Below are positions 1 to 64,000 of a DNA stretch of 64,000 nucleotides, one piece after another. The notes beneath the pieces are model-generated. The model saw nothing but the letters and a program-made list of their open reading frames with translations. It was not told the DNA's origin and did no database searches. The stretch covers positions 1 through 64,000 of the forward strand of contig NZ_JBGUAW010000001.1 of the NCBI RefSeq assembly GCF_041821045.1. Direction: 5' to 3'. This DNA is from Thiohalorhabdus sp. Cl-TMA. GTDB lineage: Bacteria; Pseudomonadota; Gammaproteobacteria; Thiohalorhabdales; Thiohalorhabdaceae. The number at the start of each line of letters is the position of its first letter. The first letter of the stretch is position 1. Position numbers and translations under genes: made by a program.

Positions 1-41
1 AGGTCTTCAATCTGTTCGTACTGTGCTTGGGTGATTTCCAT
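1..41 (-). CDS. IS5-family transposase, N-terminal fragment (runs off the window)
   Basis: The ATG is at 39-41 on the - strand and the visible product starts MEITQAQYEQIED. From memory this closely matches the usual N-terminus of IS5-family DDE transposases, which begin MEIT-x-x-QY followed by a PVQRGN-type motif. Only 13 residues are inside the window, so the catalytic DDE triad and the integrity of the gene cannot be judged. Confidence 0.55.
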   Translation of the reverse strand, partial: MEITQAQYEQIED

Positions 42-75
42 TAGCACAGTATATCAAATAGCGTTAACAGGCCCT
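1..75 (-). mobile_element. Edge of an IS5-family insertion sequence (cut by the window)
   Basis: The first 41 bases on the - strand encode the start of an IS5-type transposase. Just upstream of it, around positions 61-75, the - strand reads GGGCCTGTTAACGC, which looks like the outer end (terminal inverted repeat) of the element. A TATACT box lies between the presumed end and the ATG, as is common at IS ends. The other end lies outside the window, so the exact boundary and the target duplication cannot be confirmed. Confidence 0.5.
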
Positions 76-97
76 AGCCGACCACCCCGCCGGACAT

Positions 98-122
98 GAA
101 AAGGCCGGCCCGAGGGCCGGCC
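98..122 (-). terminator. Rho-independent terminator of the 149-484 gene
   Basis: Perfect 8-bp GC stem (GGCCGGCC at 103-110 and 115-122) with a 4-nt loop. On the - strand it is followed by TTTTC. It lies 27 bases past the stop codon of the small gene at 149-484, which fits a terminator for that gene. Confidence 0.7.
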
Positions 123-148
123 GATACGAAGGCCGTTAAGGAGCACCG

Positions 149-484
149 CTAGACCGTCCCCTGGGGTGCTTCCTCCCCCTCCTCGCGGAGACGTCCTCCC
201 AGATCCTCGGCGTTCCGCGCCAGACGCTCCACGACATCCCGCATGTGCGTGCGCTGGGCCGGGTGCCCCTGTTCGGCCAGCTGCGCCAGCCGCGAATGGG
301 CGCCCCGGAAGCGCCGTCGGGAGCTATCCCAGTCGGCGGGCACCTCGGCTCGTCTCGGCTCGGTACCGCGGACTCCCTGCGGGGAGGGGCCATCCCCTCC
401 GTCGAGGAGGCGCTCCTGCTCCCTCAAGGAGCTTTCGGCCCGATTAAGCACGGCATTCCATTCCAGGGTGCTGAAACTTTTCAT
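149..484 (-). CDS. Hypothetical protein, 111 aa, charged and helical
   Basis: Function not recognised. The 111-aa product is very rich in Arg and Glu, has no signal peptide or membrane segment, and its second half (about residues 60-105) looks helical and possibly coiled-coil. I regard it as a real gene for two reasons: the ATG at 484 has an AGAGGG ribosome-binding site about 6 bases upstream, and a GC-rich hairpin with a T-run follows the stop. It stands alone between an IS end and a 560-base gap. The two flanking signals are seen directly; the protein itself gives no family clue. Confidence 0.55.
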   Translation of the reverse strand: MKSFSTLEWNAVLNRAESSLREQERLLDGGDGPSPQGVRGTEPRRAEVPADWDSSRRRFRGAHSRLAQLAEQGHPAQRTHMRDVVERLARNAEDLGGRLREEGEEAPQGTV

Positions 485-1045
485 GGATCCCTCTTGATTA
501 ATGACTTTTTTATTCTTTTATCGGGCCGCACCGCCTAGCGCGCGGTCCGCCCCCCCTATCGGATGTTTCCATGCCTGATCCTCTGCAATTATCGGCAATG
601 GAATCCGCATACGGTTCCCATTCGCGGTGCTTCGGCCGCGCCATGGGCCGGCCCGCGAATCGATTTTTCCACTCCTTTTGAGACGCGTACGGCACCTTTC
701 GGGGAGATTCCTGATAACTGGAATTTTTCCCGGATTCTTCCTTTCAATCCGGGAAACCGCTCAGAATATGCGGCTCTTCCCCAATGGCCGTCCTTCGGGC
801 AATGCCGCCGCTTCCACGGTCCTCTTCCCCCGCCGTACCGGAAACGCGGCGGGGAAGCCAGGAACCCATTGTTGCCGCACCCCTCGAAGGTAATGTGGCG
901 GGGAGTGCTCTTCTCCGAAGACTCCGCGGCCTCCTGCCGCTACCATGGGGGGCGGGGTCCGCCGGGCCCGGCGGACGGATCCCGCAGACGGTCCCTTGCA
1001 GCCTGTCGCGCTTATATTCCAGGAACATGAAGGGGAATCCCGCTT
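485..1045. other. Non-coding gap upstream of the amylosucrase gene
   Basis: No convincing gene. Open frames here have atypical composition and no ribosome-binding site. The stretch holds an AT-rich patch at 497-525, just upstream of the 149-484 gene and probably part of its promoter, and a strong inverted repeat at 726-756. The last 25 bases provide an AGGGG-type ribosome-binding site for the next gene. Confidence 0.5.
726..756. repeat. Inverted repeat, 11-bp arms, 9-nt loop
   Basis: TTTCCCGGATT at 726-736 pairs perfectly with AATCCGGGAAA at 746-756. Neither strand has a T-run after the stem, so it is not a classical terminator. It could be an operator or an mRNA structure; no role can be assigned. 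Confidence 0.5.
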
Positions 1046-3010
1046 ATGAAAGAGCCCCGGGAAGGCGACCCGGAGTGGGTGGCGGAGCACAGCGCCTCCT
1101 CCCTGCGGCGCCTGATGCCCCGCATCGAGGCGCGCTTCAAGGAGCGCACCGACCCGGCGGAGTGGGAGGCCTACGTGGAGCGCCTCACCCGCCACTTCCC
1201 GCGCCTCTTCCAGCTCCTGCACACGCTCTACGGGGACAACTACGACTTCTTCTACCATCTGGAGAGCATCCTCGCCTCGGCCACCGAGATGTGGCTCACC
1301 CGTCCCGACGAGCTCAAGGCCCTGGACGCTCTGCGCGAAGCCGACCCCTACTGGTACCAGTCGCAGCGCATGATGGGCGCCACCTGCTACGTGGACCTGT
1401 TCGCCGGGGATCTGGAGAAACTGCGGGAGCGCACGCCCTATCTCTCGGAGCTGGGCATCACCTACCTGCACCTCATGCCGCTGTTCCAGGTACCGGAGGG
1501 GGACAATGATGGCGGCTACGCAGTGCGCAGTTACCGGAAGGTGAACGAGGCGCTGGGCACCATGGGCGAGCTGGCGGAGCTGGCCACCGAGCTCCGCCAC
1601 CACGGTATCTCGCTGACCCTGGACTTCGTGTTCAACCATACCTCCGACGAGCACGAGTGGGCCCGGCGGGCCCTGGCCGGCGAGCGGGAGCTCCAGGGCT
1701 ACTACCGCATATTCCCCGACCGCGAGTGGCCGGATGCCTACGAGGCCACCATGCCGGAGGTCTTCTCCGAGGATCACCCCGGGGCCTTTACCTACGTTCC
1801 CCGGATGAAGAAGTGGGTCTGGACCACCTTCCACACCTACCAGTGGGACCTGAACTACGCCAATCCGGCGGTGTTCAACAGCATGCTCGAGGAGATGCTG
1901 TTCCTCGCCAATCAGGGCGTGGAGATCCTGCGCCTGGACGCGGTGGCCTTCATCTGGAAGCGCCTGGGCACCAACTCCCAGAACCTGCCGGAGGCCCACT
2001 GGATCATTCAGGCCTTCAACGCCCTGGCGAAGATCGCCGCGCCGGCGGTGGTGTTCAAATCGGAGGCCATCGTCCACCCGGACGAGGTACGCCGCTACAT
2101 CTCCACCGAGGAGTGCCCGCTTTCCTATAACCCGCAGCTCATGGCGCTGCTGTGGGAGGCGCTGGCCACCCGCGATACCCGCGTGCTGTACACGGCCATG
2201 GAGCGCAGCTTCCATCTGCCCGAGGGCTGCACCTGGGTCAACTACGTGCGCAGCCACGACGACATCGGCTGGACCTTCGCCAACGAGGACGTGGAGGCCG
2301 TGGGCTTCGACCCCGACGCCCACCGGCGCTTCCTGACGCAGTTCTACACCGGCCGCTTTCCGGGCAGCTTCGCCCGCGGCGCCCCCTTCCAGGAGGAGCC
2401 GGAGACCGGCCAGGCCCGGGTTTCCGGCACCTGCGCGTCGCTGGCCGGGCTGGAAAAGGCGCTCGAGGAGGAGGATTGCAAGGAGGTGGACCTGGCCGTC
2501 CGCCGCATACTGCTCCTCCAGGGCATCAACATCACCATCGGGGGTATCCCGCTCATCTATCTGGGGGACGAGATCGCCAGCCTGAACGACTACAGCTACG
2601 ACCAGGAACCGGCCAAGATGGGGGATTCGCGCTGGCTGCACCGCGCGCCCTTCGACTGGGAACGGGCGGAGCAGCGCCACGACACCACCACGGTCCCGGG
2701 ACGGGTGTACGAGGGCCTGCTGCGGCTCATCCAGCTGCGCCAGCAGAACCCCGCTTTCACCCGCTCCGAGACGGAATTCGCCGCCACCGGCAACAAGCAC
2801 GTCTTCGGCTACATCCGCATCAACGACCAGGCCAGCGTCCTGGTGCTCGCCAACTTCAGCGAGCACGAGCAGTGCCTGGAGGCGCGGCGGCTCCGCCAGA
2901 TGGGCATGCGCAAGACCATGGTGGACCTGTTCGCGGGCCGCACCATCATCGCCACCCAGGAGCTGGTCATGGAGCCGTATCAGTTCATGGTGCTGAGCCG
3001 GGGCAGCTGA
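1046..3010 (+). CDS. Amylosucrase (GH13 family sucrose glucosyltransferase)
   Basis: Amylosucrase transfers the glucosyl unit of sucrose onto an alpha-1,4-glucan and releases fructose; it can also hydrolyse sucrose. The 654-aa product has the helical N-terminal domain of this enzyme (about 1-100), the GH13 barrel and a C-terminal beta domain. The GH13 signatures are intact: DFVFNHTSDEHEWA, the nucleophile in RLDAVAF (Asp298), the acid/base in FKSEAIVH (Glu340) and the stabiliser in HDDIGW (Asp405). All three are offset by 12 from Asp286/Glu328/Asp393 of the Neisseria polysaccharea enzyme, a strong family match. There is no signal peptide, so the enzyme is cytoplasmic. A 157-aa gene follows 16 bases later, probably in the same transcript. 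No sucrose synthesis or uptake genes are in the window. Confidence 0.93.
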   Translation: MKEPREGDPEWVAEHSASSLRRLMPRIEARFKERTDPAEWEAYVERLTRHFPRLFQLLHTLYGDNYDFFYHLESILASATEMWLTRPDELKALDALREADPYWYQSQRMMGATCYVDLFAGDLEKLRERTPYLSELGITYLHLMPLFQVPEGDNDGGYAVRSYRKVNEALGTMGELAELATELRHHGISLTLDFVFNHTSDEHEWARRALAGERELQGYYRIFPDREWPDAYEATMPEVFSEDHPGAFTYVPRMKKWVWTTFHTYQWDLNYANPAVFNSMLEEMLFLANQGVEILRLDAVAFIWKRLGTNSQNLPEAHWIIQAFNALAKIAAPAVVFKSEAIVHPDEVRRYISTEECPLSYNPQLMALLWEALATRDTRVLYTAMERSFHLPEGCTWVNYVRSHDDIGWTFANEDVEAVGFDPDAHRRFLTQFYTGRFPGSFARGAPFQEEPETGQARVSGTCASLAGLEKALEEEDCKEVDLAVRRILLLQGINITIGGIPLIYLGDEIASLNDYSYDQEPAKMGDSRWLHRAPFDWERAEQRHDTTTVPGRVYEGLLRLIQLRQQNPAFTRSETEFAATGNKHVFGYIRINDQASVLVLANFSEHEQCLEARRLRQMGMRKTMVDLFAGRTIIATQELVMEPYQFMVLSRGS

Positions 3011-3026
3011 AGCGAGGAAACGCACC

Positions 3027-3500
3027 ATGCGCAAGCAGATCATCGGCGCCCGGCAGACCGAGCCAATCCCCTGGGAAGAAGGCTGGCTGGACCTGGAGGC
3101 GCTGGCCCGGGTAGAGGTCACCTCCGAGGCGCCCGAATATCCCGTGGAGAATGCCCTGCTCCCCGGACGCCGGGACGGCTGGCGGGCATCCGCGCCCGGA
3201 CCGCAGACGCTCCGCCTGCTGTTCGACGAACCACGGGCGCTCATGCGGGTCCAATTGGAATTCCGGGAGACCGTGGAGTCCCGGACCCAGGAGCTGTTCC
3301 TGGGCTGGGCCACCGGGCCCGGCGAGGAGCCGCGGGAGATCGTCCGCCAGCAGTGGCATTTCGACCCGGAGGGCGCCACGCGGGAGGACGAGGACTACCG
3401 GGTCGAGCTGGCCCGGGTGGGTGTGCTGGAATTGGTCATCGTGCCGGACATCAGCCACGGCGACGCCCGGGCTTCCCTGGAGCGGCTGCGGGTGGCCTAG
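3027..3500 (+). CDS. Conserved hypothetical protein, possibly a beta-sandwich carbohydrate-binding domain
   Basis: The 157-aa product has no signal peptide or membrane helix. The middle (about residues 60-155) alternates short hydrophobic strands (TLRLLFDEP, MRVQLEFRE, RVELARVGVLELVIVPD), a pattern like discoidin/F5-8 or XRCC1-N beta-sandwich folds. Function cannot be assigned from sequence. It starts 16 bases after the amylosucrase stop and is very likely cotranscribed with it, so a role in glucan or sucrose metabolism is an inference from position only. Part of an overlapping, longer frame runs into the following map gene, but that is a different frame. Confidence 0.75.
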   Translation: MRKQIIGARQTEPIPWEEGWLDLEALARVEVTSEAPEYPVENALLPGRRDGWRASAPGPQTLRLLFDEPRALMRVQLEFRETVESRTQELFLGWATGPGEEPREIVRQQWHFDPEGATREDEDYRVELARVGVLELVIVPDISHGDARASLERLRVA

Positions 3501-3540
3501 CCCCGGCGCGGCTTTCCAATCTTCACCGGAGGAGCGCTCC

Positions 3541-4287
3541 GTGACCATCGGATCCCCGCAAGACATCGAGGGCCTGCGCGCCGCAGGGTGGGTCGTCGCC
3601 CACACGCTCAAGGAGATGGCCGAGCAGGCGCGGCCCGGCATGACCACCGCGGAGCTGGACGCCCTGGGCGCCGAGATCCTGGAGCGCCACGGAGCGCGCT
3701 CCGCGCCGCAGCTCTGCTACGACTTCCCGGGCGCCACCTGCATCAGCCTCAACGAGGAGGCGGCCCACGGCGTACCCGGCGACCGAACGCTGCAGAAGGG
3801 CGACGTGGTGAACGTGGACGTCTCCGCGGAGCTGGACGGCTACTTCGCCGATACCGGAGGCAGCTTCCTCATGCCCGGGGCCTCCGCGGAAATGGAGCGC
3901 CTCTGCGCCGCCACCCTGCGCGCCCGGGATAGCGCCCTCGCCCAGGTGCGCGCCGGCCAGCCCCTGAACGTGATCGGCCGGGCCATTCAGCAGACCGCCC
4001 GGCTGGAGGGCTTCAAGGTGCTGCGCAACCTGGGCAGCCACGGCGTGGGCGCCACCCTCCACGAGGAGCCGCGCTTCATACCGCCCTACTTCGATCCCCA
4101 CGACGACCGGGTCCTGGAGGACGGCCAGGTGATCACCATCGAGCCCTTCCTTTCCACCCACGCCTCCCGGGTCCGGGAGGGTGCGGACGGTTGGACCCTT
4201 TCCGGCCCGCGCAAGAACCGCTCGGCGCAGTACGAGCATACGTTGGTGGTCACCAAGGACGAGCCCCTCATCCTCACCAAGGCCTGA
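3541..4287 (+). CDS. map: Type I methionine aminopeptidase
   Basis: Removes the initiator methionine from nascent proteins in the cytoplasm. The 248-aa length is right for type I enzymes. All five metal ligands are present: Asp93 (VNVDVS), Asp104 (FADTGG), His167 (GSHGVG), Glu201 (ITIEPF) and Glu232 (QYEHTL). The start is GTG at 3541, chosen because a GGAGG ribosome-binding site lies about 8 bases upstream and the protein then begins in line with family members; the frame is open further upstream but overlaps the previous gene. It stands apart from rpsB/tsf, the usual neighbours, and could be a second map copy, which many proteobacteria have. Confidence 0.9.
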   Translation: MTIGSPQDIEGLRAAGWVVAHTLKEMAEQARPGMTTAELDALGAEILERHGARSAPQLCYDFPGATCISLNEEAAHGVPGDRTLQKGDVVNVDVSAELDGYFADTGGSFLMPGASAEMERLCAATLRARDSALAQVRAGQPLNVIGRAIQQTARLEGFKVLRNLGSHGVGATLHEEPRFIPPYFDPHDDRVLEDGQVITIEPFLSTHASRVREGADGWTLSGPRKNRSAQYEHTLVVTKDEPLILTKA

Positions 4288-4338
4288 TGCCGGGGGTGCA
4301 CCCCGCTTCGCGGACCATTCCCCGGGGGAAGCCCGGCC

Positions 4339-4941
4339 ATGAATCCGCTGCAGAGCCAGTTCGCCCTTCCGCGCGGTCCCCTGGGACGGGTGGCCGGTTG
4401 GGTGATGGCCCTTTCCAATCGGGCCTTGGCGCGGGAAACCCTCTCCCTGCTCGAGCCCGCCCGGGGGGAATGCGTCCTGGAGATCGGCGCGGGCCCCGGG
4501 GTCGGAATCGGCGATGCGGCGGAGCGAGTAAAGGACGGACTGGTGATGGGCGTGGACCTCTCCGAGGTCATGCTGGCCCAGGCGGCGCGCCGGAACCGGG
4601 CCCACATGCGGGCCGGCCGGGTGGGGCTGCAGCGGGCCTCCGCCTCGCGCCTACCGTTCCGGAGCGGGGCCTTCCAGGCCGCCTTCACCATCAACAATAT
4701 CCAGCTCTGGCCCGATCCCATGGCCAGCCTGGACGAAACCGCGCGCATCCTGTGCCCGGGCGGGCGCCTGGCCATCGCCCTGCAGCAGCGGGACGCCGAA
4801 AGCGCCATGGAGACGGCCTTTCAGCGCCGGAGCCTGGACCGGCGGGCCCGGGCCGCCGGACTGGAGATCGCGGCCAAGCGCACCAAGCCCCTCAATCCGA
4901 CCCCGGCCTTCCTCCTGCTGGTGCGCAAGCCTAGCGGATGA
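4339..4941 (+). CDS. Class I SAM-dependent methyltransferase
   Basis: A 200-aa product with a Methyltransf_11-type Rossmann core: motif I VLEIGAGPGVGIG (about residues 46-58), an acidic residue at the end of strand 2 in GVDLSEVM, and a motif IV-like FTINNIQLWPD. The substrate cannot be deduced; the order of motifs and the short C-terminus resemble small-molecule or quinone-type methyltransferases. It follows map by 51 bases. Its 3' end overlaps the convergent gene at 4931-5485 by 11 bases. Confidence 0.85.
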   Translation: MNPLQSQFALPRGPLGRVAGWVMALSNRALARETLSLLEPARGECVLEIGAGPGVGIGDAAERVKDGLVMGVDLSEVMLAQAARRNRAHMRAGRVGLQRASASRLPFRSGAFQAAFTINNIQLWPDPMASLDETARILCPGGRLAIALQQRDAESAMETAFQRRSLDRRARAAGLEIAAKRTKPLNPTPAFLLLVRKPSG

Positions 4942-5485
4942 GCCGGGCCAGCTTCTTGAAGCTGTCGGTGCCCGCCTGCTGCAGCCACTCGAACAGGATC
5001 GATTCCACGTTGGCCACCTGCACGCCGTTGCTCCGCAGGCGGTGGAGGGCATTCTCCTTGTGGTCGGCGCGCCGCGAGCAGATCCCGTCCTCCGCCACGA
5101 AGGGGGTGTAGCCGGCTCCCCGCAGCTCCAGGGCGGTCTGCAGAACGCAGACGTGGGCCTCCATGCCGAGCAGGACCACCTGGCTGCGGCCGGTGGCCTC
5201 CAGGGCACCGGAGAAGGCCGATTCGCCGCAGCAGGAGAAGCTATCCTTGCTCAGGACCTGGACGTTCTGCGGGAACTGGTCGCTTACCTCGGGCAGGGTG
5301 GCACCGAGCCCCTTGGGGTACTGCTCGGTGGCGATCACGGGGACATCGAGCGTTTCCGCGGCCTGCAGAAGCACGCCCACACCGGCCAGCACCTCGCGCC
5401 GGACATCGGGGTTCATGGCGGGAGCGAGCTTTTCCTGGATGTCCACGACGGCCAGGACACTGTTTTCGGCGCGGGCGATAGTCAT
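4931..5485 (-). CDS. Isochorismatase-like cysteine hydrolase (YcaC type)
   Basis: A 184-aa alpha/beta hydrolase of the isochorismatase superfamily. The catalytic triad typical of the cysteine hydrolases is visible: Asp15 (VVDIQEKL), Lys80 (LSKDSFSC) and Cys113 (EAHVCVLQT), the last in the usual G-x-E-x-H-V-C motif. Such proteins hydrolyse amides or related small molecules; the exact substrate cannot be told. The ATG at 5485 has a GGAGAA ribosome-binding site. The stop lies inside the end of the convergent methyltransferase gene. Confidence 0.88.
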   Translation of the reverse strand: MTIARAENSVLAVVDIQEKLAPAMNPDVRREVLAGVGVLLQAAETLDVPVIATEQYPKGLGATLPEVSDQFPQNVQVLSKDSFSCCGESAFSGALEATGRSQVVLLGMEAHVCVLQTALELRGAGYTPFVAEDGICSRRADHKENALHRLRSNGVQVANVESILFEWLQQAGTDSFKKLARLIR

Positions 5486-5786
5486 GGCGGAAGGTTCTCC
5501 TTGGCGCTAACTGGTTACAAGCCCCCATGCAAAGGGAGGCCAGGGACCGGATTGTAAGCCAATCCGCGGCCGCGCTGCAGGCCCGGTTCCCGGCAACGGC
5601 AATTCATTGCATTTTACTCTCCACTGCTCCGAGTGCGGGGCCGCGGAAACGGCAACCGCAGCATGGCCGCGATTCACCGTGCCCTAACTCCCTGGAGGCA
5701 AAGGAAAAGCCCTTCCCGGAAGGGAAGGGCTTTGCGCGCCGCCTTTGGCGCCGGCGTAGTCCGGGAAGCGGGCTCCGATACGGCGA
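5486..5786. other. Non-coding gap with a terminator
   Basis: No credible gene. The right part holds the terminator of the outer-membrane protein gene (5704-5733). The left part should hold the promoter of the hydrolase gene; no clear -35/-10 pair could be picked. Confidence 0.5.
5701..5733 (-). terminator. Rho-independent terminator of the outer-membrane protein gene
   Basis: Perfect 11-bp stem (AAGCCCTTCCC at 5706-5716 with GGGAAGGGCTT at 5721-5731) and a 4-nt loop. On the - strand it is followed by TTCCTTT. It lies 54 bases beyond the stop of the gene at 5787-6365. Confidence 0.8.
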
Positions 5787-6365
5787 TCAGAAGCTGTAGG
5801 TCAGCCCCGCGGACAGGCGGGTCACCGTGTCGGCGGGCTCGATGTCCGTCCCGCGGTACGTCATGGTTTCCCAGACGCGGTAGATGTACTCCCCGCCGGC
5901 CTTGATCCCGAGGTGGTCGCCGAGCATATAGGTCAGGCCCAGGCCGACATTGGCACTGTAGTTGTACCAGGTGTCATCCAGGGAGCCATTCCTGTAGACC
6001 TTGTAGTCCAGCTTCCTCCAGCCATAGGCGCCACCGAACTTGAAGTGGGGAATCAGCCTTTCCTGCACGGCAAAGGGCACGAGGAAGTCCAGCCCGAAGG
6101 CCACTTGGCTGTTGCTGGCAATCTCTTCATCCCCGGTGAGGGACTCGTAGAACAGCTCCACCTGCGGGGACTTCTCCGCTCCAAAAGCGCCATATACCCG
6201 GTAACCGGACAGGGATCCATTGTCCGTAGTTGAGCTGCCAGGCGTATACGTGGTTTCGCGGCTGACGGAATCGCTGACGTAGTCGACCCCGAGCTCGGCG
6301 GCGGCGCCGGCGGTGGCGAAGAAGCCCAGGACCGCTGCCAGGCCCAACCGGTAAAGATGTTGCAC
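5787..6365 (-). CDS. Outer-membrane beta-barrel protein (porin-like)
   Basis: A 192-aa precursor. A GTG start at 6365 was chosen because it has a GGGGGAG ribosome-binding site and opens a normal signal peptide: a positive start, the hydrophobic run LGLAAVLGFFATAG, then AAA before ELGVDYV (cleavage near residue 23). The mature part is a series of amphipathic strands rich in Tyr and Gly, and the last residue is Phe in LSAGLTYSF, the usual C-terminal signal for outer-membrane assembly. Size fits an 8-stranded barrel of the OmpW/OmpA-like 'outer membrane beta-barrel domain' type. Ligand unknown. It is a single-gene unit with its own candidate promoter and terminator. Confidence 0.78.
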   Translation of the reverse strand: MQHLYRLGLAAVLGFFATAGAAAELGVDYVSDSVSRETTYTPGSSTTDNGSLSGYRVYGAFGAEKSPQVELFYESLTGDEEIASNSQVAFGLDFLVPFAVQERLIPHFKFGGAYGWRKLDYKVYRNGSLDDTWYNYSANVGLGLTYMLGDHLGIKAGGEYIYRVWETMTYRGTDIEPADTVTRLSAGLTYSF

Positions 6366-6677
6366 CGTACTCCCCCTTTTTGAATGGCATGTTATCCCCG
6401 GATGGGGCATTTAAGAGCATTAGAATCTAGCATCCGGTAAATATCGCCGCAATGGTAAGCGGGATTCTATAAGCCCTTTCATTGCAAATATAATTAATAT
6501 CCGATTTAAATTTTAAATAGGCATAACGAGTGGCAGCTGGACCCACTTAAAAAGTTAGGGATTGCCGCACAGGAAATCAGAATAGGCCAGCTTGGGGGGA
6601 TTACCAGCTTCCGCAATAAGAATGCGGAATTGAAGGGGGATATCCGGAGAAGCCGGGAAGCCCTCGGAGGACCGGAT
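6366..6677. other. AT-rich intergenic region
   Basis: No gene seen. The region 6478-6530 is strongly AT-rich compared with its surroundings. It contains the candidate promoter of the outer-membrane protein gene (6424-6452). The right end is the 3' flank of the ExoD-like gene and has no obvious terminator. Confidence 0.5.
6424..6452 (-). promoter_or_regulatory. Candidate sigma-70 promoter of the outer-membrane protein gene
   Basis: On the - strand TTGCGG (6447-6452) and TAGATT (6424-6429) are separated by 17 bases, and TGC precedes the -10 box, as in extended -10 promoters. It lies about 60 bases upstream of the GTG start. The match is moderate. Confidence 0.35.
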
Positions 6678-7283
6678 TCACACCATGGTATAGATGATGA
6701 GCCCGAAGGTGAGCGCGGTAGCCAGGAAGGCGAACAGGGCCAGGGCCCCGTCCCGGGCGATCAGGGCGAGTCCGAAGGCGGTCAGGGCGACGCCGGCGCC
6801 ATTGGCGCTGAAGGGGATCAGCTCCATGACCGGCATGCCGAGGGCGATGAGGATGCAGACCCCGGCGATGGCGTAGAGCGCGGTTCCCTGGGCAAACCGC
6901 CGCAAGCGCGGCCGGGTCCAGCGGTCCAGGAACCGCGCGGGCGGCCGCATCCAGCGCAGGGCCTTGCAGAGCCCTTGCCGCCCCACGGAGCGCTTGAGGA
7001 GCCAACCGGGCAGCCAGAAGTGCTCCCGCCGGAACAGTAGCTGGCCGGCGGTAAGCAGCACCAGCGCCGCCATGATGGTGGGCATACCGGGAATATCGCC
7101 GATAACGGGGGCAAGCGTGATCAGGCCCGACAACAGGATCAGGGGCCCGAAGGAGCGACGCCCGGTGGCGTCGAGAATGGTGTCCAGGTTGACCCGCTCC
7201 CGCTCGGCTGCCGCATCGCCGATCCGGTCGAGCAGGTCCTCCAGGCTCAGGGGCTCTTGGCGCATATCCCCACCGTGCGCCAT
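6678..7283 (-). CDS. ExoD-like membrane protein
   Basis: A 201-aa protein of the ExoD (exopolysaccharide synthesis) family. The N-terminal 60 residues contain the LSLEDLLDRIGD start and the segment TGRRSFGPLILLSGLITLAP, then the I-P-G-M-P motif (IGDIPGMPTIMAAL) typical of the family. About four to five hydrophobic segments (near 48-68, 70-84, 133-153, 157-172, 178-199) put it in the inner membrane. ExoD was linked to exopolysaccharide production and alkali tolerance in Rhizobium; its biochemical role is not known. The ATG at 7283 is used; an in-frame ATG at 7265 with GTGGGGAT before it is an alternative. Confidence 0.85.
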   Translation of the reverse strand: MAHGGDMRQEPLSLEDLLDRIGDAAAERERVNLDTILDATGRRSFGPLILLSGLITLAPVIGDIPGMPTIMAALVLLTAGQLLFRREHFWLPGWLLKRSVGRQGLCKALRWMRPPARFLDRWTRPRLRRFAQGTALYAIAGVCILIALGMPVMELIPFSANGAGVALTAFGLALIARDGALALFAFLATALTFGLIIYTMV

Positions 7284-7345
7284 TCCCGCTGCCGGAAGAA
7301 ACAGCCGTCCATATGGGCTGCCGGAACCAGGCCGGGTACCGGCCT

Positions 7346-7930
7346 TCAGGTCGCCGGGGGACGGCCTACCGGTCCCAGGAACCGGGGCACCCGCTCCCGG
7401 TAGACGCGGTATTCAGCGCCGTATTGCCGCTCCAGCCAGGGCTCCTCGGTGAAGGGAAACACCACGAAGCCCAGGATCCCGGGAATGGCCGCCAGCGCCG
7501 CCGGCACGGAATCGGTGAGCACCACCAGACCGACGATGACCATCAGGTTCCCCAGGTACTGGGGATTGCGGGTAAAGCGGTACGGTCCCGTGGTGACCAG
7601 GGCATCCTTCAGTCCCGCCGTGGCCCGCTCCCCCAGGAAGGCCACCCCGTGGAAGGCGAGCCCGATACCGCCGAGCACGAGGACGGCCCCGACCCAGCGC
7701 ACCCAGCCACCGCCCAGACCCAGGGTGTCCACGGAGGACACCCCGACCACCATCAGTCCCGCGAAGAGGAGGATCGTGCACATCCAAACCAGGGCGATCC
7801 GCCAGCCCGCCCCCTTCGTGGTTGGCGGCCAGACGCGGCGGTTGGGGAGCACCAGGGAGCCGACCAGGGCCAGCAACAGAATCAGCCCGGTGGCCAGGGT
7901 AACCCAGAAGCTCGGGGATGGTTGCGGCAA
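7346..7930 (-). CDS. Isoprenylcysteine carboxyl methyltransferase-like membrane protein
   Basis: An integral membrane protein of the ICMT/phospholipid-methyltransferase superfamily, with four hydrophobic segments and the C-terminal SAM-binding signature GPYRFTRNPQYLGNL followed by EEPWLERQYG-x-EY-x-x-Y. Bacterial members are methyltransferases of uncertain substrate (lipids or isoprenoids). The frame is open to an ATG at 7990, but that would overlap the upstream gene by 25 bases. I prefer TTG at 7930, which has a GGGAGG ribosome-binding site 5 bases upstream and gives 194 aa. Confidence 0.8.
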   Translation of the reverse strand: MPQPSPSFWVTLATGLILLLALVGSLVLPNRRVWPPTTKGAGWRIALVWMCTILLFAGLMVVGVSSVDTLGLGGGWVRWVGAVLVLGGIGLAFHGVAFLGERATAGLKDALVTTGPYRFTRNPQYLGNLMVIVGLVVLTDSVPAALAAIPGILGFVVFPFTEEPWLERQYGAEYRVYRERVPRFLGPVGRPPAT

Positions 7931-7965
7931 GGCGGCCTCCCTCCCTTTGCGCGGGGGCTGTCGGT

Positions 7966-10900
7966 TCAGTCCGGTTCCCAGACCCGCCAATCGGCCAGCA
8001 GGGGAAAATACAGCGCCGTCCTGGCCGGCCGCTCCTCCAGACTCCGGAACAGCGCGGCGTAGCCCTCCAGCTGCTCCCGGTAGCGCTCCCGCTCGCCGTC
8101 GAGGAAGGCATCGCGGCCGCCGCCCTCGTGGCTGCCGGTCTTGTAGTCCACGATCCAGCGCGTGCCGTCGCCGTCCACGAAGGTGCGGTCGATGACACCG
8201 TTCACCAGCTTGCCGCCCAGCAGGCCGCTGACGGGATATTCGCAGCGGGCCTCGCGGTGCCCGGGGTCGAGCAGCCAGCGGCCGCGCTCGTCAGCCAGGG
8301 TGCCCTGCAGGGCCGCCACGACTCGGTCGGCGGCCTCCTCCAGCGCGGAGCCCGGTACGCCCAAAGCCGCCAGCTCCTCCAGGAAGGTGGGGCGCCGCCC
8401 GGCGATGCGCCCCTCGTCCCAGGCAGCGGGACCCTGCTCGGCGATGACGCGCAGCATGCGGTGGACGAGCGTTCCAACCCGCAGGGCGGTGGTTACCGCG
8501 CACAGGTCGGTTAGCGGCGGCTCCTCCTCACCCCAGGGCGCCGCCTCCGTGCGGGCTTCGGCCTCCCGCTGGTAGCTCTCCGGCTGGGGCTCCGGCCGCC
8601 AGCCGGCGGGCAGGCGCAGGATTCGGTCGGGGGGCGCCTCCCGCGCCGCCGGGGCGGCGGCGGGCTCGGTCAGGCCGGCCTCGAAGGCGGCCTCGAAATC
8701 CGCGCCCACCAGGGGCCACAGCATATGGAGAAGGCTGGTGCTCGGCGGGGTCAGCACCTCCTTGCTCGGCTTCCAGGGACAGTGGCCCACCAGGTGCAGG
8801 CGCCGCTTGGCCCGGGTAGTGGCTACGTAGAGGAGGCGGCGGATCTCGTTGCGGTCCCGCTCCGTCTCGATGCTGCCCAGGTAGTCGTAGATGGGGTCCT
8901 TCTCCGAGCCGGTGGGGTGCACCGGCGCCAGTAGCAGGTCCCGTCCCCGGGCGCTGGGCCGCTCCAGGTGGCGCAGCAGCTTGCCCCCCTCGCCGGCCCT
9001 CAGGTCGCGACCGAGCCCGGGCAGGATCACCACCTCGAACTCCAGCCCCTTGGCCTTGTGGATGGACATGACCTGTACGCGGCCCTCCCCCGGCTCCGGC
9101 CGGGCGTAGAGGCGCTCCATGTGCTCCTCGAGCCGGTCGGGATCGGGCAGGGCGCCCCCCTCCTCCAGCCCCTCCAACAGGTCGAGGAATTCCCGCGCGT
9201 CGTCCAGGTCCGTGGCCCGCGTCGCGGTGGCCGGACCGCCCAGGGCACGCCAGGTCCGCTCCACGCGACGACGCAGGCCGCCCCGTTGGCGGTCCGCCGC
9301 CGCCTCCAGCAGCACCTCCGCCACCCGCTCCAGACGCTGCCGGCCGTCCGCGGACAGACCCGCCCGGACCGCCTCGTCGGCCAGGCGCTCCAGGGGCAGC
9401 GCGTGGGGGGCGGCCCCGAACAGATGGTGCAGGTCCGCCAGCGACAGCCCGCAGCAGGGACCGCGCAGCACAGCCATCCAGGCGATGCGGTCCGCCGGGT
9501 GGCCGAGGGCCCGCGCCAGCGCCTGCAGGCCCTGGATCACGGGCCGCTGGGAGAGCGGCTCGATCTCCACCGCCTGGTAGGGGATGCCGGCCGCCTGCAG
9601 GCGGTCGAGGATTCGCTCCAGATGGGGTCGGGCCCGCACCAGCACCGCCACCCGCTGGGTGGTGTCCTCGGCCAGCGCCTCGCCCACCAGGCGCTCCACC
9701 TCCCGCGCCTCGGCCTCCAGGGCCGCCGCTTCCATGTCGGGGTCGTCGCCGCGCCGCTCCTGCGGGAACAGCACGGGATGGCCGGCCACCTCGGCGCCGG
9801 GAGCGGGCTCGTGGAAGGCACGCGCGGCGGTGTAGGGCACGGCACCAGTGCTGACCTCCTCCGCCCGCGGCAGGATGGCGGGAAAGGCGCCGTTCACCGC
9901 CGACACCACCGCCGGATCGCTGCGGAAGTTGACGGACAGCTCCAGGGGCTCGGGATGCAGGTCGCCTATGCCGGCGGCGCGGGCGCGCAGGAACAGGCCC
10001 ACCTCGGCGTCGCGGAAGCGGTAGATGGACTGCATGGGATCGCCCACCAGGAACAGGCTGCGCCCGTCCCCGGGCGCCCAGCCGGCGGTGAGGCGCTCCA
10101 GCATGCCCATCTGCAGGTTGGAAGTGTCCTGGAACTCGTCCACCAGCAGGTGCGACAGCCGCTGGTCCAGGGCCAGCGCCAGGTCAGTGGGCGCCTCCGG
10201 GTCGCCCAGGGCGTCGCGGGCGGCGAGGCCGAGGCCGGTAAAGTCGATCTCGCCGCGCCTCTGGAACACCAGGTCGAGCTGCGCCGCCGCCAGCGGCAGC
10301 ACCTCGATGAGCGCGTCCAGCAGCCGCCATTGGGCATCGGTGTAGCGGGGCTCGGGCAGAACCGCCACGGACTGGAGGCGCTCGGCCAGCTCCGGCGCCT
10401 GGGTGGCCAGGGCGTCCAGAAGCTCCTTCATGGCCGCCTTGCTGGCCTCGAAGGCCGCCCCCTCCCCCTCCGGCGCGTCCTTGGCGGCGGGGAAGCCCTG
10501 GGTCTTGGTCACCGACCTCCGCCAGTCGCCGTCGCCGGTAAGGAGCAGAGCGGCCAGCCCCTGCCAGGCCGCCAGGTCCTCGGGACCGGTGCCCGGGGGC
10601 CCCTCCCGCCCTTCCAGGCCTAGCAGCGCCGAATCCTTGCCCTGGGCGCGCAGGTTGGCCGCGGCGAAGGCACCCAGCCGCGCCGCCTCCCCCAGTCGAC
10701 CCACCGGGAAGGCCGCCCGGGCGGCCTCCAGGGTCTCGGTGACGGCGCGCTCCAGTGCGGCCTCGAAGAGGGGTCGGGCCTCGTCGGGCGCCAGGCGGTG
10801 ACCCACCAGGGGCGCCAGCCATTCCTCCCGGTGGGCCAGCAGGTCCGCCAGCAGGCCCTCGGCCCGCTCCCAGTTGTTGTCCAGGTGGCGCACGAGTGCC

Positions 10901-11454
10901 GCCACCTGCTCGCTGTAGCCGTCGTGCTCCACCAGCCCCAGCGTGGCGCGCGCCGCCTCCTCATACAGCGGGCCGGCGCGCTCCGTGACGCTCGGCGGCA
11001 GGCCGAATCCGGCCAGCACCGGAAGCTGGCGGGCCAAGGAGGCGCACAGGGCGTCGATGGTCTGCACCCGCAGCCGGTTGGGATTACGGGCCAGGTTCCA
11101 GCGCGCCTCCTCGGGCTTGGCCGTCTCGCGCTCCAGCACGGCGTCGGCCATGGCGCGCGTGATGCGGGCGTTGTCGTCGGCGGGCGGCTCCCCGGCCTCC
11201 GCCGCCCGCAGGGCGCCGACGATGCGGCTGCGCATCTCCTCGGCGGCCTTGCGGGTGAAGGTGATGGCCAGGATCTCCTCGGGCTCCTCCACCGTGGTGA
11301 GCAGCCGCAGGAAGCGGTTCACCAGGAGGCTGGTCTTCCCGGAGCCGGCCGGGGCCTGGACGATGAAGGAGCGCTCCGGGTCGATGGCGGCGCGGCGCGC
11401 CTCGCCGTCGGCCAGCCCCTCCTGGAAGGGAACGGCCCGCTCACTCGCCGCCAA
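7966..11454 (-). CDS. AddA/RecB-like helicase-nuclease for double-strand break repair
   Basis: A 1162-aa UvrD-family helicase with a C-terminal nuclease. Motifs in order: Walker A APAGSGKT (34-41), LLVDEFQDTSNLQ (Walker B), LFLVGDPMQSIYRFRDAE, MSIHKAKGLEFEVVILPG, LLYVATTRAKRRL, and near the C-terminus WIVDYKTGS, the D-x-K core of a PD-(D/E)XK nuclease (about 1110-1120). This is the layout of AddA. With the partner gene just upstream it should process double-strand ends for RecA. The start is TTG at 11454, overlapping the partner's stop by 14 bases, so the two are translationally coupled. The helicase core is complete. The name addA is withheld because in proteobacteria this pair forms a distinct branch. 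Confidence 0.85.
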   Translation of the reverse strand: MAASERAVPFQEGLADGEARRAAIDPERSFIVQAPAGSGKTSLLVNRFLRLLTTVEEPEEILAITFTRKAAEEMRSRIVGALRAAEAGEPPADDNARITRAMADAVLERETAKPEEARWNLARNPNRLRVQTIDALCASLARQLPVLAGFGLPPSVTERAGPLYEEAARATLGLVEHDGYSEQVAALVRHLDNNWERAEGLLADLLAHREEWLAPLVGHRLAPDEARPLFEAALERAVTETLEAARAAFPVGRLGEAARLGAFAAANLRAQGKDSALLGLEGREGPPGTGPEDLAAWQGLAALLLTGDGDWRRSVTKTQGFPAAKDAPEGEGAAFEASKAAMKELLDALATQAPELAERLQSVAVLPEPRYTDAQWRLLDALIEVLPLAAAQLDLVFQRRGEIDFTGLGLAARDALGDPEAPTDLALALDQRLSHLLVDEFQDTSNLQMGMLERLTAGWAPGDGRSLFLVGDPMQSIYRFRDAEVGLFLRARAAGIGDLHPEPLELSVNFRSDPAVVSAVNGAFPAILPRAEEVSTGAVPYTAARAFHEPAPGAEVAGHPVLFPQERRGDDPDMEAAALEAEAREVERLVGEALAEDTTQRVAVLVRARPHLERILDRLQAAGIPYQAVEIEPLSQRPVIQGLQALARALGHPADRIAWMAVLRGPCCGLSLADLHHLFGAAPHALPLERLADEAVRAGLSADGRQRLERVAEVLLEAAADRQRGGLRRRVERTWRALGGPATATRATDLDDAREFLDLLEGLEEGGALPDPDRLEEHMERLYARPEPGEGRVQVMSIHKAKGLEFEVVILPGLGRDLRAGEGGKLLRHLERPSARGRDLLLAPVHPTGSEKDPIYDYLGSIETERDRNEIRRLLYVATTRAKRRLHLVGHCPWKPSKEVLTPPSTSLLHMLWPLVGADFEAAFEAGLTEPAAAPAAREAPPDRILRLPAGWRPEPQPESYQREAEARTEAAPWGEEEPPLTDLCAVTTALRVGTLVHRMLRVIAEQGPAAWDEGRIAGRRPTFLEELAALGVPGSALEEAADRVVAALQGTLADERGRWLLDPGHREARCEYPVSGLLGGKLVNGVIDRTFVDGDGTRWIVDYKTGSHEGGGRDAFLDGERERYREQLEGYAALFRSLEERPARTALYFPLLADWRVWEPD

Positions 11455-14215
11455 GGTCGTCTTTCCCCGGGTCGTCGTGGTGGATCTGGCACAAGGCCGG
11501 GAGCGGGCAGGTCCGGCAGGGCGACTTGCTGCTGCCGGGTCCGAAGCGGGGGGCCACCGCCGCCTTGCCGGTGCGGATCTCCTCCGCCAGGTCGCCGAGC
11601 ACCTGCCGCCAGTCCCCGGCCAGGGCGGCCCAGTTCCGGCCCTCCGCCTCCCGGGCCTGGTCGGCGGGCTTGATGCCGCGGCCGCCCGACCCCTCGTCGA
11701 TGCCGTCGGCGGCGAGGCCGCTGAAGTCCATGAGGTCCGGCTTGAGCCGCACGAAGGCCGCCCCGGCCACCTGCTCGCCCAGGGCCAGGGCGTACAGGGG
11801 AAGCTGGGGCTCCTCGGGGCGCTCGCCCAGCCAGCGCCGGTAATCGGCCTCGCCGGTCTTGTAGTCGATCACCAGCCAGCGGCCGTCCGCCAGCTCGTCC
11901 ACGCGGTCCACCTGGAGCTTGACGTTCACCCCGCCCACCGCCGCCTCGGCGGGCAGCTCGCGGTCCAGCACCCGGAACGGGGTGTGCCGCTGGGCCTCCT
12001 TGCCCAGCCATTGCTCCAGGCGCTCGGTGAGGCGCCGCACCTCCAGGCGGGCCGCGCGCTCGCCGAACAGCCCGGGGTGCTCGCGGCGCGTCGAGTCCAC
12101 CGCGGCGCGGCTGGCCGCCTTGCAGAGCTGATTGAGCCGCTCGGGGCTGCAATCCCGGAGCGTGGCCTGGTCGCCGAGCTCGCCCCAAACGGTGTGCAGG
12201 GCTTCGTGCAGGAGGTTGCCGCGGATCGGTGGCGTGGGGTGGGAAGGCGGCGCCTCCGGGGCGGAGGCGCCCAGCCGGCGGGCGGCGAAGGCCCGGAAGG
12301 GGCAGGCCGACTGATCGCGGAACAGCGAGGCGCCGCCCGGCACCGGCCCCTCCTCGCCCAGCGGCGGCCCCCACGGATCGTGCAGGGGCTCCAGGTCCGC
12401 GGCGCGCCGCAGACGCTCCTCCCAGGCCCGGCCGGGCACGGAGGCCTCGGGCGGCGCCGGCTCCGGGGCCAGCCCGGCCACCAGCGGACTGGGCTGCAGC
12501 TCCTCGTCGCGCGCGCCGCGCTCCGGATAGCTGGCCACCACCACCGGCGCCGAGGCCAGGAGGCGCTGCATGGTGCGCTCGGCGAAGGCCAGCTCCCGCT
12601 CCGGCGTGGCCCGGGGGAGCCCCTGCTGGCGCTGCAGGCGCCGCGGCAGAAAGGGGTTGGGCCGGGGCGGCTGCGGCCAGGCCCCCTCGTGCATCCCCAA
12701 CAGCCACAGCCGGTCGAATTCCAGGCCCGCCGCCTCCAGGATGCCCAGCACCTGCACCGGGGCCTCCGGGTTGCTGCGCGGCTGGAAGACCGCCTCGCCC
12801 GCCAGCCGGCGCAGCCGCCGCAGGGCCTCGTGCAAGGGTACCGGCCCGGATACGCCGTCCAGCGCCGCCATGGGCTCCAGGACCCGCTCCCGCCAGGCGC
12901 CCACCGCCTGGAACTCCACGCTGTCCAGGGTGCGCTCGCCGGGCCAGCCCAGGTCGCCCAGCAGGTCGGCGAAGGTCTCGGCCCAGGCGCTCGGCGGCCG
13001 GTGGGCGGGCAGCGCCTCCAGGCGGCGCCGGGCCCGGCCGAGGGCCCCGGCGAGCCGCGGACAGCCGTGGGCCGCGGGCTTGCCCCCGGCACCCGTGGCG
13101 GCGGCGAGCTGGGCAACCACCGAGCGATCCACGCCCTGGCCGCCCCGGCGGCGCAGGCGCAGGTCCAGGCGCACCCGCGCCCCCGCCTCCGCCTCGCTCG
13201 CCTCCAGGTAGGGGGAGCGGACCAGCGCCCCGGCCTCGGTGATGGGCAGCTCGTCCACCACCAGGGACAGGACGGACAGGGCGGCGTGCAGGACCGGCAC
13301 CTCCGCCAGGGGCTGGCCCAGGGAGAGGTTGAAGGCCAGCTCGTCGGGGGCCCGCTCGGGATGGGTCAGGGGGTCGTGGAAGGTGTCCAGCAGCGCCCGC
13401 TCCAGGGGAGCGCGCACCTCGCCCAGGTCAGGGACCACGATCCCCACCGGGCCCTCGGCGCCCGCCTCCAGCTCATGCCGCGCCCAGGCAGCGGCCGCCC
13501 GGATCTCCGCGTCCCGGTCCGGGTAGGGGGCCAGCCGGGCCGCGGGGCTTTCGCTGCCGGGTCGCGGCTCCGGCGCACCCGCCACCTCCGTGCCCAGCGC
13601 CTCCAGCACGTCCAGGAGGTGGGCCTGCTGGGGAGAGCGCTCGTCGAAGCCCGCCAGCACCAGCCGGCGGGGCGGTGGCAGGGCCCCCTCGCGAAAGGCG
13701 GCGGCCAGCCGGTCGGGAAGCTGTGCGCGGGTGATCCAGCCGCCCCGCGCCAGCCGGCGCTCGAAGGCGCCGCGCCAGCGGCGGAAGGCGCTGGCGTCCA
13801 CCGAGGCCGCCGCCTCCTGCGAATCGCCGGGACCCGCGGCCTGGTCCAGCCGCCACTGGTGCACCAGGGTCCAGGCCTCCTGCACCAGCGGGGCGGTTCC
13901 GGCGACGCGGAACCCTTCCGGGAGCTCCGCGTCCGCCGCCATGACCGCCTCCCAGAGGGTCAGCTCCTGGCCCGGGCCGAGGAGCATGCCCGGCAGGGCC
14001 GCGAAGTCCCGCGCATCAGTCCAGCAGCGCTGCAGCCATGCCTCCCAGGGCAGGGCATCCGGACTGGGCCAGGCGGCGCGCCCGGCCTCCAGCTGGCGCT
14101 GCTGGTAGGCCCGGCGCAGGGTGCGGGCGAGTCGGTTGGTGGCGGACAGGACGGTGGCGCCCTGTTCCAGCTCGTCGAGGAGTCGGGATTCCATGGCTCT
14201 CGGCAGCGATTGCAC
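11441..14215 (-). CDS. AddB-like PD-(D/E)XK nuclease with iron-sulfur cysteines
   Basis: A 924-aa partner of the helicase-nuclease at 7966-11454. The N-terminus (VLSATNRLARTL, then AWPSPDALPWEAWL) is typical of the family I know as 'probable DNA repair protein' (TIGR03623 type), and no intact Walker A is present, as for a degenerate helicase scaffold. The C-terminal nuclease has LVIDYKTGEADYRRWL and QLPLYALAL. Cys in SACPFRAFAARRL together with CRTCPLPALC near the end gives the C...C-x2-C-x5-C set that binds a 4Fe-4S cluster in AddB. GTG at 14215 is the outermost start; ATG at 14194, with GAGAG before it, is equally possible. Confidence 0.82.
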   Translation of the reverse strand: MQSLPRAMESRLLDELEQGATVLSATNRLARTLRRAYQQRQLEAGRAAWPSPDALPWEAWLQRCWTDARDFAALPGMLLGPGQELTLWEAVMAADAELPEGFRVAGTAPLVQEAWTLVHQWRLDQAAGPGDSQEAAASVDASAFRRWRGAFERRLARGGWITRAQLPDRLAAAFREGALPPPRRLVLAGFDERSPQQAHLLDVLEALGTEVAGAPEPRPGSESPAARLAPYPDRDAEIRAAAAWARHELEAGAEGPVGIVVPDLGEVRAPLERALLDTFHDPLTHPERAPDELAFNLSLGQPLAEVPVLHAALSVLSLVVDELPITEAGALVRSPYLEASEAEAGARVRLDLRLRRRGGQGVDRSVVAQLAAATGAGGKPAAHGCPRLAGALGRARRRLEALPAHRPPSAWAETFADLLGDLGWPGERTLDSVEFQAVGAWRERVLEPMAALDGVSGPVPLHEALRRLRRLAGEAVFQPRSNPEAPVQVLGILEAAGLEFDRLWLLGMHEGAWPQPPRPNPFLPRRLQRQQGLPRATPERELAFAERTMQRLLASAPVVVASYPERGARDEELQPSPLVAGLAPEPAPPEASVPGRAWEERLRRAADLEPLHDPWGPPLGEEGPVPGGASLFRDQSACPFRAFAARRLGASAPEAPPSHPTPPIRGNLLHEALHTVWGELGDQATLRDCSPERLNQLCKAASRAAVDSTRREHPGLFGERAARLEVRRLTERLEQWLGKEAQRHTPFRVLDRELPAEAAVGGVNVKLQVDRVDELADGRWLVIDYKTGEADYRRWLGERPEEPQLPLYALALGEQVAGAAFVRLKPDLMDFSGLAADGIDEGSGGRGIKPADQAREAEGRNWAALAGDWRQVLGDLAEEIRTGKAAVAPRFGPGSSKSPCRTCPLPALCQIHHDDPGKDDLGGE

Positions 14216-14465
14216 CCGGGCCGGGCTAGTAGGGGTTCATCCCGAGAAGGATGCCCCATTTCCGGCCCCGGGGCCAACCGCCGGGCGCGAGCGGCGCCTC
14301 GCCGGACGGGGTTTCGGAGGGAACGCCCATCGCGGAACGAGTCCGATCGCCGGGGCTTGACCGTGGTCGAGAAGTCGGGACAGTGCCCCGTTTAAGCGCT
14401 ATCCGCGTCCTTCAACCGGCCCCACCAGGGGTACCGCCCCAAGGGCCCCTTGCCGATTCCACGGG

Positions 14466-15035
14466 CTAGGTCCGGCCGCGGCTGTGGCCATCCCCCACCC
14501 CCCCGGCGATGAGGTGGGCGGTCCGCAGGGGCTCGGGGATCTTGCCGTGCAGCGCCCACTGGTGCACCGCTTGCTCCGCCTCGGCGGGGGTCAGTCCGGC
14601 CCGCTGGACGTGGACCCCGGCGACGGGCTCCATGGGCCCCAATCGTTCCAGGACGGCCCACTTGCGCGCGCCGTCCGGTACGCGCTCCAGCAGGGCGCGA
14701 CGGATGCGCGGCCGGTCCGGCGCCCGGCGGGAGACCACCAGCACCGGGATTCCGAGGGCGTGGTGGAGCAGCACCGGGTCCACCACGTTAAATCCGGCCA
14801 CGGCCACGCCCTGCAGGAGGATCAGCTTGAGCTGGGCGTGGAATCGCGACTGGGCCACCAGGCGGATCAGGGTGGCGGTGGCGTCGGCACCGTCCCGGCG
14901 TACGTGGCCGCTCACCACGCCGTCCAGCCGGTCGCGGGCGAATACCGCCCCCACCACCCGCACCGGCCCCTCGCTGTCCCGGCCGAAGGGGACGTCGTCG
15001 AAGCCGATGGCATGCGCGAACCCGACTCGCCCCAT
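14466..15035 (-). CDS. DUF99 family protein (endonuclease dU-like)
   Basis: A 189-aa protein with the full DUF99 pattern: IGFDDVPF at the N-terminus, RVVGAVF, RDGADATATLI, GVAVAGFNVVD, GIPVLVVSRRAPD, and the C-terminal PEPLRTAHLIAGGVGDGHSRGR. The fold is related to endonuclease V (RNase H-like). Archaeal members cleave DNA next to deoxyuridine, so a role in removing deaminated cytosine is plausible but untested here. The family is mainly archaeal. The gene starts 12 bases after the stop of the TetR gene on the same strand, so the two may be cotranscribed. Confidence 0.82.
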   Translation of the reverse strand: MGRVGFAHAIGFDDVPFGRDSEGPVRVVGAVFARDRLDGVVSGHVRRDGADATATLIRLVAQSRFHAQLKLILLQGVAVAGFNVVDPVLLHHALGIPVLVVSRRAPDRPRIRRALLERVPDGARKWAVLERLGPMEPVAGVHVQRAGLTPAEAEQAVHQWALHGKIPEPLRTAHLIAGGVGDGHSRGRT

Positions 15036-15046
15036 GACGGAACGGC

Positions 15047-15679
15047 TCAGGTGCCTTCGGGGGCCGGGACCACCCCGAACAGCAGCTCGAGGTAATTGCG
15101 GTAGTGGCGCAGGTGGGCGGCCACCACCTCCGGTTCGCCCCGGGTTTTGGAGAGGATGAAGGCGCCCTCGAAGACGGTGGTGAGCAGGTCGGCGAGGCCG
15201 GCGGCGTCCACAGGGAGCCGGGGCGGATAGGCCGCGAGGACCGCCTCGAACTTGCTCCCGAGGCGCTCCCGCCAGCGATCGAAGGTGGTGTTGATGACGC
15301 CGATGGTGGCGGGGTCGAACTGCCGGCTCTCGTAGCAGTAGGAGGCGAATAGGCAGCCCGGGTAGGGCTCGGTGAGGGCCCCGGCGGCCTCCTCGTAGAG
15401 CCCCACGAAGATCAGGACCTGCTGAAGTGGATCGCGGCTCAGGCGCTCGGCGCGGGCCATGTACGCCTCCAGGTTGGCCAAGTCCTGCTCCGAGTAGCGC
15501 TCCACCAGGGCGCGGGCCAGCTCCCCCTTGCCGCGGAAATGGTAAAAGAAGGCGCCCTTGGTGATGCCGGTCTCGGTGAGGACCATGTCGAGGGAAGTAC
15601 CGGCGAAGCCGTGGTCCAGTACCAGCGATTCGGTGGCATTCAGGATGCGCTCTCGGGTGGCGCTGCCATCGCGCGGCAT
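15047..15679 (-). CDS. TetR family transcriptional regulator
   Basis: A 210-aa regulator. The helix-turn-helix lies in the first 50 residues (RERILNATESLVLDHGFA, then ITKGAFFYHFRGKGELARAL), and the helical ligand-binding part follows, with a Cys in YPGCLFASYCYESRQF as in NemR/AcrR-like repressors that carry the TetR_C domain with a 'PGCL' motif. ATG at 15679 is used: GGAGG lies 8 bases upstream, while the longer frame to 15745 would cover the operator. It is divergent from a methyltransferase gene and two operator-like palindromes lie between them, so it very likely represses itself and that gene. Confidence 0.9.
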   Translation of the reverse strand: MPRDGSATRERILNATESLVLDHGFAGTSLDMVLTETGITKGAFFYHFRGKGELARALVERYSEQDLANLEAYMARAERLSRDPLQQVLIFVGLYEEAAGALTEPYPGCLFASYCYESRQFDPATIGVINTTFDRWRERLGSKFEAVLAAYPPRLPVDAAGLADLLTTVFEGAFILSKTRGEPEVVAAHLRHYRNYLELLFGVVPAPEGT

Positions 15680-15712
15680 GGGGAGTCCTCCAGGGTTGTT
15701 CGGCCGCCCTTG

Positions 15713-15728
15713 CATACCGGACGGTATG
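15713..15728. promoter_or_regulatory. Candidate TetR operator 1
   Basis: Perfect palindrome CATACC-GGAC-GGTATG, 34 bases upstream of the TetR start. It has the ACC-N4-GGT core seen in NemR-type boxes (TAGACC-N4-GGTCTA). Confidence 0.55.
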
Positions 15729-15812
15729 GAGATTTTTGCCTGCAAACCTTTAGGAAATCCACCTTATAGGTATTCACCCCAATTCATTTCGGCCCGGAGC
15801 CGGCGTAGTTCT

Positions 15813-15828
15813 TATACCAACCGGTCTG
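15813..15828. promoter_or_regulatory. Candidate TetR operator 2
   Basis: ATACC-AACC-GGTCT, an imperfect palindrome with the same ACC-N4-GGT core as operator 1. It lies 25 bases upstream of the methyltransferase ATG; its centre is exactly 100 bases from that of operator 1. Confidence 0.5.
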
Positions 15829-15853
15829 TTTAACACCCAGGGAGGGCCAGACC

Positions 15854-16933
15854 ATGAGCTACGATACCCAGAAAGCCGAGGCTTTTGGCGACCGCATGGT
15901 GGACGTTCTGAACCAGGGGGCCTTGAGCCTCATGGTCTCGGTGGGCCACCGCACGGGCCTGTTTGACTGGCTGGACACCCTTTCCCCCGCTACCAGCACG
16001 GAGATCGCCCGGGAAAGCGGGCTGGATGAGCGCTATGTGCGCGAAGGGTTGGGGGCGCTGGTGACCGGCGGGGTGGTCGACTACGATTCGGAAACGGGCC
16101 GCTACACCCTGCCGCCCGAGCACGCGGACCTCCTGACCCGGCGGGCGGCGGAGAACGTGGCGGTGTTCGCCCAATACATCCCCCTGCTCGGGGCGGTGGA
16201 GGACGATATAGTGGCCTGCTTCCAACGCGGGGGCGGGGTGCCATACGCGCGCTATCCGCGCTTTCACGCGGTGATGGCGGAGGACAGCGGCCAGACGGTG
16301 CTCTCCTCCCTGATCGACCACATCCTGCCCCTGGCCCCCGGACTCCCGGAGCGTCTGGCGGTGGGCAGCCGGGTCCTGGACGTGGGCTGCGGCAGCGGCC
16401 GGGCGCTCAACCTGCTGGCGGCTACCTACCCCAACAGCCGGTTCCAGGGCTTCGATCTCTCCGGGGAGGCGGTGGCCATCGGACAACGGGAGGCGCAGGA
16501 GCGGGGGCTAGAGAATGTGCGCTTCGCGGTGCGGGACCTGAGCCAATTCGACGTGGAGGCCGAGCCCGAGGCATTCGACCTGGTGACCACTTTCGACGCG
16601 GTCCACGACCAGGCTCGACCCCTGTCGGTGCTGCGGGGCATCCACCGCACCCTGAAGCGGGACGGAGTCTACCTCATGCAAGACATCCACGGCCACAGCG
16701 AGGTCCATCACAACCGCGACCACCCGCTGGGTACCCTGCTCTACACCATCTCTTGCATGCACTGTATGACGGTTTCCCTGGCCCAGGGCGGCGAGGGATT
16801 GGGCGCCATGTGGGGGCGGGAGCAGGCCAGCCGCTACCTGGAAGAGGCGGGGTTCCAATCGGTGAGCATCCATCGGCTGGATCACGACATCCAGAACGAT
16901 TACTACGTGATCCGCAAGGAGGCGGCGCATTAA
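15854..16933 (+). CDS. Winged-helix/SAM-dependent methyltransferase (Rv2258c-like)
   Basis: A 359-aa protein. Residues about 1-90 form a winged-helix-like domain (GHRTGLFDWLDTL, ESGLDERYVREGLGALV), as in O-methyltransferases and the Rv2258c group. From about 165 follows a class I methyltransferase core: SRVLDVGCGSGRAL (motif I), FQGFDLSGEAV, DLVTTFDAVHDQ. The substrate is unknown; the family contains small-molecule methyltransferases. The divergent TetR gene and the operator-like palindrome 25 bases upstream suggest induction by a small molecule that this enzyme may modify. AGGGAGG just before the start is a good ribosome-binding site. Confidence 0.85.
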   Translation: MSYDTQKAEAFGDRMVDVLNQGALSLMVSVGHRTGLFDWLDTLSPATSTEIARESGLDERYVREGLGALVTGGVVDYDSETGRYTLPPEHADLLTRRAAENVAVFAQYIPLLGAVEDDIVACFQRGGGVPYARYPRFHAVMAEDSGQTVLSSLIDHILPLAPGLPERLAVGSRVLDVGCGSGRALNLLAATYPNSRFQGFDLSGEAVAIGQREAQERGLENVRFAVRDLSQFDVEAEPEAFDLVTTFDAVHDQARPLSVLRGIHRTLKRDGVYLMQDIHGHSEVHHNRDHPLGTLLYTISCMHCMTVSLAQGGEGLGAMWGREQASRYLEEAGFQSVSIHRLDHDIQNDYYVIRKEAAH

Positions 16934-17339
16934 CGGTTAGCGCCCGGGGCGGCGGGCCCCTCACGCGCCGGGCCCGCTGGCCTCGATCCGGTCCGCCCAC
17001 AGGAGGTTGCCGGCAGTACTCCTGACCCGGATGTGCAGGGGCCGTCCCCTGTCCTCGCCGGCCAGGTCGACGCAGGCATAATCGCGCCGGTTCCGGCCAG
17101 TCCCCTCCTGGACGCTGCGGATTTCCTCCAGCCGGGAACCACCGGCGGCTGTGCTCCGCGGTCCGGTGCCTGACTGGAAACATTGCCATTTCCGGAAATA
17201 CGGATTGCAGGTTTATTGAAGGGCTACCGACAGTTTGATACGAGACTGCAAAACGGGCCGTGGACAATGGCCAATTCCGGTGCCGCAATGGCGCCCCGTC
17301 CGGGAAAGCCCACCGCCCCTCGTCGCTGGGAGTCGCATC
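16934..17339. other. Gap between the methyltransferase and PhoX genes
   Basis: Apart from the start-less frame at 16961-17215 nothing clear is seen. The part from about 17180 on is less GC-rich and should contain the phoX promoter. No PHO-box-like repeat could be identified with confidence. Confidence 0.4.
16961..17215 (-). pseudogene. Possible gene remnant without a start codon
   Basis: An 83-codon open frame on the - strand, closed by TGA at 16961-16963 and limited upstream by TAA at 17213-17215. It has no ATG, GTG or TTG, yet codons in the downstream 60 end almost always in G or C, like the real genes around it. The predicted end reads DLAGEDRGRPLHIRVRS and TAGNLLWADRIEAS, which looks protein-like. 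I do not recognise a family. It could be a decayed gene, a gene using a rare start, or chance. Confidence 0.35.
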
Positions 17340-19334
17340 ATGACCTGCAACCACCATTTCCCCCGCCGGATCGCCATCCGCGAGCTGCCGCGCACCCTGC
17401 TCCGGGAGCTGGCCGAGGACATCCCCATCTCGCCCCGGAACCGGCCCACCTTCGGCGAGGTTCTGGGAGCCCGCCACGGCCGCCGTGCCTTCCTGCGCGG
17501 CGCCCTCGGCGTCACCGCCATTGCCGCCCTGGGCGGACCGGCGGCCGCCGGCCGGGCCGGTACCGGCGTCCCGCCGGGGGGCGATTCCGGGGGGCGCTCC
17601 GGGGTCACGGGCTGGTCCTTCGATTTCCCTGAGCTGACTGCGGGGGTGGACGAGGACCACCACGTCGCCGAGGGCTTCATCGCGGAGGTCCTGATCCGTT
17701 GGGGGGATCCGGTGCTCCCCGGGGCAGGGACGCTGGATCCGGCGGAGCAGTCGGCGGCGGCCCAGGAGGGGCAGTTCGGCTACAACAACGATTTCGTCGC
17801 CTTCCTGCCCCTGCCCGCCGGCGCGGGACGCTCCGCCCGGGGCCTGCTGGCGGTGAACCACGAGTTCACCGACGGCGGGCTGATGTTTCCGGACTCCCGG
17901 GGGCGGGATGGGGAAACCGTGGCGATTGAGATGGCGGCACACGGGCATACGGTGGTGGAGGTGGCCCGCGGCGCGGAAGGGCGCTGGAGCTACCGACCGG
18001 ACGGCAGATACAACCGGCGCATATCGGCCCGCTCCACGGAGATCGTCCTGTCCGGACCCGCCGCCGGGCACGAGCGCCTCCGGACGGAGGCCGACCCCGA
18101 CGGCGTGCGGGTGCTGGGCACCCTCAACAACTGCGCGGGCGGCGTGACCCCCTACGGCAGCGTGCTGATCGCCGAGGAGAACTTCCAGTACTATTTTGCG
18201 GGGACCGTGGAGGATCCCGCCGAGCGGGCCAACCACGCGCGCTACGGGGTCCCGGCGGGCTTCTACGACTGGGCCCGCTACCACCGGCGCTTCGACGTGG
18301 GCGCCGAGCCGCGGGAGCCCAACCGCTTCGGCTGGGTGGTGGAGATCGATCCCTACGACCCCGATTCGGAGCCGATCAAGCGCACTGCCCTGGGCCGGTT
18401 CAAGCACGAGGGCGCGGAGACGGTAGCCAACCGGGACGGCCGGCTCGTCACGTTCATGGGCGACGACCAGCGCTTCGAGTACGTCTACAAATTCGTCAGC
18501 AAGGGACGCCTCGACCCCGACCGGCGCGCGCGCAACTTCGGCCTGCTGGATGCGGGGACCCTGTACGCCGCCCGCTTCAACCCCGACGGCAGCCTCGACT
18601 GGCTGCCCCTGGTCCATGGCACGGGTCCGCTCACCGCCGACAACGGCTTCCGGTCCCAGGCGGAGGTCCTGATCGAGGCCCGCCGGGCGGCGGATCTCGT
18701 CGGGGCGACCCCCATGGACCGGCCCGAGGACGTGACCGTCGACGCCGACTCCGGCCGCATCTACGTCATGCTCACCGCCAACGCCAAGCGCAAGGCCGAC
18801 GCCACCCATCCCGCCAATCCGCGGGCGGGCAACTCGACCGGACATATCCTGGAGATCCGGGTGCGCGACGGCGACTTCGCCAACCGGCGGGACGACTGGG
18901 AGGTCCTGGCCCTGTGCGGGGATCCGGCGGCGCCGGCTGCAGATGCCCGGTGGGGGCCGGGCACCTCGGGCGATGGCTGGTTCCGCAATCCGGACAACGG
19001 GGCGGTGGACCACGGCGGGCGGCTGTGGGTGGCCACCGACGGCAACAGCGAGGCCGCATCCGGGCGGGCGGACGGCATCTGGGCGCTGGAGACCGAGGGC
19101 CCCCTGCGCGGCTCGGGCCGCCACTTCTACCGGGTTCCGGCAGGTGCCGAGATGTGCGGGCCCTGCTTCACCCCCGACGACGAGACCTTCTTCGTCGCCG
19201 TCCAGCATCCCGGGGCCGCGCCCGGCGCCAGCTTCGAGAGCCCCGCCACCCGTTGGCCGGACTTCGAGGACACCATGCCACCGCGTCCGGCGGTGGTGGC
19301 GATCACCCGCCAGGGGGGCGGGCGCATCGGCTAG
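17340..19334 (+). CDS. phoX: PhoX-type alkaline phosphatase, Tat-exported
   Basis: Hydrolyses phosphomonoesters in the periplasm to release phosphate; known PhoX enzymes bind calcium and iron. The 664-aa product carries a Tat signal with the twin arginine in GRRAFLRGALGVTA (about residues 47-60). Then come family blocks: AEGFIAEVLIRWGDPV, FGYNNDFVAFLPL, LAVNHEFT, NNCAGGVTPYGSVLIAEENF, FGWVVEIDPYD, FKHEGAETV, MDRPEDV, GAVDHGGRLWVATDGN and EMCGPCFTPD. ATG at 17340 is chosen for its GGGAG ribosome-binding site; the frame is open to 17235. The stop is immediately followed by the stop of the convergent polA gene. Confidence 0.9.
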   Translation: MTCNHHFPRRIAIRELPRTLLRELAEDIPISPRNRPTFGEVLGARHGRRAFLRGALGVTAIAALGGPAAAGRAGTGVPPGGDSGGRSGVTGWSFDFPELTAGVDEDHHVAEGFIAEVLIRWGDPVLPGAGTLDPAEQSAAAQEGQFGYNNDFVAFLPLPAGAGRSARGLLAVNHEFTDGGLMFPDSRGRDGETVAIEMAAHGHTVVEVARGAEGRWSYRPDGRYNRRISARSTEIVLSGPAAGHERLRTEADPDGVRVLGTLNNCAGGVTPYGSVLIAEENFQYYFAGTVEDPAERANHARYGVPAGFYDWARYHRRFDVGAEPREPNRFGWVVEIDPYDPDSEPIKRTALGRFKHEGAETVANRDGRLVTFMGDDQRFEYVYKFVSKGRLDPDRRARNFGLLDAGTLYAARFNPDGSLDWLPLVHGTGPLTADNGFRSQAEVLIEARRAADLVGATPMDRPEDVTVDADSGRIYVMLTANAKRKADATHPANPRAGNSTGHILEIRVRDGDFANRRDDWEVLALCGDPAAPAADARWGPGTSGDGWFRNPDNGAVDHGGRLWVATDGNSEAASGRADGIWALETEGPLRGSGRHFYRVPAGAEMCGPCFTPDDETFFVAVQHPGAAPGASFESPATRWPDFEDTMPPRPAVVAITRQGGGRIG

Positions 19335-22040
19335 CTAGTGGGCCTCCTCCCAGTTGGCCCCCTCACCGATCTCCACCTCCAGGGCCACGTCGAGCATGTC
19401 GTTGCCGCGGGTCATGAGGTCGGGAAGCGCGGCCCGGAGGCGCTCCAGCTCCGCTGGCGGCACCTCGAACACCAATTCGTCGTGCACCTGCATGAGCATG
19501 CGGGCTTCCAGGCCCTCAGCCGCCAGCCAGCGGTCCACCTCGATCATGGCCTGCTTGATGATGTCGGCGGCCGTGCCCTGCAGGGGGGCATTGATGGCGG
19601 TGCGCTCGGCGGCGGCCCGCACCGCCGCGTTGCGGGCGTGGATGTCGGGCAGGTAGAGGCGCCGGCCCCGCAGGGTCTCCACATAGCCCTGCTCGCGGGC
19701 GCGCTCCCGGGTGGCCTCCATGTAGGCGCGCACCCCCGGGTAGCGCTCGAAGTAGGCATCGATGTAGGCCTGAGCGTCCTGCGCCGGGATCTCCAGCTGC
19801 TTGCCCAGGCCCCAGGCGGACATGCCGTAGATGAGGCCGAAGTTGATGGCCTTGGCGGCGCGCCGCTGTGCGGGCTGCACCGCGTCCGCGCCGCTCGCGC
19901 CGAATACCTCGGCGGCGGTGGCGGCGTGGATGTCCTCGCCGTGCGCAAAGGCCTCGCGCAGACGCTGGTCCCCGGATAGGTGCGCCATGAGGCGCAGCTC
20001 GATCTGGGAGTAGTCCGCCGCCACCATGGTCCAGCCGTCCTCGGGGATGAACGCCTTGCGAATGCGCCGCCCCTGCTCGGTACGCACCGGGATGTTCTGC
20101 AGGTTGGGCTCCGCCGAGGACAGCCGGCCGGTGGCGGTGTTGGCCTGGTGGTAGTTGGTGTGCACCCGGCCGGTCTCGGGATTGATGAGCTTGGGCAGGG
20201 CGTCGGTGTAGGTGGACTTGAGCTTGGAGAGTCCGCGGTGCTCCAGGATGCGCGCCGGCAAGGGGTAGTCCTCGGCGAGCTGGGAGAGCACCTCCTCGGC
20301 GGTGGAGGGCGCCCCCTTCGGGGTTCGCTTTAGCACGGGAAGCTCCAGCTCGTCGAAGAGGATGGCCTGGATCTGCTTGGGCGAGCCCAGATTGAACTCC
20401 CGGCCGGCGATGGCGTAGGCCTGCTCCTCGGCGCGCTCCATCTCGCCGGCCATCTCCTCGGAAAGCTGCCCGAGCAGGTCCAGATCCAGGCGCACCCCGG
20501 TGCGCTCGATCCGCGCCAGCACCGGCATGAGCGGCAGCTCCAGCTCCTCGTATATGGTCCGCAGCCGGGGCTCGGCCTCCAGCTCCGGGGCCAGGGACTC
20601 GTACAGGGCCAGGGTCACCTCAGCGTCCTCACCGGCGTAGGCCACCGCCTCCGCCACCGGCACCCGGTCGAAGGTCACCTGCTTGGCGCCCTTGCCGGCC
20701 ACCTCCGTGTAGCCGGTGGTGGCCCGCCCGAGGCGCTCGCCGGCCAGGTTGTCCAGGCTGTGGTTGTGGCGCGTGGGATTGAGCACATAGCTCATGAGCA
20801 TGGTGTCGTGGAAGGGGCCATGCACTTCATAGCCGGCCCGGCGAAGCACGGAGAGGTCGTACTTGAGATTGTGGCCCACTTTGGGGTCGGAGCCGGTTAG
20901 GGCCGGGGTCAGCGCCTCTTGCACCTGCGCGGCCGGAAGCTGCTGCTCCGCCCCCTCCCCGGTGTGCCCCACGGGAATGTAGTAGCCGGTATTCGCCTCC
21001 ACGGCGAAGGACAGGCCCACCAGGTCGGCGCGCACCGAGGACAGGCTGGTGGTCTCGGTATCGAAGGCGAAGCACTCCGCCTCCGCCAGCCGCCCGGTAA
21101 GAGCGGTGAGCGCCGCCTCGTCGGTGACCGCCTCGTAGCTCAGGGACGGGCCAGTCTCCTCCACCTCACCCAGCTCCCGGGCCAGGCTGTGGAGCTCCAG
21201 CTCGCGGAACAGCTTCTGCAGGGCGGGGACGTCCTCTTCGTTGCGCAGCAGGTCGTCCAGGGTGCGGCCGATTTCCAGATTGCGGCGGATGGTGGTGAGG
21301 TCCTTGCTGACCCGTAGCTGTCCGGCATTGGCCTCCAGGTTCTCGCGCTGCTTGCCCTTGAGCTCTTCGAGGTGGTCGAGCAGGTTCTCCACGCTGCCGT
21401 AGGTCTGGAGCAGCTTGGCGGCGGTCTTCTCGCCGATGCCCGGCACCCCCGGGATGTTGTCCACCTTGTCGCCCACCAGAGCCAGGAGGTCCGCGATAGC
21501 TGTAGGCGGCACGCCCCAGCGCTCCCGGACCGCCTCCTCGTCGATCAGGCGGTTCTTCATGGTGTCCAATATGCGGGTGTGGCCGTCCACGAGCTGGGCC
21601 ATGTCCTTGTCACCGGTGACGATCATCACCTCGCAGCCGGTGGACTCCGCCTGGGCGGCCAGGGTGCCGATGACGTCGTCCGCCTCCACGCCCTCCTCCA
21701 CCAGCATGGGCAGGCCGAAGGCCTCCACCAGACGGTGGATATAGGGGAGCTGCTCCGCCAGGTCCTCCGGCATGGGGGGCCGATGGGCCTTGTATTCCGG
21801 GTAGATATCGGCGCGGAACGTGGGCCCCTTGGGGTCGAAGACCACGCCCAGCTCGGCGGGGGCGTAGTCCTCGATGAGCTTGAGGATCATCTGCGCGAAG
21901 CCGAAGGCCGCACCGGTCGCCGTTCCCCTGGTGTTGGTGAGGCTCGGCAGGGCATGGTACGCGCGGAAGATGTAGGAGCTGCCGTCCACTAGGAAGACGG
22001 GGCCCGTGCCCCCTTCGGATTTTTGCCCGTCCTTCGTCAT
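19335..22040 (-). CDS. polA: DNA polymerase I
   Basis: Repair and Okazaki-fragment polymerase. The 901-aa product has all three domains: 5'-3' exonuclease (about 15-290, with VFDPKGPTFRADIYPEYKAHR), 3'-5' exonuclease (FAFDTETTSL, proofreading acidic residues present) and polymerase with YSQIELRLMAHLSGD (motif A), RRAAKAINFGLIYGMS (motif B) and QVHDELVFEV (motif C). ATG at 22040 was chosen since the residues before it have no family similarity and overlap the divergent gene's leader; an AGAGAGAG tract lies about 10 bases upstream. Divergent from the LOG gene and close to thrB, as in Pseudomonas. Confidence 0.97.
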   Translation of the reverse strand: MTKDGQKSEGGTGPVFLVDGSSYIFRAYHALPSLTNTRGTATGAAFGFAQMILKLIEDYAPAELGVVFDPKGPTFRADIYPEYKAHRPPMPEDLAEQLPYIHRLVEAFGLPMLVEEGVEADDVIGTLAAQAESTGCEVMIVTGDKDMAQLVDGHTRILDTMKNRLIDEEAVRERWGVPPTAIADLLALVGDKVDNIPGVPGIGEKTAAKLLQTYGSVENLLDHLEELKGKQRENLEANAGQLRVSKDLTTIRRNLEIGRTLDDLLRNEEDVPALQKLFRELELHSLARELGEVEETGPSLSYEAVTDEAALTALTGRLAEAECFAFDTETTSLSSVRADLVGLSFAVEANTGYYIPVGHTGEGAEQQLPAAQVQEALTPALTGSDPKVGHNLKYDLSVLRRAGYEVHGPFHDTMLMSYVLNPTRHNHSLDNLAGERLGRATTGYTEVAGKGAKQVTFDRVPVAEAVAYAGEDAEVTLALYESLAPELEAEPRLRTIYEELELPLMPVLARIERTGVRLDLDLLGQLSEEMAGEMERAEEQAYAIAGREFNLGSPKQIQAILFDELELPVLKRTPKGAPSTAEEVLSQLAEDYPLPARILEHRGLSKLKSTYTDALPKLINPETGRVHTNYHQANTATGRLSSAEPNLQNIPVRTEQGRRIRKAFIPEDGWTMVAADYSQIELRLMAHLSGDQRLREAFAHGEDIHAATAAEVFGASGADAVQPAQRRAAKAINFGLIYGMSAWGLGKQLEIPAQDAQAYIDAYFERYPGVRAYMEATRERAREQGYVETLRGRRLYLPDIHARNAAVRAAAERTAINAPLQGTAADIIKQAMIEVDRWLAAEGLEARMLMQVHDELVFEVPPAELERLRAALPDLMTRGNDMLDVALEVEIGEGANWEEAH

Positions 22041-22116
22041 AGGCGGTATGCTCTCTCTCTTTGACGGCGGCCCGCCGGCTCCAGCCGGTTCGGGCGGCAA
22101 AGGCGAAAAGGGTACC

Positions 22117-22839
22117 ATGAACGATAAGGGTGACCGATCCGCGCCCCGGGCCCAGGAATTCCTGAAGCCGGGGAGAACGAGCACCAACGGGGCGTGGAAC
22201 GACGAGATCCTGGCCGAGTTCAGCCACGGCTTCGAGAACTTGGCGGACATCGAGCCGGCGGTGAGCATCTTCGGCTCGGCGCGGATCGCCCCGGGACATC
22301 CCTACTACGAGTCCACCGTACAGATCGCCCGGCGTCTGGCCGAGGACGGCTTCGCCATTATCAGCGGCGGCGGCCCGGGCATCATGGAGGCGGCCAACCG
22401 CGGCGGTGTGGAGGGAGGCGCCGAGAGCGTCGGACTCAACATCGATCTGCCCCACGAGCAGCGCGCCAACCAGTACCAGACGCGGCAGCTCTTTTTCCGC
22501 CACTTCTTCGCCCGCAAGGTCATGTTCGTCAAGTACGCCACCGCCTACGTGGTCATGCCGGGCGGCTTCGGCACCCTGGACGAGCTGGTGGAGGCCCTGA
22601 CCCTGCAGCAGACTGGCAAGAGCCGGCGCTTCCCCACCATCCTGGTGGGATCCCCCTTCTGGGAGGGACTCATCGACTGGTTCCGGGAGTCCCTGCTGGG
22701 CTTCGGCACCATCAGCCCGGAGGATCTGGATCTGTTCCAGGTCCGCGACGACCCGGATGACGTGGTTCGCGAAATCCTGGAGTTTTACCACCAGGAGCAC
22801 GGCTCCGTCCCCGCGAAAGGCGGCGCGCGAGAATTCTGA
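22117..22839 (+). CDS. LOG family protein (nucleotide 5'-monophosphate phosphoribohydrolase type)
   Basis: A 240-aa Rossmann-like protein with the two LOG signatures, GGGPGIMEAANRG and PGGFGTLDELVEAL; the second glycine-rich loop and its Glu form the active site. Family members release the base from nucleoside monophosphates (cytokinin activation in plants, PpnN-like purine salvage in bacteria). Actual substrate unknown. ATG at 22117 has AAAGGG 5 bases upstream; the frame is open to 22006 but that part would overlap polA. Divergent from polA. Confidence 0.88.
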   Translation: MNDKGDRSAPRAQEFLKPGRTSTNGAWNDEILAEFSHGFENLADIEPAVSIFGSARIAPGHPYYESTVQIARRLAEDGFAIISGGGPGIMEAANRGGVEGGAESVGLNIDLPHEQRANQYQTRQLFFRHFFARKVMFVKYATAYVVMPGGFGTLDELVEALTLQQTGKSRRFPTILVGSPFWEGLIDWFRESLLGFGTISPEDLDLFQVRDDPDDVVREILEFYHQEHGSVPAKGGAREF

Positions 22840-22870
22840 ACCTACAGGCGCCGCCCGTGTCCCATTTCCC

Positions 22871-22879
22871 TGGTATCAT
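22871..22879 (+). promoter_or_regulatory. Candidate extended -10 promoter element
   Basis: TGGTATCAT, matching TGn-TATAAT in 8 of 9 positions, 46 bases upstream of the DUF2782 gene. No good -35 box is seen. Confidence 0.3.
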
Positions 22880-22924
22880 GCTGGCCAGCGCCGTCCGCCG
22901 CGCCGGCATCGGAGGGCAAGAACC

Positions 22925-23260
22925 ATGAAGCCCGTTATGCAGTTCCTCATTCCCCTCGTTTTGGGCCTGGCGCTGGCGCTCCCCGTGGCGGCCCAGGATG
23001 CGGACGAGAATGCGGACATCCCGCCGGAGCAGCGGATCGCTCCCGGCAAGGAGGAGCCCGAGGTCCGCATCATCCAGCGCGAGGATGCCACCATCACCGA
23101 GTACCAGGCCCAGGGCCGGGTCTATATGATCAAGGTGGATCCTGTCGCGGGACCGTCCTACTACCTGTACGACCGCAACGGCGACGGCGAGTGGGACGAC
23201 CGCTTTTCCGAGCTCGGTCCGGACATTTCCGTGCCGCAATGGACCATCTTCGAATGGTGA
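22925..23260 (+). CDS. DUF2782 family secreted protein
   Basis: A 111-aa precursor with a signal peptide (MKPVMQFLIPLVLGLALALP, cleavage near VAAQDA). The rest has the DUF2782 pattern: EVRIIQREDATITEYQ, YMIKVDPVAGPSYYL, DRNGDGEWDD and VPQWTIFEW. The family is restricted to Gammaproteobacteria and typically sits beside thrB and polA, as here; its function is unknown. It ends 17 bases before thrB and probably shares its transcript. Location should be the periplasm. Confidence 0.9.
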   Translation: MKPVMQFLIPLVLGLALALPVAAQDADENADIPPEQRIAPGKEEPEVRIIQREDATITEYQAQGRVYMIKVDPVAGPSYYLYDRNGDGEWDDRFSELGPDISVPQWTIFEW

Positions 23261-23277
23261 GGCCTGCGTAGAGGGCG

Positions 23278-24246
23278 ATGTCGGTTTATACCTCGGTTAC
23301 TTCGGAGCAGCTGGACGAATTCCTGGCCCACTTTCGGCAGATCGGGCAGGCGCGCGACCTGCAGGGGATCTCCCAGGGGGTGGAGAACACCAACTATTTC
23401 CTGACCACCGAAAAAGGTGAGTACATACTCACCATCTTCGAGCGGGTACCCGAGCAGGACCTCCCCTTCTTCCTCAACCTCATGGCCTTCCTGGCCAACG
23501 ACGGGCTGCCCGTGCCGCAGCCGGTGCTCGACGACGAGGGCCGCTACCTGCGCCGCCTGGCGGGCAAGCTCGCGGCCATCGTCACCAAGCTGGCGGGACG
23601 CACCATTTACTACCCGGGGGTGGACCACTGCGCGGAGGTGGGCGGGGTACTCGGGCGCATGCACAAGGCCGGCCAGCGCTTCCCGGACACCCGGGACAAC
23701 CCGCGCGGGCCGGGCTGGTGGAAGGAGACCGCCGAGGCTTTGGAGGGCGACCTGTCCCCCGACGAGCACCGCCTGCTCCAGGACGAGCTCACCTATCAGT
23801 ACCACAACCGGCGGGTGGACCTGCCGCGCGGCGTGATCCACGCCGACCTGTTTCACGACAACGCCCTGTTCGAAGAGGGCCAGCTCACCGGGGTGATCGA
23901 CTTCTACTACGCCTGCAGCGACGTTCTGGCCTTCGATCTGGCCATCGTCGTCAACGACTGGTGCACCCACCCCGACGGCACCCTGAACCCCTACCGGACG
24001 CGGGCGCTGCTGAAGCAGTACAATGCCGAGCGCCCCCTGAGCAGCGTGGAGGAGGCCCTGTGGCCGGTGATGCTGCGGGGCGCCGCGCTGCGCTTCTGGC
24101 TGTCGCGGCTCTGGGACTACCATCATCCCCGCGATGGCGAGCTCACCTCCACCAAGGACCCGGATACCTTCCGCGCCATCCTGGAGGCCAGGCGCGACCT
24201 GCCCCAGAATGCCTGGATTGGGTGGCCCAAGGCGGTGGCGGAGTAG
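23278..24246 (+). CDS. thrB: Homoserine kinase, aminoglycoside-phosphotransferase fold
   Basis: Phosphorylates L-homoserine for threonine synthesis. The 322-aa length and sequence (SVYTSVTSEQLDEFLAHF, GISQGVENTNYFL, GVIHADLFHDNALF, GVIDFYYAC) match the ThrB2-type kinase of Pseudomonas and relatives rather than the GHMP-kinase ThrB of E. coli. HADLFHDN is the catalytic loop and DFYYAC carries the metal-binding Asp. It follows the DUF2782 gene and is convergent with uvrD, 20 bases away. No other threonine genes are present. Confidence 0.93.
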   Translation: MSVYTSVTSEQLDEFLAHFRQIGQARDLQGISQGVENTNYFLTTEKGEYILTIFERVPEQDLPFFLNLMAFLANDGLPVPQPVLDDEGRYLRRLAGKLAAIVTKLAGRTIYYPGVDHCAEVGGVLGRMHKAGQRFPDTRDNPRGPGWWKETAEALEGDLSPDEHRLLQDELTYQYHNRRVDLPRGVIHADLFHDNALFEEGQLTGVIDFYYACSDVLAFDLAIVVNDWCTHPDGTLNPYRTRALLKQYNAERPLSSVEEALWPVMLRGAALRFWLSRLWDYHHPRDGELTSTKDPDTFRAILEARRDLPQNAWIGWPKAVAE

Positions 24247-24266
24247 CGCTCCTTTACCTGCTCGCC

Positions 24267-26447
24267 TTACTCCAGCCGTTCCAGCCCCGCGTATTCCGTG
24301 ATCAGCCACTTCTCCTCGTCCAGATCCCGGAAGTAGACGCGCACACGCGCCTTGGGCCCGCTGCCCTCGCAGGCCATGACCACCCCGGCGCCGAAGCGCG
24401 GGTGGCGCACCCCGGCGCCCGGCGGGAAGGGCGGCGCCTCGCGGCCCTCCGCCGGCTGGACGCCGCCCCCGGCCATTCCCGCCTTGCCGAGGCCCGGACC
24501 GTCCATGGCGGGGCGGGGGGTGATGTCGTTTAGACGCTCCGGGCTGATCTCCTCCACGAAGCGCGACGGCGGATTGGTCTGGTCGCGGCCGTACAGGCGC
24601 CGGCGCCGCGCCATGGTCAGGGTCAGCTCCTCCATGGCGCGGGTCATACCCACATAACAGAGCCGGCGCTCCTCCTCCAGGGCGACCTCGTCGTCGATGG
24701 TGCGAAAGTGGGGGAACAGCCCCTCCTCCATTCCGGTGAGAAAGACCCGGGGGAACTCCAGGCCCTTGGCGGCGTGCAGGGACATGAGCTGCACGGCGTC
24801 CTCGTCGGGATCCGCGCGGCCCTCGCCCGCCTCCAGGGCGGTGTGGGCCAGGAAGGTGGACAGGGGGTCCTCCTCGTCGGGCACTTCCTCGGCGGCGAAC
24901 TGGTCCGCCGCGCTCATGAGCTCCTCCAGGTTCTCCACCCGGTTCTCGGCGTCGCCGTCACCCTTGGCCCCCCAGGCTTCCGCCAAGCCGGTGTCCTTGA
25001 GGACCCGCTCCACCAAGTCACCCAGCTCCAGGTTCCGGGAGGCCGCGGTGAGGTCATTGACGAGGCGCATGAAATTTTCCAGGCCGGTGCGGGCCTTGCC
25101 GCGCACCGCTCCCGCGGCCAGGGCGTTCTCGGCGCCCTGCCACAGCGAGCCGCCCTCCGCGGCCTCGCGCACCGTGGCCAGGGACTTCTCCCCCACCCCG
25201 CGCGCGGGCTGGTTCACCACCCGGTCGAAGCTGGCGTCATCGTCCAGGTTGCGCAGCAGGCGCAGGTAGGCCAGGGCATCCTTGATCTCGGCCCGCTCGT
25301 AGAAGCGCATGCCGCCGTAGACCCGGTACGGGAGTCCGGCGCCGAGCAGGGCCTCCTCGAACTGCCGGGACTGGGCGTGGGAACGGTACAGCACGGCGCA
25401 ATCGGCGCGGGGTCGCCCGACCTCCACCCACTTGCGGATCTCGTTCACCACGAACTGCGCCTCTTCCCGCTCCGTGGGGGCGGTCAGCCAGGCCACGGGC
25501 TGGCCCTCCTCCCGGTCCGTCCACAGCTCCTTGCCGAGCCGGCCCGTATTGCGGCGGATCACGTCGTTGGCGGCGGCGAGGATGGGCTGGGTGGAGCGGT
25601 AGTTGCGCTCCAGGCGCACCACTTGGCAATCGGGGTAGTGGTCGCGGAAGTTCAGCACATGGTCCACCCGGGCGCCGCGCCAGCCGTAGATGGACTGGTC
25701 GTCGTCGCCCACGGCGAAGAAATCGTCGCCCTCGCCCACCAGGGATTGCAGCCACAGGTGCTGAACACGATTGGTGTCCTGGAACTCGTCCACCAGGACG
25801 TGGCGGAAGCGCTCCCGGTAGTGAGCGGCCACCTCCGGCTGCTTGCGGAACAGCTCCAGGCAGCGCAGCAGCAGGTCGCCGAAGTCCACCAGCCCCGCCT
25901 GGTGAAGGGTGGCCTGGTAGCGCCGGTACAGCTCGGTGACCGTGGGGTCACCGTCCCCGCCGCCCGCCACGTCCGCCGGGGTCAGGCCGTCCTCCTTGTA
26001 GCCGTTGATGGCCCCCTGGATGCGACGCGGATCGTAGGTCTTCTCGTCCACCCCCGCCTCGCGCACCACCCGGCGGACCATGCGCTTCTGGTCCTCGGCA
26101 TCGAGGATCTGGAAGTCGCCGGGCAGCTCCAGGGCGCTCGCGTGGGCACGCAGGATGCGGTGACAGAGCCCGTGGAAGGTGCCGATCCACAGGTTGACGA
26201 CGCTGATGCCCAGCAGCTCCTCCACGCGCTCGCGCATTTCCCGGGCGGCCTTGTTGGTGAAGGTCACCGCCAGGATCGAGCCCGGCGGCTCGCCCAGGTG
26301 GCCCACCAGATGGGCGATGCGGTGGGTGAGCACGCGGGTCTTGCCGCTTCCCGCCCCGGCCAGGATGAGGTTGGGCCCGGCCGGCAGGGAAACCGCCTCG
26401 TTTTGCTGGTCGTTGAGGCCGTCGAATTGGGGCGGAAAGCTGCTCAT
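24267..26447 (-). CDS. uvrD: DNA helicase II
   Basis: A 3'-5' helicase for nucleotide excision and mismatch repair. The 726-aa product contains the SF1 motifs: GAGSGKT (31-37), VDEFQDTN, VGDDDQSIYGWRGA, LERNYRS, LMSLHAAKGLEFPRV and YVGMTRA. The last 50 residues (VRHPRFGAGVV ... VYFRDLDEEKWLI) are the C-terminal Tudor-like domain that marks UvrD and separates it from Rep. ATG at 26447. It is divergent from the CLC gene and lies 20 bases from the convergent thrB. Confidence 0.95.
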   Translation of the reverse strand: MSSFPPQFDGLNDQQNEAVSLPAGPNLILAGAGSGKTRVLTHRIAHLVGHLGEPPGSILAVTFTNKAAREMRERVEELLGISVVNLWIGTFHGLCHRILRAHASALELPGDFQILDAEDQKRMVRRVVREAGVDEKTYDPRRIQGAINGYKEDGLTPADVAGGGDGDPTVTELYRRYQATLHQAGLVDFGDLLLRCLELFRKQPEVAAHYRERFRHVLVDEFQDTNRVQHLWLQSLVGEGDDFFAVGDDDQSIYGWRGARVDHVLNFRDHYPDCQVVRLERNYRSTQPILAAANDVIRRNTGRLGKELWTDREEGQPVAWLTAPTEREEAQFVVNEIRKWVEVGRPRADCAVLYRSHAQSRQFEEALLGAGLPYRVYGGMRFYERAEIKDALAYLRLLRNLDDDASFDRVVNQPARGVGEKSLATVREAAEGGSLWQGAENALAAGAVRGKARTGLENFMRLVNDLTAASRNLELGDLVERVLKDTGLAEAWGAKGDGDAENRVENLEELMSAADQFAAEEVPDEEDPLSTFLAHTALEAGEGRADPDEDAVQLMSLHAAKGLEFPRVFLTGMEEGLFPHFRTIDDEVALEEERRLCYVGMTRAMEELTLTMARRRRLYGRDQTNPPSRFVEEISPERLNDITPRPAMDGPGLGKAGMAGGGVQPAEGREAPPFPPGAGVRHPRFGAGVVMACEGSGPKARVRVYFRDLDEEKWLITEYAGLERLE

Positions 26448-26564
26448 GGTTCGGTGTCCTGCCTTGAAAATACGCCGCCACGCCGCGAAACGCGGCGAAT
26501 CTGCGGGGATTGCGCCCGTTCCCTTTTGGGGCTGGAGGAAATTTTTGTTAGGGTGTTCAATGCA

Positions 26565-28547
26565 ATGAACTCGGAAAGCGACTCATCGGCTAGCACCCGC
26601 ACATCCGCTTCCCCGCCTGTCGAGGAGATGCCCGGGGAGACCATCGACCCGGAAGCCGCGGACGAGCCGGCTTCAGCAAGTCGGAGCGACTCCGTTTCCG
26701 GGCCCACGCCCCCCCCTGTCTCCTTTGATGCCGGCTGTGGCTGGTTCCGAAGGAAGATCCCGGCCGCCGTCCAGCTGACTCAGAACGCCCGCCTCCGGCT
26801 GGGCCTGCTGGCCATCCTGGTGGGCATCATCGCCGGTCTCGGCGCCGTGGCCTTCCGCGCCATGATCGCCCTGGTGCACAACCTGACCTTCTACGGGGCC
26901 TGGAGCCTCGAATACGACGCCAACCTGCACGCCGCCCCGAGCCCCTGGGGGGCGGGCATCATTCTGGTCCCGGTGGCTGGCGCGCTGGTAGTGGCCTTCC
27001 TGGTGAAGAACTTCGCCCCGGAAGCCAAGGGGCACGGCGTGCCAGAGGTGGACGATGCCATCTACTACGGACGGGGCATCATCCGGCCCATGGTGGCCTT
27101 CGTCAAATCCCTGGCCTCCTCCATCTCCATCGGCACCGGCGCCGCCATCGGGCGCGAGGGCCCCATCATCCAGATCGGTGCCGCCTTCGGCTCCACCCTG
27201 GGGCAGGTGGTGCGCATGCAGGAATGGCAGCGGATCACCCTGATCGCCTGTGGGGTGGCGGGCGGCATCGCGGCCACCTTCAATACCCCGCTCGGTGCCC
27301 TGCTGTTCACCATCGAGCTGACCCTGCCGGAATCCAGCGGCCGCACCCTGGTTCCCGTGGCCCTCGCCACCGGGGCCGCCACCTTCATTGGCCGCATGTT
27401 CTTCGGGCTCAGCCCGGCCTTCGACATCCCGGAGATGGCCCATCCGGCCCTGCACCTGATGAGCCCGGGCAGCTTCCTGGTCTACATCCTCTTCGGCGTC
27501 CTGCTCGGCCTCATGGCGCTGGCCTTCATCCGGGTCATCTACCGGGCCGAGGACCTCTTCGACGCCATCCCTGGCGGCTACTACGTCCGCCACCCCCTCG
27601 GCATGCTGCTGGTGGGCATCCTGATGTACGTGGTCATGACCCAGTACGGTCACTACTACATCCAGGGGGTGGGCTACGCCACCATCCAGGACATCCTATC
27701 CGACCAGCTCAGCGCGCCGCTGCTGCTCATCACGCTGTTCGCCGCCAAATTACTGGCCACCTCCCTCACCCTGGGCTCGGGGGCCTCCGGCGGCGTATTC
27801 TCGCCCTCCCTCTACCTGGGGGCGGCCCTGGGCGCGGCCTACGGCGTGGTGGTCAGCCATTTCGCTCCCGGCCTCCACCTGAACGCCGCCAACATGGCGG
27901 TGGTGGGCATGGCCGGCATGGTGGGCGGGGCCACCAGCGCGGTGCTCACCTCGGTGGTGATGATCTTCGAGATGACCCGCAACTACAACGTCATCATCCC
28001 GCTAATCATCACCGTATCCATCGCCTACGGGGTGCGGCAGCTCTTCATGCGCGACAGCATCTACACCTTCAAGCTGACCCGGCGCGGCCACTACATCCCC
28101 GACTCCCTGCAGACCAACATGTACATGCTGCGGCGCGCCCTGGACCTGCAGGAAGCGCCGGTAATCCGCATCGACAGCCGGGGGACCCTCGCCCAGCTCC
28201 GGGAGGAGCTCCCCGCCGACCAGCCCCATCCCCATGTGCTGCTGGAGCGGGACGGCAAGGTGGAGTCGGTGCTTACGGCGGAGAGGCACCGCTTCCTGGA
28301 CGAGGAAGGCGAGCCCCACGCCTGGATCGAGGAGCACGTGGACAGCCGCTTCGTGGTGGTCGGTCAGGAAGACATGATCTTCGACGTGGTGGCCAAGCTC
28401 CGAGCCAACGGGGCGGAGATCGCCCTGCTCACCCGCGACGGCCGCCTCAAGGGGGCCGGTAGCGTGGTGGGTATCCTGACCCTGGACGACATCGCCCGCT
28501 GCAGCAATCTCACCCGCCACATCCTGGCCACGGGCCAAGAGGCCTAG
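26565..28547 (+). CDS. CLC-family chloride channel/antiporter with C-terminal CBS region
   Basis: A 660-aa inner-membrane protein. Residues 1-60 are a hydrophilic, Ser/Pro/Asp-rich tail; the CLC core spans about 75-500. Selectivity motifs: KGHGVPEVD in place of GSGIP, GREGPIIQIGA with gating Glu198, and GGVFSPSLYLGA. The residue at the internal proton-glutamate position is Leu252 (FTIELTL), as in channels rather than in ClC-ec1, while the central Tyr is kept (RNYNVIIPL). The C-terminal part (about 530-660) has a CBS-like pair. The ATG at 26565 is used; an in-frame GTG at 26553 is possible. The CLC gene at 28578 converges with it, 30 bases away. Confidence 0.9.
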   Translation: MNSESDSSASTRTSASPPVEEMPGETIDPEAADEPASASRSDSVSGPTPPPVSFDAGCGWFRRKIPAAVQLTQNARLRLGLLAILVGIIAGLGAVAFRAMIALVHNLTFYGAWSLEYDANLHAAPSPWGAGIILVPVAGALVVAFLVKNFAPEAKGHGVPEVDDAIYYGRGIIRPMVAFVKSLASSISIGTGAAIGREGPIIQIGAAFGSTLGQVVRMQEWQRITLIACGVAGGIAATFNTPLGALLFTIELTLPESSGRTLVPVALATGAATFIGRMFFGLSPAFDIPEMAHPALHLMSPGSFLVYILFGVLLGLMALAFIRVIYRAEDLFDAIPGGYYVRHPLGMLLVGILMYVVMTQYGHYYIQGVGYATIQDILSDQLSAPLLLITLFAAKLLATSLTLGSGASGGVFSPSLYLGAALGAAYGVVVSHFAPGLHLNAANMAVVGMAGMVGGATSAVLTSVVMIFEMTRNYNVIIPLIITVSIAYGVRQLFMRDSIYTFKLTRRGHYIPDSLQTNMYMLRRALDLQEAPVIRIDSRGTLAQLREELPADQPHPHVLLERDGKVESVLTAERHRFLDEEGEPHAWIEEHVDSRFVVVGQEDMIFDVVAKLRANGAEIALLTRDGRLKGAGSVVGILTLDDIARCSNLTRHILATGQEA

Positions 28548-28577
28548 CCGGCCCCGCGCGTGAACGGCCCCTCCGCT

Positions 28578-30332
28578 TCATCCCTCCGCGCCGTGCGCGT
28601 GCGATCCGTCGTCCCGCCGCCGCATCTGTTCCAGGCAGGCCCGCACCACCTCGGTCCGATTCACCAGCCCGATGAGCACCTCCGGGTCGCGCGGTGACCG
28701 CACCGGGAAGCCCTCCAGGCCGTAGGAGGCCATGAGGTCCATGGCCTTCACCGCGCCATCCCCCGGATAGAGGTAGCGGAGATCCTCGGCGCTGTGCAGG
28801 TAGGGACCCAGATCGATCCGCCCTTCCTCGTCCGGGTAGGCCAGCCCCGCCTGCAGCAGTCCCCCCAGGTCCACCAGTCCCCGGAACCGCCCCTCCTCGT
28901 AGACCGGGAACACCACCTGAATGCCCGAATCCGACTGCGCCGCGCGCAGCTCCCCGGCGTCCACCCGCAGAGGCAGGTTCCGGTAGTCCGACTGCATCAC
29001 CTCATTCACCGGTACGGTGCACTTCTGCCCGGCCTCCGGGAGGGTGGGCTCCGATAGCTCCCGTAGATGGAGGGTCCAAGCGAAAATGGACTGGGCCTTG
29101 AACCAGTCCCGGGAGGTGACCGCCGCCGTCACCGTCGCCAGCATCACCGGCAGGATGATGCCCGGATGCCGCACCAGCTCGAAGACGGCGATGATGGCGG
29201 AGAACGGCGCATTCAGTATGGCGGCCATCCCGGCCGCCATGCCGATGATGGCGTAGATGCCGGTCCCCCCTACCGGGAGCCCCAGCAACCGTCCGCCTTC
29301 CGCCACCAGCGCCCCCACCAGGGCGCCCATGAACAGGGAAGGACCGATGGCCCCGCCACGCGCCTGGGCGCCGATGCTCACCGCCGTCGCGGCCAGCTTG
29401 GCCAACAGCAGGATGGCCAGCGTGGCGAGGGGAAAGACCCCGGCGAACACCCTCTCCATGGTGCCGTAGCTGACGCCCATGACCGCCGGCACCTCCACGG
29501 CGATCATCCCCACCAGGAGCCCGCCGATCCCGGGAAGGGCCCAGGTGGGTACGGGGACGCGCTGGCTGAGGTGGTAGATCCCCTCCACGCCGCGCAACAG
29601 GGCGAAGGATACCAGTGCGGCACCCAGACCGATGAACCAGTCCAGGGGGAGGAACCACAGGGAGTGGGCGGGGTATTCCGGGACATCCAGCAGGACCCCG
29701 GGACCGATGCCGATCTGCGCCACCACGGTGGCGATGACCGCGCTCACCACTACCGGCGCGAACAGGACCAGGGTGTACTCGCCGAGGATCACCTCCAGGG
29801 CGAAGACCACGCCGGCCAAGGGGATATTGAGGGCCCCGGAGAAGGCCCCGGCGGCCCCGGCGGCCACCAGGATGCGGAGATGCTCGGGGGGGACCCCGAG
29901 CCGCTGACCCACCAGGGAGCCGATGGCGGCGCCCATGTGGATGGAGGGACCCTCCCGGCCCACCGAATGGCCGGAGCCAATGGCCAGGGTGCCGAAGAGG
30001 AACTGGGCGAAGGCGCTCTTGGCCCCCAGGTGGCTGGCGCCGTAGGCCACCCGCTCCAGCACCCGGCTCACGCCCACGTCGGCGTGGCGGGGAAAGGCGT
30101 AGGCCGCGAGCAGGCCCACGGCCAGCCCTCCGGCGGCGGGAAGAAGCAGACGTCCCCAGGCCGGCAATCCGGCAAACCCGGCACCCAGGGTGAACAGCTC
30201 GGCGGCCTCGCCGATGGCGATCCGGAAGAGCACCACCACCAAGCCCGCCAGCACGCCCACGACCACCCCCAGGGCCATGAGCCGCAGGCTCCAGTGCCGG
30301 GTCCAGGTGCGCAGCAGCCGGGCTAGGTCCAT
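28578..30332 (-). CDS. CLC-family chloride channel/antiporter (second, divergent copy)
   Basis: A 584-aa membrane protein with about ten hydrophobic helices, followed by a C-terminal CBS pair (about 450-575). GREGPSIHMGAA with Glu127 is intact. The GSGIP motif is replaced by ADVGVSR, the third motif is GGAIGPSLFMGA (Ile for Phe), the internal proton-glutamate position holds Val181 (FALEVIL) and the position of the central Tyr is Pro (RHPGIILP). It is therefore a different subtype from the CLC at 26565-28547, not a recent duplicate. Anion selectivity and channel versus antiport mode cannot be told. It ends 30 bases from the convergent copy and is followed upstream by glmS on the same strand. 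Confidence 0.88.
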   Translation of the reverse strand: MDLARLLRTWTRHWSLRLMALGVVVGVLAGLVVVLFRIAIGEAAELFTLGAGFAGLPAWGRLLLPAAGGLAVGLLAAYAFPRHADVGVSRVLERVAYGASHLGAKSAFAQFLFGTLAIGSGHSVGREGPSIHMGAAIGSLVGQRLGVPPEHLRILVAAGAAGAFSGALNIPLAGVVFALEVILGEYTLVLFAPVVVSAVIATVVAQIGIGPGVLLDVPEYPAHSLWFLPLDWFIGLGAALVSFALLRGVEGIYHLSQRVPVPTWALPGIGGLLVGMIAVEVPAVMGVSYGTMERVFAGVFPLATLAILLLAKLAATAVSIGAQARGGAIGPSLFMGALVGALVAEGGRLLGLPVGGTGIYAIIGMAAGMAAILNAPFSAIIAVFELVRHPGIILPVMLATVTAAVTSRDWFKAQSIFAWTLHLRELSEPTLPEAGQKCTVPVNEVMQSDYRNLPLRVDAGELRAAQSDSGIQVVFPVYEEGRFRGLVDLGGLLQAGLAYPDEEGRIDLGPYLHSAEDLRYLYPGDGAVKAMDLMASYGLEGFPVRSPRDPEVLIGLVNRTEVVRACLEQMRRRDDGSHAHGAEG

Positions 30333-30383
30333 GGGCCTCGCTGGGGTTCGCGGCTTCGGGGCGGGTCCCGGCCGATGGTCCGG

Positions 30384-32216
<1,833 letters not shown>

Positions 32217-33599
32217 CTATTCCTGCTCCTCCTTGGCCCGCTCTTCCGGGCGCTTCCAGTCGTGACGGGTGAACTGTTTGGCCCTGGAGAGGGTAAGGGC
32301 TCCCTCCGGGGCGTCCTTGGTGATGGTCGACCCCGCGCCGATGGTCGCCGCCTCACCCACGGTAACCGGAGCCACCAGCTGGACTGCGGAGCCGATGAAG
32401 GCGCCGGGACCGATCACGGTCCGGTGCTTTCGGTAACCGTCGTAGTTGCAGGTGATGGTCCCCGCGCCGAGATTGGCTCCGGCCCCCACTTCCGCGTCCC
32501 CCACGTAGCTGAGGTGGTTGGCCTTGGCGCCAGCGCCCAGCCGCGCCTTTTTCACCTCGACGAAATTGCCCACCTTGCTGCCCTGCTCGAGGATCGTGTC
32601 CGGACGCAGCCGCGCGAAGGGCCCCACCGACGCCCCGGGACCCACCGCAGCCCCGTCCACGTGGCTGTAGGCCTCCAGCCGGGCGCCCGCACCGATCCGG
32701 CAATTGCGCAGCACGCAGCCCGGCCCGATGTGCGCCCCGGCCTCCAGGACCACCTCGCCCTCGAACTGGCAATCGGGATCCACCACCACATCGGGCGCGG
32801 GCACTACTTGGCCGTACACCACCGTCCGTTCCGGTGCCCGAAGGGTGACCCCCTCGGCCATGAGGGCCTCGGCGATGCGGCGCTGGTAGCTATGCTCCAC
32901 GATGGCCAGATGGCTGCGGTTGTTCACGCCCTGCACCTCTCCGGGATCGGCCACCCGGTGGGCGAGCACGCCGCGCGCCCCGGCCGCCATGCCAACCACA
33001 TCCGTAAGGTAGTACTCGCCCTGGGCGTTGTCCGCGGTGAGGGCTTCCAGCCAGGGTCCGAGGCGTTCCCCCCGTACCGCCAGCGTACCGGTAAACACCT
33101 CCCCGATGGAACGCTCTTCGGGTCCGGCGTCCTTCTCCTCCCGGATCCCGGTGACACGCCCCCGGTCGTCCCGAAGTATGCGTCCGTAGCCCGTGGGATC
33201 CTCAGGGTGGGTGGTGAGGATGCCCAGGTCGTGGTCGGCCGCCTCCAGGGCCTCCGTCCATTGGGCGAGGGTGCTCCCGCGCAGCAGGGGAACGTCGCCG
33301 TTCAGCACGAGCACCCAATCGGCATCCGAGAAATCGGAGCCCGCGCACTGCACCGCATGCCCGGTGCCCCGCTGCTCGGGCTGCTCCACCAGGGTCACGT
33401 CCGGCGCTTCCACCCGTTCCCGGACCCGCTCCGCCCCGTGGCCCACCACCAGTCGAATGGCCGAGGGCGACAGGGAGCGGGTGGCTTCGAGGACGTGCTC
33501 CACCATGGGCCGCCCTCCCACCTCATGGAGCACCTTGGGCAGGTCGGAGCGCATGCGTGTGCCCTGGCCTGCGGCCAAAATGACTACCGTCAAGTTCAA
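32217..33599 (-). CDS. glmU: Bifunctional UDP-GlcNAc pyrophosphorylase / glucosamine-1-P acetyltransferase
   Basis: Acetylates glucosamine-1-phosphate and couples it to UTP to give UDP-GlcNAc. The 460-aa product has the pyrophosphorylase signature (VVILAAGQGTRMRSDLPK), VEHVLE, and a left-handed beta-helix acetyltransferase half (VEVKKARLGAGAKANHLSYVG, NYDGYRKHRTVIG). TTG at 33599 is preferred because the protein then starts MNLTVVILAAG like other GlmU proteins and GGAGG lies 7-8 bases upstream; a TTG at 33617 is also open. It sits between atpC and glmS and its stop touches glmS. The terminator hairpin of the atp operon lies only a few bases upstream of its ribosome-binding site. Confidence 0.95.
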   Translation of the reverse strand: MNLTVVILAAGQGTRMRSDLPKVLHEVGGRPMVEHVLEATRSLSPSAIRLVVGHGAERVRERVEAPDVTLVEQPEQRGTGHAVQCAGSDFSDADWVLVLNGDVPLLRGSTLAQWTEALEAADHDLGILTTHPEDPTGYGRILRDDRGRVTGIREEKDAGPEERSIGEVFTGTLAVRGERLGPWLEALTADNAQGEYYLTDVVGMAAGARGVLAHRVADPGEVQGVNNRSHLAIVEHSYQRRIAEALMAEGVTLRAPERTVVYGQVVPAPDVVVDPDCQFEGEVVLEAGAHIGPGCVLRNCRIGAGARLEAYSHVDGAAVGPGASVGPFARLRPDTILEQGSKVGNFVEVKKARLGAGAKANHLSYVGDAEVGAGANLGAGTITCNYDGYRKHRTVIGPGAFIGSAVQLVAPVTVGEAATIGAGSTITKDAPEGALTLSRAKQFTRHDWKRPEERAKEEQE

Positions 33600-33617
33600 A
33601 GCTCGTTCACCCTCCAA

Positions 33618-33649
33618 ATAGCAAGGGGGCGGCCATTGGGCCGCCCCCT
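33618..33649 (-). terminator. Rho-independent terminator (or attenuator) between atpC and glmU
   Basis: A 10-bp GC stem (33625-33634 with 33639-33648, extendable by one A-T pair) and a 4-nt loop. The downstream - strand is TTGCTATTT, a broken T-tract, then the GGAGG site of glmU. It ends the atp operon only incompletely, so glmU-glmS may be transcribed by read-through. Confidence 0.6.
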
Positions 33650-33700
33650 GCTTCCGAAATTATCCGGCACCCAGTGTCCGATGCCGGTGGCCGCCGGGCA

Positions 33701-34126
33701 TCAAGCCCCGGCGCCCTCCCGGTGCCGGCGATACACCCGCAGCCGGGCGGTGGCTTCGGCCAGTTCGGCCTTGGCGCGGGCCAGCTCCATGTCGGAGGTC
33801 TGCTCCTCGAGCGCCTGCTCGGCCCGCCGCTTGGCGGCCTCGGCCTCGGCGGCATCGATATCCGGGGCCCGCTCCGCGGTGTCCGCGAGAACGGTGACCA
33901 CGGAGGGCTGGACCTCCAGGTACCCGCCGGACACGAAGACCACCTCCTCTTCCTTGCCCTCGTGCTGGATCCGGACCTCGCCGGGCAGCAAGCGGGTTAT
34001 GAAGGCGGAGTGCCCGGGCATGATGCCGACCTCGCCCTCCTCGGCAGGAGCGACAACCATCTCGCTGGTGCCGGAGTAGATCTCCCGGTCGGCGCTAACA
34101 ACATCGACGTGGATGGTCATTCCCAT
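33701..34126 (-). CDS. atpC: ATP synthase F1 epsilon subunit
   Basis: Central-stalk subunit that inhibits ATP hydrolysis. The 141-aa protein has the N-terminal beta-sandwich ([27 protein letters not shown]) and a C-terminal helical hairpin (about 85-135). ATG at 34126 follows GAGAGGG; an ATG two codons later would give the common start [10 protein letters not shown]. Last gene of the atp operon, 78 bases after atpD. Confidence 0.95.
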
Positions 34127-34204
34127 TTTGCCCTCTCTCCCCTACTCAATATAGCCCCAAATCGACGGGGGCGGACAACCCCCGTCGACGACCTGGGCCG
34201 CGGC

Positions 34205-35647
<1,443 letters not shown>

Positions 35648-36511
35648 TTAGCCTTCCAGGGCCGCCGCACCGGAGGTGATTTCGGCGAGCTCCGCGGTAA
35701 TGGCGGCCTGACGCGCCTTGTTGTAGGACAGCTTGAGGTCCTCGATGAGGTCCTCGGCGTTGTCGCTGGCGCTCTTCATGGCCACCATGCGCGCCGCCTG
35801 CTCGGATGCGATGTTCTCCACCACGCCGTGATAGACCAGGGACTCAACGTACCGCGCCATGAGGCCGTCGATGACCTCCTGGGGCTCCGGCTCGTAGATG
35901 TAGTCCCAGTGCAGCTCGTCCGGCTCGGCCACTTCCGTGACCGGCAGGATCTGCTCGGTCTGGACGTTCTGGGTCATGGTATTCACGAACTGGTTGTACA
36001 CCAGATAGACGCGGTCCAGCTCGCCTTCCATGTAGGCATCCATCACCACCTTGGCCGTCCCGGTGATGTCGGTCACCTCGGGGGCGTCGCCCAGGTCCGA
36101 GCGCTCGGCCATGATGTCCACGCCCAACCGGTTGAGAAGGGGCAGGCTCTTCTTGCCGATGGCGGCCACCCGGTAGGCGATGCCCTGATTCTGGAGGTCC
36201 TCCATGAGGTTCAGGGCATGGCGCAGGGCGTTGGTGTTCAGACCACCGCACAGCCCCCGGTCGGAGGTTATGATGATGATCCCGGCGTTCTTGGCCTCCC
36301 GCTCCTCCATGAACGGGTGGGTGTACTCCGGGTGGGCCTTGCCGATGTGCCCGATCACCTGCCGGATCTTGTCGGCATAGGGCCGCGTGGCGTGCATCCG
36401 GGCCTCGGCCTTGCGCATCTTGGAGGCCGCGACCATCTCCATCGCCGAAGTGATCTTCTTCGTGTTCTCGATGGAGCCGATCTGCTTCTTGATTTCCTTG
36501 GAGCTCGGCAT
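35648..36511 (-). CDS. atpG: ATP synthase F1 gamma subunit
   Basis: Rotor subunit of F1. The 287-aa protein starts with the long helix KEIKKQIGSIENTKKITSAMEMVAASK and has the middle signature TSDRGLCGGLN and the C-terminal ASEQAARMVAMKSASDNA. It lies between atpA and atpD at the usual position. Confidence 0.97.
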   Translation of the reverse strand: MPSSKEIKKQIGSIENTKKITSAMEMVAASKMRKAEARMHATRPYADKIRQVIGHIGKAHPEYTHPFMEEREAKNAGIIIITSDRGLCGGLNTNALRHALNLMEDLQNQGIAYRVAAIGKKSLPLLNRLGVDIMAERSDLGDAPEVTDITGTAKVVMDAYMEGELDRVYLVYNQFVNTMTQNVQTEQILPVTEVAEPDELHWDYIYEPEPQEVIDGLMARYVESLVYHGVVENIASEQAARMVAMKSASDNAEDLIEDLKLSYNKARQAAITAELAEITSGAAALEG

Positions 36512-36538
36512 CCCGCTCTCCGATCGTTGCGCAGCGCC

Positions 36539-38080
36539 TTAGTAGGCGTGCTTCTCCTTGAAGTCCTTGAGGGCACTGTGCAGGCCGGACTGGATCTCGT
36601 CGGTCAGCGCGAGCTCGCTGGCCATCTTCTCCATCAGGTCCTTCTGCTGCGAGTGCATGTACTCGTGCAGGGCCTTTTCGGTGTCCACCACCTTCTCCAC
36701 TTCGACGTCGTCGATGTAGCCTTCGTTGGCGGCGAACAGGGAGACGGCCATCTCGGCCACGGACAGCGGCTTGTACTGCCCCTGCTTCATGAGCTCGGTG
36801 ACCCGCTTACCGCGCTCGATCTGGTTGCGAGTGGCCTCGTCCAGGTCGGAAGCGAACTGGGCGAAGGCCGCCAGCTCCCGGTACTGCGCGAGGTCGGTCC
36901 GAATGCCGCCGGCCAGCTTCTTGATGATCTTGGTCTGGGCGGAGCCACCCACACGCGACACGGAGAGGCCGGCGTTGATGGCGGGCCGGATGCCGGAATT
37001 GAAGAGGTCCGATTCCAGGTAGATCTGCCCGTCGGTGATGGAGATCACGTTGGTGGGCACGAAGGCGGACACGTCGCCGGCCTGGGTCTCGATGACGGGC
37101 AGCGCGGTCAGGGAGCCGGTCTGGCCCTTCACCTCGCCGTTCGTCTTCTGCTCGACGAACTCCTCGTTCACCCGGGCGGCGCGCTCCAGCAGGCGGCTGT
37201 GGAGATAGAAGATGTCGCCGGGGTAGGCCTCGCGGCCGGGCGGGCGCCGAAGCAGCAGGGACACCTGCCGGTAGGCCCAGGCCTGCTTGGTGAGGTCGTC
37301 GTAGACGATCAGGGCGTCCTGGCCGCGGTCCCGGAAGTACTCGCCCATGGTGGCGCCGGCGTAGGGGGCGATGTACTGCATGGTGGCGGATTCGGAGGCG
37401 TTGGCCGCGACCACGATGGTGTGGTCCAGGGCGCCCTCTTCCTCCAGCTTGGCCACCACCTGCGCAACCGAGGAGGCCTTCTGGCCGACGGCGACGTAGA
37501 TACAGGTAACACCCGTATCCTTCTGGTTGATGATGGTGTCCACGGCCACGGCGGTCTTGCCGGTCTGGCGGTCGCCGATGATCAGCTCCCGCTGGCCCCG
37601 GCCGATGGGCACCATGGAATCCAGCGCCTTGATGCCGGTCTGAAGCGGCTGGTCCACGCCCTGGCGGGCGATCACGCCGGGCGCGATCTTCTCGATGGGC
37701 TCTTGGCCGGCGGCCTCGATGGGGCCCTTGCCGTCGATGGGCTGACCCAGGGGGTTCACCACCCGGCCGACGAGGTTCTCGCCCACGGGCACTTCCATGA
37801 TGCGGCCGGTGGCCTTGACCGTATCGCCCTCGCGGATGTGGGTGTAGTCGCCGAGGACCACGCCACCCACCGCGTCCCGCTCCAGGTTGAGCGCCATGCC
37901 ATAGGTGTTATTGGGGAATTCCAGCATCTCCCCCTGCATGACGTCTTCGATACCGTGGGCCTTGATGATGCCGTCCTGGACGGCCACCACCGTGCCTTCA
38001 CTACGGGCTTCCAGATCCTGCTCGAAGCCCTCGATCTGTTTGCGAATCAGTTCGCTAATTTCCGAGGTGTTCAGTTGCAC
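36539..38080 (-). CDS. atpA: ATP synthase F1 alpha subunit
   Basis: Non-catalytic nucleotide-binding subunit of F1. The 513-aa product has Walker [15 protein letters not shown], the signature [30 protein letters not shown]-type region and a normal C-terminus. It starts with [20 protein letters not shown], as in other proteobacteria, and follows atpH by 28 bases. Confidence 0.98.
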
Positions 38081-38108
38081 CGTCAGATCCCTTATCCTAG
38101 CGGCCTGT

Positions 38109-38645
38109 TCAGGCTTTTAATTGGTTGCGGAGCTGTTCCAGCCCGCCCCGGACGGAGCCGTCGATCACCATGTCTCCGGCGCGGATCACGATCCCCGCCA
38201 TGAGAGACTCGTCCACCCGGCTCTCCACGCTCACCTTCTTACCAAAGCGCTTTTCAAGCTGGCTGGCAATGGCTTTTTCCGCCTCCTCATCGAGGGGCGC
38301 GGCGGCGGTCACCTCCGCGTGCACCTCGCCTTCGGCGCCGCGCCGGAGGTCCTGGTATATCTCCAGGATATCGGGGAGGAAAGTCACCCGGTCGTTGGTG
38401 AACAAGGCGTCGAGGAGCCTGCGGGCCCCCTGGTCCAGGCGGTCCCCAGCCACGGAATGGAACACCTCTTCCTGGCGCTTCCTGCCCACCTTGGGATTGC
38501 CGAGCACGCGCTGCATGCTCGGGTCCTCCGCGATGGCGGCGAGCAGGGTCAGGCTCTCCTCCCACTCGGAGAAGGTTCCCCCGCTCTGGGCCAGCTCGAA
38601 GATCGCCTCCGCGTAGGGCCGGGCAATGGTATAGGCGTCAGCCAT
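38109..38645 (-). CDS. atpH: ATP synthase F1 delta subunit
   Basis: Connects the peripheral stalk with the top of F1. The 178-aa protein begins [18 protein letters not shown], the family N-terminus, and ends with [23 protein letters not shown], the typical C-terminal block. It starts 10 bases after the atpF stop. Confidence 0.95.
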
Positions 38646-38655
38646 GAGGCCCTCC

Positions 38656-39126
38656 TTACAGGCGCTGCACCACGCGGTCCAGGACCTCGGAGTGGGCGCT
38701 CTTGTCGATCTCGCGCTCGAGGATCTTCTCGGCGCCTTCCACCGCCAGGTCCGCGACCTTCTGGGTCAGCTCTTGCCGCGCCCGGTTGATTTCCTGTTCG
38801 GCTTCTTCCCGGGCGTTGGCCAGGATCCGATCGGCCTCCTGACGGGCCTCTCCGGCGGCCTCTTCCCGGATCTCGTTGGCCCGCCGTTCGGCGGCGCCCA
38901 CCATCTCCTGGGCCTTCTCCTTGGCTTCGGCGATGGTCTCCTTGGCACGCTGCTCGGCGAGCTCCTGCTCCTTTTCACCCCGTTCGGCGGCCTGCAGGCC
39001 CTCCTGGATCTTCTGCTGACGATTGGTGAGGGCTGCATTGATGGGTGCGTATAGATAACGCTGGAACAGCCAGATGAAGACCACGAAGGTTATGGCCTGG
39101 CCGATCAGGGTCAGATTCAGATTCAA
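38656..39126 (-). CDS. atpF: ATP synthase Fo b subunit
   Basis: Peripheral stalk subunit. The 156-aa protein has one N-terminal membrane helix (LIGQAITFVVFIWLFQRYLY) and a long charged helix rich in Ala/Glu/Arg/Lys from about residue 30 on, which forms the coiled-coil stalk. It follows atpE after an 80-base spacer that can form GC hairpins. Confidence 0.95.
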   Translation of the reverse strand: MNLNLTLIGQAITFVVFIWLFQRYLYAPINAALTNRQQKIQEGLQAAERGEKEQELAEQRAKETIAEAKEKAQEMVGAAERRANEIREEAAGEARQEADRILANAREEAEQEINRARQELTQKVADLAVEGAEKILEREIDKSAHSEVLDRVVQRL

Positions 39127-39206
39127 GGTCTTTCCCCTATGTTTGGTCCCGAAAAACGGGCCCGAGCGGCCCGGCTATCGGGCCGCCCCGGAGCCGTGCC
39201 CCTTGG

Positions 39207-39461
39207 TTAACCCAGGAACGGGTTAGCGATGATGAACCAGAGGGACAGCGCCAGCACGATGAAGGGGAAGGATTCCATCAGGCCCCCGAACAGGAAGGTG
39301 TTGGTCAGGAGCTGAGGCCGCATCTCCGGCTGGCGGGAGATTCCCTCAAGGGTCTTGGAAGAGATGATGCCCCAGGCGAGGGCGGAACCAAGGCCGGCGG
39401 CGGCAAGGATAAGGCCGACAGCGATGGCGGTGGCGGCGGTAATGATAGTGGCAGGTTCCAT
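39207..39461 (-). CDS. atpE: ATP synthase Fo c subunit
   Basis: Forms the rotor ring in the membrane. The 84-aa hairpin has two helices with the polar loop RQPE (43-46) and the ion-binding carboxylate Glu63 (GGLMESFPF). The first helix reads GLGSALAWG (23-31) where most bacteria have a chain of glycines; Trp30 takes the position of the Gln that binds sodium in Na+ enzymes, so proton coupling is more likely. An AGGAGG ribosome-binding site (39467-39472) of full strength precedes the ATG, which suits the high copy number of subunit c. Confidence 0.96.
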   Translation of the reverse strand: MEPATIITAATAIAVGLILAAAGLGSALAWGIISSKTLEGISRQPEMRPQLLTNTFLFGGLMESFPFIVLALSLWFIIANPFLG

Positions 39462-39466
39462 CTTAT

Positions 39467-39472
39467 CCTCCT
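39467..39472 (-). promoter_or_regulatory. Full-consensus ribosome-binding site of atpE
   Basis: The - strand reads AGGAGG, five bases before the ATG of atpE. It is the strongest such site in the atp operon and fits the need for about ten c subunits per enzyme. Confidence 0.8.
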
Positions 39473-39525
39473 GAAGTTTTCGACGGATTAGCGTTTTTTT
39501 ATAAGAAAACTGGCTGCGCTGCGAA

Positions 39526-40730
<1,205 letters not shown>

Positions 40731-40751
40731 TGTTCTTTCCCGTTCCGTTGG

Positions 40752-40803
40752 GCTTCCGCCCGCTTCGGAAGGCCGGGTCGCGGCTTTCGAAGCGGGCGGA
40801 AGC
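40752..40803. repeat. Large inverted repeat between parB and atpI
   Basis: GCTTCCGCCCGCTTCG at 40752-40767 pairs perfectly with 40788-40803 (16 bp), with a 20-nt loop. No T-run follows on either strand. It may end parAB transcription, protect the atp mRNA end or lie at the atp promoter. Confidence 0.65.
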
Positions 40804-40866
40804 TCGCGCGGATTGGCCCTCAGCGGCCTGGGACCGGCTGAAGACTAAGGGAGAGTGTCTTCAGAG

Positions 40867-41757
40867 TCAATCTTGGCTCTCTTGCTGAATGCGCTGGATT
40901 ATGGATTCCAGCTCTTCCAGGGAGGAATAGCTGATCTCCAGTTTGCCCCGGTTTTTCCGCTGCGTGATGCGTACCTTGGTGCCCAGCTGCTCGCCCAGGG
41001 CCTGTTCCAGACGCTCGATATCAGGGTCTTTCCTTACCCCGCCGGATGTACGCTCCGATTCTTCCGAGGTAGCCTCCGCCTCCTTGGCCACCTTTCGCAC
41101 GCGGTCTTCGGTGGCCCGGACCGAAAGCCCCTTCTGGACCACCTCGTTGGCCACTTCCCCCAGTCGCTCATGGCCTTCGAGGGACAACAAGGCTCGAGCA
41201 TGCCCCATACGGAGGGTCCCCTCTTCCAGCGCATGGTGCACCGGATCGGGCAGCCGCAGCAGGCGCAGGGTGTTGGAAATGGTGGCGCGGTTGCGGCCGA
41301 CCCGCTCGGCGATGGCCTCGTGCGTGAGGTCGAACTCCTCGACCAGGCGCTCGAAGGCGCGTGCCTCCTCCACAGGAGTAAGCTCCTCGCGCTGGATGTT
41401 CTCGATCAGGGCGATCTCCAGGGCCTGACCGTCGGCCAGTGACCGCACCATGGCCGGGACGTTCTCGAGGCCGGCGAGCTGCGCGGCCCGCCAGCGGCGC
41501 TCCCCGGCGATCAGCTCGTAATCGCCGCTTTCCTCCCGCCGGCGCACCACCAGGGGCTGCACGATGCCCTGGGTGCGGATGGACTCCGCTAGCTCCCGCA
41601 GGGCTTCGTCGTTCATCTGTTTTCGCGGCTGGTAGGTACCGGGTCGGATCATGTCCACCGGCACCCATTTGACTTCCGTTTCCCCCTCTGGGGCGGACTC
41701 CTCGAAATCGTCCCCGAGGAGGGAATCCAGGCCGCGGCCGAGACGTTGCTTGCTCAT
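40867..41757 (-). CDS. parB: Chromosome-partitioning protein ParB
   Basis: CTP-dependent clamp that loads at parS sites and spreads on DNA. The 296-aa protein has the N-terminal ParA-activating motif (MSKQRLGRGLDSLLG), the CTP-binding GERR box in YELIAGERRWRAAQLAG, the HTH region (LTHEAIAERVGRNRATISN) and a C-terminal dimer domain. ATG at 41757 has GGAG 7 bases upstream and overlaps the parA stop by 4 bases, so the genes are coupled. Confidence 0.96.
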   Translation of the reverse strand: MSKQRLGRGLDSLLGDDFEESAPEGETEVKWVPVDMIRPGTYQPRKQMNDEALRELAESIRTQGIVQPLVVRRREESGDYELIAGERRWRAAQLAGLENVPAMVRSLADGQALEIALIENIQREELTPVEEARAFERLVEEFDLTHEAIAERVGRNRATISNTLRLLRLPDPVHHALEEGTLRMGHARALLSLEGHERLGEVANEVVQKGLSVRATEDRVRKVAKEAEATSEESERTSGGVRKDPDIERLEQALGEQLGTKVRITQRKNRGKLEISYSSLEELESIIQRIQQESQD

Positions 41758-42533
41758 GCGGGCACTCCGCAGCCCATCAGCTCCTGGGCGAGATCCAGGT
41801 AAGAGGCCGAGCCCCGGCATAGGGCGTCGTAGTAGATCACGGGCATGCCGAAGCTCGGCGCCTCACCCAGCCGGACGTTCCTGGGAATGGTGGTCTCGTA
41901 CACCTTGCGGCCGAAGTGGCTGCGGACCTCCTCGGAGACCTGGTTGGCTAGGTTGTTGCGGCTGTCGTACATGGTAAGCAGCAGGCCCTCCACCCGCAGC
42001 TCCGGATTGGCCTTGCGGCGGATGCGCTGGATCACTTCCATTAGCTGTGAGAGGCCCTCCAGCGCGTAGTACTCGCATTGGATAGGGATCAGGGCGCTGT
42101 GGGCCGCCACCAGCGCATTCACCGTCAGAAGATTCAGGGATGGCGGGCAGTCGATGAGGATGTAATCGTAGCTCTCCTGCGCCTCTACCAGGGCGCGGCG
42201 CAGTCGGCGATCCCGGTTTTCCTGATCCACGAGCTCGATCTCGGCCCCGGAGAGATTACTGTTGCTCGGGATGAGGTCGGGACCGTTCTTCGCCTCGTCT
42301 ATGGGCCCCAGCGTGGCCGAAGCGGGGGACACCTCCCCGGTCAGGACCTGATAAACCGTGGTCTCCTGGACCTTCTTGTCGTAGCCGAGCCCCATGGTCG
42401 CGTTGCCCTGGGGGTCGATATCCACCACCAGGACCTTCTGCTCGGCAACGGCCAGGGCCGCGGCCAGGTTTACCGAGGTTGTGGTCTTGCCCACCCCGCC
42501 CTTTTGATTCGTCACGGCAATAACCTTGCCCAT
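41754..42533 (-). CDS. parA: Chromosome-partitioning ATPase ParA (Soj)
   Basis: Forms a nucleoid-bound gradient that moves ParB-parS complexes. The 259-aa protein starts MGKVIAVTNQKGGVGKTTT with the deviant Walker A Lys at residues 11 and 16, followed by DIDPQGNAT and IDCPPSLN. ATG at 42533 has AGGAG 5 bases upstream; the frame runs on to 42608 without family similarity. It directly follows mnmG; rsmG is missing in between. Confidence 0.96.
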   Translation of the reverse strand: MGKVIAVTNQKGGVGKTTTSVNLAAALAVAEQKVLVVDIDPQGNATMGLGYDKKVQETTVYQVLTGEVSPASATLGPIDEAKNGPDLIPSNSNLSGAEIELVDQENRDRRLRRALVEAQESYDYILIDCPPSLNLLTVNALVAAHSALIPIQCEYYALEGLSQLMEVIQRIRRKANPELRVEGLLLTMYDSRNNLANQVSEEVRSHFGRKVYETTIPRNVRLGEAPSFGMPVIYYDALCRGSASYLDLAQELMGCGVPA

Positions 42534-42544
42534 TCCCGCTCCTT

Positions 42545-42560
42545 GATTCCACGTGAAACG
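42545..42560. promoter_or_regulatory. parS-like site upstream of parA
   Basis: GATTCCACGTGAAACG, 12 of 16 bases as in TGTTTCACGTGAAACA, with the central CACGTG intact. It lies 12 bases upstream of parA and may also autoregulate the operon. Confidence 0.5.
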
Positions 42561-42617
42561 CGAGTCGCGAACCGGGGTAGGATACCCTTCGGCCGTGAAG
42601 CAGGCCAAGGCTTTTCC

Positions 42618-44489
42618 TCAGCCGGCCTTTCGTTTGGTATGAACCAGTAAGAGGGACAGGGCCGCAGGGGTGACACCCTGGACGTTGGCCGCCTGGGCAA
42701 GGGTCCGGGGCCGGGCTGCCTCCAGGCGCTGGACCACTTCGTTGGACAAGCCCCGGATCTCCGAAAAGGCCAAGCCTTCGGGGATGCTTCGCTCCATCTC
42801 CGATTCCAGGCGCCGATTCTGGGCGAGATCCCGCTCGATATAGCCGGCGTACTTTACCTCTATCTCCGCCCGCTCCCGGATCCGCTTCGGATAATTCAGC
42901 AGATGCTCGCGGTCGGCCAGGGTGGCCACCGGGTCCAGACCAACCTTGGGACGGCGCAGCAGGTCGGACAGCGTGCTCGGTTTGGACAGCGGTCCGCCCA
43001 GCAGCGTCTGCGCCCGAACCTGGGAAACTTGCTGGGGGTCCACCCATACCGATCCCAGCTCCGTTACCAGGGCCTCCAACTGCTCACTTGTTCGCGAGAA
43101 GCCTTCCCAGCGGCCATCACCCACCAGCCCCAACGCCCTTCCCGTGGGGGTGAGTCGGCTATCCGCGTTGTCCTCTCGCAGCAGGAGCCGGTGCTCCGCC
43201 CGGGAGGTCAGCATGCGGTACGGCTCGTCCACGCCCCGCGTCACCAGATCGTCCACCATTACGCCGAGATAGGCCTCATTGCGCGCCGGATACCAATCCT
43301 CGCGACCCTGAGCCCGGAGGGCGGCGTTGGTGGCCGCCAGGAGTCCCTGTGCGGCGGCTTCCTCATACCCCGTTGTGCCGTTGATCTGCCCGGCAAGGTA
43401 TAGGCCCTCCACCTCCCGCAGGGCCAGGGTGGGGTCGAGCTGACGGGGATCGAGGAAGTCGTACTCGATGGCGTAGCCGAACCGCGTAATGCGCGCTGCC
43501 TCCAGTCCGGGGATACTGTTGACCAGAGCCTGCTGGGCCCGCTGCGGGAGGCTGGTGGAAATGCCGTTGGGATAGACCTCCGTGGTGTGCAGCCCTTCGG
43601 GCTCCAGGAAGACCGTATGGGCGTCGCGGTCGGCAAAGCGCACTACCTTGTCCTCGATGGAGGGACAATACCGGGGTCCGGCGCTCTCGATGGCTCCCGA
43701 ATACATGGGCGAATCCGTGAGCGCTTCCCGGACGATCGCGTGCGTCTCCGCCGTGGTCTGTGTGAGGTGGCAGGGCACCTGCCGCAAACGCTGTTCGGGG
43801 GGAAGGTCGGAGAGCCCGGGGGTGGGCTCCTCGCCGGGCTGTGGAGTCACCCGCTCCCAGTCGATGCTGCGCCCGTCCAAGCGCGGCGGCGTTCCGGTCT
43901 TGAGGCGTTCCACGTGGAACCCCTCGGCCCGGAGCCATTCGGAGAGGCCCAGCGAGGGGGCCTCGCCGGCCCGGCCGGCGGCATGCTGCTCCTGCCCCAT
44001 GTGGACCTTGCCCGCCAGGAAGGTACCGGTGGTAAGGACCACGTTCCTGGCCTCCAAACGCCAGTCGCCTGCCAGGATGATGCCCCGCACCCGTCCACCC
44101 TCGATCCAGAGCTGCTCCACGTTGCCCTGCAGGAGCTCCAGACCGGCCTGCGAGAAGACGGCCTCCTGCACGGCCCGCCGGTATTCCGCGCGGTCGGTCT
44201 GCGCCCGTGTGGCGCGGACGGCAGGACCCTTGCGCCGGTTGAGCACGCGCACCTGGATCGCGGCTCGGTCGGCTGCGCGCGCCATGATCCCGTCCAGGGC
44301 GTCCACCTCCCGGACCAGATGGGATTTCCCCAGCCCACCCACGGCCGGGTTACAGGACATCTGCCCGATGGTGTCCAGATTCTGGGTCACCAGGAGGGTA
44401 CGGACCCCCATGCGGGCGGCGGCGGCCGCCGCCTCCGCGCCCGCATGGCCGCCGCCTACCACGAGAACGTCATAGATTGCCATGGTCAT
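42618..44489 (-). CDS. mnmG: tRNA uridine-5-carboxymethylaminomethyl modification enzyme, FAD-dependent
   Basis: Together with MnmE it puts a cmnm5 or nm5 group on U34 of tRNAs that read two-codon boxes. The 623-aa protein has the FAD-binding motif [19 protein letters not shown], the signature [32 protein letters not shown] and a helical C-terminal domain that binds MnmE. ATG at 44489 overlaps the mnmE stop; ATG at 44483 is also possible. It contains a parS-like site at 43906-43921. Confidence 0.97.
43906..43921. promoter_or_regulatory. parS site inside mnmG
   Basis: CGTTCCACGTGGAACC: a perfect 14-bp palindrome (GTTCCACGTGGAAC) identical to the core of proteobacterial parS (TGTTCCACGTGGAACA). 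Confidence 0.8.
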
Positions 44490-45829
44490 TTACCGATGCA
44501 GAAGGTAGCGAATATCCGGCCGAGAAGGTCATCCGAGTGCAAGCGGCCGGTTATTTCCCCGAGGCCCTCATGGGCCCGACGCAGGTCCTGGGCCACGAGA
44601 TCCCCGCTTCCATAGCCTTCCAGGGTGCCGTACGCGGCCTCCAGATCGGCGCCCACCCGGTCCAGGATTTCCAGATGACGCTTTCGGGCCCCCAGGGCAT
44701 CTCCCCCGCCCTCAACGTTCAAACGCCCCCGGAGGGTATCTTCAAGGGCGCCGATACCAGGGTCCCCGGAGGCGGAAATGGCATTGGCCGATTCCGGAGG
44801 GGTGGCCAGGTCGGCCTTGGTCCAGACGATGAGGCGCCGGTCCGCGGGAAGCCGCTCCCATTCCGCGGCATCTTCCGCAGTCCATCCCGCCTGGGCGTCC
44901 ACCAGGAATACTACCAGGTCGGCACGTTCTACAAGATCCCGCGCCCGCCGAACGCCCTCACGCTCAACAAGGTCCTCGGTCTCCCGGAGTCCCGCCGTGT
45001 CGGCTAGCTCCACGGGGAAGCCGGCGATGGTCACCGTTTCCCGAAGGATGTCCCGGGTGGTCCCGGCCCGCTCTGTGACGATGGCGGATTCCCGGCCCGC
45101 AAGACGGTTGAGAAGACTGGATTTGCCCGCGTTGGGCCGGCCCGCGAGGACCACCAGAAAGCCCTCGAAAAGCCGCACGCCGGAGGCCGCCCGCCGACGC
45201 AAGCGCGCAAACCGGTCCACAAGTCCCTCGAGCCGTTCCCTTATCCGGCCCTCCTCCAGGAAATCCACATCCTCGTCGGGGAAATCCAGGGACCCCTCCA
45301 CGAAGATACGGAGGTTCACCAGCTCCTGCGCAAGCTCCTCCACCAGGCGCCCGAACTCGCCTTCCAGCGAGCGCATGGCTGCCCGGGCCGCGGCGGTGGA
45401 ATCCGCCTCGATCAGCTCGGCGACGGCTTCGGCCTGGGTCAGATCCATGCGGTCGTTTAGGAAGGCCCGCCGGGTGAACTCTCCGGGCCCGGCCATCTCC
45501 GCACCCTCCTCCAGGACCGCATTCAGCAAGGATTGCAGGACGGCGGGCCCGCCGTGCCCATGCAGCTCCACGACATCCTCGCCAGTGAAGGATGCAGGGC
45601 CGGGGAAATAAATGGAGAGCCCCTGATCGAGGGCCCGCCCCTGCCCATCCCGGAAGGTGGTGAAGTGGCAGTGGCGGGGCTCCAGGGAAGACCTACCGCA
45701 TACGGCCCGGCCTACGGCCAGGGCGCGGGGCCCGGATATACGGACCACGCCCACCCCTCCGCGACCGGGAGGGGTGGCGATGGCCGCGATAGTCCGTACG
45801 CTCAGTCGATCTTCCGCATCACCCACCAT
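44486..45829 (-). CDS. mnmE: tRNA modification GTPase MnmE
   Basis: A 447-aa GTPase that acts with MnmG. Visible parts: the folate-binding N-terminus ([21 protein letters not shown]), the G domain with [14 protein letters not shown] and DTAGLRE, and the C-terminal CIGK whose Cys is needed for activity. The ATG at 45829 (GTG three bases later) lies inside the 3' end of yidC, overlapping by 28 bases; no better start is seen. Confidence 0.96.
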
Positions 45830-47499
45830 TGCTGCGCAATCGAGAGGAGGTTATTGGAGAGCCAGTAGAGCACCAGCCCGGCCGGGAACTGCATGAAGAA
45901 CACCGTGAATACCACGGGCAGGGCCAGCATGACCTTCTTCTGGATGGGATCCAGAGGGGCCGGATTGAGGAGCTGCTGCACCACCATGGAGGCGCCCATG
46001 AGAATGGGCAGCACATAGAAGGGATCCTGGCTGGTGAGATCCGTTATCCACAGGATAAACGGTTCGTGACGAATCTCCACGCTTTCCAGAAGGACCCAAT
46101 AGAGACTGATGAACACCGGGATCTGCACGAGGATGGGGAGACATCCGCCGAGCGGATTCACCTTCTCCTCCCGGTACAGCCGCATCATCTCCTCGTTCAG
46201 CTTCTGCCGGTCATCCCCGTACTGCTCACGCAGCCGCTGTAGCTCTGGCTGCACCTTGCGCATCTTGGCCATGGCCCGGTAGCTCATGGTGAAAAGCGGG
46301 TAGAAGACCAGCTTGATGGCGATGACCACCAGGATAATGGCGAATCCGTAATTCCCCACGAGGGAATGGAAGAACTGGAGCACCTCGAACAGGGGGATGG
46401 CCAGGAAGGACAGGATTCCGTAGTCCACCGCGCGGCGGAGCTGGCGGTTTTCACCAACCTCCGCGACCACCGACTGCTCCTTGGGCCCGATGAACAGGGC
46501 CTGCTCCATGCTGGCCTGCCCACCCGGCGCCACCCGGGGAAAAGGCGCGGTAAAGCCGGCATACAGATCCTGACCGGAAGCCCGGACCGTGAAGCTGTTG
46601 CCCTCCATGACCTTGGGAACCCAGACGGACATGAAGTAGCGCGACATGATGCCAGCCCAACCGCTGGGATCCGAGCTTTGGAAGGTATTGTTGGACTTCT
46701 CCCGCAGATCCTCCGCGGAAAAGGTCTTCATGGCGTTATTGGTGAACACCACCGGGCCGTGGTAGAGGAACTGCCCGAGCATCCAATTCCCCTTGGCCTT
46801 GCTGCCGCGCTGGCGGATCTGGCCGTATAGATAGCCCTGCCAGGGATCATCGCCGCGATTGACCACCGTGTATTCCGTGCGCACCGCGTAGGAGCCGCGA
46901 CGGAAGTGGTAGGTCTTGCGGAATTCCAGGTCACCATGGGTCCGGGTGTAGGTAACCTTCAGCGCGTCCTCGCCCTCCTGAAGGATCCGCTTGCCCTCAG
47001 AGGGACCCTGGAACTCCGCCTGGTGGCTGGGTGCGTAACCCGAAGAGGAACCGGGTATCCACCCGGACTGCCCCACCACCAGCCAGGACCCGCTGTTTTC
47101 CAGAACCTGGACCGGCGGCGACTTGGGATTGTCCTCTTCCCGGTATTTGAGGAGGGAGCCGCTCACCGGATCGCCACTCCCCGGCGAGAAGGACACCCGA
47201 AGCACGTCGGTTTCTACCGTCAGGCCGGACGCCGGGAAACCGGCAGCCTGTTGCCGCGGCTCGGCAGGCTGGGACTGACGATCGCCGCGGACCTTCGGAA
47301 CGGACTCTCCCGATTCGGCGGTCGTCCCGCCCTTTCGCTCCTGCCGGCCTTCCCTGCCCTCTGCGGAATCCTTGGATCGCCCGTTTTCCGCCGTCTGCTG
47401 CTGGTAGTAGGTCGGATACTGGTATTCCAGCCAGGACTGATAGAGCCACAGGATCAGAAGGGTCAAACCGATGGCGAGGAGGAAGCGCTTTGTATCCAT
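45802..47499 (-). CDS. yidC: Membrane protein insertase YidC
   Basis: Inserts and folds inner-membrane proteins, including the Fo c subunit. The 565-aa protein has an N-terminal helix (RFLLAIGLTLLILWLYQSWL), a low-complexity linker and a large periplasmic domain (about 70-340). The Oxa1-type C-terminal core follows, with YGFAIILVVIAIKLVFYPL, PILVQIPVFISLYWVLLESV and a short basic tail. The linker at about 36-80 is long and rich in Lys, Arg, Glu and Ser. The gene has normal order after yidD. Confidence 0.95.
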   Translation of the reverse strand: MDTKRFLLAIGLTLLILWLYQSWLEYQYPTYYQQQTAENGRSKDSAEGREGRQERKGGTTAESGESVPKVRGDRQSQPAEPRQQAAGFPASGLTVETDVLRVSFSPGSGDPVSGSLLKYREEDNPKSPPVQVLENSGSWLVVGQSGWIPGSSSGYAPSHQAEFQGPSEGKRILQEGEDALKVTYTRTHGDLEFRKTYHFRRGSYAVRTEYTVVNRGDDPWQGYLYGQIRQRGSKAKGNWMLGQFLYHGPVVFTNNAMKTFSAEDLREKSNNTFQSSDPSGWAGIMSRYFMSVWVPKVMEGNSFTVRASGQDLYAGFTAPFPRVAPGGQASMEQALFIGPKEQSVVAEVGENRQLRRAVDYGILSFLAIPLFEVLQFFHSLVGNYGFAIILVVIAIKLVFYPLFTMSYRAMAKMRKVQPELQRLREQYGDDRQKLNEEMMRLYREEKVNPLGGCLPILVQIPVFISLYWVLLESVEIRHEPFILWITDLTSQDPFYVLPILMGASMVVQQLLNPAPLDPIQKKVMLALPVVFTVFFMQFPAGLVLYWLSNNLLSIAQQWWVMRKID

Positions 47500-47544
47500 G
47501 GATCTTTCGCAGTTGTGGGCGTTGGAGCGCGGAAAGACGGGATG

Positions 47545-47757
47545 TCAGGGAACGGGGTCGTTGCCCCCGGCATGAAAGGGATGGCAGCGCAAGAGGCGGC
47601 GCAGGGCCAGCCACGATCCCTTCCAGGGACCGTGCTGATCAATGGCGGTGATGGCGTAAGTGCTGCACGTGGGGCTGAAACGGCAATGGGCGCCCAACCA
47701 GGGGCTGATCATCCAGCGGTAAATGCGGATCATCGAGATGAGGAGCCTTCTAGGCAT
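47545..47757 (-). CDS. yidD: Membrane protein insertion efficiency factor YidD
   Basis: A 70-aa protein of the YidD family with the conserved block [20 protein letters not shown], then [20 protein letters not shown] and [12 protein letters not shown] at 47757, inside the end of rnpA (8-base overlap), has AGAGGG before it; a TTG two codons earlier is the alternative. Confidence 0.93.
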
Positions 47758-48124
47758 TGGCAACCCTCTGCCAACAACGGGAAAGATCCTGTACCAGCTG
47801 ATCCCGGGAGGCCTGCGCAGCCGTGCCCCGGGCCACCACCACCAGGTCCCGTCCCGAAAGCGGGCCCTGTTTATGTCGAAAGCTTTCCCGAACCAGGCGT
47901 TTCAGGCGGTTACGCTGCACTGCGTTCCCCACGCGCTTTCCCACCGCCAATCCCAGTCTCGGCGGACCCGTTTCCCGTTGCCGCTGAAAGACCACGAAGT
48001 AACGCCCGACCGTCTTTCGGCCCGCGTTGAATACTTCGCGGAACTGCGAAGCGGTCTTGAGCCGGGCGGTCTGAGGGAATGCGCTTCGGACGGAACCGTT
48101 CAAGCGGGAAGCGGGAAGATGCAC
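47750..48124 (-). CDS. rnpA: Ribonuclease P protein component
   Basis: Binds RNase P RNA and helps to cut tRNA 5' leaders. The 124-aa product has the family core: [25 protein letters not shown] and the signature [25 protein letters not shown] at 48124 is chosen since GGAGG lies 5 bases upstream; the frame is open to 48235 but that part would overlap rpmH antisense-free space and adds no family similarity. It follows rpmH by 31 bases. Confidence 0.93.
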
Positions 48125-48155
48125 CGAGGCCTCCGGGGGGAGGCTCCAGGGCCCT

Positions 48156-48290
48156 TCACGGCGCGAGGCGCTTGCGGCCCTTGGCGCGTCGGCGCTTGAG
48201 CACGCGCTGACCGCCCTTGGTCGCCATGCGGGCACGGAAACCGTGACGGCGCTTACGTCGAATCCGGCTGGGCTGAAAGGTTTGTTTCAT
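48156..48290 (-). CDS. rpmH: 50S ribosomal protein L34
   Basis: A 44-aa, very basic protein: it begins [19 protein letters not shown], contains the family motif [18 protein letters not shown] and ends RLAP. The size and position beside rnpA and oriC are typical. It is the first gene of the rightmost - strand transcript, starting 114 bases from the AT-rich part of oriC. Confidence 0.97.
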
Positions 48291-48403
48291 GGCGCTGCTC
48301 CGGCAGTCGGGTTTGGACGGATTCCTGCCATTGCGGCAGGCGAATAGGCTTGAAAAAAGCAGTCAACATACTGCCTTTCCCTCCCGAATGTCAATTCACG
48401 CCT

Positions 48404-48661
48404 CCGCTGGTGGTTTCTGTAATAAACAATAATCGTAGTTATTTTTTGAATTTGTTATTACTTATTGGAGGTACGGGCCCGGCTGTGGAGAATATTGAAA
48501 AACTCATATCCTGGAGGGACTTCCACGTGTTTGGGCCTGTGGGTATCCTGCGGGAGCAGTCGGTGGAATAGTCCTGCACGAATCGGGGAGCGAATTCCCG
48601 GGTCGGGATGGCCTGGGGACAAGGGGCCATTTTTTCCACAAGGTGTACCCGCTTTTCCCCA
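48404..48661. other. oriC: Replication origin oriC (rpmH-dnaA region)
   Basis: The 473-base gap between rpmH and dnaA contains no gene. From 48414 to 48468 it is strongly AT-rich, unlike the rest of the window (DNA unwinding element). To the right lie DnaA-box-like 9-mers: TTCTCCACA (48484-48492, - strand), TTTTCCACA (48632-48640), TTTTCCCCA (48653-48661) and weaker ones at 48538-48546 and 48614-48622. Gene polarity switches here, dnaA and rpmH pointing apart, and parS sites lie on both sides. Minichromosome activity cannot be judged. Confidence 0.75.
48632..48640 (+). promoter_or_regulatory. DnaA box (best match)
   Basis: TTTTCCACA, matching the consensus TTWTNCACA, 123 bases upstream of dnaA. 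It can serve origin firing and autoregulation of dnaA. Confidence 0.7.
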
Positions 48662-48763
48662 GGAAATGCAGTACGGAGGGATTCGACCCGTACCTGCCCT
48701 TTTGGGTTAGAATCCACCGTTTCGATCCGAGCCGAAACGGGAACGCGGATGTGGGGGCCCTAG

Positions 48764-50116
48764 TTGGCGGAATCGCCGGTCTGGAAACTGTGTCTGGAGC
48801 GTCTGAGCGAGGAGCTTTCCTCGCAGCAGTTCAACACGTGGATTCGCCCGATTCAGGCCGAGGAGGGGGAGGACCGGCTGTTTCTGCGCGTCAGTAACCG
48901 GTTTTTTTACGATTGGATCCGTGAGCGATTCCTGGGTCGGGTCGCTGAGCTCGTGGACCATTTCAGCGAGAGCCGGCTGGCGGTGGAGCTGGAGGTGGCC
49001 GAGGGAGTGGAGGCTGAAGCGGAGCCCGCCGTTGGGGAGACGGCGGCCCCCCGGGTGCGGGAAAAGTCGGCTCCATCCCGGGGAACGGGGCGGGCCCGGG
49101 ACATGCTAGATCCGCAGTTCACCTTCGAGACCTTCGTGGAGGGCAAGTCGAACCAGCTGGCCCTCGCCGCCTCCCGGCAGGTGGCCGAGAATCCCGGCGG
49201 GGCCTACAATCCCCTGTATATCTATGGAGGGACCGGGCTCGGTAAAACGCACCTCATGCAGGCCATAGGCAACTTGGTGCGGCAGCACGAGCCGGATGCC
49301 AAGGTTCGCTACATCACGGCCCACCGGTTCGTGAACGAAATGGTGCGCTCCATCCAGCACAACGCCATCGAGGACTTTAACCAGCGTTACCGCAGCCTGG
49401 ACGTGCTCCTCATCGACGATATCCAGTTCTTCGCCGGCAAGGACCGCACCCAGGAGGAGCTTTTCCACACCTTCAACACCCTCATGGATCTGAACAGCCA
49501 GATCGGCATCTCCTGCGACCGCTATCCCAAGGAGGTGGAGGGGCTGGAGGAGCGGCTGCGGTCGCGATTCGGCTGGGGCCTGACGGTGGCCATCGAACCC
49601 CCCGAGCTGGAGACCCGGATGGCCATCCTCATGCGTAAGGCGGGCTCGAGCGGTGTGGAGCTGCCGGAGGAGGTGGCCTTTTTTATCTCGGAGCGGATCC
49701 AATCCAATGTCCGGGACCTGGAAGGGGCGTTCAATCGAGTGGTAGCGCACGCCCGGTTTTTGGGGCGCTCCATCGACATGGACCTTACCAAGGAGGCCCT
49801 GGCGGATCTCCTGGAGATGCAAACCCGGCTGATCACCATCGAGAACATCCAGAAAGTGGTGGCCAATTACTACAATATCCGGGTGGCGGACATGCGCTCC
49901 AAGAAGCGCTCCCGGGCCATAGCCGCGCCCCGGCAAGTGGCCATGGCCCTGGCCAAGCAGCTGACCGATCACAGCCTGCCCGAGATCGGGGATGCCTTCG
50001 GCGGGCGAGACCACACCACCGTCCTGTACGGGTGCCGAAAGATCGAGGAGCGCCAGCGGGAGGACCCCCGGTTGCGGGAGGACCTCAACAATCTGAAACG
50101 GGTTCTGACGGGCTGA
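48764..50116 (+). CDS. dnaA: Chromosomal replication initiator DnaA
   Basis: Binds DnaA boxes and melts oriC. The 450-aa protein has the N-terminal domain I (to about 80), a linker of about 35 residues rich in Glu and Ala, the AAA+ domain with Walker A GGTGLGKTH (155-163) and Walker B VLLIDDIQFF, and the domain IV signature GGRDHTTVLYGCRKI. The start is TTG at 48764 with GGGGG 8 bases upstream; no ATG or GTG fits better. Such weak starts are known in dnaA genes. dnaN follows after 36 bases. Confidence 0.97.
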   Translation: MAESPVWKLCLERLSEELSSQQFNTWIRPIQAEEGEDRLFLRVSNRFFYDWIRERFLGRVAELVDHFSESRLAVELEVAEGVEAEAEPAVGETAAPRVREKSAPSRGTGRARDMLDPQFTFETFVEGKSNQLALAASRQVAENPGGAYNPLYIYGGTGLGKTHLMQAIGNLVRQHEPDAKVRYITAHRFVNEMVRSIQHNAIEDFNQRYRSLDVLLIDDIQFFAGKDRTQEELFHTFNTLMDLNSQIGISCDRYPKEVEGLEERLRSRFGWGLTVAIEPPELETRMAILMRKAGSSGVELPEEVAFFISERIQSNVRDLEGAFNRVVAHARFLGRSIDMDLTKEALADLLEMQTRLITIENIQKVVANYYNIRVADMRSKKRSRAIAAPRQVAMALAKQLTDHSLPEIGDAFGGRDHTTVLYGCRKIEERQREDPRLREDLNNLKRVLTG

Positions 50117-50152
50117 ATGCCCGGGACCCTGGCCATGCGTTAGGGGGAGAGA

Positions 50153-51250
50153 GTGCGGTTTCGGTGTTCCAAGGAGGATCTGCTAGCGGGCCTCAATCCC
50201 GCCGCATCGGTGGTGGAAAGCCGCCAAACCCTGCCCATCCTGGGCCACTTGCACCTGCAGACCGGGGACGGCGAGGTTTCCCTGACGGGCACCGACCTGG
50301 AGGTGGAGCTCCAGGCCGCCTGCGTCGCGGATGTGGAGGAGGCCGGGACCGCCACGGTTCCCGCGCGCAAATTTCTGGACATCGTGCGCTCCCTGCCCGA
50401 AGAGACCCAGGTGGCGGTTCTCCAGGACGACGGCGGGGTGACGGTGCAGGCGGGACGCGGCCGCTATCGGCTCTCCGGGCTGAATCCGGAGGACTTTCCG
50501 CGGCTGGAGCTCGAAGAGTATCAGCAGGAGGTGGCCATCCCCCAGGGGGCGCTGAAGGCGCTGTTCGAGGGAACCTCCTTCGCCATGGCGCGGGATGATG
50601 TCCGCTACTATCTGAACGGAATCTTGCTGGAATGGAGCGGATCCAATCTACGGGCCGTGGCCACGGACGGCCATCGCTTGGCGCTTATGGACCGGGAGGT
50701 GGAGGCCACCGCTGAGGAGACCCGGGTAATCCTGCCGCGGAAGGGGGTCCAGGAGCTGGAACGACTTCTGGCGGATACCGAGGAGCCGGTATCTGTGGGA
50801 TTCACGGGTAACCATGTCCGGTTCCGGCTACCCAGGGTGACCTTCACCTCCAAGCTCATCGAGGGCCGCTTTCCCGATTACCGGCGGGTGATACCGGAGG
50901 CCAACGGGCAGCAGGTCCTTGGTGACCGGCGGCAGATTCAGCAGGCCCTGCGGCGGATCGCCATCCTCTCCAATCGCAAGACGCACGGCATCCGATTCTC
51001 CTGCAGGGAGGGTCTCCTGGAGCTTTCGGCGGAGAACCCGGACCAAGAGGAGGGTGCCGAGGAGGTGCCCCTCTCCTACCAGGGCGATTCCCTGGAAATC
51101 GGCTTCAACGTGGAATACCTGCAGCAGGCCATGAGCGCCCTGCCCACCGACGAGGTGGTCATCCATGTCTGGGACGCCCAATCGAGCTGCTTGATCATGC
51201 CCCCCGACGATACCTCGATCAAATATGTCATCATGCCCATGCGGCTCTGA
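50153..51250 (+). CDS. dnaN: DNA polymerase III beta sliding clamp
   Basis: Ring-shaped processivity clamp. The 365-aa protein begins MRFRCSKEDLLAGLNPAASVVE and shows the three repeated clamp domains (about 1-120, 128-245, 246-365). Conserved pieces include RQTLPILGHL, DGHRLALMD and the C-terminal YVIMPMRL with the expected M-P-M-R end. GTG at 50153 follows GGGGGAGA. The gene lies in the usual place between dnaA and recF. Confidence 0.97.
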   Translation: MRFRCSKEDLLAGLNPAASVVESRQTLPILGHLHLQTGDGEVSLTGTDLEVELQAACVADVEEAGTATVPARKFLDIVRSLPEETQVAVLQDDGGVTVQAGRGRYRLSGLNPEDFPRLELEEYQQEVAIPQGALKALFEGTSFAMARDDVRYYLNGILLEWSGSNLRAVATDGHRLALMDREVEATAEETRVILPRKGVQELERLLADTEEPVSVGFTGNHVRFRLPRVTFTSKLIEGRFPDYRRVIPEANGQQVLGDRRQIQQALRRIAILSNRKTHGIRFSCREGLLELSAENPDQEEGAEEVPLSYQGDSLEIGFNVEYLQQAMSALPTDEVVIHVWDAQSSCLIMPPDDTSIKYVIMPMRL

Positions 51251-51252
51251 TG

Positions 51253-51272
51253 CGCCCCCTGGGAAGGGGGCG
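51253..51272. repeat. Hairpin after dnaN
   Basis: CGCCCCCT at 51253-51260 pairs with AGGGGGCG at 51265-51272. It lies 2 bases beyond the dnaN stop and has no T-run, so it could be a weak terminator or an mRNA-stabilising end. The rest of the 187-base gap before recF is featureless. Confidence 0.45.
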
Positions 51273-51458
51273 ATGCGGTAAAATCCGTATATTGGCCATA
51301 ATGCGCTTGCATCCTACAGCTCCGTTGCCACAGGCGTCAGCCGTGGGACGGATCGACCCGGACGTTTGCAGCGAAGGCTTTCGGCTCTGGGACAGGAAAG
51401 GCGGCCTGATCCCCGCGTCTAGACTGAACCGGTTCCCATGCGGTGCAGCGGGGTTGCC

Positions 51459-52523
51459 GTGATTATCGAGCGGCTCCAGATCGGTGCGTTCCGGAATATC
51501 TCTTCCGCCCGCCTGGAGCCGGAGCCGGGTCTGAATCGGCTGATCGGCGTCAATGGCGCCGGAAAGACCAGTGTGCTCGAGGCCATCCACTTTCTTGCCT
51601 CGGGACGTTCCTTCCGCCGGGGGAGCACCAGCTCCCTGCGGGCAAACGGCGACGGAGAAGCCGTTCTTTTCGCTCGAGTGGGTGACGGTAGCGGGCATAC
51701 CCTGGGTGCCCGGCTGGGTGCCGAGGGTCGGGAGCTGCGCCTGAATGGGGAGCGCGCTTCTGGATTCGCGGCCTTCGCCGAAGTGCTGAAGACCATCCAC
51801 TACACCCCGGAGGGTCATCGCCTGGCCTCCGGCGGGCCTCGTGAGCGGCGTCGCTTCCTGGATTGGGGGTTGTTCCACGTGGAACCTTCCTACCTGGAGC
51901 TGGCACGCCGCTACCACCGGGCCCTGCAGCAACGGAACCGATGGCTCAAGACCGGCATGCCGGCTCCGGACCCCTGGGGGGAGCAGCTGGCAAGCATGGG
52001 AGAGGAGATCCAACGACGGCGAGAGGCCTATGCGGAAGGCCTGGAGATCCGGGCGCAGGACGTCTTCACCGAGCTGGGGGGGTTCGGGGAGCTCCGTATG
52101 CGTCTGGACAAGGGCTGGCCGGAGGCGGCAACGCTTGCGGAGGCCTTGGAACGGGATAACCGTCGGGAGCCGGATACGACTCGGGTTGGCCCCCACCGCG
52201 GGGACCTGCAGCTCGTCCTCGATGGCGCACCGGCCCGCGAACGGGCTTCGCGTGGCCAGCAAAAGGTGATCATCCTGGCGCTACGCCTCGCCCAGCTCGT
52301 CCTGGCGAAGGAGGAGAGCGGCGACGTTCCGGTCTTCCTGTTCGACGATGTGGGCTCGGAGCTTGACCCCGAGCGACGTCGGGCGGGCATGGACCTCCTG
52401 GAGCGCTACGGCCGACAGGTATTCGTAACAAGCACGGAGGAGGCATTGTGCCCCCTCCCCTCTCCCGAGCTCCCGGCAGCGACATTCCGGGTTCACGGGG
52501 GAAACATCGAGCGGAGCGATTGA
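51459..52523 (+). CDS. recF: DNA replication and repair protein RecF
   Basis: Loads RecA at single-strand gaps together with RecOR. The 354-aa SMC-like ATPase has Walker A GVNGAGKTSVLEAIHFLASG (30-49), GPHRGDLQLVL (52-kDa family block), the signature SRGQQKVIILALRLAQ and Walker B FLFDDVGSELD. GTG at 51459 is preferred: the protein then starts like other RecF proteins and AGCGGGG lies 6 bases upstream. An ATG at 51438 is in frame. The stop is followed directly by the ATG of gyrB. A parS site lies inside. Confidence 0.95.
   Translation: MIIERLQIGAFRNISSARLEPEPGLNRLIGVNGAGKTSVLEAIHFLASGRSFRRGSTSSLRANGDGEAVLFARVGDGSGHTLGARLGAEGRELRLNGERASGFAAFAEVLKTIHYTPEGHRLASGGPRERRRFLDWGLFHVEPSYLELARRYHRALQQRNRWLKTGMPAPDPWGEQLASMGEEIQRRREAYAEGLEIRAQDVFTELGGFGELRMRLDKGWPEAATLAEALERDNRREPDTTRVGPHRGDLQLVLDGAPARERASRGQQKVIILALRLAQLVLAKEESGDVPVFLFDDVGSELDPERRRAGMDLLERYGRQVFVTSTEEALCPLPSPELPAATFRVHGGNIERSD
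51871..51886. promoter_or_regulatory. parS site inside recF
   Basis: TGTTCCACGTGGAACC: 15 of 16 bases of TGTTCCACGTGGAACA. It lies 3.2 kb to the right of oriC, opposite the parS copies in mnmG and before parA. Confidence 0.85.
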
Positions 52524-54947
<2,424 letters not shown>

Positions 54948-55020
54948 GTGGATTCTACGGTAGGGATGTAACGCCAAGCCGCCAAGGAACTCGAGCAACG
55001 TCGAGAAAGGCGGTTATCAC

Positions 55021-55055
55021 CGAAAAAGGCCGGGGCCTAGCCCCGGCCTTTTTCG
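55021..55055. terminator. Bidirectional Rho-independent terminator after gyrB
   Basis: A 14-bp perfect stem (AAAAAGGCCGGGGC at 55023-55036 with 55040-55053) plus two outer pairs and a 3-nt loop. It has a T-run on both strands, so it serves gyrB and the gene on the opposite side. A weaker two-step hairpin lies at 54975-55013. Confidence 0.9.
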
Positions 55056-55154
55056 GTACTGCGCATTGGGCCACCGATCCCGAATTCAACCCTGAACGGT
55101 TACTCCCCGTTTTGGGATCCTGCACTCCCGGTGCCCTGGCGCCTTGGCGTTTTC

Positions 55155-55880
55155 TTATTTGTTTATCCCCTGTTCGCGCAGCTCCAAAAGCACCGGCATC
55201 TCCTCCAGGGCCCCCTCGGGAAGCGACGCCCAATCGAGACCGGATGGTGCCGGCGGTGGGTTGGAGACCCCGATGGTCCCTTCGGGGGTGGTGATCAGGG
55301 AAACCGGCAGATCCAAGGGTTCGGCCGGGAAGTCCCCCACCACTTGCAGTGGGTGGACAGTGGTGACCACGGGGATGGCCGGGTGCCCCAGCTCGCGGAG
55401 AATGGCGTACTCGATGTCGCCGAAGCCGTGGCCTTTCCCGCAGCGTTTGCCGCTGGCCGTCACGGCCACGGATCCGGTAACCACCAGGTCGATGGAAGTG
55501 TCCAGGCTCTTCAACGGGATCGCTTCGGCCCAGTGGGTGCCCCTGGACAAGGACGCGGCCGCCTTGCGGTGTTCGGGGGGGATCCGGGCAGGGTCAAGCC
55601 GATGGAATCCGCCCCGCAGACGCGGGGTGGGCATATAGACGGTGATACCCCTTTCCAGGGCCCCCTGGCGCAGCGGACGCTGCGGGGCGTCGGGATTGGC
55701 TTTGATGACGTTAACCCGCGAAAAAAGCGGATGCTCCAAGAGGCGAAAGGCTGCTTCCTCGGCACCGGCGAAGTTGGGGATGCGCCCGTGGGGCGGATAC
55801 GGAAAGCGGGCGGCGCGGTTACCCTGGAGATCGTCCCAGACCGCCTGCCGGGCGGCGTCCTTGGTGGGGTAAGTCTGCAT
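55155..55880 (-). CDS. 5-formyltetrahydrofolate cyclo-ligase-like protein
   Basis: Family members turn 5-formyl-THF into 5,10-methenyl-THF. The 241-aa protein begins with KDAARQAVWDDL and contains FRLLEHPLF, KANPDAPQRPLRQGALE, and the nucleotide-binding signature GKRCGKGHGFGDIEYAIL near the end. The length and the KANPDAPQRP part resemble the longer MTHFSD-like subgroup rather than the 190-aa YgfA enzymes, so the activity is not certain. It stands alone, with its 3' end near the gyrB terminator. Confidence 0.8.
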   Translation of the reverse strand: MQTYPTKDAARQAVWDDLQGNRAARFPYPPHGRIPNFAGAEEAAFRLLEHPLFSRVNVIKANPDAPQRPLRQGALERGITVYMPTPRLRGGFHRLDPARIPPEHRKAAASLSRGTHWAEAIPLKSLDTSIDLVVTGSVAVTASGKRCGKGHGFGDIEYAILRELGHPAIPVVTTVHPLQVVGDFPAEPLDLPVSLITTPEGTIGVSNPPPAPSGLDWASLPEGALEEMPVLLELREQGINK

Positions 55881-56025
55881 AGCGGAAGTCCGTTTGCGCG
55901 AGCGGGAAGACCCGGAAAGCGCAAGGGGGCTACCCCGCCATGGCCGGGAGCGGGGGGACCCCGGGCGGCCTACGCGAACCGCTCCGAGTGCCCCCGGAGG
56001 CCTTCCGTTGCAGGCTTGCGGGAGC

Positions 56026-58386
56026 TCAGGAGTCGGAGGCCTTGGCGTTTACCGGCTGGGGTGACTCGCCAGCGGCTTCGGCGGAGGCCCCTTCCTCGTC
56101 GCCCTCCGGATAGGGCGTGCGGAATTTGCATTCCTTGTTGGGACAGACCTTCTCCCGCCCGTATTTCTTGGTGGTCTTCTCCATAAGGATTGCCGAGCCG
56201 CAATCCGGGCACGGCTCTGCCACCGGGGGGTTGGGCATTGCGTACTTGCAGTCCGGGTACTCCGAGCAGCTGTAGAAGGTCTTGCCCTTGCGGGACTTCT
56301 TCTCCTGGATCTCCCCCTTGCCGCATTCGGGGCAGGTCACCCCGGTTCCCTTCGGTTTTTCCAGGGGCTCGAGGTACTTGCACTCCGGGTAGCCGGTGCA
56401 GCCAAGGAACTTGCCGTAGCGGCCGCGCTTGATCGCCAGTGGCCGCTCGCATTTGGGGCAGCTCCGGTCGGTTTCCTCGGGCTCCTCGGCCTCCCCTTCC
56501 ACCGGACGGGTATAATCGCATTCCGGATAGGCGGAGCACCCGATGAACTGCCCATGGCGGCCGAGCTTCTTCTCCAGGTTGGCGCCGCATTTGGGGCAGG
56601 CCTCTTCCATGGCCTCGGAGGTCACCTCGGCGCGGCTGACCGTCTCTTCCTTCTCCGCCACCTGCTTGTGGAAGGGCTCCCAGAACTCCCGGAGCACGGG
56701 GCGCCAGTCCTCCTCACCCCGCGAGACGGCATCGAGCTCGTCCTCGAGGCGGGCGGTGAAGTCGTAGTCCACGTAGGTGGTGAAGTGATTGGTCAGGAAA
56801 CGGTTCACCACCCGCCCTACGTCCGTGAGGAAAAAGCGCTTGTTATCGAGCTCGGCGTAGCCCCGATCCTGCAGGGTAGACAAAATGGAGGCATAGGTGG
56901 AGGGACGGCCGATGCCGTAGGACTCCAGCTGCTTCACCAGGGTGGCTTCGGTGTAGCGCGGCGGCGGCTGAGTGAAATGCTGTTCGGCGCGGGCCTGCTG
57001 CAATTCCGGGGTATCGCCCTCGGCAAGGGGCGGCAGCTTGCTCTCTTTGGTGTCGCCCGTGGCGTCGTCCTTGCCCTCTTCGTACACCTTCAGGAAGCCC
57101 GGGAAGGCGATGGTGGAGCCGGTGGCCTTGAGGCGCCAGCCGGGCTCGATCTCGAAATGGGCGGTGACGTTGTCCACCAGCGCCGGGGTCATCTGCCCCG
57201 CCACCATGCGTTTCCAGACCAGCTCGTAGAGGCGGAACTGGTCCTTATCCAGTTTGTCCTTCACCTGCTCGGGATGGCGCGCCGGGCTGGTGGGCCGGAT
57301 GGCCTCGTGGGCCTCCTGCGCGTTCTTGGACTGGGACTTGAAGTGGCGCGGCTTGTCGGGGAGGAAATCCTGCCCGTAGCGCTCGTCGATAAGGGTCCGG
57401 GCCTCGGACACCGCCTCCTCGGAGAGGTTCACCGAGTCGGTCCGCATGTAGGTGATCAGGCCGACGGTGCCCTCGCCGAGGTCCATGCCCTCGTAGAGCT
57501 GCTGGGCCACCCGCATGGTCCGGGAAACGGAGAACCCCAGCTTCCGGGAGGCCTCCTGCTGCAGGGTGGAAGTGGTGAAGGGCGGCGTGGGGTTGCGCTT
57601 GCTCTGCTTTTTCTCCACCGAGGTGACGGGGAGGGTGCCATCGCTGGCTGCCGCCTCCACGCGAGCGCGCAGCTCCTCGGCGCGTTCGCCGTCGCCCACG
57701 GAAAGCTTCTCCAGCTTCTTGCCCTCCGCCTCCACCAGGTTGGCGGTGAAGACCGTCGCTACCCCCTGTTCGTTGGGGGCGCCCAGGTCCGCCTCGACGG
57801 ACCAGTACTCGGTGGGCTCGAAGTTCTCGATTTCCTCCTCGCGCTCGGCGATGAGGCGCAGGGCGGGGCTCTGGACGCGGCCGGCGGAGAGGCCGCGGCG
57901 GACCTTTTTCCACAGCAGCGGCGAGAGGTTGAAGCCCACGAGGTAATCGAGCGCCCGCCGGGCCTGCTGGGCGTTCACGAGATATTCGGAGATGTCACGC
58001 GGCTGCTCCATGGCCTCGCGCACCGCGTTCTTGGTGATCTCGTGGAATACCACGCGGTAGACGCCCTTGCCGTCCAGGTGGCCCTGTTCGCGAAGGAGCT
58101 GCACCAGATGCCAGGCGATGGCCTCCCCCTCGCGGTCGGGGTCGGTGGCGAGGTAGAGGTCCTCGGCCTTCTCCAGCTCGCTGGATATGGCGTCGACGTG
58201 CTTTTTGTTGCGGTCGATGACCTCGTAGGTCATGGCGAAATCCTGCTCCGGATCCACGGCGCCCTCCTTGGCGCGCAGGTCCCGGACGTGGCCGTAGGAG
58301 GCCATGACCTTGAAGTCGTTGCCGAGGTAGTTGTTTATGCTCTTGGCCTTCGCCGGGGATTCGACGATCACCAGATGCTTTGCCAT
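56026..58386 (-). CDS. topA: DNA topoisomerase I
   Basis: Relaxes negative supercoils. The 786-aa protein has the TOPRIM domain (LVIVESPAKAKSINNYLG; ATDPDREGEAIAWH) and the active-site Tyr in GLITYMRTDS. Four C4 zinc-ribbon motifs follow at the C-terminus: CPKCGANLEKK, CPKCERPLAIK, CPECGKGEIQEK and CPDCGSAILMEK. ATG at 58386 gives the standard start MAKHLVIVESPAKAK; an open frame continues to 58446. The last 25 residues are rich in Glu and Ala. Confidence 0.97.
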   Translation of the reverse strand: MAKHLVIVESPAKAKSINNYLGNDFKVMASYGHVRDLRAKEGAVDPEQDFAMTYEVIDRNKKHVDAISSELEKAEDLYLATDPDREGEAIAWHLVQLLREQGHLDGKGVYRVVFHEITKNAVREAMEQPRDISEYLVNAQQARRALDYLVGFNLSPLLWKKVRRGLSAGRVQSPALRLIAEREEEIENFEPTEYWSVEADLGAPNEQGVATVFTANLVEAEGKKLEKLSVGDGERAEELRARVEAAASDGTLPVTSVEKKQSKRNPTPPFTTSTLQQEASRKLGFSVSRTMRVAQQLYEGMDLGEGTVGLITYMRTDSVNLSEEAVSEARTLIDERYGQDFLPDKPRHFKSQSKNAQEAHEAIRPTSPARHPEQVKDKLDKDQFRLYELVWKRMVAGQMTPALVDNVTAHFEIEPGWRLKATGSTIAFPGFLKVYEEGKDDATGDTKESKLPPLAEGDTPELQQARAEQHFTQPPPRYTEATLVKQLESYGIGRPSTYASILSTLQDRGYAELDNKRFFLTDVGRVVNRFLTNHFTTYVDYDFTARLEDELDAVSRGEEDWRPVLREFWEPFHKQVAEKEETVSRAEVTSEAMEEACPKCGANLEKKLGRHGQFIGCSAYPECDYTRPVEGEAEEPEETDRSCPKCERPLAIKRGRYGKFLGCTGYPECKYLEPLEKPKGTGVTCPECGKGEIQEKKSRKGKTFYSCSEYPDCKYAMPNPPVAEPCPDCGSAILMEKTTKKYGREKVCPNKECKFRTPYPEGDEEGASAEAAGESPQPVNAKASDS

Positions 58387-58482
58387 GAGTCCGCTACCTG
58401 TTGGGTGCGAAAACGGCGCAAGCGCCGCGGGGTCCCGATCGACCAAAGAGGCGCATCGGGAATACCCCCTTCAGGAAACCGA

Positions 58483-58510
58483 AGGCCGTCCGGTAGCTAC
58501 CGGACGGCCT
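58483..58510. terminator. Perfect 28-bp palindrome after smg
   Basis: AGGCCGTCCGGTAG at 58483-58496 followed directly by its exact complement (58497-58510). On the - strand it lies 33 bases past the smg stop, followed by TTCGGTTTCC. It probably ends smg transcription, although the T-run is broken. Confidence 0.55.
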
Positions 58511-58542
58511 GTGGAAATGCATAGAGCGGAGATCGGACCGGA

Positions 58543-59028
58543 TTAGTGGAATACCCCGTCCATGCGGTCGAATATCATGTCCTCCACCCACACGTAGGCC
58601 CCTTCCTGGCCGGGGCTGTTGTGCAGAACCATGAGCAGTACCCAGCTGAGCGCCTCGGCGTCGATCTCGTCGCTGTCGAGGGCCATGAGGCGGTCGACGA
58701 GCAGCTCCCGGGTGTTGGCGTCCACCACGCCCGAATCCTCCAGGAAGGTAAGAAAGCCGCGGGCGTCGCGGGTCATCTTGTGCTGTTCTTCGTCGGTGAA
58801 TATGCGCACGGAGCCATGGGAGGGGCGCCCGCTGCGCTCGGCGGTGGCGCCGGACTGCTGATCCGCAAGCCCCTCCAGCCAGGAAAATGCCTTTTTGACC
58901 TTGGGCTCGGCGAAGCCCGCCTCCACCAGCTCCGTCTTCAATGCGCTCTGATCGGGCTCTTCGTCCATGGGCTCCGAGAAATAGTTCTCGAACAAGTACA
59001 TCAGAATATCCAGGACGTTTTCGTTCAT
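58543..59028 (-). CDS. smg: Smg protein (DUF494)
   Basis: A 161-aa protein of the DUF494/Smg family, mostly helical, found next to dprA (smf) in Gammaproteobacteria and Betaproteobacteria. Recognised from MNENVLDILMYLFENYF, EAGFAEPKVKKAFSWLEGL and the C-terminal segment AYVWVEDMIFDRMDGVFH, typical of the family. Its role is unknown. The ATG overlaps the dprA stop by 4 bases, so they are coupled. Confidence 0.93.
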   Translation of the reverse strand: MNENVLDILMYLFENYFSEPMDEEPDQSALKTELVEAGFAEPKVKKAFSWLEGLADQQSGATAERSGRPSHGSVRIFTDEEQHKMTRDARGFLTFLEDSGVVDANTRELLVDRLMALDSDEIDAEALSWVLLMVLHNSPGQEGAYVWVEDMIFDRMDGVFH

Positions 59029-60158
59029 ATTCCTCTTGCCCCGTCTGCGGGTGTGCGGATGAAGAAACCGCCGGGCTCGGCGGCCACCACCCCCAGGATT
59101 TCAAGCTCAAGGAGAATGGCCGAAACCCTATCGGGGGTCAAGCCGGAGCGGCTGACCACCTCATCGAGGGCGGTGGAGTGGAAATCGACGCATTGGGCCA
59201 CGGTCCGCTGCTCGCCCGCGAGAGCCTCCACGGCATCGGTGCGCACCTCCGCCGCCGTCTGGGATGGGACCGGCCTGGGCGTGGGGAGTTCCTCCACCAA
59301 GTCCGCCAGCGTCTCCACCAGCTTGGCTCCTTCACGGATCAGGGCATGTGGCCCGCGGCTCAAAGGCGAATGAATGGAACCGGGAATCGCGAGCACCTCC
59401 CTTCCCTGCCTACCCGCCCAGCGCGCTGTGGTCAAGGCGCCGGAGCGCTCACCCGCCTCCACCACCAGGACCCCCAGGCTCAGGCCGCTGATGATGCGGT
59501 TGCGCTGCGGGAAATGGCTGCGCCGGGGCGGGGTCCCCACCGGGAATTCGCTCACCAGGGCTCCCTGGGTGGCTATCTCGGCGGCAAGCTCGGCATGCTC
59601 CGCCGGGTAGATCCGGTCCGGGCCGCAGCCCTGCACGGCCACCGTGGTGCCGCCGCCCGCCAGGGCGCCCCGATGGGCCGCGGCGTCGATCCCCCGCGCC
59701 AGGCCGCTGACGATGCAAAACCCGCTTTGAGCCAGGTCCCGGGCGAAGGCGTAAGCGTCCCGCTGGCCGGCCCGGGAAGCGCTGCGACTACCCACCAAGG
59801 CCAGGGCCGGGCGCTCGGCGAGAACCTGGATCCGGCCCTCGACATAGAGCAGCGGAGGCGGGTCGTCGCTTTCCGCGAGGAGATCCGGATACCCGGGCCG
59901 GTTGCGGACCAGAACCACGCGGTTGGGCTCCGCGGCCCACGCTTCGTCCGCCTGCAGGCCCGGACCCGCCTCCCCCCGCTTCAGGGCCCGGGCGGTGGCG
60001 GGCGGGATGCCGGCGCGCTGCTGGAGCTCTTCGGGGTCGGCGGCATGCACCTGTTCGGGGTCGGAATAGGCCTGCATGAGCCGGTTGAGAATCCGGTCAC
60101 CGACGCCGGGAGCATGACGCATGCTCAGCCAGGCGCGCTGTCCGGAAGGCGGGGCCAT
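59025..60158 (-). CDS. dprA: DNA-processing protein DprA (Smf)
   Basis: Protects incoming single-stranded DNA and loads RecA in natural transformation. The 377-aa protein has an N-terminal helix-hairpin part, a Rossmann-like core with VGSRSASRAGQRDAYAFA, GLARGIDAAAHRGAL and NRIISGLSLGVLVVEA, and a C-terminal winged helix (about 310-370). It lies between LysM and smg in one - strand transcript. No other competence genes are in the window. Confidence 0.95.
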   Translation of the reverse strand: MAPPSGQRAWLSMRHAPGVGDRILNRLMQAYSDPEQVHAADPEELQQRAGIPPATARALKRGEAGPGLQADEAWAAEPNRVVLVRNRPGYPDLLAESDDPPPLLYVEGRIQVLAERPALALVGSRSASRAGQRDAYAFARDLAQSGFCIVSGLARGIDAAAHRGALAGGGTTVAVQGCGPDRIYPAEHAELAAEIATQGALVSEFPVGTPPRRSHFPQRNRIISGLSLGVLVVEAGERSGALTTARWAGRQGREVLAIPGSIHSPLSRGPHALIREGAKLVETLADLVEELPTPRPVPSQTAAEVRTDAVEALAGEQRTVAQCVDFHSTALDEVVSRSGLTPDRVSAILLELEILGVVAAEPGGFFIRTPADGARGI

Positions 60159-60160
60159 GG

Positions 60161-61195
60161 TCAGCTTTCCGGGCTTACCACCCGGTCTCCGTTCTGCAGC
60201 GGGAGGGAGTTGCCCATGATCAGGGCGAAGCTCAGGCGCTGGCTGGTCTGAATGACCACCAGCGTGCCCTTGCGCCGGCCGGGAAGCTTCTCGGTCTCTC
60301 CGGTTCGCCGGTCCTCCACGTTGCGGGGATCCTCCTTCGCCAGCAGAACATGGCCCTTCTCCAGGCCGTTCCGGGCACCGAGATCCAGCACAACGATCTG
60401 GCCCTGCCCCATCATGCTCTCCCCGCCCACGTGGCGTAGCAGGCGGCCCGCCACGTCCGGCGCGGGATGGGGGGTGAACCGGGTGCGGCTGGCCGCCCGA
60501 CCGGGATAGATGCGGTCACCGGCCTCTATGGGCGCGTAGGTGCGCCGGATGCGGGCGGCGAACAAGCCCCCCTCAACCGGACCTTCCATGCGCAGCAGAC
60601 CGGTGTGCTCCAAAAGATAGCCGAGCCGCTTGCCATTTTCCGGATCCCGGATGATCTGCGGCTCCGCGTAGGTGTACCAGGAGCGGGCATCCTTGTCCTC
60701 GGCGTTCTCCAGGCTGGCGAAGACCCGGTCGCCGGTGGCGAACAGGCTCCGCTGCTCCTCTCCGGCCACTAGGTGTCCGCCTCTGGCGCCGGGGCGGGCA
60801 CCGGGATCGAGCAGGCCGTACCGGTCAATGAAGGGCAGCACCAAGCTTCGGTCAACCGTGGAGATGGCCTCCAGGCGCTCCACGGGCTCCTCCTTGACCT
60901 GGGGCGAAAGGCGCTCCACGCGCTGACGGGAAAGGCGGGGCTCACCGTCCACCATGCGCAGCATGAGGCGGTCGCCGGGATAGATGAGGTCCGGATTGCT
61001 GATATAGGGGTTGCGGTCCCAGAGCTCCTCCCAGCGCCAGGGGCTTTCCAAAAACTTACCGGCAATATCCCAGAGGGTGTCACCCTTCTTCACGGTGTAC
61101 ACCGACGGCGCGTCGGTACGCAGGGCGTCGGGGCTGATCCCCCAGGCCGGAAGCGGGAGCAAGGCGATGGCGAGCAGGAAGGTCCGGATGCGCAT
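60161..61195 (-). CDS. LysM-domain secreted protein
   Basis: A 344-aa precursor with a signal peptide (MRIRTFLLAIALLPLPAWG). A LysM peptidoglycan-binding domain follows (VYTVKKGDTLWDIAGKFLES ... YPGDRL, about 32-80), then a 250-residue tail of several small beta-rich segments with no clear family. Proteins of this design are found upstream of dprA across Gammaproteobacteria and are thought to act at the cell wall. ATG at 61195 opens the signal peptide; the frame goes on to 61405 without meaning. Its stop lies 2 bases before the dprA start. Confidence 0.88.
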   Translation of the reverse strand: MRIRTFLLAIALLPLPAWGISPDALRTDAPSVYTVKKGDTLWDIAGKFLESPWRWEELWDRNPYISNPDLIYPGDRLMLRMVDGEPRLSRQRVERLSPQVKEEPVERLEAISTVDRSLVLPFIDRYGLLDPGARPGARGGHLVAGEEQRSLFATGDRVFASLENAEDKDARSWYTYAEPQIIRDPENGKRLGYLLEHTGLLRMEGPVEGGLFAARIRRTYAPIEAGDRIYPGRAASRTRFTPHPAPDVAGRLLRHVGGESMMGQGQIVVLDLGARNGLEKGHVLLAKEDPRNVEDRRTGETEKLPGRRKGTLVVIQTSQRLSFALIMGNSLPLQNGDRVVSPES

Positions 61196-61542
61196 GGGGC
61201 CCTTGGCGGTCACTGGTGTTCTGAATACGCGGACCCGGCCACAGCCGGCACCGCCCAAACTACCCGTTCTGGCTACCACATCGTTAGGGAAAGGGCAAAC
61301 GGAGGGGGCGGCGGAATAGGGGATTCCCGTAGGGTATGCAAGGTTGCTCCGCGTGGCCCGTGACGGATCGTGCCCCCCGGCGGGGAAACCAAATTCCGCT
61401 TCCATGGTCTGTATATAGGCCCAGCCAGGGAGCGCGGCCCGCCGTTGAAAGCCGTCAAGGGTGTCAACGGCGCCGGGAAAGTGCGTTATCCTTATACCCT
61501 AGGGCCCTATACCAACCGTTCGCTCGATACAGGAAGCAGGCA
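61196..61542. other. Divergent promoter region between lysM and def
   Basis: No gene. It should hold promoters for the LysM-dprA-smg transcript and for def-fmt. An 8-bp inverted repeat GCCGTTGA (61441-61448) / TCAACGGC (61464-61471) and TTATCC/TATACC boxes at 61486-61499 lie in front of def, but no clear -35/-10 pair can be fixed. Confidence 0.4.
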
Positions 61543-62055
61543 ATGGCTGTTCTGGATATCCTTCACTATCCCGACGATCGACTCCGCACCGAGGCCCAGC
61601 CCGTGGGCCAGGTGGACGACGACATCCGGACCCTGGTGGACGACATGCTGGAGACCATGTACGCGGCGCGCGGGGTGGGTCTGGCGGCTCCCCAGGTGGA
61701 TCGCCACATCCGCATGCTGGTCATGGACACCAGCGAGAACCAGGACGAGCCCCTGGCGCTCATCAATCCGGAGATCGTCGAGGCCGAGGGCGAGCAGGAC
61801 GGCGAGGAGGGCTGCCTCTCCCTGCCGGGCGTCTACGAACCGGTAGTCCGTGCCGCCGAGGTCACCGCCCGCTTCCGCGACCGGGAAGGCCGCGAGCGCG
61901 AGGAGCGGTTCAGCGGACTGGCCGCCCGCTGCGTCCAGCACGAGCTGGACCACCTGGAAGGCAAGCTGTTCGTGGATTACCTCTCCAAGCTCAAGCGCAG
62001 CCGGCTGCGCAAGAAGATGGAGAAGGACAAGCGTCTCCAGGCGGCTCCGGCCTGA
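61543..62055 (+). CDS. def: Peptide deformylase
   Basis: Removes the formyl group from nascent N-terminal Met. The 170-aa protein has the three signatures GVGLAAPQ (44-51), EGCLSLP with metal-ligand Cys91, and QHELDHLEG with His133 and His137 as further ligands. ATG at 61543 has AGGAAG before it. fmt follows 41 bases later. Confidence 0.97.
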
Positions 62056-62095
62056 ACGGCGTGCGCACGCCGATTTGCGGACCGTCGAGCGTCCC

Positions 62096-63031
62096 ATGCG
62101 CATAGCCTTCGCCGGCACCCCCGAATTCGCGGTTCCAAGTCTCCGGGCCCTCCTTGAGGGCCCGGATTCCGTTGTGGGCGTGCTTACCCAGCCGGACCGG
62201 CCGGCGGGCCGGGGCCGCAAGCTCCGCCCCTCCCCGGTGAAGGAGGCGGCCCAGGCCGCGGGGCTCCCCGTGGCGCAGCCGGAGCACCTCAAGGGGGAGG
62301 AGGAACGTGCACCGCTGCGGGAGTGGGCGCCGGATCTTCTGGTAGTGACCGCCTACGGACTTCTCCTGCCCCGGACGGTCCTGGAGCTTCCCAGACTGGG
62401 CTGCATCAATGTCCACGCCAGCCTGTTGCCCGCCTATCGCGGGGCCGCGCCCATCCAGCGCGCCATCCTGGACGGGGTGGCGGAAACGGGGGTCACCATC
62501 ATGCAGATGGAGGCGGGCCTGGACAGCGGGCCCATGCTGCTGCGGCGCGCCCGCTCCATGGGCTCGCGGGAGACCGCCGGAGAGCTGCACGATGCCCTCG
62601 CGGCCCTCGGTGCCGAGGCCCTGTCCGAGGCCCTGGACGGCCTGCGCGCCGGCACGCTGGAGCCACGGCCCCAGGACCCCGAGCACGCCACCTACGCGCC
62701 CAAGATCACCAAGGCCGAGGCGGAGCTGGACTGGAGCCGCTCCGCCGCGGAGCTTGACCGCCGGGTGCGGGCCTTCAATCCGTGGCCGGTGGCCTTTACG
62801 CTCCACGAGGGAGCTTCCCTGCGGATCTGGCGTGCCAGGCCAGTGGCCGAGGGGCCGGCGGGGTCTCCGGGCACGGTGGGCACCGACGCCGGGGGCCGCC
62901 CACTGGTGGCCTGCGGCGAGGGCGGTCTGCGGCTGGAGGAGGTGCAGCCGCCCGGCCGCAAGCGCATGGAAGCGGCGGCGGCCCTGCGGGGCGGTCACCT
63001 GCGCGCCGGCGATCGGCTCGGTGGGGACTGA
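62096..63031 (+). CDS. fmt: Methionyl-tRNA formyltransferase
   Basis: Formylates the initiator Met-tRNA with 10-formyl-THF. The 311-aa protein starts MRIAFAGTPEFAVPSL and carries the active-site block INVHASLLPAYRGAAPIQ and the C-terminal OB-fold domain (from about 208). It is in the def operon, separated by 40 bases. rsmB, often next, is not there; htpX follows instead. Confidence 0.97.
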   Translation: MRIAFAGTPEFAVPSLRALLEGPDSVVGVLTQPDRPAGRGRKLRPSPVKEAAQAAGLPVAQPEHLKGEEERAPLREWAPDLLVVTAYGLLLPRTVLELPRLGCINVHASLLPAYRGAAPIQRAILDGVAETGVTIMQMEAGLDSGPMLLRRARSMGSRETAGELHDALAALGAEALSEALDGLRAGTLEPRPQDPEHATYAPKITKAEAELDWSRSAAELDRRVRAFNPWPVAFTLHEGASLRIWRARPVAEGPAGSPGTVGTDAGGRPLVACGEGGLRLEEVQPPGRKRMEAAAALRGGHLRAGDRLGGD

Positions 63032-63103
63032 GCTATGCAGGGGGCCGGCCCGCCCGATCCGGGTCGGCGGCCAATGGAAACCCATTCCAAGGAGGGGACG
63101 AGG

Positions 63104-63964
63104 ATGCAAAGCGGTTTGAAGACCGCTGTTCTGATGGCGGGCCTGACCGCCCTGTTCGTGGTGGTTGGCGGCGTGATCGGCGGCACCACCGGCATGGTCA
63201 TCGCCCTGATCTTTGCCCTGGTGATGAACGCCGGTGCCTACTGGTTCTCGGACAAGATGGTCCTGCGCATGTACAAGGCGCAGCCCGTGGACGCCAACAG
63301 TGCGCCCAAGCTGGTGGGTACCGTGGAGGAGCTCGCCGGGCGGGCCGGACTGCCCATGCCGGCGGTGTACATCATCAACGAGTCCTCCCCCAACGCGTTC
63401 GCAACGGGGCGCAATCCGCAGCACGCGGCGGTGGCGGTGACCAGCGGGCTCCTGGACCTGCTCAGCGAGCGGGAAGTGCGCGGCGTGCTTGCCCACGAAC
63501 TGGCCCACGTGAAGAATCGGGACATCCTCATCTCCACCATCGCGGCCACGGTGGCGGGTGCCATCTCCGCCCTCGCCAACATGGCCCAGTTCATGCTGCT
63601 TTTCGGCGGCCAGCCCGGGGACGACGAGGAGGGCGGCAATCCGCTGGGAATCGTCGGCGTCATCCTGGTGATGATCCTCGCCCCCATCGCGGCGAGCCTC
63701 ATCCAGATGGCCATCTCCCGGGCCCGGGAGTACGGGGCCGACAAGGGCGGCGCCGAGATCAGCGGTGACCCCGAGGCCCTCGCCAGCGCCCTGGAGAAGC
63801 TGGCCTACGGCGCCAGCCGCCGGCCCATGTCCAGCGCCGAGAGCCACCCAACCACCGCCCAGATGATGATCGTCAATCCCCTCTCCGGGAAGGATCTGAT
63901 GCAGCTGTTCTCCACCCATCCGCCCATGGATGACCGGATTCAGCGCCTTCGGGCGCTGGTCTGA
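63104..63964 (+). CDS. htpX: Membrane metalloprotease HtpX
   Basis: Zinc endopeptidase of the inner membrane that degrades misfolded membrane proteins. The 286-aa protein has two N-terminal helices (about 7-26 and 29-46), the zinc motif HELAH (131-135) followed by VKNRD, two further hydrophobic stretches (about 145-168 and 182-205), and the third ligand region [12 protein letters not shown] at 63104 has AAGGAGGGG 6 bases upstream, the strongest signal of its neighbourhood. It lies 72 bases after fmt. Confidence 0.95.
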
Positions 63965-64000
63965 GCCCGCCCGGTGGCTGCCATGCCCGCCCAGGCCCGG
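63965..64000. other. Window end after htpX
   Basis: Only 36 bases; no feature can be supported. Confidence 0.5.

Follow-up and report, generated by a model that had tools for sequence, protein, structure and literature searches.

The 3.74 Mb genome of Thiohalorhabdus sp. Cl-TMA contains two adjacent CLC genes, which encode anciently diverged proteins (CLC-A and CLC-B) from separate deep clades of the family. The reading we favour, and consider reasonably probable as a whole, is that CLC-A would be a coupled exchanger that was probably gained later and CLC-B a weakly coupled or uncoupled anion pathway. These are exactly the two genes of the genome that match the Pfam family Voltage_CLC (PF00654), and both lie, as an earlier note on this DNA had claimed, in the 64-kb window (the whole stretch of DNA that was analysed). 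Each matches the profile over its full length and far above the curated cut-off of 24.8 bits (CLC-A, 299.7 bits, profile positions 1 to 344 of 346; CLC-B, 239.7 bits, positions 1 to 346 of 346). Together with a gating glutamate in a GREGP motif and the glutamate equivalent to ClC-ec1 E202, this places both in the CLC superfamily. The genes are convergent (tail to tail) with a gap of 30 bp and do not form an operon. CLC-A and CLC-B are 29% identical over 379 amino acids, which, with their different deep tree clades, rules out a recent duplication; the earlier note had reached the same view, and the pore residues of the two proteins also differ.

Coordinates of the two genes and of selected codons and domains in the window
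Feature	Coordinates	Strand	Description
CLC-A gene	26565..28547	+	660 aa, CLC protein of the GHGVP subfamily
CLC-A His157 codon	27033..27035	+	ClC-ec1 Ser107 position, central Ser
CLC-A Glu198 codon	27156..27158	+	external gating Glu, ClC-ec1 E148
CLC-A Phe239 codon	27279..27281	+	Phe_ex, ClC-ec1 F190, kept
CLC-A Glu251-Leu252 codons	27315..27320	+	ClC-ec1 E202 kept; E203 replaced by Leu
CLC-A Phe412 codon	27798..27800	+	Phe_cen, ClC-ec1 F357, kept
CLC-A Tyr500 codon	28062..28064	+	central Tyr, ClC-ec1 Y445, kept
CLC-A C-terminal domain	28137..28529	+	probable CBS pair, from strand/helix pattern of the model
CLC-B gene	28578..30332	-	584 aa, ClcB-like subfamily, C-terminal CBS-like domain
CLC-B Val86 codon	30075..30077	-	ClC-ec1 Ser107 position
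CLC-B Glu127 codon	29952..29954	-	external gating Glu, ClC-ec1 E148
CLC-B Leu168 codon	29829..29831	-	Phe_ex F190 lost
CLC-B Glu180-Val181 codons	29790..29795	-	ClC-ec1 E202 kept; E203 replaced by Val
CLC-B Arg325 codon	29358..29360	-	beside helix-N anion-binding loop
CLC-B Ile329 codon	29346..29348	-	Phe_cen F357 lost
CLC-B Phe417 codon	29082..29084	-	ClC-ec1 Y445 position; Phe, not Pro

The A-clade and B-clade of our tree contain 21 and 20 rows, with support of 100 and 99, respectively. The best NCBIfam match for both proteins is NF002505 (PRK01862; 255.9 bits for CLC-A and 252.2 bits for CLC-B), in each case short of the curated 482-bit threshold, and both also score below the 350-bit cut-off of the ClcA equivalog (250.2 and 139.2 bits). 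Both proteins depart from ClcA/EriC-type exchangers in lacking Glu203 (Leu252 and Val181) and the Ser107 of the GSGIP motif. The equivalent motif is GHGVP in CLC-A and DVGVS in CLC-B (V86 and S89), where the alignment confirms the alteration described in the earlier note. The GHGVP-type subfamily to which CLC-A belongs is widespread. No study of it was found in the literature on prokaryotic CLC subfamilies or GSGIP, as judged from titles and the opening lines of abstracts, and in the literature searched "GHGVP" referred only to elastin-like polypeptides and to no CLC protein.

The gene row glmU-glmS-CLC-uvrD is conserved in the genus, and CLC-B is its CLC member. As CLC-A is missing from both congeners examined (G001 and G002), it probably entered this row at a later stage, inserted in the inverse direction at a site between CLC-B and uvrD. 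The opposite history, in which CLC-A is ancestral to the genus and was lost from the other two species, is in our view unlikely. The GC content (0.675) and GC3 (0.909) of CLC-A are the same as those of its neighbours, which is consistent with an ancestral gene and gives no compositional sign of a recent gain. However, an ancestral CLC-A requires two losses as opposed to one gain if the branching order is ((window, G001), G002), as indicated by UvrD and GlmS identities, and, among 274 genomes sampled from the class, 16 have A-type genes (E<=1e-90), most of them by far belonging to different families. CLC-A is 62% identical to a homologue in an Emcibacter MAG, whose best UvrD match has only 44% identity to the UvrD of the window. 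Some A-type loci elsewhere lie near genes for Mrp-like, Na+/H+ or K+/H+ antiporters or P-type ATPases.

Residues were placed in CLC-A and CLC-B using MAFFT sequence alignments, with the fold matches giving ranges only. The external gating glutamate (ClC-ec1 E148) is retained in both proteins (E198 and E127) and the internal proton glutamate (E203) is replaced by Leu252 in CLC-A and Val181 in CLC-B, both as first noted from the sequence. The block from N191 to E203 of ClC-ec1 is aligned gap-free in both proteins, and the assignment of residue 203 is therefore secure. No structure-based placement of a glutamate at this position emerged, the models aligning to ClC-ec1 over approximately 420 residues as ranges. 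The prevalence of this state was assessed in 100 genomes of the phylum, 79 of which had a CLC match; two fragments were dropped from the 98 matches, leaving 96 genes, including CLC-A and CLC-B themselves. Residue 203 is valine in 59 of these, glutamate in 21, leucine in 13, isoleucine in two and threonine in one, so that absence of the glutamate (75/96) is the common state. By comparison, E148 is retained in 94 of the 96 genes and E202 in all of them, as well as in all 172 of 172 CLC sequences; E202 is described as a water organiser (PMC3519907). Sequences with Glu203 lie within a single group of 28 rows in the tree (support of 92), and the Glu203 state has changed at least twice. The CLC-A and CLC-B subfamilies are large and bacterial, and the internal proton glutamate is normally absent from them.

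CLC-B has lost further residues of the proton route. Both phenylalanines of the "aromatic slide" (F190 and F357), which have been proposed to guide the gating glutamate, are missing, replaced by L168 and I329; among the sequences found, the absence of both is confined to CLC-B and its orthologues. The MAFFT alignments place Phe417 (SIFAW) at the Y445 position, ruling out the proline that the earlier note had assigned to the central tyrosine. The position of Arg325 is arginine in four of four CLC-B orthologues and proline in 29 of 30 B-family rows. A compensating buried carboxylate was looked for in the alignment over the membrane part of CLC-B, but at the known proton-path positions we saw no acidic residue shared by all four orthologues and missing from ClC-ec1. 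CLC-B is under purifying selection (dN/dS of 0.21 to 0.30 across six orthologue pairs).

The absence of the central serine, internal glutamate, slide phenylalanine pair and tyrosine hydroxyl, with Glu127 and Glu180 kept, leads us to infer that CLC-B would be a gated anion pathway whose coupling to protons is weak or absent. The only source found to use the term "aromatic slide" in the literature searched (PMC7274781) reports Cl-:H+ ratios of approximately 8.6:1 for ClC-ec1 F190A and 4.3:1 for F357A, with F357L behaving like F357A, and conservation of approximately 94% for F190 and 76% for F357. These mutant effects are known from ClC-ec1, a background other than that of CLC-B. CLC-F antiporters are reported to be proton-coupled without equivalents of Ser107, Glu203 and Phe357 (PMC12035849), so the losses in CLC-B are no proof of uncoupling. 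A tentative suggestion, which we think could be right but would not expect to be, is that CLC-B may be a naturally uncoupled bacterial CLC, either a channel or a slippage pathway. In this view, evolution in a single lineage would have stripped the known proton route of all its side chains and placed an arginine next to the anion-binding loop while sparing the gating glutamate, and the coupled exchanger CLC-A would have joined CLC-B later.

The earlier note had described the internal sites of both proteins as being "as in channels". Valine is reported at this position in all known CLC channels (PMC3519907), and the missing aromatic slide of CLC-B also fits a scenario in which both proteins are gated anion channels and loss of the internal glutamate is channel-like. 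We consider this scenario distinctly unlikely, as the same glutamate is missing from most of the sampled bacterial CLCs and as Phe_ex, Phe_cen and Tyr_cen are all intact in CLC-A. Furthermore, several homologues with no titratable residue at this site are reported to be exchangers that pump protons with robust stoichiometry, and proton pumping reportedly persists in ClC-ec1 E203A with somewhat degraded coupling (PMC7253180). The comparison with channels therefore does not follow, and a CLC channel cannot be told from an exchanger by its internal-site residue.

The gating glutamate, Glu251, the central tyrosine and the two phenylalanines of the slide are all retained in CLC-A, which suggests that it would be a proton-coupled Cl-/H+ exchanger, in which protons would travel along a water path and not via a fixed internal carboxylate. 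His157, at the central serine position, could alter anion selectivity. This position is invariant in the A2 alignment (24/24 rows) and is histidine in 29 of 29 A-family rows, although the latter were picked for histidine there and are not an independent count. A very unlikely alternative is that the proton site of the A subfamily has been relocated, with His157 acting as a titratable substitute for the internal glutamate. The invariance of the histidine is consistent with this, as is the pattern among 172 sequences, where all 36 with Glu203 have Ser107 and none has His107. However, the association between Ser107 and Glu203 is inseparable from shared ancestry, with two independent pairs on the tree and a powerless sign test. 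Two A-family loci (L257 and L258) combine Ser107 with Leu203, other families without Glu203 have arginine, aspartate, valine or glutamine at 107, and the histidine side chain may face the anion instead of the proton path. A histidine-for-glutamate swap is thus unsupported as a general rule.

Each protein would form a homodimer and carry a CBS-like tail in the cytosol; this assembly, like the coupling and the physiological role of the pair, is predicted. The tail of CLC-B matches PF00571 with 23.6 bits, just under the 24-bit threshold. The CLC-A tail has no Pfam CBS match; its model aligns to cmCLC and CLC-7 up to residue 651-653, with high rmsd, and the tail is probably a CBS pair that Pfam does not recognise. 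Both structural models rest on shallow alignments, of 25 and 24 rows; for the CLC-B model, every row besides CLC-B itself is CLC-A or an A-family protein.

The earlier note had proposed that the two proteins could serve distinct ions or modes. Distinct modes fit the tree and the differing pore residues. Nothing points to distinct ions: no Rfam family, the fluoride riboswitch included, was detected in the window. That one of the two is a CLC-F-like fluoride exporter would be consistent with the missing Ser107 of both proteins and the missing Phe357 of CLC-B, but is extremely improbable given the absent riboswitch together with the absence from both proteins of the helix-N glutamate of CLC-F (E318 in GGEVTP, aligned with Val411 in CLC-A and Ala328 in CLC-B); CLC-F also ranks far down the solved-structure matches of CLC-A and is absent from those of CLC-B at 1e-3.

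Mechanistic work on the divide between CLC channels and exchangers has mostly used ClC-ec1-type proteins with an internal glutamate, a minority among the genes sampled here (21/96). The slide phenylalanines are said to be common to exchangers and channels. CLC-B and its three orthologues, with a gating glutamate and neither slide phenylalanine, are thus a natural test of whether the slide is necessary, and CLC-A, with slide and tyrosine intact and no internal glutamate, is a matching control from the same genome.

NF002505, a family of ClcB-like voltage-gated chloride channel proteins of which we know no assayed member, spans CLC-B nearly end to end, including the tail. The Cl-/H+ exchangers ClC-ec1 and ClC-st1 (ClcA, EriC) have the same fold over approximately 420 residues (Z scores against 1ots of 47.6 for CLC-A and 43.7 for CLC-B), with a structural-alignment identity of only 30% and 23%, respectively. 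They share the gating glutamate and E202 with both proteins, and F190, F357, Y445 and K131 with CLC-A; CLC-A and CLC-B differ from them in lacking Glu203 and Ser107 and in having a CBS-like tail. E. coli ClcB (b1592, annotated as a putative chloride:H+ antiporter) has valine at the internal glutamate position, like CLC-B, but has phenylalanine at 357, tyrosine at 445 and tyrosine at 190, is shorter (418 aa) and falls elsewhere in the tree, on a long branch. cmCLC (3org) is reported to be a transporter with threonine at the internal glutamate position (PMC7253180), and its alignment range extends into the tails of both models, but it is eukaryotic and only 21-22% identical to CLC-A and CLC-B. 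The CLC-F fluoride/proton antiporters resemble CLC-A and CLC-B in lacking Ser107 and Glu203, and CLC-B in lacking Phe357; they differ in the helix-N glutamate (E318), which is missing from CLC-A and CLC-B, and in the CBS-like tail that both of these proteins carry.

The window encodes two CLC proteins, CLC-A and CLC-B, whose genes are convergent (tail to tail) and lie 30 bp apart; the 3.74 Mb genome has no other PF00654 gene. The two proteins share 29% identity across 379 aa, and both match the Pfam Voltage_CLC profile along its length. ClC-st1 and ClC-ec1 are the closest solved structures to each. AlphaFold models (mean pLDDT 79.0 for CLC-A and 78.7 for CLC-B) aligned with ClC-ec1 (1ots) over 421 (Z 47.6) and 420 residues (Z 43.7), respectively. 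The reading frame of CLC-A has no stop over 1279 codons (24708-28547, + strand), running through uvrD antisense; this consequence of high GC could lead gene callers astray.

Position of the two CLC genes in the window, and their residues at key ClC-ec1 sites according to sequence alignment
Feature	CLC-A	CLC-B
Gene coordinates	26565-28547	28578-30332
Strand	+	-
Length	660 aa	584 aa
E148 (gating Glu)	E198	E127
E202 (water-organising Glu)	E251	E180
E203 (internal proton Glu)	Leu252	Val181
S107 (central Ser)	His157	Val86
F190 (aromatic slide)	Phe239	Leu168
F357 (aromatic slide)	Phe412	Ile329
Y445 (central Tyr)	Tyr500	Phe417

The earlier note had reported that both proteins keep the gating glutamate and have leucine and valine at the internal proton-glutamate position, and the alignment bears this out. 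The proline that it placed at the central tyrosine of CLC-B is actually a phenylalanine. Absent from that reading were the histidine at the S107 site of CLC-A and the replacement of both slide phenylalanines in CLC-B. His122 and His132 stand either side of the gating glutamate in CLC-B (29937-29969, - strand); in B-family rows His132 is kept in 29/30 and His122 in 22/30.

The missing internal glutamate was reported as an oddity, but bacterial CLCs lack it as a rule. A sample of 100 genomes of the phylum yielded 98 CLC matches in 79 genomes, of which 96 were scored, the window's two included, after two fragments were left out. Residue 203 was valine in 59, glutamate in 21, leucine in 13, isoleucine in two and threonine in one, while E202 was kept in 96/96 and E148 in 94/96. 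In a broader collection of 172 distinct sequences, in which relatives of the A and B types are over-represented and which also contains E. coli ClcA and ClcB, E202 was retained throughout (172/172) and Glu203 occurred in 36, all 36 with Ser107. On a tree of 103 representatives the Glu203 rows all fall within one 28-row group, and at least two changes of the Glu state are required. PMC3519907 calls E202 strictly conserved and already notes exceptions among antiporters. According to PMC7253180, homologues without a titratable residue at the 203 site pump protons, as does ClC-ec1 E203A, with somewhat degraded coupling. Since most sampled CLCs lack Glu203 and such homologues are reported there still to pump protons, the step from a missing internal glutamate to a channel fails.

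Other CLC variants occur among the fetched loci. In a subfamily at L212, L213, L215 and L217-L223, GLEAG, GVEAG or GLEAS stands for GREGP, with Arg147 replaced, and the GSGIP region is altered too; the gating glutamate and E202 are retained. The L214 protein (genome G082) is clearly of CLC-F type (GREGT and GGEVTP; E 6.7e-59 to 6d0j) and served as our CLC-F yardstick.

CLC-A falls in a 21-row clade (support 100 on the 103-representative tree) whose members carry the GHGVPEV motif, have Leu or Ile as residue 203 and retain Phe357 and Tyr445; across all 24 rows of an A-type alignment the histidine of GHGVP does not vary. Of the 274 genomes sampled from the class, 16 have an A-type gene (E ≤ 1e-90), and the record names of 33 A-type loci include various proteobacteria, Thermotogae, Bacteroidales, Bryobacteraceae and others. 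CLC-A thus adds a new member to a subfamily that is widespread and for which a literature search found no study.

We fetched 51 A-type loci (45 distinct, six duplicates), with Pfam scans covering a subset of cluster members. An Mrp-like antiporter operon adjoins the A-type gene at 5/45 loci (L062, L063, L065, L066 and L067, a group with Thermotogae/Mesoaciditoga names), Na+/H+ or K+/H+ antiporter genes lie near it at four, and P-type cation ATPase genes at three distinct loci. These neighbourhoods fit a role in H+, Cl- or charge balance; the majority of the 45 loci have no antiporter or ATPase neighbour, and many flanks are short. A second CLC gene adjoins at five of the 45 (L072, L083, L257, L258 and L260; two from one genus). 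The partners are variously a further non-Glu type, a ClcA type that has Glu203, one whose gating Glu is replaced by Tyr, and a second A-like gene, so unlike CLC types recur side by side. L088 was rejected as a further pair, its two matches being, by position, pieces of one gene. The CLC adjoining the A-type gene at L257 (1-1431, -) and L258 (3277-4677, +) has GQYGP for GREGP, placing Tyr at the gating-Glu site.

The gene row glmU-glmS-CLC-B-uvrD (window 24267-33617) is conserved in both congeners, G001 and G002 (L056 and L057). The end of CLC-B and the start of uvrD touch or overlap in G001; in the window CLC-A is placed between them in inverse orientation. Neither congener has a CLC gene between CLC-B and uvrD or an A-type gene at E ≤ 1e-90, the single match to CLC-A in each being its own CLC-B. 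Since the window is closer by UvrD and GlmS to G001 (about 91% identity) than to G002 (78-80%), one gain of CLC-A is simpler than two losses. GC and GC3 of CLC-A are those of its neighbours, so composition gives no hint that it was gained recently. With the closest CLC-A homologue, which comes from a record named Emcibacter sp. MAG, identity is 62%, versus 44% between that MAG's best UvrD match and the window's UvrD, which speaks for transfer of CLC-A from one lineage to another. Compared with the UvrD of the window, those of six hosts (two labelled Gammaproteobacteria in their records, the other four from gammaproteobacterial genera) are 49-53% identical, those of three alpha- or deltaproteobacterial hosts 44-46% and that of a tenth 41%, so the window's host is probably a gammaproteobacterium. 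In the Emcibacter-named MAG (L058, 4570-8767) the A-type gene also adjoins uvrD, but in the same orientation, unlike in the window. The CLC-B orthologue of genome G300 (L259, 9283-11286) has no glmS or uvrD neighbours in the fetched stretch.

CLC-B belongs to a 20-row clade (support 99 on the same tree) in which residue 203 is Val or Ile and the usual residues at 357 and 445 are Ile and Phe; at E ≤ 1e-60, 67 of the 274 genomes sampled from the class contain a relative. CLC-B's combination of losses appears to be found nowhere else among the sequences compared. Leu at F190 with Ile at F357 occurs in 3/172 sequences, all of the window's genus, and also in the G300 orthologue, which is 77% identical to CLC-B, lies in a genome of another family and probably reflects horizontal transfer; Phe190 is kept in 21/21 further B-family sequences. 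The dN/dS of 0.21-0.30 (four orthologues, six pairs) shows that CLC-B is maintained as it is.

PMC7274781 gives CLC-family conservation of about 94% for F190 and 76% for F357, describes the slide as conserved in exchangers and channels alike, and reports Cl-:H+ ratios of about 8.6:1 for F190A and 4.3:1 for F357A, with slower turnover, F357L resembling F357A. Because the slide phenylalanines are lost, and given these ClC-ec1 mutant ratios and the maintenance of CLC-B, we infer that its proton coupling may be weak or absent. Counting against this reading, CLC-F proteins, which also lack Phe357, are reported to be proton-coupled. With its combination of losses, CLC-B makes a defined mechanistic question testable, namely whether the slide is needed.
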